Positions 1 through 22,305 of a stretch of 22,305 bases of DNA are shown one piece after another (the stretch's first letter is position 1; each line of letters starts with the position of its first letter). A program made the position numbers and the translations under genes. The notes beneath the pieces are model-generated. The model ran no database searches, was not told where the DNA came from, and worked only from the letters and a program-made list of their open reading frames with translations. The stretch lies in IMG/VR virus record IMGVR_UViG_3300009130_000154, positions 1-22,305 of that record; one strand, written 5' to 3'. This DNA is from a virus.

Positions 1-50
1 TTGTTGTGGTTCACGGGGTGATGGTAGTTTTGAAAGTGTGCTGCTGTCAT
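1..50 (-). CDS. Start of a small unknown protein (runs off the window)
   Basis: Only the first 16 codons are present, beginning M-T-A-A-H-F-Q-N-Y-H-H-P and continuing past the window edge. An AGGAG site lies 7 bases before the ATG, and a sigma-70-like promoter sits about 37 bases upstream, so this looks like a genuine gene start and not a chance ATG. No family can be recognised from so short a piece. It continues the run of small minus-strand early-type genes. Confidence 0.6.
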   Translation of the reverse strand, partial: MTAAHFQNYHHPVNHN

Positions 51-86
51 CTTTTCGCTCCTGAGTTCGTTTCCTGCTATGCCTCT

Positions 87-114
87 ATTATAGCGTCGAC
101 CAAGTGTCCGACAA
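87..114 (-). promoter_or_regulatory. Sigma-70-like promoter for the partial gene at the left edge
   Basis: On the minus strand TTGTCG (109-114) and a perfect TATAAT (87-92) are separated by 16 bases. Transcription would start near 80 and give a leader of about 30 bases before the ATG at 50. Confidence 0.65.
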
Positions 115-144
115 GTCTTTAACCAAAAGCTAGAGGAAAAAAAA

Positions 145-369
145 TTAAAGTGAATAGGATAGGCTCGAAACCTTGTGCCACAGGTATGGGTCATCGTCTG
201 GGCCAGTGTGTCGCACCTCTATGCTGGCCTCGTCGAACACCTCGCGACTGGCTTCACGAAGGTCTCTCATGTACTGAACGGCATCTTCTCTATTTCTGTA
301 GACATTCAGTACGCCATTGCCTGAACAGACTCGGTATCTGATTCTACTGTCCTGGTGATAATTGCTCAT
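145..369 (-). CDS. Small unknown early-type protein, paralogue of the one at 1002-1208
   Basis: This 74-residue protein has no recognisable catalytic motif, signal peptide or membrane segment. The start ATG has a GGAG site 8 bases upstream. Residues 12 to about 72 align without large gaps to the 68-residue protein at 1002-1208: both carry a [RK]YRV-x-S-x-NGVLN-x-Y block, then an RDA-x-x-YMR-x-L helix, then a DDPY-x-x-H-x-x-S ending. The shared pattern of a short strand, helix and strand suggests one small soluble domain duplicated in this phage. Function is unknown; position among individually promoted small genes suggests early host-takeover or regulatory proteins, which is inference. Confidence 0.75.
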   Translation of the reverse strand: MSNYHQDSRIRYRVCSGNGVLNVYRNREDAVQYMRDLREASREVFDEASIEVRHTGPDDDPYLWHKVSSLSYSL

Positions 370-414
370 TGTGTTTCTCCAATTTGTTGTTGTGGTGTCT
401 CTTATGCCGGTTGC

Positions 415-675
415 TTATCGTGACAACTTTACATTGATCCGCAGTTTCTTGTCAAGTGCGTAGTCATTCGCAAGTGCATCGACGAACTCGACAAGATCGC
501 TGAGTTCATCGGTTGACCTGACAACTGTGCTGATGAGCCCCTTGTTCTCGACACTGGCAGTCACTGTCCAGATGTCGGTGTTCTTGTCGTTCAGGGGGAA
601 GGCCTCGATGCTCTCGACGCCGCGAATGACAGACAGGGATTCGCTGATTGATTGCTTGGTGAGTTGATTGCTCAT
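415..675 (-). CDS. Small unknown early-type protein
   Basis: This 86-residue soluble protein starts MSNQLTKQSI, with AAGGA 9 bases before the ATG. No domain is recognised. The predicted pattern is a helix, two or three strands (around IWTVTASV and LISTVVRS) and a helix (ELSDLVEFVDALAND), i.e. a small alpha/beta fold. A dedicated promoter lies at 713-742. It shares the ATGAGCAA start context with the genes at 145-369 and 750-923, which may reflect a common translation-initiation signal. Function is unknown. Confidence 0.7.
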   Translation of the reverse strand: MSNQLTKQSISESLSVIRGVESIEAFPLNDKNTDIWTVTASVENKGLISTVVRSTDELSDLVEFVDALANDYALDKKLRINVKLSR

Positions 676-712
676 TGTTTGGTTCCTTGCTGAGAGGGGG
701 GGGTGAACGGGC

Positions 713-742
713 AGTTTAACATGATGCCCAGCATGGTGTCAA
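713..742 (-). promoter_or_regulatory. Promoter for the 415-675 gene (repeat copy A)
   Basis: On the minus strand TTGACA (737-742) is followed after 18 bases by TAAACT (713-718), with TG one base before it as in an extended -10 element. The whole block 709-743 recurs almost unchanged at 962-996, where it precedes the next small gene. Confidence 0.6.
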
Positions 743-749
743 GCGGGTG

Positions 750-923
750 TCAGCAGTACCACACAAGGAACGCTGGGTGCCCAAGTGCCTTCAGCCTTTC
801 GACCTCAGCACGACCCTCTTCGCGAGTGCGGTGCTTGCTGAGTATCTTGTATCCATACTTGAACGGACCGTTGACCCGAACTTGGAATGGCAGGAATCCG
901 CTGACTTTAACTTTGTTGCTCAT
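750..923 (-). CDS. 57-residue unknown early-type protein
   Basis: The reading frame starts MSNKVKVSGFLPFQV and ends with ALGHPAFLVWYC. An AAAGG site lies 7 bases before the ATG. The order is a strand-rich start, a basic middle (KHRTREEGRAEVERL) that is probably a helix, and a hydrophobic end. The pattern of strands followed by a helix that reads 'R-E-E-G-R-A-E-V-E' resembles small phage proteins of unknown role. A dedicated promoter lies at 966-995. It is below the length cut-off of many gene finders, but the ribosome site, promoter and good codon pattern support it. Confidence 0.65.
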   Translation of the reverse strand: MSNKVKVSGFLPFQVRVNGPFKYGYKILSKHRTREEGRAEVERLKALGHPAFLVWYC

Positions 924-965
924 TGCTTTGCCTTTTCGTTGGCGGGTGTTGATGTGAAAGGGGGC

Positions 966-995
966 AGTTTAACATGATACCCAGCATGGTGTCAA
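966..995 (-). promoter_or_regulatory. Promoter for the 750-923 gene (repeat copy B)
   Basis: On the minus strand TTGACA (990-995) and TAAACT (966-971) are separated by 18 bases, with TG one base before the -10. The -35 box lies a few bases after the stop of the preceding gene at 1002. It is the second copy of the promoter block at 709-743. Confidence 0.6.
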
Positions 996-1001
996 GTGGT
1001 C

Positions 1002-1208
1002 TCAGTAGCACAACGGTGACAAATCGTGGTACACGTATGGGTCGTCTGCGTCCCGAACCTGAATGCCTGCCTCGGCGTGAGTATCGGGGCTGTACTTCGC
1101 CAAGGCCCTCATGTACTTCGCCGCCGCATCGCGACTGTGGTAGTAGTTCAAGACGCCGTTGGCAGAAACCACACGGTACTTCCGAGATGGTGAGTCAATT
1201 CTTGGCAT
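1002..1208 (-). CDS. Small unknown early-type protein, paralogue of the one at 145-369
   Basis: This 68-residue protein starts MPRIDSPSRKYRV, with AAAGGAAAG ending 3 bases before the ATG. It aligns with the 74-residue protein at 145-369 over nearly its full length (KYRV-x-SANGVLNYY, RDAAAKYMRALA, DADDPYVYHDLSPL). It is the first gene after the strong early promoter at 1251-1278. No known domain is seen; the charged helix between two short strand regions suggests a compact soluble fold. Confidence 0.75.
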   Translation of the reverse strand: MPRIDSPSRKYRVVSANGVLNYYHSRDAAAKYMRALAKYSPDTHAEAGIQVRDADDPYVYHDLSPLCY

Positions 1209-1242
1209 CGTCTTTCCTTTGTGTTGGCGTGTCGTTTGTGTT

Positions 1243-1285
1243 GTGCCCCCATTGTACAGGTCTTATCGGCTAAGTCAAACGCAAT
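1243..1285 (-). promoter_or_regulatory. Early promoter, left copy
   Basis: On the minus strand TTGACT (1273-1278) and TACAAT (1251-1256) are 16 bases apart. The site and its flanks match the plus-strand promoter at 21476-21516 closely, including GCGTTTGAC, CGATA, ACCTGTACAATGG and GGCACA. It would drive the minus-strand small genes starting at 1208. Confidence 0.75.
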
Positions 1286-1356
1286 CTTGAGTTTTTCTGA
1301 AAAAACTTTTTTACCCCGCAATTTACAGCAAACTAAAACAAAGCAATCTAAGCGTT

Positions 1357-1385
1357 TTGACAAATCCGTTTAGATATGTTATCAT
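1357..1385 (+). promoter_or_regulatory. Promoter for the resolvase-phosphoesterase operon
   Basis: TTGACA (1357-1362), a 17-base spacer and TATCAT (1380-1385) form a strong sigma-70-like promoter on the plus strand. The -10 box lies inside the left arm of the inverted repeat 1380-1436, so whatever binds that repeat would compete with RNA polymerase. Confidence 0.75.
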
Positions 1386-1436
1386 CTTGTCTTCCGGACA
1401 AGAGCGTTAGCCGCTAGTCGGGAAGACAAGATGATA
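1380..1436. repeat. 16-bp perfect inverted repeat overlapping a promoter (possible operator)
   Basis: TATCATCTTGTCTTCC (1380-1395) is perfectly repeated in reverse at 1421-1436, with a 25-base centre. Arm centres are 41 bp apart, close to four helical turns. The predicted transcription start near 1392 falls after most of the left arm, so the repeat can act as a DNA site more easily than as an RNA hairpin. The TTGTCTTCC core recurs in the inverted repeat at 20911-20949. Confidence 0.7.
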
Positions 1437-1461
1437 TATATCAAGCAGCCCGAGGACAAGA

Positions 1462-1896
1462 ATGATAAACACAGATGAATTACTGTTCACAGTCAAGGTG
1501 TACCACAAACTGAAGAACAACAATAACGGACAGAGCCGCCACTGGTCTTCCGCCCACTCCGAGCGGAAGAAGTGGATGAAGGCTCTGGAGACAGCAGAGG
1601 TCGAGACAGAGACAGGAATGGTCTTTGGCTTCCACGAGTTCCTATCTGAGATCCTCGGTAACGAGCCTCTGACACAAAAGGTGGGTATCGAGGTGCATAG
1701 AGTCTTGGGGCCGAGAGAAAGACGCTGGGACGCTGACTCTGTGCTGAGGGGGTCAGCCAAGCAGCTCATTGATTCCTTGGTTGAATCTAACTACTTGCAT
1801 GACGACAACATTAAGCATATACTTTGGGCATTGGGTACACAATCTTCCAAGCGTGCGGAAGAGTCCCACGTGTTAGTTCGATTTTTTGGAGCATAA
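1462..1896 (+). CDS. rusA: RusA-like Holliday junction resolvase
   Basis: This 144-residue protein matches the size and motif order of the RusA family, homodimeric endonucleases that cut four-way DNA junctions and are common in phage replication and recombination modules. The acidic residues expected to bind metal are Asp90 and Asp92 (in RRWDADSV), followed by Lys100, Asp104 in an LIDSLVE helix, and Asp114-Asp115 in LHDDN. This is the usual D-x-D ... D-x-L ... DD spacing of RusA. The start ATG has GAGGA 6 bases upstream. It is the first gene after the promoter at 1357 and is followed 2 bases after its stop by the phosphoesterase gene. In phages this activity resolves branched DNA before packaging; that role here is inferred from family and context. 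Confidence 0.82.
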   Translation: MINTDELLFTVKVYHKLKNNNNGQSRHWSSAHSERKKWMKALETAEVETETGMVFGFHEFLSEILGNEPLTQKVGIEVHRVLGPRERRWDADSVLRGSAKQLIDSLVESNYLHDDNIKHILWALGTQSSKRAEESHVLVRFFGA

Positions 1897-1898
1897 GT

Positions 1899-2588
1899 AT
1901 GAGTAAAGTAGGAATCATTGGCGACACACACAGTCCCGTAATGTTAGATGGATACGCCGAGTGGTGCATGGATGTGTTTGACCAGTGGGGAGTCGAAAGG
2001 ATCATCCATATCGGCGACCTCGCAGACTTCCATGCGGCCAGCTTCCATGACTCGGAGATTGGATTCTTCGACGTTGTGAGCGAGATGGAGGCCGCTAAAG
2101 AGCAGATCCAGCACATGCAGGAAGTGTTCGGCAAGAAGGTTGAGGTACTGACTGGCAACCATGATGCCAACCTGACCCGCAAAATGAAGGCCATTGGCCT
2201 TGACCCAGCACTGCTTCGTTCACCTGCTGACATCTGGGGAGTCAACTGGAAGTTCCACAGGCGTTATGAGAAGCTGGTCATCGACGATGTGATCTACATG
2301 CACGGCGATCAGGGGCGTGGGGGCAAGACGCCTGCACTTGCGAAGGCAGAAGGTGAATGGATGTCTGTATGCTGTGGTCACCATCACTCGGCAGCAGGTG
2401 TCTGGTACGGCTGCAATGCCAACACCAGATACTTCGGCCTCAATGTGGGCTGTGGTGTTGACCACAAGCACGCAGTAATGGCCTATGGTGCTACCTTTGC
2501 TCAGAAGCCCATGCTGGGCTGTGGAGTCGTCATTGACGGCACCCCGTACTTCGAGCCAATGCCGCTCAAGAACAAGTACGGCAAATAA
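1899..2588 (+). CDS. Calcineurin-like metallophosphoesterase
   Basis: This 229-residue protein carries the full set of metallophosphoesterase motifs: GDTH (Asp9, His11), GDLADFH (Asp40), GNHD (Asn87, His88), MHGD (His135) and GHHH (His161, His163). These residues bind two metal ions and hydrolyse phosphomono- or diesters. The ORF is open further upstream, but the ATG at 1899 has a GGAG site 9 bases before it and starts right at the first beta strand, so the longer form overlapping the resolvase is unlikely. Phage members act on nucleotides, RNA ends or DNA; the substrate here cannot be read from sequence. It is cotranscribed with the resolvase, suggesting a nucleic-acid role. Confidence 0.88.
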   Translation: MSKVGIIGDTHSPVMLDGYAEWCMDVFDQWGVERIIHIGDLADFHAASFHDSEIGFFDVVSEMEAAKEQIQHMQEVFGKKVEVLTGNHDANLTRKMKAIGLDPALLRSPADIWGVNWKFHRRYEKLVIDDVIYMHGDQGRGGKTPALAKAEGEWMSVCCGHHHSAAGVWYGCNANTRYFGLNVGCGVDHKHAVMAYGATFAQKPMLGCGVVIDGTPYFEPMPLKNKYGK

Positions 2589-2606
2589 GCCCCCTAGCGT
2601 GCCGCG

Positions 2607-2663
2607 TAAGCTCGCCTCTCCCCGCCCCTGACATCTGTGCCGCATGTCACGGGGAGAGGCTTA
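2607..2663. terminator. Bidirectional hairpin between convergent operons
   Basis: CCTCTCCCCG (2615-2624 region) pairs with CGGGGAGAGG (2650-2659 region), extended by TAAG / CTTA at the outside with a 4-base bulge and by TGACAT / ATGTCA inside. It lies between the stop of the phosphoesterase gene and the end of the late operon, where a shared terminator is expected. A clear run of T is missing on both sides, so it may work with a factor or as an mRNA 3' end barrier. Confidence 0.6.
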
Positions 2664-2672
2664 CAGGGCCGC

Positions 2673-2963
2673 TCAGGGCCCCATGCCATTCTTTGCAGCA
2701 TTGCTGACAGCTCGGTTCAACAGCCTCTTTGCCGCAACTCTTTTCATGGACGCGGGAACCATCCTTAGGAATGGCACAAGGTGCTCGCCCTGTGACAGCA
2801 GGTGTGCAACGATCTGGTCCGACCTCTCGATGCAGCCAGCCACACCCCACCTATCCATCTTCTCCGCCATGTCCTTGCAGCCACAGCCCCCCTTGAACTG
2901 GATTGCCCAGTCAGGGATCAGCTTCGCCAGTTCTGTTCCTACTTTTTCCATGCTACGGCTCAC
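2673..2963 (-). CDS. Small cysteine-containing protein at the end of the late operon
   Basis: This 96-residue protein has a GCGCKDMAEKMDRWGVAGC block (about residues 26-44), i.e. C-x-C with a following helix and a further cysteine, then a helical basic C-terminus. Short proteins with a 'GCGC-K-x(3)-M/L-x-x-WG' block occur at the end of tail gene clusters in several phages; their role is not known to me. The first possible start is GTG at 2963, which overlaps the end of the upstream gene by 11 bases; an ATG at 2951 is equally possible and neither has a strong ribosome site, suggesting translational coupling. Confidence 0.65.
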   Translation of the reverse strand: MSRSMEKVGTELAKLIPDWAIQFKGGCGCKDMAEKMDRWGVAGCIERSDQIVAHLLSQGEHLVPFLRMVPASMKRVAAKRLLNRAVSNAAKNGMGP

Positions 2964-5253
2964 AGTTGAGGGAAAGTGATATTATTCCAGCCCAGTCGCT
3001 CGCATCATATGCGGTTCCGCTGCACGTTTGGGTCCAAGTTCCTGACCATGTTGTCAAGGCACCAGACCAAGAGACCACCGGGCAGTCTGCTGTTGGGGAC
3101 GGAAGAAGAACCTGTCCCGATATGGTCTGGCCGCCATCAAATGTTAGCTGAACCGTTACCAGTGTTCCTGTGGCACCTACGATCACAGTTACCTGCTGAA
3201 AGGTCGGGTTCAGGCTGTTGTCTTCACCATCAGCAACGTCACCGCTAAGAGTTGCTGTCCTTGTCCCAGATGAGGTGTATGGGTTGGATGCGACACTGCT
3301 GAATATGTATGACGGGAGGTAAGCATCCTCGAAACAGGAAAAAGTTGGGTCGTCACAGTACATATCAAGAGACTGTACCTCTATCCTCGCCGAAACGCTC
3401 GTCCAATCGGTGGACTCTTCTGGACAATCGCCAGTAACGAACGTTCCGGATTGTGCGGTACACCACTGCTCCGCCACGTCTGGGTTCTGAGTCCCCGATA
3501 TGGTACAGCATCCCATTGTTGGCTCTGTGGCACTCCAAGTGCCTGTGCAGTCGTTCTCCTCGACACCAGAGGTCACTGATCCGTCTGTGTCGTTTATGCA
3601 CCATCCTGTGCCGTCACAGGACGCACCCTCGGACCAAGTGCCGCCAAGGCCGTCACAGTACGCTTCTGTGACCCCTGATTCGTCTGGCGATCCTACAAGG
3701 GCACAGCAGCCCACAGGAGGGCAAGTGGTGTCGTCCCCTGAGTATGTACCAGAGCAGGCAGCAGATCCGTTCACCCGAGACACAGACCCGTCTGCATACT
3801 CACAGCAGCCAGTCACCAGTTCGTCCGGGCAGTTGTTACAGTCCTCGCCGTGAGGCCAGTTCATTGAGATTGTGTGACCCCCGGAAGTCCCGGTTATTGC
3901 ACCAGAGCATGAGTCTATGTCAAAGTTATATGGCGTCATGTCTGGGACTTGGACACGCACCTTACGGCCAGCCCCCGGATCGGTTGACGCACTTAGAGTT
4001 ATGTTCCCATTGTCAGTTGGGACTGCGATTGTCCTCCCTATCCCAGCAGCGGATGCCCCGTTCTGGGTGTATGTTGTTCCGTTTATGGATGCCACCAACC
4101 CAGTGACGTACCCAGCTATATCCGGCTGAGTGTCGTTCTGCGGGAAAGGAAGGCAGCCGTCTCCATCGGGGTTTGACCAGCACTCACAGTATGATCCAAA
4201 CTTCGTCTGAATGTCTGCAACGACATTGTATGATCCGCTGTATGTGTCTGTTGATGCGTCTGCTGGGACAGTGGAGAAATCATTGCATGTTGTCTCATTC
4301 CACTTAGTACCCCTGTTCATGTAGACGGTGTGCGGCCTGTTTGTTGACTGAGATAAGTCTTGTCCGAGGTATGGCAGCATGTCGTTAAGACCGTCTGCTG
4401 GGTTCGGTATCTTTATCTCCATCTTTGGGGTAACGCTCAGGTCAGGCGAGTCCCACTGATTCACTTGGAACCCGTCAATCTCCCAGTACCTTTCATCAGT
4501 TGGCACCGTTCCATTGACTACCCCGCAAGAGCTGTTTGACGTATTTGTTGCCGGGCAGCCTATCGTGAACCCTCCCCAGCAGTATCCGGTCTGAGACTCC
4601 CACCTTCGGCTACTGTACGGAGTCCACACCTCCTGTGGATACAGCGTCAGGGTTGCACAGTAGTTAGGGTTTGCAGAAGTGTTGAACTCCAGCTCAATTC
4701 TTCGCAGGCCGCTAAAGTACAGGCCTCCACCTCCGATCTCTCCCCAGTCTGCACCCAGTGGGAACTTGCCAGCTGTTGTTATTGTCGTGACAGGGTAGGT
4801 TGATTCCCAAACATTGGTGGATTGCCCTATGCCTTCTGCGTCACGACCCCACAGTTCGTCCTTGTTCGATGCAGTCGGGAACCCGCTTACGTTAAGTCCG
4901 TATAGACATCCAAGGGGTGCAGCAGGCTGCGTCTCCCTGAGAAGAACGAAGTCACCGAGTATCTTGGACCCGTACTTGTGGTGCGGTGTTATGTATATGG
5001 CGGGTCCATCTGCCAGCGGCGTGCTGGGGTCAAACTCAGTTGGACAGTCTCCAGTGCAGTTTGTGCTGTACTCGGCACTCCAGAACCTGTACTCCGATGG
5101 CACAGTGACGTTTGAGACAAGCAACTTGGCAGGCCCGTTCACGTCCTCAAACGCAACGCCAAACCCGCAAGAACATTGCTTGGGGCAAGACTCTGTTCCA
5201 TTGCACCCGCAAGAGGGGCAGCGTGTGCCTCTCCATCTCATACCTGTTGACAT
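2953..5253 (-). CDS. Large cysteine-rich tail or host-binding protein with GCC repeats
   Basis: This 766-residue protein is placed last among the large late genes, where tail tip, fibre or receptor-binding proteins usually lie. The N-terminus has a dense cysteine cluster (CPSCGCNGTESCPKQCSCG, about residues 13-31). The middle is rich in Thr, Ser, Asn, Gly and aromatic residues, as in extracellular beta-structured proteins. Residues about 480-612 contain four tandem units of about 30-35 residues, each starting G-[CW]-C and containing a later Cys and a Gly-Thr-[WFY] step. No signal peptide or enzyme motif is seen. Disulfide or metal cross-linking is likely. I infer a surface-exposed virion protein that contacts the host; a specific receptor cannot be named. 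The ATG at 5253 has only a weak GGGTAG site, consistent with coupling to the upstream gene. Confidence 0.72.
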   Translation of the reverse strand: MSTGMRWRGTRCPSCGCNGTESCPKQCSCGFGVAFEDVNGPAKLLVSNVTVPSEYRFWSAEYSTNCTGDCPTEFDPSTPLADGPAIYITPHHKYGSKILGDFVLLRETQPAAPLGCLYGLNVSGFPTASNKDELWGRDAEGIGQSTNVWESTYPVTTITTAGKFPLGADWGEIGGGGLYFSGLRRIELEFNTSANPNYCATLTLYPQEVWTPYSSRRWESQTGYCWGGFTIGCPATNTSNSSCGVVNGTVPTDERYWEIDGFQVNQWDSPDLSVTPKMEIKIPNPADGLNDMLPYLGQDLSQSTNRPHTVYMNRGTKWNETTCNDFSTVPADASTDTYSGSYNVVADIQTKFGSYCECWSNPDGDGCLPFPQNDTQPDIAGYVTGLVASINGTTYTQNGASAAGIGRTIAVPTDNGNITLSASTDPGAGRKVRVQVPDMTPYNFDIDSCSGAITGTSGGHTISMNWPHGEDCNNCPDELVTGCCEYADGSVSRVNGSAACSGTYSGDDTTCPPVGCCALVGSPDESGVTEAYCDGLGGTWSEGASCDGTGWCINDTDGSVTSGVEENDCTGTWSATEPTMGCCTISGTQNPDVAEQWCTAQSGTFVTGDCPEESTDWTSVSARIEVQSLDMYCDDPTFSCFEDAYLPSYIFSSVASNPYTSSGTRTATLSGDVADGEDNSLNPTFQQVTVIVGATGTLVTVQLTFDGGQTISGQVLLPSPTADCPVVSWSGALTTWSGTWTQTCSGTAYDASDWAGIISLSLNCEP
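3417..3812 (-). repeat. Four tandem cysteine-rich protein repeats (about 30-35 codons each)
   Basis: The encoded units begin GCCEYADG, GCCALVGS, GWCINDTD and GCCTISGT. Each continues with a variable loop, a second cysteine (AACSGTY, AYCDGLGGTW, NDCTGTW, QWCTAQSGTF) and a Cys near the end of most units. DNA identity between units is low, so the repeat is old and held by protein selection. Confidence 0.75.
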
Positions 5254-5262
5254 TTTGCTACC

Positions 5263-5832
5263 CTAAGATGATGGACATGATGCTTGGATAACTAGATAGT
5301 AGTCGCCCTTATTGTGGCATGTCATCATTGAGCCTGACTCTATGACTTCCTCCCAAGGGTTTCTTATGTTCACTACGTTTGACGAATCAACCAGAGTGTC
5401 TCCAGTACTGTTGAGGCTGTGTATACTTCCAGAACCGGTCCCAACAGTAAGGCCAGAAGCTGCTGTTATCTCTGTTGTAGCAACTATCTGTTCAACGGCA
5501 GACCCGCCACTGGTGACAGCAACCCAATTAACACCAAGCATCACAGCCTTGACGTAGATGTCCCCCTCAATGTTAGTTTCGCTTGTGTTTGCAACTGGAA
5601 CAACTTGGTCATCGGACAGCTGAAGCTCTAGGTCTTCGTCCAAGTAGACCCTCTTGCACTCAGCCTCTTCCACAGTGTCACCATCTCTTGCCGGTATCCC
5701 GTCCTCTGGTGTCTTGACAAAAATAACTTCCCTGCCAGTTGGTGCAGGATCGCCGCCAGAGCCAGCCAGCTTCTGCTCGCCAATGCCCTTGAGAGCGTAT
5801 GCAACATCTTCGCTGTTGAATCCATAAATCAT
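5263..5832 (-). CDS. Predicted minor structural tail protein
   Basis: This 189-residue protein of unknown family starts MIYGFNSEDVAYALKGIG and is rich in Thr, Ser, Val and Gly with few Lys. The C-terminal part (DTLVDSSNVVNIRNPW ... GDYYLVIQASCP) reads as beta strands. Such composition and position, between the previous tail gene and the cysteine-rich protein, indicate a virion component. Its ATG overlaps the stop of the upstream gene by 4 bases (ATGA), so the two are translationally coupled and probably made in similar amounts. No enzyme motif is present. Confidence 0.65.
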   Translation of the reverse strand: MIYGFNSEDVAYALKGIGEQKLAGSGGDPAPTGREVIFVKTPEDGIPARDGDTVEEAECKRVYLDEDLELQLSDDQVVPVANTSETNIEGDIYVKAVMLGVNWVAVTSGGSAVEQIVATTEITAASGLTVGTGSGSIHSLNSTGDTLVDSSNVVNIRNPWEEVIESGSMMTCHNKGDYYLVIQASCPSS

Positions 5833-6935
5833 GGGTTGATCACCGAGTCTTCGAGGAAGGTTCCAAAGTCAATTTCTTCCACTGTGTCGTACCTGATGTA
5901 CGGCACAGTCTTCAGCTGCTCGTCTGCAGGTGTGCCGTCGATTTGCACAAGTCCAACCGAACCAAGCCCCGACCCTTTCTGTGCGAACTGCTTGACCTTC
6001 TTTACGCCGTTATTGTCCTTGATAAAGAACTTGCCAATCATTGGGACTGCTTGGCTGTGACCAACGAACAGCGTATTGCCCTCAAACGTGACAGAGTATG
6101 TATCAACCAGTATGTTGTAGGTCACCCGGTACTTCTCTTCAGGGCCGTTAGCCATCTGAATGCTCTGGGCAACGGAGTTGATGCTGGTGATCATTGCAGC
6201 CCCAGCTTGAAAGCCTCTGAAGGTCTGAGTGTTAACCTTGTAACACCTCTCAAGCAAGTTTGCATCAGTGAACGTGTCTTCAAACTGAGTGACCGTCAGC
6301 TGAAGCATCGGTTGCTTTCGCGTGATGGGTTGATTGATCTCGTTTTTTATCTCGACAAGCTGCCCATTCTCAAGTGCAGTGCAAGGAAGGTATCTAGTGG
6401 TGATTACATCTGCAACGCCGGGAACAGTCTCGAACACTGGATTGTTGTCGTAACCGTAAGCAGGTGCCTCATGCAGAACAATGTCGCGACCGACCACACT
6501 TCTTGTGACGATTGGGTCAATGTCGCTGACGCTGGCTGGCGGTTCCTCTGGTTCTGGATTGTCTGGGTCATTCTCAACCTCTTGGCTCTGTCCCTGCTTG
6601 CCCGGTTCTGTCTGGAACCTACAGGTGACCTCAAAGATTGTCCCGTTCTGCTCTTTCCTCTTCACGTTCTTTGAATTGCAGACAGCAAGAGGCATTCCGA
6701 TATTTGCATCAGGGTCGTACCAGCTATGGTAATTGACCATTGGGATGCCGGGAGCATAGGCTGCATGTGCATCAGTAACCTTCCAAGGCCCAAAGTTTGA
6801 GTCAGCTGGGTCAGTTATCTTGACCAAGAAAGTCTGACTGAATGTAAGCTGACAGGACTTCTGCCCTCCAGAGTTGTTGGCTGTTGCACCGTAGCTGCTG
6901 GAACGCAACTGACAAACTTCATATTGAAAAGCCAT
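5829..6935 (-). CDS. Predicted distal tail or baseplate protein
   Basis: This 368-residue protein lies immediately after the tape measure gene, where long-tailed phages encode distal tail and tail-hub proteins. An AGGTG site lies 7 bases before the ATG, 2 bases beyond the tape measure stop. The N-terminal 110 residues have Cys, Gln and aromatic residues in strand-like spacing; an acidic proline-rich linker (DPDNPEPEEPPASVSD, about residues 124-139) separates it from a C-terminal domain of about 220 residues. No close family is recognised. It might be the distal tail protein, but the fold cannot be confirmed by eye. Confidence 0.6.
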   Translation of the reverse strand: MAFQYEVCQLRSSSYGATANNSGGQKSCQLTFSQTFLVKITDPADSNFGPWKVTDAHAAYAPGIPMVNYHSWYDPDANIGMPLAVCNSKNVKRKEQNGTIFEVTCRFQTEPGKQGQSQEVENDPDNPEPEEPPASVSDIDPIVTRSVVGRDIVLHEAPAYGYDNNPVFETVPGVADVITTRYLPCTALENGQLVEIKNEINQPITRKQPMLQLTVTQFEDTFTDANLLERCYKVNTQTFRGFQAGAAMITSINSVAQSIQMANGPEEKYRVTYNILVDTYSVTFEGNTLFVGHSQAVPMIGKFFIKDNNGVKKVKQFAQKGSGLGSVGLVQIDGTPADEQLKTVPYIRYDTVEEIDFGTFLEDSVINP

Positions 6936-6937
6936 GT

Positions 6938-9577
6938 TTATACACCTGAGATTGTAATTGAACTGCCGCTATCTGTATTCATATTGTCTATTGCCTGTTT
7001 GAAGCCTTCAGTGATGCCATCGACTATCAGCTGTGCCCTTTCCTCCTCAGCCTTCTGTCCGTCTTGCCATCTCTTTTCTGCTCTACGCTCGCGATCTGCT
7101 TCATCACGCTTGGACTTCAGGTAAACCCACTCCTCGACACTGTTTTGACGCATCTTTCCGGGCATGGATGTGCTCAGTGCCCTTTCCAGCCTGTCTGCCG
7201 TATGCTTGGCCTTCTTGGCCTCAATCTCGCCCTGCTTAATAAGGGCCGTGTCAAGCATGAACTTGTACTCTTCCTTCATGTTCTCGCTTGCGAGCCTCTC
7301 CCTCATTGCTGAGGGCATCCCTGAATCAGCTGTGGAAGACATGCTGTCCTTAAAGGACTTTTCAAGAGCAAGTCTAGCCTCTAGCTGCCTGAGTTTAGTG
7401 TCACCGCCTCTGGCGGCTTCCAGTTCAGCTGCATGACGCTCCTTCGCCAGCTCAAGGATCTTGAGGTTCATCTTGTATTCTTGGGTAGCAGCATCAACCC
7501 TCGCCATTGCAGCACTCGCAGACTCTTCACCGAAGTCATCCAAGCCTGTGGCAGAGCCACTGTTCCTGAATGTAATTAACTTCATAACTACGTCCCGCAA
7601 TCTGTCAACATCTCCAAGGCCAACCCTGCCAAGTATGCCGTCCAGCCCAGCCTTTGACAACTGAGATCCGACTATGAGGAACTCCGATATTCCAAACGTG
7701 AGAGTAGCGAAGTACGCTCTAGCAGCAACTTCCGAGGCATCCCAGTACTCAGGGACCTTGGAGAGAGCAATGGTCATCGCGTACAGGAAGTCCAGCACCT
7801 TGTTGATGTCTTTCATCACGTCAACGATCCAGTCCGTTTTGCCAATCTCTGCCAAGAACTCTTTAAAGCCCTCAGCCATGACTGACAACTGCCCTGAGAC
7901 CGTATCAAGCGTTGCAAACTCAAGTGGGCCATATTCTTCGTAAAGATTCCTGAGTGCCTTCTCAACCGTCTGTGCAGATACAACACCTTTCTCGATTCGC
8001 TTGGACAGCTCGGCATCATCTATGTCGAGAAGTTCCCTGAGTGCCTTTCGGATGTTCACGCCGTTCTCAGCAAACTGCTTGATCTCAACAGTCATCAGTT
8101 TGCCTTTGCTGACAACATCAGTGTAGGCTTTGACAATCCTCTGGAACTGCAAGCTGTTGCCCAGTGAAAGCCTGCCGAACACCTTGATGACATCCACAAC
8201 ATCTTCGGACGCAACACCAAGTGCCCGGACTCTCACTGCAAGCTGCATAGTCTCTTCGACACTGAAAGCAGTTGCTCTAGCGTACTCCACCAGCTCTTTG
8301 CGTAACTTCTTTGCCACCTCCACGTCACCCTGATTAAGTGCAGCAAGCCTGAGCATCTGCAGCTTCTTTGTGTCAATCGCATCAATGACTGCAGCAAAGC
8401 CCCGCTTCACCATTCCCAGCACTCTACTAACAGCCATCCATGCAGCATAAAGCGGAAACAACTTCATGGTCATTGTTCCAATCCAAGCAGTGGCTCTGGA
8501 CAACATCCCGCCCTTGCCGAACATGGAATTGATCCCTTCCTGCCTACGGATCTCCTCCATCCTAGCAAGGTGTTGACGATATTGTTCCTCGATGATTTGG
8601 GCCTCGAGTTTCGCGGAGTTAATCCTCACTCTTGCAAGGTAGGCAATAGTAGAACGTTCTTTAGCCGATGCAGCCTCCCTTATCGCCTTCAGTTTATCGA
8701 GGTACGCCTTGAACCTTGCCTTAGCTTTAGCGTTTGCGATGCGTTCCTTCTTTGCCTTCTCGAACCTTCGCCTGTCCTCGTCTCTTGCTTGTTTCCATTT
8801 CGCCTTTTCCTCTTCCTTTATGAGTCTCTCTCTTTCCTTCTGGGACATCTTCTCCATTTGCAGAGATTTTCTCTTCACCTTGTCAAGGTATCTGGCAAGT
8901 TCAGCCTCCCTTCTCTTCTTATCCTCTGTTTTCTTCTTTTGCTGCCTGTCAAGGTTGTTCCACGCATCCCTGACTTTCTGCTGCTGACGCATTTCCTTTT
9001 CGTGCCCCTTTTGTTGGGACCTTGCGATAGCCTCATTTGCTTCACGAACCGCCTTCTTTTTGTCGCTCTCCGCCTTCTTCTTAGCATCCCTCTCGCGTGC
9101 CATGTTTGCGATGCCCTCGCTAAACATCTTCTTGGCACGATCATTGGCCTTGCGTCTTGCCCAATTGGCTTCGTGCACCATGTTACGCTTTGCCTGCTCG
9201 GCATTGAATCTTGCGATATTCTCCTCCTTGAGCATTTTTAATGCGTAAGCGTGTGCATCATCAACCTGCTGCTTTTGTTTCGCATAATCCGCCCTTCGTG
9301 CAGCATCCCTTTTCTGAATCTGCTCAATCAGGTTCTGAGTAATGCCAGCTTCAACAGCCTTCCTTGTTTCGGCATCTTCCTTGAACATCAACCCTGCTGC
9401 ATCAATGAGCCTTTTATGCTGTGCGTGAAGTTTGTCTATGTCAGAGACACGTTCCTCACGCTGCTTCTTCAGAAATGCAGTAAGCTCTCTGGCACCAGAA
9501 GCTATCTTCTTCCTGCCCTTAGAAGTCTTGTCATTCAACAAGACTTCGTAATACAGCGAACCTACTCTATTGGACAT
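6938..9577 (-). CDS. Tape measure protein
   Basis: This 879-residue protein is the largest late product and follows the frameshifted tail chaperone pair, as tape measure genes do. Residues about 25-350 are a very long, highly charged Lys/Arg/Glu/Ala coiled coil. A hydrophobic stretch (about 360-390: TMTMKLFPLYAAWMAV) follows. Then comes a region typical of the tape measure domain (about 415-560), with LSLGNSLQFQRIVKAYTDVV and MTVEIKQFAENGVNIRKAL. It sets tail length by scaffolding tube assembly and is delivered with the DNA. I chose ATG 9577, with AGGTGG 5 bases upstream, over GTG 9622, which would extend back through the end of the chaperone extension. Length suggests a tail of roughly 130 nm by the usual 0.15 nm per residue rule. 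Confidence 0.88.
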   Translation of the reverse strand: MSNRVGSLYYEVLLNDKTSKGRKKIASGARELTAFLKKQREERVSDIDKLHAQHKRLIDAAGLMFKEDAETRKAVEAGITQNLIEQIQKRDAARRADYAKQKQQVDDAHAYALKMLKEENIARFNAEQAKRNMVHEANWARRKANDRAKKMFSEGIANMARERDAKKKAESDKKKAVREANEAIARSQQKGHEKEMRQQQKVRDAWNNLDRQQKKKTEDKKRREAELARYLDKVKRKSLQMEKMSQKERERLIKEEEKAKWKQARDEDRRRFEKAKKERIANAKAKARFKAYLDKLKAIREAASAKERSTIAYLARVRINSAKLEAQIIEEQYRQHLARMEEIRRQEGINSMFGKGGMLSRATAWIGTMTMKLFPLYAAWMAVSRVLGMVKRGFAAVIDAIDTKKLQMLRLAALNQGDVEVAKKLRKELVEYARATAFSVEETMQLAVRVRALGVASEDVVDVIKVFGRLSLGNSLQFQRIVKAYTDVVSKGKLMTVEIKQFAENGVNIRKALRELLDIDDAELSKRIEKGVVSAQTVEKALRNLYEEYGPLEFATLDTVSGQLSVMAEGFKEFLAEIGKTDWIVDVMKDINKVLDFLYAMTIALSKVPEYWDASEVAARAYFATLTFGISEFLIVGSQLSKAGLDGILGRVGLGDVDRLRDVVMKLITFRNSGSATGLDDFGEESASAAMARVDAATQEYKMNLKILELAKERHAAELEAARGGDTKLRQLEARLALEKSFKDSMSSTADSGMPSAMRERLASENMKEEYKFMLDTALIKQGEIEAKKAKHTADRLERALSTSMPGKMRQNSVEEWVYLKSKRDEADRERRAEKRWQDGQKAEEERAQLIVDGITEGFKQAIDNMNTDSGSSITISGV

Positions 9578-9848
9578 TCCTACCACCTGATGTTTTAGAT
9601 AGATGGGCGAACGCTTCTTCACCCGTCATTGATTTTCCAAAGGAACCACTAGACTCTTCGTATGCAGCGGTCTCTCGCTCATTTTTCAACATGAAGTAAG
9701 CGATCCACCAATCGACGACCATATTGGATGTGTTGTTCATCCAGTAGATTGGGTCGTCGATACAAAGTTCCTTGCAAATAGAAAAAACAGAGTCCAGTCT
9801 GGGGTTCCTTTCCAGCTCTGCCTTTAGCAGTTCTATTTGCCCTGCAGC
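9567..9848 (-). CDS. Tail assembly chaperone extension, made by -1 frameshift
   Basis: This 93-codon segment (A-A-G-Q-I-E-L-L-K onward) lies in the -1 frame relative to the upstream chaperone and is entered at an A AAA AAG slippery site. The fused product would be 205 residues: 112 from the upstream frame and 93 from here. This is the arrangement of lambda gpG-gpGT and many other long-tailed phages, where a minority fusion product helps the tape measure protein recruit tube subunits. An in-frame GTG at 9872 exists, but its GAGGA touches the start codon, so independent translation is unlikely. The segment contains a WWIAYFMLKNE helix and ends 11 bases inside the tape measure gene. Confidence 0.8.
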   Translation of the reverse strand, partial: AAGQIELLKAELERNPRLDSVFSICKELCIDDPIYWMNNTSNMVVDWWIAYFMLKNERETAAYEESSGSFGKSMTGEEAFAHLSKTSGGRNVQ

Positions 9849-10183
9849 TTTTTTTCGCGGCTGCCAACCCACTCCTCGATGGCCTTGATGAGCAAATCCA
9901 GCTTCAGTGCATCAAGTGCCATGATGTCATTGATGTCCTTCTCGTCGAACAGGGACTTGCCCTCTTCGTCGCAGATATGGTCGATGACAGTAAGACAGCG
10001 TGAACGCTGCATGGCGTCAGGTCTGATGCACTCTTTCTTGGTGTCGTACATGGACGACATGCGACGAGATCGCTGCAACTCACTGACAGACTTGACGTAA
10101 ACAACTTCCCCAAAGAACTCACCGAGTTTCTCTGGCTTGGAGATTGCTGCTTCTTTAAGTAAGGTCGCTTTCGTTAAACTCAT
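9833..10183 (-). CDS. Tail assembly chaperone (gpG-like)
   Basis: This 116-residue acidic, mostly helical protein starts MSLTKATLLKEAAISKPEKLGE and ends DLLIKAIEEWVGSREKKLQGK. Position before the tape measure gene, length, helical content and the frameshift site near its end all match the lambda gpG role. Such chaperones bind tape measure protein during tail assembly and are absent from the virion. I take ATG 10183, which has AAGAG 7 bases upstream, over TTG 10198. It overlaps the upstream gene by 29 bases. Sequence similarity to named families is not obvious, as is usual for this fast-evolving group. Confidence 0.78.
   Translation of the reverse strand: MSLTKATLLKEAAISKPEKLGEFFGEVVYVKSVSELQRSRRMSSMYDTKKECIRPDAMQRSRCLTVIDHICDEEGKSLFDEKDINDIMALDALKLDLLIKAIEEWVGSREKKLQGK
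9848..9854 (-). other. Programmed -1 frameshift site (A AAA AAG)
   Basis: In the upstream chaperone frame the codons are GAA AAA AAG, giving the heptamer A AAA AAG used by E. coli dnaX. The zero frame stops four codons later. A GAGGAG sequence 17 bases upstream could stimulate slippage as in dnaX, and a small CTGC / GCAG hairpin lies about 19 bases downstream. Confidence 0.8.
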
Positions 10184-10472
10184 TGTAATTCTCTTCAAGT
10201 GATGGTGGGTTAACTATGTCCAGAGGGATGTCAGGATGCCTAACAGACTCCTGTTCCCGCTTCAACTGATCGGCAACAAACTTGCGTACACGATCTTCTC
10301 GAATCGGATCGACTGGCACAAGGAAGACAATCTTGCTCCCCTCTGCCCAGCCGATGATTCCAATCAACTCAAGTTTGTCTGGATGGCCGTCAAGTATCTG
10401 ATACTGTCGAAAGCATTGACGCTTACGTGTGACAACATTTGTTCCCTCATGAGGGCGTAACTCTGTGTACAT
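10155..10472 (-). CDS. Unknown small protein of the tail module
   Basis: This 105-residue protein starts MYTELRPHEGTNVV, with a strong AAGGAG 7 bases before the ATG. It has an alpha/beta pattern (LELIGIIGW, KIVFLVPVDP, then a helix RVRKFVADQLKREQE) and an acidic C-terminal tail. It lies between the tail tube gene and the chaperone and overlaps the latter. No family is recognised. Its fixed place in the operon suggests a role in tail assembly, but this is inference. Confidence 0.65.
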   Translation of the reverse strand: MYTELRPHEGTNVVTRKRQCFRQYQILDGHPDKLELIGIIGWAEGSKIVFLVPVDPIREDRVRKFVADQLKREQESVRHPDIPLDIVNPPSLEENYNEFNESDLT

Positions 10473-10498
10473 CTCAGACTCCTTATGGTGAAAACTTA

Positions 10499-10909
10499 TC
10501 AAACAGTGCCAGCGTCAAAAGTCGGGCCAGTCTCTCCGTCGAACGTGAAGGTGATGGTCTGCTCCAGCAGTCCACCAATCTCAACGCTCGGAAGAGTGCA
10601 CTCGCTGATGAAGCCAGTGCCGCTGAGGATGCCGCCGGTTGACCCAGCTGTTGGCAATGTGATTGTGATCGTGTCTTGATCGCCCGTTGGCGTGTAAACG
10701 TCATCTGTTGGTTCAAAGACAACTGTAAGTTGAACAGTGCCAGCGTCAACAAGGTCTGCTGCGATCTTTTTCATGAAGCCCGTGTCACTGATGCACGATG
10801 CGTCGATGCTGTCCATCGACCATGTTGGCAAAGTGATGGATCGAACGCATGAAACAGAGCCAGCGGTTGTGAAGGCAACAGTTGTGCCCTGTCCGGTGAA
10901 TCCAGCCAT
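10499..10909 (-). CDS. Major tail tube protein
   Basis: This 136-residue protein is Thr-, Gly- and Val-rich, lacks long helices and reads as alternating beta strands, as tail tube subunits of the gpV/Hcp-like fold do. Position after the tail terminator and before the chaperones matches. The sequence FTGQGTTVAFTTAG ... TLPTWSMDSIDASCISDTGF resembles the start of tube proteins, with the substitution-prone loop near DTGFMKKIAADLVDAG. Hexameric rings of it would stack around the tape measure protein. The start has TAGGA 8 bases upstream. A 17-bp direct repeat inside the gene encodes DAGTV twice. Confidence 0.78.
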   Translation of the reverse strand: MAGFTGQGTTVAFTTAGSVSCVRSITLPTWSMDSIDASCISDTGFMKKIAADLVDAGTVQLTVVFEPTDDVYTPTGDQDTITITLPTAGSTGGILSGTGFISECTLPSVEIGGLLEQTITFTFDGETGPTFDAGTV

Positions 10910-10920
10910 TTTTTTTATTC

Positions 10921-11352
10921 CTAGAGGTTTCTACGATAGTGAACTTGATAATCCTGAGAACAAATGAATGCTCTCTCGTCTGATCCATCCTTCGGCGTCA
11001 GGACATCCCAAGATATGCCACCATCAAGAGTGGTGCCAGAGATTGGGAAATCCTGTACTTCAGAGGAGAATCCATCTAACAGGTCTTCGATTGCCTCGAT
11101 GCCAATTTCTGTACTGGCTCTGGTATCGCAAACAATGTCAACCGTGATCCTTGCGGAGTACGCCTTTACTTGGCAGTTACTCACTGTTCCGAATGCCTGC
11201 CCACTGGGGTTAGACAATACGAGAAAGGGAGGATCAACCCCTTGGGGAGGGTAGTCAGCGTAGATGTTGTTACCTACAACTGCCTGTACTTCCGCATTGT
11301 TTCTTAGTGCTGCAATCAGCTGGGGTACGACTCTCAATTTCCCATTCCCCAC
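10921..11352 (-). CDS. Tail terminator / tail completion protein (DUF3168-like)
   Basis: This 143-residue protein has the layout of the tail completion family: an N-terminal helix ending in VPQLIAALRNNAEVQAVVGNNIY, a PPQGVDPPFLVL strand pair, a central ITVDIVCDT strand with a helix EIGIEAIEDLLDGF, and a C-terminal strand. Proteins of this family form a ring that stops tube polymerisation and joins the tail to the head. The GTG start at 11352 overlaps the upstream gene by 19 bases; no ATG is available nearby in frame. Confidence 0.75.
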   Translation of the reverse strand: MGNGKLRVVPQLIAALRNNAEVQAVVGNNIYADYPPQGVDPPFLVLSNPSGQAFGTVSNCQVKAYSARITVDIVCDTRASTEIGIEAIEDLLDGFSSEVQDFPISGTTLDGGISWDVLTPKDGSDERAFICSQDYQVHYRRNL

Positions 11353-12041
11353 TTCTTGAGTTCTCTTTTCATAATTGATATTTGCTTTGGCATTGTCGAG
11401 TTACCTGCTGGCCCGAGGAATGGTCTTGCATCCAGCGTGGAGGTTCTTGTTTTTCTGCTCGACCAGTTCACGTGGGTGCCACCGAACTCAAGCATGTGTG
11501 CATAGTTGTAGCCGTATCTGTCGTTGTCTGCATCGTCGCCATTTGATCCCGAGTGCCTCGGACCTGTTATTCCCCGCAACAGCTTCCCAGAGGACGAGGG
11601 CACTGTTCGAGATATGATGCCCCGCTTACCACCACCACGCAGCCCGTCTTCTCCGCCATTGTAGGCCATGCTTGGCTTTTCCTCGCCGCGACTCTTCAGG
11701 ACTTGACCATACCAGCCGCCGGGAAGGTACCGCACACCGTTCTTAGTCGATCTTGGATTCTTCCAGTCACCTCGAGTCATCTTGCCTTTCATTGACTCGC
11801 CGATGGCGTTTCTGCTGCTGGCCTTCTTCAGTGACTTCACTGCCTCACGTCTGACAGCTGTGTTCATCATATGTATGACTCGTCTCAGCCTGTTCTTGCT
11901 AAGTTCATCTGAGAGACGCTGCATGTCTCTCCCAATGTCCGTGCCAGAGATAACTCCTGCACGATGCTTCGAGCCGCCAGCCTTACCACCGCCCTTCAAG
12001 TTAGCAGCAGCTCTGGCTGATATTTCTTTCATCAGTCCCAT
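11334..12041 (-). CDS. HK97 gp10-like neck / tail component
   Basis: This 235-residue basic protein ends with the hallmark block YAHMLEFGGTHV ... ARPFLGPA, followed by a C-terminal helix. That block is characteristic of the HK97 gp10-like family, head-tail interface proteins found between the head closure and tail terminator genes. The N-terminal part is helical and Lys/Arg-rich (SDELSKNRLRRVIHMMNTAVRREAVKSLKKA). The central 80 residues are Gly/Ser-rich and probably flexible, making it longer than the usual 110-160 residues. The ATG shares one base with the stop of the upstream gene. Confidence 0.78.
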   Translation of the reverse strand: MGLMKEISARAAANLKGGGKAGGSKHRAGVISGTDIGRDMQRLSDELSKNRLRRVIHMMNTAVRREAVKSLKKASSRNAIGESMKGKMTRGDWKNPRSTKNGVRYLPGGWYGQVLKSRGEEKPSMAYNGGEDGLRGGGKRGIISRTVPSSSGKLLRGITGPRHSGSNGDDADNDRYGYNYAHMLEFGGTHVNWSSRKTRTSTLDARPFLGPAGNSTMPKQISIMKRELKKWGMGN

Positions 12042-12406
12042 CAGTCGGCATTCCTTAGCTCGACCCGAACTGTCTTGTGATCACCAGAGACATCTCTGAT
12101 CGCAACAATGCCGTATGTGACGCCATTGATTGTGCATCTGCACTGTGTGTTGAATAGCCCTTCAATGGCAGGAGCATCCCCGATTGCTACCTTCTGCGTG
12201 CTCTCTTTCGTCTGCACGCCATCGAGGATCTCCCCGCCACCGAGGTCCACAAGTTCGCACCACCATCCGTCGATCACAGTGGTCCATGATCCCGTGGTGT
12301 AGGACCGCTGGCCGTACTCATCGAGTGCAGTCGGTGGCGACTCGATAAGGGCCTTGTAATTGCGGTGCCCGATACGCTTGCGGTTAAATCCGGTCAGCTT
12401 TGCCAT
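12041..12406 (-). CDS. Head-tail adaptor / head closure protein
   Basis: This 121-residue protein is beta-rich and has the pattern of phage head-tail joining proteins: a basic N-terminus (FNRKRIGHRN), a DEYGQRSYTTGSWTTVIDGWW segment and a C-terminal NGVTYGIVAIRDVSGDHKTVRVEL, in which a Tyr and a turn precede the last strand. Its place between connector and neck genes agrees. AAAAGGAAAA lies just before the ATG, an optimal ribosome site. It begins only 19 bases after the end of the tRNA gene. Confidence 0.75.
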   Translation of the reverse strand: MAKLTGFNRKRIGHRNYKALIESPPTALDEYGQRSYTTGSWTTVIDGWWCELVDLGGGEILDGVQTKESTQKVAIGDAPAIEGLFNTQCRCTINGVTYGIVAIRDVSGDHKTVRVELRNAD

Positions 12407-12425
12407 TGTTTTCCTTTTCGTTAAG

Positions 12426-12498
12426 TTCTGCCTGAGGGACTCGAACCCCCGACACGCGGATTATGATTCCGCTGCTCTACCATCTGAGCTAAGGCAGC
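12426..12498 (-). tRNA. tRNA with CAT anticodon (elongator Met, or Ile2)
   Basis: A complete 73-base cloverleaf can be drawn on the minus strand. The acceptor is GCTGCCT with AGGCAGA (six pairs plus a G1-A72 mismatch), the D stem GCTC / GAGC, the anticodon stem GCGGA / TCCGC with loop ATCATAA, and the T arm GGGGG-TTCGAGT-CCCTC. The discriminator is A and no CCA is encoded. The D stem has the C11-G24 pair of elongators, and the three G-C pairs of initiator tRNA are absent. CAT could be read as Met, or as Ile if C34 becomes lysidine. It lies inside the head-tail operon. Confidence 0.93.
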
Positions 12499-12501
12499 TT
12501 G

Positions 12502-12523
12502 CAGCGTGACTCTCGCCACGCTG
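12502..12523 (-). promoter_or_regulatory. Hairpin just before the tRNA 5' end
   Basis: CAGCGTG and CACGCTG form a perfect 7-bp stem with an 8-base loop, between the connector stop codon and the first base of the tRNA. It may guide cutting of the tRNA out of the late mRNA or protect the upstream message. Confidence 0.6.
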
Positions 12524-12531
12524 GTCTTATG

Positions 12532-13122
12532 TTACGGATAAGAACTTCTGATAAGTTTCCGAACCAGCATCTCATAGCTTCTACCATTGTCAGTGTTTGA
12601 AGGATTGTCCTGTGCAGGATCAAAGTATGCCCTAGCTGTCTCAAGTAGGATAGCTTGCTTGAACAACCTTGGAACACAATCCTCGTCTGCAACACCACAA
12701 GAGAAGTTGATAAAAACCTTGTCGCTGACATCATCTGCACTGACTTCAGGCCAGCCTTCGCCTGCATTCGTTGAGAACACACAGCCACGGCCTTGAGAGT
12801 AAGAGTACAGTGATGAGTCAAGTGTTTGTGTCACGCCGTCTGTGTCAACATACGTGATCGAACTGACACTCGTGTTCATCCCCATCATCAGGTCGATTTT
12901 GTCGCCATCTGCTGGGAAGGCGAACATAGCTTGCTGCCATGTCGCACTTATGATTCCACGGCTTATATCTCGTTCCAATTTCTCGGTCGAGGCTTCAATC
13001 AGGAGAGTAATGTGGTCGTCCTGATCGTTGCCAGACACTCTAAGATGACTTTTTGCTTCGTCGAGGCTTACGGGTAGCCCGCTTGGGTTTGACGTTCTCG
13101 TCAGAGTCCAGTTTGGGTTCAT
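12532..13122 (-). CDS. Head-tail connector (gp6-like)
   Basis: This 196-residue protein has the typical start of gp6-like connectors: PVSLDEAKSHLRVSGNDQDDHITLLIEASTEKLERDISRGI, i.e. a helix pair used to form the 12- or 13-mer ring under the portal. The C-terminal half contains FKQAILLETARAYFD, the usual closing helix. The ATG at 13122 has GAGGA 8 bases upstream and is preferred over TTG 13146. The gene overlaps the upstream small gene by 83 bases in another frame, which is long for a phage overlap. Confidence 0.82.
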   Translation of the reverse strand: MNPNWTLTRTSNPSGLPVSLDEAKSHLRVSGNDQDDHITLLIEASTEKLERDISRGIISATWQQAMFAFPADGDKIDLMMGMNTSVSSITYVDTDGVTQTLDSSLYSYSQGRGCVFSTNAGEGWPEVSADDVSDKVFINFSCGVADEDCVPRLFKQAILLETARAYFDPAQDNPSNTDNGRSYEMLVRKLIRSSYP

Positions 13123-13246
13123 CGATGTATTCCTCACAGATACCAAGACTTACTAAGGTCAACGCGATCCCTTTATTATCAAGGACCGCAATGGCCCCCG
13201 CCTCTTTATTGAGGCGGGGGTGATGCTTCAAAAATCTTACCTTCAC
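13040..13246 (-). CDS. Small head protein downstream of the capsid
   Basis: This 68-residue protein has a short beta/alpha domain (KVRFLKHHPRLNKEAGAIAVLDNKGIALTLVSLGICEEY) followed by a basic tail (KPKRATRKPRRSKKSS). Proteins of this type, beginning M-K-V-x-x-L-K and containing 'A-x-x-L-x-x-x-G-x-[AC]-E-E', are frequent between capsid and connector genes in HK97-type phages; their role is not settled. The start is a GTG 5 bases after the capsid stop, without a clear ribosome site, so translation probably depends on coupling to the capsid gene. A 10-bp G-C hairpin lies within codons 9-18. Its basic tail is encoded in the overlap with the connector. Confidence 0.68.
   Translation of the reverse strand: MKVRFLKHHPRLNKEAGAIAVLDNKGIALTLVSLGICEEYIDEPKLDSDENVKPKRATRKPRRSKKSS
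13195..13220 (-). repeat. Strong G-C hairpin inside the gene after the capsid
   Basis: CCCCCGCCTC and GAGGCGGGGG form a perfect 10-bp stem with a 6-base loop (minus-strand RNA), beginning about 32 bases after the capsid stop. No T run follows, so it is not an ordinary intrinsic terminator. Confidence 0.75.
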
Positions 13247-13251
13247 GTTAA

Positions 13252-14517
13252 TTACGCAAGGGTGATTTTGCTAAGAACTTCTGGGTTAGCCGACTTCAAC
13301 GCGATACGCTGAGTGCAGATAACGCCAACCTGATCGTTCACTGCGAACAGTTCGTTCAGGACGCGGAAGTTGAGCGAACGACGATCACCGAAGTAGTGAG
13401 AAACGCCAAGGTCACCGAAGACGCAAAGAAGGTCAGCCGAAGAAGATGCACCAGCACCTTTCATTGCGTTAACCAAGTTCACTGGGTATCCAAGCAATGT
13501 TGGGCGAACGCCACCAACCAAGTCGGCTTGGCTGTTGCCACCGGCTGCGTTGAGGATGTCGCGAACTTGACCATTCCACAGCGTTGGGCTCATGTACCAC
13601 TCGTGATTCAAGCCACGCTCTTGGCCAGCAGCAACAACAGCGGCAGTCAAGTCAGTCAGTGCAAGAGAAGCAACGTCAGCAACATTGTGGTCGGCAATTC
13701 CAGTGTCGCCTTCGATACCAGTGCTGTACAGATTAGCGTTTCCGCTGAACAATGCTTCGTCTTCTGCTTTGGCGAACGACCAAGCCAAGTCACGGACGAT
13801 AGTGTCAGTCATGCTGATCAAGCTGTCTTCGCTGATCTCGGTGCTCATCTTCACAAGGCCGGCCATCTTCTGTGCCGTCAGTGAAACTTGTGCGAAGGTA
13901 AGATCCGAAGCCGTGATTGCTTCTGCTTCGTTCGGGTAGAAGACGGTCGCGTGTCCAGCCAACTTAGGAACGGTCCAAGTAGGTGCACCCATGACGATTC
14001 GACGGCAAACATTACGTGCAACGCCGTACTCTTCGACCAAGTTGATCAGCTCGGAAGCCAGAGGCGTAGGAACGGTGTATCCACCCTCGGAGTCAACTCC
14101 TTCGCTCTGTGCAGCCATGAAGTCGGCAGCTTTGCGGTCGCCAGCGGTGGCGAGAAGGAATTTACCAGCAACGTATGCGTCCTCGCTCGATGCGAAAACA
14201 CCAGACTTGTTGTACTTGGCAGCGGCAGGGATCTTGTCCATTACAGTTTCTTCTTTAAGTTCGGGTTCGATGGAAGCCTCTGGCTCTACAGCAGGGGCAG
14301 TGGGAGCAACGCGAGAAGCAACGATCTCGTCGATACGTGCTTGAATTTTCTCTTGGCGATCTTGTTTGGCTTTAAGTTCTGTGAACTCGTTGTCCAATGC
14401 TTCGATCTGGGCAAGGGTCTCTTCGCTGTTATCGCCCGCTTCAAGGGCAACATCGGAAAGAGCCTCAACTTCAACACTGATCGCCTCAAGGCGGGCAGCA
14501 ATCTCGGAAAGGTTCAT
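13252..14517 (-). CDS. Major capsid protein, HK97 fold
   Basis: This 421-residue protein has the two-part layout of HK97 capsid precursors. Residues 1 to about 68 form an acidic coiled coil (the delta or scaffold domain), followed by a Pro/Glu/Ala-rich linker to about 100. The shell domain then begins near SEGVDSEGGYTVPTPLASELINLVEEYGVARNVCRR, the usual N-arm and spine helix start. Downstream, AGLVKMSTEISEDS, LFSGN and a Gly-rich A-domain are typical. The adjacent ClpP-like protease would remove the delta domain during maturation. It has its own late promoter at 14571-14588, giving a leader of about 50 bases. GAGAAG lies very close to the ATG. Confidence 0.93.
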   Translation of the reverse strand: MNLSEIAARLEAISVEVEALSDVALEAGDNSEETLAQIEALDNEFTELKAKQDRQEKIQARIDEIVASRVAPTAPAVEPEASIEPELKEETVMDKIPAAAKYNKSGVFASSEDAYVAGKFLLATAGDRKAADFMAAQSEGVDSEGGYTVPTPLASELINLVEEYGVARNVCRRIVMGAPTWTVPKLAGHATVFYPNEAEAITASDLTFAQVSLTAQKMAGLVKMSTEISEDSLISMTDTIVRDLAWSFAKAEDEALFSGNANLYSTGIEGDTGIADHNVADVASLALTDLTAAVVAAGQERGLNHEWYMSPTLWNGQVRDILNAAGGNSQADLVGGVRPTLLGYPVNLVNAMKGAGASSSADLLCVFGDLGVSHYFGDRRSLNFRVLNELFAVNDQVGVICTQRIALKSANPEVLSKITLA

Positions 14518-14570
14518 ATCTTCTCAAATGTTTGAGGTACGTTTTTAGTAATGTTGCCAGTACGGGCACT

Positions 14571-14588
14571 ATTATAGCTACTCAAAAA
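14571..14588 (-). promoter_or_regulatory. Late promoter before the capsid gene
   Basis: The minus-strand sequence TTTTTGAGTAGCTATAAT ends in a perfect -10 box, but no TTGACA-like -35 lies at the normal distance. The block is repeated with one change before the terminase small subunit (18698-18715). It overlaps an inverted repeat CTCAAAAA / TTTTTGAG (14581-14588 and 14594-14601) that also contains the stop codon of the protease gene. Confidence 0.7.
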
Positions 14589-14589
14589 C

Positions 14590-15222
14590 TTACTTTTTGA
14601 GCATTAGCTTCATTCTTCTTGATGTAGCCTTAGCCTTTGCAGACACAGCGAACGGGCTGAAAGCCTTGACTTCCGGCACATTGCTGGCAGCCCTTGCTTT
14701 TCTCTCGATCCTGTTGACTTCATGCACGAAACCTTGGGCCAGAGCCTCTTCGGCGTCCATCCAAGTCTCAGCGTCCATCATTGCAATGATAGATGCCTCG
14801 TCTTTTCCGGTTCTCTCGACGTAGGTGGCCGCAATGTCCTTGTCCATCATCTCCATGATGTCTGCTGTGCTACGGAAGTCCTTGCAGTTCCCCATAGCCA
14901 TCGTCCAGCATCTGTGGACCATGAACTTGGCATTGCTATTGATGATCACCTTGTCTGCCGCACAGGCGATGACAGTGGCGATGCTTGCAGCCAGTGTGTC
15001 GATGTGAATCGTGACTTCGCCATCGTGCTGCATGATTGCGTTGTACATAGCAAGCCCCTCAGACACCACTCCACCCTCTGAGTCGAGGTGGATGGTCACG
15101 TCTGAGCCTTCGTGCTCTTTCAGGCAGTCACGAAAATCGTCTGCTGAGATACCGCCCTCGAAGTCCCCGATTGGGCCTCGCATCTGGATGGTCTTGTTGC
15201 TTGGGTCTGTTTCAAGTCTCAT
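14590..15222 (-). CDS. ClpP-like prohead maturation protease
   Basis: This 210-residue protein has the ClpP/crotonase fold motifs: a GGVVSEGLAMYNAI oxyanion region (residues 50-63), DTLAASIATVIACAAD with the presumed nucleophile Ser80, and KFMVHRCW with the presumed His103. The third triad residue is uncertain; Asp150 or Glu152 in MMDAETWMDAEEA is the likely region. Phage members of this family cut the capsid precursor and scaffold inside the prohead. The ATG at 15222 has AAGAG 7 bases before it and starts the conserved domain; longer in-frame upstream sequence merely reads through the end of the portal gene in another frame. C-terminal residues 170-210 are basic. Confidence 0.87.
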   Translation of the reverse strand: MRLETDPSNKTIQMRGPIGDFEGGISADDFRDCLKEHEGSDVTIHLDSEGGVVSEGLAMYNAIMQHDGEVTIHIDTLAASIATVIACAADKVIINSNAKFMVHRCWTMAMGNCKDFRSTADIMEMMDKDIAATYVERTGKDEASIIAMMDAETWMDAEEALAQGFVHEVNRIERKARAASNVPEVKAFSPFAVSAKAKATSRRMKLMLKK

Positions 15223-15226
15223 TGTA

Positions 15227-16507
15227 TTACTCTTGGTCTGGGGTTTCTGGATTTGACTCTTCTGGTTGCTCCTCCGGAGCCTCTTCTTCCTCCGGAGCCT
15301 CTTCTGCCTCTGGGCCTTGGTTGGCGTGAGCGATCTCGTCGCCACCCTCGATTGGGTCGAGGTCATGCCAGTTTCTCAGCTCATTGATGGTCGCAATCCC
15401 TTGCTGTGACAGCTTCAGGGTGTAGTCAGCAACGCTGTTAGGATCGCCCTTCATCAAGTTGCGTGTGTCAAACACAGCCTCGAGGTTGCCGTATGGCATC
15501 AGCTTTGTCTCAATCTCCTCTGTCCACTTGCTGAACCAACGTGCAAGGCAGTTGTTGATGTAGGCTGTATTACGCTCGGAGATAGATTTGTAGGTCTGGC
15601 CGCTGTTGTCACCCATGATTGACTCAAGGCCAAACAGAAGTGCAACCTCCTCACGCTGGAAGGCTCTCTGCTGCAAGAACTGTGAGTCTGTGTTGCTTAC
15701 AGGGAGCGTGGTCGCTTTCATCCCATCCCTAAGCAGGCCAGCCTTGCCAGTGTTGCTGAGGCCCTCGTGCTTCTCATTGAAACCATCGAGGAACATCTTG
15801 GCATCCTCTGCATTTCGGAACATCCCGTTTGGTGCCTCCAAGAGCATGCCGGGGCGACCGCTGTTCGCAATCGTTACAGCAGCACCTTCTTGTCCAGCCT
15901 GTGTCAGGCCAAAAACATCTCTTGCGATATTGATGATGTGCATGCCCCAGACACCATTGTAGGAAATGTTCATGATGTGGATCATGTCACGATCTGGGAT
16001 CTTGTAGTACTCACCTTTCTTCAGGGACTTGGGAATTGAATCCTGAGTGGTCCCAGCGTCTTGTGTAACAAGGTGCCACTTCTGGCCGTCCACCAGCATT
16101 GTCTGGCAGTTATAGGGCAGTACGGGGATCAGCCCGATGGGTGTGCCGTTGCTATTACGCTCGATGTATGCACGGCCATTCCCTGCGATCAAGCAATGGA
16201 CCTGCATCATCTCCTTCAACTGGAATGATGTCATGAACCCATTAGGATTCTTGTTGATCAACTTGTATGTGTTGTTTCTGATCTTGGGCCTTGTTCCGTC
16301 AGCGTTGTGCTGGCAGATGTCAATGGGCATCTGTGCGATGTGTCCACTGATCTTGTTGACGGCATACATGACTGGTGCAAGGCCGATGGCCGATTCCACA
16401 GTAACCTTCACGCCCGTCTTGGATGGCTTGCCGCCAAAGGCTTCAACCAACCACTGGGTTGGATTCTTAGTGTTCGAGAATGCCCTGAACGCCTTTCCTA
16501 ATTTCAT
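15227..16507 (-). CDS. Portal protein
   Basis: This 426-residue protein is a HK97-type portal: APVMYAVNKISGHIAQMPIDI near residue 45, a LIAGNGRAYIERNSNG wing segment, and IHIMNISYNGVWGMHIINIARDVFGLTQAGQEGAA leading into the stem. A crown-side QRAFQREEVALLFGLE and SISERNTAYINNCLARWFSKWTEEIETKL helix follow. Twelve copies form the DNA entry ring. The last 35 residues are very acidic (Glu/Pro-rich) and include a short repeat. AGGAG lies 8 bases upstream of the ATG. It precedes the protease by 4 bases. Confidence 0.92.
   Translation of the reverse strand: MKLGKAFRAFSNTKNPTQWLVEAFGGKPSKTGVKVTVESAIGLAPVMYAVNKISGHIAQMPIDICQHNADGTRPKIRNNTYKLINKNPNGFMTSFQLKEMMQVHCLIAGNGRAYIERNSNGTPIGLIPVLPYNCQTMLVDGQKWHLVTQDAGTTQDSIPKSLKKGEYYKIPDRDMIHIMNISYNGVWGMHIINIARDVFGLTQAGQEGAAVTIANSGRPGMLLEAPNGMFRNAEDAKMFLDGFNEKHEGLSNTGKAGLLRDGMKATTLPVSNTDSQFLQQRAFQREEVALLFGLESIMGDNSGQTYKSISERNTAYINNCLARWFSKWTEEIETKLMPYGNLEAVFDTRNLMKGDPNSVADYTLKLSQQGIATINELRNWHDLDPIEGGDEIAHANQGPEAEEAPEEEEAPEEQPEESNPETPDQE
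15271..15305. repeat. 17-bp tandem direct repeat in the portal C-terminus
   Basis: CCTCCGGAGCCTCTTCT occurs at 15271-15287 and 15289-15305, an 18-bp period encoding the repeated Glu-Glu-Ala-Pro-Glu-Glu tail. It is a likely site of length variation by slippage. Confidence 0.85.
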
Positions 16508-16516
16508 TTCTTTCTC

Positions 16517-18208
16517 CTACGAGATAAATAGATCCCCCTTGCTTCGCCCACGTCCAAGCATGGCCCGTGAGAATGCCATTGTCAGTGCAACAAGCGGGTC
16601 GATCTTCTGGCTGGACGATGCTTTATCGTATTGCCATCTGTCAGACCTGTCTCGCACAGCAACCGCATTCGACAGGCACCATCTGAGCAGCGGAGATCCA
16701 TCATGTGTGAATCGACCGTCTGCCAATGCTTGCCGTAGTTCAGCAATGGGTTCGTTAAAGTGTCTTGTTGTTTGCGGCATAGCCGAGATGACCACGCCCT
16801 CTTGCTCAACCTGCTCACCGAACTGCTGTGCCTGATAGGGGTCGATAGCACAGTCAGATGAGTAGTATGTCCAGTAGTCGTCCACAAATTCCTTTTGCAG
16901 GTCAGTGATGGGCGAGTCTGTGACCTTAATCAGCCCCTGCTCGATGAAGTCGCAGAAGGGTATGGCGTTAAGGTCGCGGGGAGTGTTGCGGGCGATGTAA
17001 GCCCTGATACGCCCCTCGTATCGGTAGATCGGTCTGCCTTCTACGTCCTTGTCGTTTGTATCGAATCGGGCAACAAAGGCTGATGCTGCGAGGTCGTCAC
17101 GACCCCCAAGGTCAATTCCGGCTCCCACACAATCAGCATCTCTGGACCAGTCGGACAGCTCGCCCTTGCAGTTGTCGAAGTCTTCGAGGTTGAATATTCG
17201 CTCGGTAGAACTGACAAGAACATTTGCGTGGTATCTCTTGAATCTGTTAAGGGCCTGCGGGGAAGTCATTGCGGGTTTGATCTGTTGTCTCAAGAACTCC
17301 ATGCTGATCGAGACGCCCATATTGGGGCAAGACTTGATCCAGCAGTTCTCGTCGAACGGGTCATCTTTCTCGTCAATCTCATAGCACGCTGCAAACAGTG
17401 CCTCTTCGTCGATTGTCTGGTCAAGCACTTGCTTCGCGAAACCAACCTCTTCAATCCAGATGTGCGACTGGTCGTCACCCGCCGTGGTCACTGTCATTGT
17501 CAGTGGCTGCACTCGAGCACCAGATCCGGTTTGCATGGTGTTATAGAACTTGCGGTGTTGCTTCGTCCATGCGTGAGTCTCGTCGAGAATGACGAGCTGA
17601 GGCGACAGGCCATCGTAGGGCCGATCAGATCCAACTGCCTGCATGTTGCCGCCGTTGTGGTGAAACGTCATCACCTTGTTGGCTACCGTGCTGCCCTCTT
17701 TGAGTACAGGAGACTGTTGCCTCATGCGGAAACACTCGGCAAGAATAACCTTCTCGCTCTGCTCACGCTTAGTGGCGGCCATGATGATCTGTGACTGACC
17801 TTCAGGCTCTTTTGTGATCGGATTGATGTCGCAGGATGCAACGAACATTGCGATGCCTGCAGCTATCGTTGACTTACCCTGCTTGCGGCCCATTGACCAA
17901 TAGACTCGACGAAAGCGTCTGCCACGGCCATCGTCACGCTGCCAGCCAAAGATGTTTGCAACTGCGAAAGCCTGCCACTCTTCCAAGTGAAATGGGTCGC
18001 CAGCGTGCTCACCAATCGAATGGCGAAGTGCTGCTGGAAAAAAGGCGATGACAGCAGATGCTTTTTTCTCGTCGAAGTAGTACGGGAAGTCAGGTGTGCT
18101 CTGCCGCTCAAGGTCACGGTAGTAACGCTCTACAGCTAGACGCACGTACTTGCCGGTGATGATGTCACCGTTAATGACTTTTTGTGCGTAAGATTCCCAA
18201 GGGGACAT
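16517..18208 (-). CDS. terL: Terminase large subunit
   Basis: This 563-residue protein has the ATPase and nuclease halves of a packaging motor. Walker A is SMGRKQGKST (residues 105-114), Walker B LVILDETHAW with Asp209-Glu210, and a TVTTAG coupling motif follows. The RNase H-like nuclease starts at GIDLGGRDDLAA (about residue 365) and has a late acidic residue in KIDPLVALTMA (about 537). The set is typical of the HK97/lambdoid-type TerL. AAGGGG precedes the ATG by 7 bases, and the gene begins 3 bases after the small subunit stop. It packages DNA through the portal encoded next. Confidence 0.94.
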   Translation of the reverse strand: MSPWESYAQKVINGDIITGKYVRLAVERYYRDLERQSTPDFPYYFDEKKASAVIAFFPAALRHSIGEHAGDPFHLEEWQAFAVANIFGWQRDDGRGRRFRRVYWSMGRKQGKSTIAAGIAMFVASCDINPITKEPEGQSQIIMAATKREQSEKVILAECFRMRQQSPVLKEGSTVANKVMTFHHNGGNMQAVGSDRPYDGLSPQLVILDETHAWTKQHRKFYNTMQTGSGARVQPLTMTVTTAGDDQSHIWIEEVGFAKQVLDQTIDEEALFAACYEIDEKDDPFDENCWIKSCPNMGVSISMEFLRQQIKPAMTSPQALNRFKRYHANVLVSSTERIFNLEDFDNCKGELSDWSRDADCVGAGIDLGGRDDLAASAFVARFDTNDKDVEGRPIYRYEGRIRAYIARNTPRDLNAIPFCDFIEQGLIKVTDSPITDLQKEFVDDYWTYYSSDCAIDPYQAQQFGEQVEQEGVVISAMPQTTRHFNEPIAELRQALADGRFTHDGSPLLRWCLSNAVAVRDRSDRWQYDKASSSQKIDPLVALTMAFSRAMLGRGRSKGDLFIS

Positions 18209-18211
18209 CTG

Positions 18212-18691
18212 CTACCCCTTGAGTTCCTTGATGATGCTCGCGAGTGATGTGCCCTGTTGCTTCTCCTCTTTGGTTGATGCAACAGACAGCCTAGCCCTCG
18301 AGGATGGTGAAAGCCCAAGTTCGCCAAGTATCTTCAGGTGGCGATCAGCTAGTTTGTGGAAAGTCATGGACTGAGCCGAGGTCTTGCCGTCCTCGTTCTC
18401 GTGTCCATGCTTCGCTACATGAAGGTATGCTTTCTTCCATTCTGAGTAACATGACACGTAAGATGTCAATAGGTGAGTATCAGTTTCAGAAAGGATGTTG
18501 CATTCCTTGAGGACCGCCACAGTCTCATCCCAGACAGCCGATGCTGTCTCGTCGAGTTCAATGAAGTCAGGCTTTACAGGAACGCCAGCCGAAGCATGGA
18601 TAATGTTTGCGGGCTTCCGACTGGGGTTCTTTTTGTAAGAGCCATTGGCTTCAGCAACTTCCGTTGCCATAGGTTTTCTTCCTCGTGTCAT
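18212..18691 (-). CDS. terS: Terminase small subunit (P27-like)
   Basis: This 159-residue protein starts MTRGRKP, the usual opening of P27-type small subunits, followed by a NPSRKPANI segment, a helical core (ETASAVWDETVAVLKECNILSETDTHLL) and a C-terminal RHLKILGELGLSPSSRARL, all matching that family. It recognises phage DNA for packaging by TerL. The -10 box of its promoter ends only 6 bases before this ATG, so the mRNA would be nearly leaderless. An alternative ATG at 18670 has GAGGA 11 bases upstream and would lose the conserved RGRKP. I favour 18691 on family grounds. Confidence 0.85.
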   Translation of the reverse strand: MTRGRKPMATEVAEANGSYKKNPSRKPANIIHASAGVPVKPDFIELDETASAVWDETVAVLKECNILSETDTHLLTSYVSCYSEWKKAYLHVAKHGHENEDGKTSAQSMTFHKLADRHLKILGELGLSPSSRARLSVASTKEEKQQGTSLASIIKELKG

Positions 18692-18697
18692 GCACAC

Positions 18698-18715
18698 ATT
18701 ATAACTACTCAAAAA
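18698..18715 (-). promoter_or_regulatory. Late promoter before the terminase genes
   Basis: The minus-strand sequence TTTTTGAGTAGTTATAAT differs from the capsid promoter block at one of 18 positions. It has a perfect -10 box and no normal -35. Expected transcription start is at or within two bases of the ATG at 18691. Confidence 0.72.
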
Positions 18716-18729
18716 AATGTTTAAGGTAT

Positions 18730-18758
18730 TTGACACAGATGCCGAATTAGTCTATGTT
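18730..18758 (+). promoter_or_regulatory. Promoter for the primase operon
   Basis: TTGACA (18730-18735), 17 bases and TATGTT (18753-18758) lie back to back with the late promoter reading the other way. Only about 15 bases separate the two promoter cores, so a regulator bound here could influence both. Confidence 0.7.
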
Positions 18759-18781
18759 ACGGGTATTCCAAAGGAGGAAAC

Positions 18782-18826
18782 ATGGACGAAGAATTGATTA
18801 CCTTTTTCACGGAGCACGCAGTATGA
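18782..18826 (+). CDS. 14-residue leader peptide coupled to the primase
   Basis: The ORF reads MDEELITFFTEHAV and is preceded by AAAGGAGG, the best ribosome site in the window, 5 bases before the ATG. Its TGA overlaps the ATG of the primase (ATGA at 18823-18826). The arrangement implies that ribosomes finishing the leader restart on the primase. The peptide has no known function of its own; it may set primase expression or respond to translation conditions. Confidence 0.6.
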   Translation: MDEELITFFTEHAV

Positions 18827-20877
18827 CGTTTAGGATCGACACAGCAATCGCGGATTTGAACCCAAGGGTCATCCCCATTAAGGGGGAAATGAAGGCACCA
18901 CTGATCAAGGGCTGGCCTGAAACTCAGGACCGCGTGGAAGATTGGTTGAAGTTGAATGGCGGTGACCACCAATTCGATGATGACGATTACCACCGGTATG
19001 GCATAGTGCTGGATGAGGACATGGTTGTCGTTGATTTCGACACTCACGAAGGGCAAGCCAACGGGTTTGAGTCCTACAGTGAGCTGCTTGGTGCCGGGTG
19101 TGAAGACATCTTTGAGCACTGTGGGCTTATTGTCTCGTCACCGAGTGGCGGAAAACACCTCTTCTTCCGCAAGGATGCGGAGGTGAAGATCCCGAAGAAC
19201 AGCAAGGCATTCCCCGGTATCGACCTGTTGACAAAAAACTGTCAAGTCATCGGTGCAGGATCCAATCACGTCAATGGTGGCGTGTACAAGGTCGAGAAGT
19301 GGACCGGAGAGCTGACGACTCTCGGCAACGAGTTCTTTGACTGGTTTCGACCAGCCAAGTCTGAAACAACTGGCAACCGTATCGACCGCGAAGAGGCTTA
19401 TTACAGTGACAGGAACCGTGGCGAAACCCCACGCGACTCGTTTGACAAGTCACAGGATGCAGTCTACATCGTCAAGAGTGCGATGGAATCTCAGGGTTAC
19501 GTCTTCCATGACAGAGGCAATCACTACAGCTACACGCGGCCAAACAAGACAGACGCCTCGTTCTCAGTGTCTGGCACGCTTGGGCGTTTGAACACCAATG
19601 GCAAGCCGTATCTCAAGAACTTCAGCACATCGGATGCAAACTTCGATCCAGAGTCCTACAGCCTTTCTGAGGCATACAAGAAGGTCTGTGGCCTCGACAA
19701 TGCTGGCCTCATGCGTGAGCTGGAGGAGAACGGCTACTCTCGCCCCCAGATCACAGCAGAGGAGGACCGCATGATTCAGGGGTTTCTGGAGTCCCTTGGC
19801 AAAGGTCATAGCCGCAAGGAACAGGCGGCAGCAACTGGAGAGCAGCTGGAGAAGCAGTACCCCACATTCTCCTACGAAGAACTGGGTGACCACTGTGGTG
19901 AGGATCGTCGCGAGTGGCTGATCGAGGGGCTGCTTCGCCGTGGTGAGGTCATGAACATCATCGCTGCCCCCAAAGTCGGTAAGTCGTGGCTGGTCTACAA
20001 CATTGCACTGGCTGTCACATCCGGTCGAGAGTTCCTTGGATACAAGGCTGACAAGCCCCTGAAGGTGCTCATCGTTGACAACGAGCTGCACAAAGAGGAG
20101 CTGACTTGGCGTGTCAGACAGGTCGGAAACGCCCTCAACGCGAAGCCCGAAGGACGCTTGAACTTCACCTTCCTGAGAGGGTCTATGGTGGATATTGACG
20201 CCCTTGACTCTAAGCTGGATGAGTGCGGTGGAAGCCAGTATGACATCATCGTCATCGACGCTTTCTACCGGATCTTGCCCAAAGGGATGAGCGAGAACGA
20301 CAATGCAAGCATGACCCAGATTTACAACAAGCTGGACGGGCTTGCGAGCAAGAACGAGGCTTCGATCATCAACATTCACCACAGCTCCAAGGGCAACCAA
20401 GGGGATAAGGGTGTGACCGATGTTGGTGCTGGAGCTGGTGCAATCTCTCGTGCAGCAGACACTCACATGGTCATCCGAGAGCATGTCGAGGAGAAGCACG
20501 TTGTGATCGAAGCCGTTACCAGATCAGGACTTAGCCCTGCTCCAGTGACTGCCGAGTTCCAGTTCCCGCTGTGGATTCACAAGCCAGACATGGACTCGAC
20601 TGTCAAGAACTTTGAGAATGCTCGCGACAAGAGGAATGCCGACCAGAAGGAAGACATCGCAGGGAAGTACGAGGGAATTGCCCAGTGGGTAACGGAATAC
20701 GAGGCAAGTAACGGCAAGCAGCCTAACTCTGTAGAGGTATACGAAGGCTGCAAAATGGGTACTTGGGACAAGGTGGTAACATTCAAGAAACACCTGAAGA
20801 AGATGTCCGAACTAGGCATCCTCAAAGAGCTTCCAAAAGCCGCTGGATCGAATGCCCTTAGATACACTTGTAAGTAA
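18823..20877 (+). CDS. Primase-polymerase fused to an AAA ATPase (replicative primase-helicase)
   Basis: This 684-residue protein joins two activities. Residues about 10-170 form an archaeo-eukaryotic type prim-pol domain: MVVVDFDTHEG gives the catalytic Asp71 and Asp73, SSPSGGKHLFF gives His112, and PGIDLLTKNCQVIGAGSNHVNG gives Asp134 and the nucleotide-binding end. Residues about 220-320 (VFHDRGNHYSYTRP ... LSEAYKKVCGL) are a linker domain not recognised. Residues about 370-560 are a RecA-like ATPase with Walker A AAPKVGKSW (about 381-389) and Walker B DIIVIDAF (about 473-480). The last 60 residues look like a winged helix. It would start and unwind phage replication. I use ATG 18823, with GGAG 8 bases upstream and coupling to the leader ORF; an upstream in-frame ATG at 18754 lies within the -10 box and cannot be used from this promoter. 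Confidence 0.88.
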   Translation: MTFRIDTAIADLNPRVIPIKGEMKAPLIKGWPETQDRVEDWLKLNGGDHQFDDDDYHRYGIVLDEDMVVVDFDTHEGQANGFESYSELLGAGCEDIFEHCGLIVSSPSGGKHLFFRKDAEVKIPKNSKAFPGIDLLTKNCQVIGAGSNHVNGGVYKVEKWTGELTTLGNEFFDWFRPAKSETTGNRIDREEAYYSDRNRGETPRDSFDKSQDAVYIVKSAMESQGYVFHDRGNHYSYTRPNKTDASFSVSGTLGRLNTNGKPYLKNFSTSDANFDPESYSLSEAYKKVCGLDNAGLMRELEENGYSRPQITAEEDRMIQGFLESLGKGHSRKEQAAATGEQLEKQYPTFSYEELGDHCGEDRREWLIEGLLRRGEVMNIIAAPKVGKSWLVYNIALAVTSGREFLGYKADKPLKVLIVDNELHKEELTWRVRQVGNALNAKPEGRLNFTFLRGSMVDIDALDSKLDECGGSQYDIIVIDAFYRILPKGMSENDNASMTQIYNKLDGLASKNEASIINIHHSSKGNQGDKGVTDVGAGAGAISRAADTHMVIREHVEEKHVVIEAVTRSGLSPAPVTAEFQFPLWIHKPDMDSTVKNFENARDKRNADQKEDIAGKYEGIAQWVTEYEASNGKQPNSVEVYEGCKMGTWDKVVTFKKHLKKMSELGILKELPKAAGSNALRYTCK

Positions 20878-20910
20878 CTTTTTATCTTCCATCAAAACGA
20901 CCTTATCGTC

Positions 20911-20949
20911 TTGTCTTCCCCCTACATATAAATATGTAGGGGAAGACAA
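20911..20949. repeat. Long inverted repeat with the TTGTCTTCC core
   Basis: TTGTCTTCCCCCTACATAT (20911-20929) pairs with ATATGTAGGGGAAGACAA (20932-20949), leaving a 2-base loop and one unpaired C. Flanking GACCT and AGGTC (20899-20903 and 20957-20961 region) can extend it. No T run follows, so it is not a simple terminator. The outer 9 bases are the same as in the inverted repeat at 1380-1436. Confidence 0.72.
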
Positions 20950-20994
20950 CACGAAAGAGGTCATTGAAACACCCCCCGAAGACGAGACCAAAAA

Positions 20995-21327
20995 ATGAGT
21001 TCAAAACGACGAGACAAAAATCGAGACCTGAAGCAGCGACAAGCCCTCTGGGATCACTACGGTGACCGGGTGGTCAGGTCGGGCGGCCTGAAGCCCAAGC
21101 ACGAGTATTCGAGATTTCACTGCTTCGACTGTGGAAACCACTTTTTCCAGAAGACCGCCAGCTTGGTGGACCGTGGATGCAGCACTCGATGCAAGTGCCC
21201 GCCCCACAATTCCAAGCGATTCGCAAACGGGCAGCACCCAAAATCTCACGGGCACACGTGCCTGCCGGAATGGGAGCAGTGGGACCTCGAAAAGCCAGAT
21301 CGGCCAACCTGCCGACCGGAAGAATAA
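20995..21327 (+). CDS. Small zinc-binding protein, possible transcription regulator
   Basis: This 110-residue protein has a basic N-terminus (SSKRRDKNRDLKQRQ) followed by a metal-binding pattern: HCFDCGNHF, then 15 residues after the second Cys the cluster C-STR-C-K-C with a nearby His. This is C-x2-C-x15-C-x3-C-x-C. The C-terminus is Pro/Glu-rich and has another Cys. The combination of basic arm and compact zinc site suggests DNA or RNA binding. Small zinc proteins such as Ogr/Delta activate late promoters in P2-like phages; this one is not recognisably of that family, so the role is a guess. The ribosome site is weak (GAGAC). Confidence 0.68.
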   Translation: MSSKRRDKNRDLKQRQALWDHYGDRVVRSGGLKPKHEYSRFHCFDCGNHFFQKTASLVDRGCSTRCKCPPHNSKRFANGQHPKSHGHTCLPEWEQWDLEKPDRPTCRPEE

Positions 21328-21340
21328 ATTTTAGGCCCAT

Positions 21341-21448
21341 GAAGGCCCCTAGCAGCCACGCTAAGGGCCTTCGAGGGGGTACCCTGTATGATCGGTCAAG
21401 TTTGGCTCCGAGGCTCTTAGGGAGCCGCACAGGAGCTGAGAGGTTTTT
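21341..21448 (+). terminator. Hairpin region ending the primase operon, with alternative stems
   Basis: GAAGGCCCCTAG (21341-21352) pairs with CTAAGGGCCTTC (21361-21372) with one mismatch. Further on, GGCTCC (21404-21409) pairs with GGAGCC (21421-21426). A competing stem CTCTTAG (21414-21420) with CTGAGAG (21436-21442) is followed at once by five T (21444-21448). The second stem plus T run is the best terminator candidate; the stretch between 21327 and 21475 holds no gene that I can see. Confidence 0.5.
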
Positions 21449-21475
21449 CAGAAAGTTTCTGGAATTTTATCAACT

Positions 21476-21516
21476 TTGCGTTTGACATCGACGATACAAC
21501 CTGTACAATGGAGGCA
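21476..21516 (+). promoter_or_regulatory. Early promoter, right copy
   Basis: TTGACA (21482-21487), 16 bases and TACAAT (21504-21509) make a strong promoter. It matches the minus-strand early promoter at 1243-1285, including bases outside the two boxes. Transcription would start near 21516, over 200 bases before the first ORF. Confidence 0.8.
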
Positions 21517-21700
21517 CACAAGCGAAGTTCGACCTGATCGCCATAGTCGTGGTTGTCGGACGCTACTTCCGAGAAGATTACTAAGTTGCTGACGTGGACG
21601 CACGTAGCAGAACCTAGTTTGGTCCTTTAGCGGGGATTGAATCTCGGAAGCTGGCAAGGCTGAGGTGACGAGCAGCCCGATCAGGTCGGATTTCTTAGTG
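21516..21700 (+). ncRNA. Candidate structured RNA (leader or independent small RNA)
   Basis: Four helices nest without conflict. P1 is 21525-21540 with 21678-21693 (16 pairs, two of them G-T). P2 is CTTCCGAG 21566-21573 with CTCGGAAG 21643-21650 (8 perfect pairs). P3 is a hairpin 21586-21610 (TTGCT-ACGT with ACGT-AGCAG, one bulged G). P4 is GGCTG 21658-21662 with CAGCC 21673-21677, directly abutting P1. No ORF with a ribosome site lies here. It begins at the early promoter and ends about 40 bases before the ATG at 21734. It is not a tRNA and matches no RNA family that I recognise. Confidence 0.6.
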
Positions 21701-21733
21701 GTGCAAATTTTCACATTAACGATAGGAGCAAAC

Positions 21734-22009
21734 ATGCACGTTCAGGTGACCCTGAGATACAGAAGTGACAGAGTGAAGAAATATTTAAGTACCTACTTGA
21801 CAGCTATCGACGTGGCCGATTATGGTTACCACGGTGCGGCTGTCAGGGCAACCGGATTGTTCCCTGATGAGATCAAAGAAGTTAAAAGCACGTTCGGAGA
21901 GAGTTTATACTCCGAAGTTGCGTGGTACCGTGTTTGCCGACTCGAGGACAAAGCGTGTCAGGACTCGGCAGCAGAAGAAACAGAGTTTACGCAAGGATTG
22001 GGACTATGA
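21734..22009 (+). CDS. Unknown early-type protein after the structured RNA
   Basis: This 91-residue protein starts MHVQVTLRYRSDRVKKYL, with AGGAG 5 bases before the ATG. It has an N-terminal strand and a basic helix, then a middle with several Tyr and Val, and an acidic end (DSAAEETEFTQGLGL). No family is recognised. It is the first ORF downstream of the right early promoter, so it is likely expressed early. The upstream in-frame ATG at 21665 lies inside the structured RNA without a ribosome site. Confidence 0.7.
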   Translation: MHVQVTLRYRSDRVKKYLSTYLTAIDVADYGYHGAAVRATGLFPDEIKEVKSTFGESLYSEVAWYRVCRLEDKACQDSAAEETEFTQGLGL

Positions 22010-22098
22010 AAAAAGAAACTAGCCCTTTGACATGCTTGGGCACAGCAGCTATACTGTGTGCAGCGTTCTTGATTGGTTGTCTTGTTTTTGGAGTTTAA
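22006..22098 (+). CDS. 30-residue predicted membrane micro-protein
   Basis: The ORF starts MKKETSPLTC and continues into a hydrophobic segment (LGTAAILCAAFLIGCLVFGV) that would span the membrane once with the basic N-terminus inside. It overlaps the previous stop by ATGA, so translation can be coupled. A good sigma-70 promoter lies inside it (22027-22055), so part of this DNA also serves as promoter. It may instead be a chance ORF; three Cys within the membrane segment are unusual. Confidence 0.45.
   Translation: MKKETSPLTCLGTAAILCAAFLIGCLVFGV
22027..22055 (+). promoter_or_regulatory. Sigma-70 promoter inside the micro-protein ORF
   Basis: TTGACA (22027-22032), 17 bases and TATACT (22050-22055) give five of six matches in the -10 box and a perfect -35. 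Transcription would begin near 22062 and serve the genes from 22100 on. Confidence 0.7.
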
Positions 22099-22099
22099 C

Positions 22100-22222
22100 A
22101 TGAGTCATTATGACTACTTCGTGATTGTTGTCGGTGTCGTCAGTGGCAGCATACTTGGGGCAGTTGCCCTGTTTGACCTTATTGAGGACTTGAAAGATGG
22201 GAAAAAGGGAGGTAAGCGATAA
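22100..22222 (+). CDS. 40-residue predicted membrane protein
   Basis: The ORF starts MSHYDYFVIVVGVVSGSILG and is followed by AVALFDLIEDLKDGKKGGKR. One hydrophobic span (about residues 6-25) is followed by an amphipathic, finally basic tail, so the C-terminus should stay in the cytoplasm. GGAG lies 6 bases before the ATG. Small single-span proteins like this can be membrane effectors or lysis helpers in phages, but position outside the late operon argues against a holin. Function is unknown. Confidence 0.65.
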   Translation: MSHYDYFVIVVGVVSGSILGAVALFDLIEDLKDGKKGGKR

Positions 22223-22305
22223 TGAGTGACACAGAAGGAGCAACGGAATATATCCTCGAATTGCAGAAGGAAATCAAGCGGCTCCGTAAGCTGCTCAAGA
22301 AGTCC
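22222..22305 (+). CDS. Start of a small unknown protein (runs off the window)
   Basis: The first 28 codons read MSDTEGATEYILELQKEIKR followed by LRKLLKKS. The ATG shares a base with the preceding stop (TAATG) and a GGGAGG site lies 9 bases upstream. The visible part is a probable basic helix or coiled coil with Leu at heptad spacing. The rest lies outside the window. Confidence 0.6.
   Translation, partial: MSDTEGATEYILELQKEIKRLRKLLKKS

Follow-up and report, generated by a model that had tools for sequence, protein, structure and literature searches.

6S RNA binds sigma-70 RNA polymerase and templates pRNA, and put RNA brings about protein-free antitermination through the beta' zinc-binding domain. 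The phi29 packaging RNA, at about 170 nt, has paired ends and a branched interior, and the partner of such RNAs is a packaging ATPase of the phi29 type, not TerS/TerL. Structured RNAs have also been described in the 5' leaders of phage transcripts: the 5' UTR of p40 in phiKZ yields a structured ncRNA of approximately 180 nt, alongside longer mRNA-like forms, as seen by Northern blot (PMC8545117), and putL of HK022, located just behind PL, forms two stem-loops (PMC9378689). We compare with these systems a leader found in a phage of uncultured origin.

The stretch of DNA that we analyzed (hereafter the window) is a 22,305-base IMG/VR virus record, probably a fragment, of a tailed phage. The minus strand encodes TerS, TerL, portal, HK97-type capsid and tape measure proteins, the terminase subunits being assigned by family (TerL, PF03354 and PF20441; TerS, PF05119). 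The plus strand encodes a PrimPol/AAA_25 helicase-primase (18754-20877), a 110-aa cysteine-rich protein (20995-21327) and small genes. Three small minus-strand ORFs (145-369, 750-923 and 1002-1208) look alike (RYRV.S.NGVLN.Y...), as if by tandem duplication. No close relative of the window was present among 50,697 phage records; in the nearest viral contigs TerL is 85-92% shared and the helicase about 50-62%. Two different relatives, L122 and L123 (TerL identity 67% and 50%), are both binned in the Chloroflexi MAG Bse_26, which is a weak hint, and no proof, of a Chloroflexota host.

The helicase and TerL genes lie on the same strand in contig L004 (10-2016 and 8001-9692) and are divergent in the window (16517-20877), L006, L010 and L014; one of the two modules, helicase or TerL, is inverted or moved between L004 and the other four. 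Between the primase-helicase and cysteine-rich genes, a long hairpin is found in the window (20906-20954; arms of 16 nt, 94% complementary), in L004 (~2330-2395) and in L014 (~2640-2720, minus strand). Its position is conserved and the sequences are unrelated, and we propose that it is a terminator or a replication element. In L004, tandem repeats of GTAAGGTAGGCTAGGTTGCC-like units (2080-2310) come just before this hairpin.

Our main subject is the 218-base leader that starts right behind a strong sigma-70-type promoter, where the first-pass annotation had also placed it, and that runs to the ATG of a 91-aa gene (Table 1). We take the promoter to be early from its type and position, and the predicted start lies about seven bases behind the -10 box. 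The ends of the leader were set by this start and the ATG, not by the fold, and thus were not chosen for folding. On the plus strand the leader is predicted to fold into one closed domain (21524-21694), in which a closing helix is followed by a large bubble and then by a second helix and two hairpins; the inner part of the domain forms a three-way junction in this prediction.

The first-pass annotation had described a strongly folded RNA of about 180 bases, closed by a 16-bp helix with arms 137 bases apart. The strong fold and the 137-nt separation of the arms were borne out; the folded part comes to approximately 171 nt, and the helix has 17 pairs instead of 16, of which 15 are Watson-Crick and two are G-U (21527/21691 and 21529/21689), with a perfect 11-bp core (21530-21540/21678-21688). 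The 8-bp inner helix that it had noted, CUUCCGAG/CUCGGAAG, is present at 21566-21573/21643-21650 and lengthens to 13 pairs with one bulge. It had also named two hairpins, one of them abutting the closing helix; an optional hairpin, formed on the bubble's 3' side, is in that position, and the two inner hairpins are further in. Every helix it had named was found at the stated coordinates or one or two bases away.

Table 1. Features of the leader and its surroundings in the window.
Feature	Positions	Strand	Basis or remark
Sigma-70-type promoter TTGACA-16-TACAAT	21482-21509	+	11/12 consensus match; predicted start ~21516
Untranslated leader without ATG	21516-21733	+	sequence; fold z -3.5
Closing helix, 5' arm	21524-21540	+	predicted fold, shuffle tests
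Central bubble, 5' side	21541-21561	+	weak alternative pairings, pair probabilities 0.4-0.5
Second helix, 5' arm	21562-21574	+	partner 21642-21655
First inner hairpin	21580-21618	+	predicted fold
Second inner hairpin, G-U-rich, adjoining the first	21619-21640	+	predicted fold
Second helix, 3' arm	21642-21655	+	predicted fold
Optional hairpin, 3' side of bubble, adjoining the closing helix	21658-21677	+	pair probability ~0.56
Closing helix, 3' arm	21678-21694	+	predicted fold, shuffle tests
91-aa gene behind the leader	21734-22009	+	no family; weak relative in L020

By shuffle tests the structure of the leader is real and locally significant; its function we infer. The leader has a folding energy of -77.6 kcal/mol, compared with -62.3 +/- 4.4 in dinucleotide shuffles (n = 2000; z -3.5), two of which folded as well, and the comparison with shuffled controls proposed in the first-pass annotation thus came out in favor of structure. 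For the 178-nt core the z-score is -4.45, with none of 200 shuffles as good. The closing helix was equalled in none of the 2000 leader shuffles, and was the best among 884 real 218-nt phage windows, counting both strands. The earlier statement that an 11-bp match so far apart is not expected by chance holds for the leader and fails for the whole 22 kb: because a long-range helix at least as strong as the closing helix occurs in 11 of 80 shuffled 22-kb windows, it is unexpected by chance only within the leader interval. The phage's own windows average a z-score of -0.6 (sd 1.4), and so generally fold somewhat better than shuffled sequence; in a 370-window grid, with only 20 shuffles per window, six other windows have a lower z-score than the leader. 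The lowest-scoring 178-nt grid window, below the leader at z -6.7, lies at 1321-1498 (plus strand) and may be a terminator ahead of the gene at 1462.

These background frequencies bear on the reading that the RNA has no function, the fold being due to chance or being the trace of a past DNA rearrangement in an untranslated leader. Such a reading would accommodate the equally strong helices in shuffled windows, the other phage windows that fold as well by z-score, and the lack of visible conservation in related viral loci. It sits poorly with the shuffles of the leader itself, which so rarely reached its energy and never its closing helix, and with a G-U bias towards the transcribed strand, and we regard it as quite unlikely.

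The promoter is oriented along the plus strand. The fold of this strand is 12 kcal/mol better than that of the minus strand and includes 13 G-U pairs, compared with 3 in the minus-strand fold; the z-scores are alike on both strands. The G-U pattern and the energy fit selection on a plus-strand RNA better than they fit a DNA palindrome. We hold it highly improbable that the element acts as DNA, as an origin or an operator with inverted repeats: it is an inverted repeat near a replication gene, but its arms are 137 bases apart, the two irregular pairs in the closing helix read as G-U on the plus strand, and the inner hairpins are G-U-rich.

Nothing that we found suggests that the leader encodes a protein. 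It lacks an ATG on the plus strand and has stops in all plus frames, and no credible protein match was obtained for either strand. One candidate, a minus-strand ORF that spans the leader (21448-21735, 95 aa), was rejected: it belongs to no family, has no credible relative, and has a codon score below those of both neighboring genes checked. ARAGORN called no tRNA or tmRNA in the leader interval; in the whole window it yielded only a tRNA-Met (CAT; 12425-12498, minus strand), which sits within the structural module.

The opinion that the leader matches no known class agrees with our search of the Rfam 15 covariance models, among them those for riboswitches, ribozymes and introns, in which no family matched the leader even at E 10; the region gave only two snoRNA chance matches, far below gathering scores. 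The 6S RNA model RF00013, the nearest in outline, likewise gave no match at E<=10 in 431 bases, and this silence is informative because, of 10 genomes with related terminases, six yielded 6S RNA to this model. In its predicted fold the leader resembles 6S RNA in its length, a closing stem, a central bubble with an optional hairpin on the 3' side, and an inner stem; the inner stem of 6S RNA is mainly unbranched, however, whereas the inner part of the leader is predicted to be branched.

Such likenesses raise the question of a free small RNA acting in trans, which might for example bind the host's RNA polymerase as 6S RNA does, or titrate an RNA-binding protein of the host. A length of approximately 180 nt, closed ends, and a large bubble with its optional 3'-side hairpin would suit this role, and phage ncRNAs of similar size that derive from leaders are known (PMC8545117). 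The absence of a 6S match and the branched interior tell against it, as does the 3' end of the domain, where there is neither a convincing terminator nor a known processing site. The resemblance to free small RNAs drawn in the first-pass annotation is undercut on this last point, and we consider a trans-acting RNA unlikely. The stronger proposal, that this is a new phage RNA class of about 180 nt, unrelated to known RNAs, which would be released from the leader at the start of infection and would act in trans by capturing the RNA polymerase, or some other factor, of the host, we judge improbable.

Two further likenesses that had been suggested fared no better. With the phi29 packaging RNA the leader shares paired ends, a branched interior and a similar size, but the leader has no Rfam match, and both terminase subunits of this phage, large and small, are of the ordinary kind, which makes a phi29-like packaging RNA unlikely. 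The other suggestion, a riboswitch-like leader, can be widened to include a protein-controlled switch for the 91-aa gene, and an aptamer-like, closed and branched domain directly before a gene is what one would look for in either. The ribosome-binding site of the gene, however, lies outside the predicted folded domain and does not pair with it; the sole terminator-like competitor of the closing helix is a stem of 4-5 bp with a poor T-run; no Rfam riboswitch matches; and the gene has no metabolic relatives. A classical switch is disfavored because there is no good terminator and the domain does not base-pair with the ribosome-binding site, and we consider any switch of this kind very unlikely.

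Among described leaders, HK022 putL likewise comes from a tailed phage, is structured, follows an early promoter directly and contains two adjoining hairpins (PMC9378689). A put-like antiterminator, in which the nascent leader binds its own polymerase and lets it pass terminators, would agree with the position and the adjoining hairpins seen here; the size and architecture do not agree. The put RNA is approximately 70 nt and consists of two plain stem-loops without a closing helix (PMC9378689), whereas the leader is larger and its two inner hairpins are enclosed by two long helices. No sequence relation is shown, and a second promoter (22027-22055) lies approximately 300 bases further on, so that long read-through is not obviously needed. 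We think this mechanism improbable here.

The best parallel is the phiKZ p40 5' UTR RNA, which is likewise a structured phage 5'-leader RNA of approximately 180 nt without an ORF (PMC8545117). That RNA contains two stem-loops, of which the second may be a terminator, and was seen by Northern blot; the leader described here is predicted to form a single closed, branched domain with no good terminator, the two RNAs being compared by description.

We searched for homologues of the leader with several methods. Blastn against phages and plasmids found none, nor did pattern searches of 2.9 million viral contigs, nor blastn and a single-sequence covariance model (R1) applied to related viral loci and 20 whole records. 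Bacterial genomes were drawn from groups that carry related terminases: in 12 of them R1 gave just matches at E about 1-2, and in approximately 595 genomes, from the phyla to which two hosts of related terminases belong, it gave nothing. A single-sequence model finds fairly close relatives only, so these negatives are compatible with distant ones, and the collections searched may omit records very near the window's own. Several leads were discarded. The palindromic closing-helix pattern had five matches in the 2.9 million viral contigs, all with unrelated interiors and in GC-rich stretches that look coding, which we attribute to chance. Patterns taken from the domain, 18-mers and one of 30 bases, gave 0, 0 and 4 matches, the four sharing just 18-25 bases. 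The 15-mer GCAAATTTTCACATT is shared with L014, but we estimate that the sequence compared would contain about one match of this kind by chance.

L004, which matches the last 132 bases of the window at 97%, is the one contig that spans the helicase, the cysteine-rich gene and the small genes after them, and the RNA is absent there. In L020, the remote relative of the 91-aa gene comes after coding sequence. Antisense targets of the leader within the window were also sought, and the longest complement, 12 bases, is approximately at chance level. Because no homologue was found, no covariation could be counted and there is no sign of conservation; the searches and the absence of the RNA from L004 suggest that it is young, fast-changing or rare.

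On balance we favor, tentatively and with a probability of about 0.42, a structured 5' leader that is self-contained and acts in cis on the early phage transcript to which it belongs. The locus has a promoter, an untranslated leader, a fold better than shuffled sequence and a gene behind it, as a structured phage 5' leader would. We base this reading on the promoter and its spacing; on the leader's z-score and a closing helix unmatched in its shuffles and among the real windows; on the plus-strand bias in energy and G-U pairs; on the non-coding nature of the leader and the free ribosome-binding site; and on the experimental parallel in the phiKZ p40 5' UTR RNA (PMC8545117). It is weakened by the lack of a homologue, by L004, and by the six windows with lower z-scores.

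As a cis-acting leader, the RNA would be made by a host-type RNA polymerase starting at approximately 21516, as the promoter suggests. The first 180 bases are predicted to form the one closed domain, whose 5' arm would begin approximately 8 bases from the start, and the ribosome-binding site of the 91-aa gene would be left outside. A 5' end buried in a long helix, and a fixed branched fold shown to the polymerase, an RNase or a host protein, might give a longer-lived message or more efficient read-through. A cut near 21695 could, more speculatively, free an RNA of approximately 180 nt as a by-product or second product.

At present this is a single sequence without homologues, and it mainly flags a spot to be examined in metatranscriptomes. 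Should it prove to be expressed and functional, it would add a further example of a phage that places an RNA, not a protein, before its early genes, here in an uncultured lineage with no cultured relatives.
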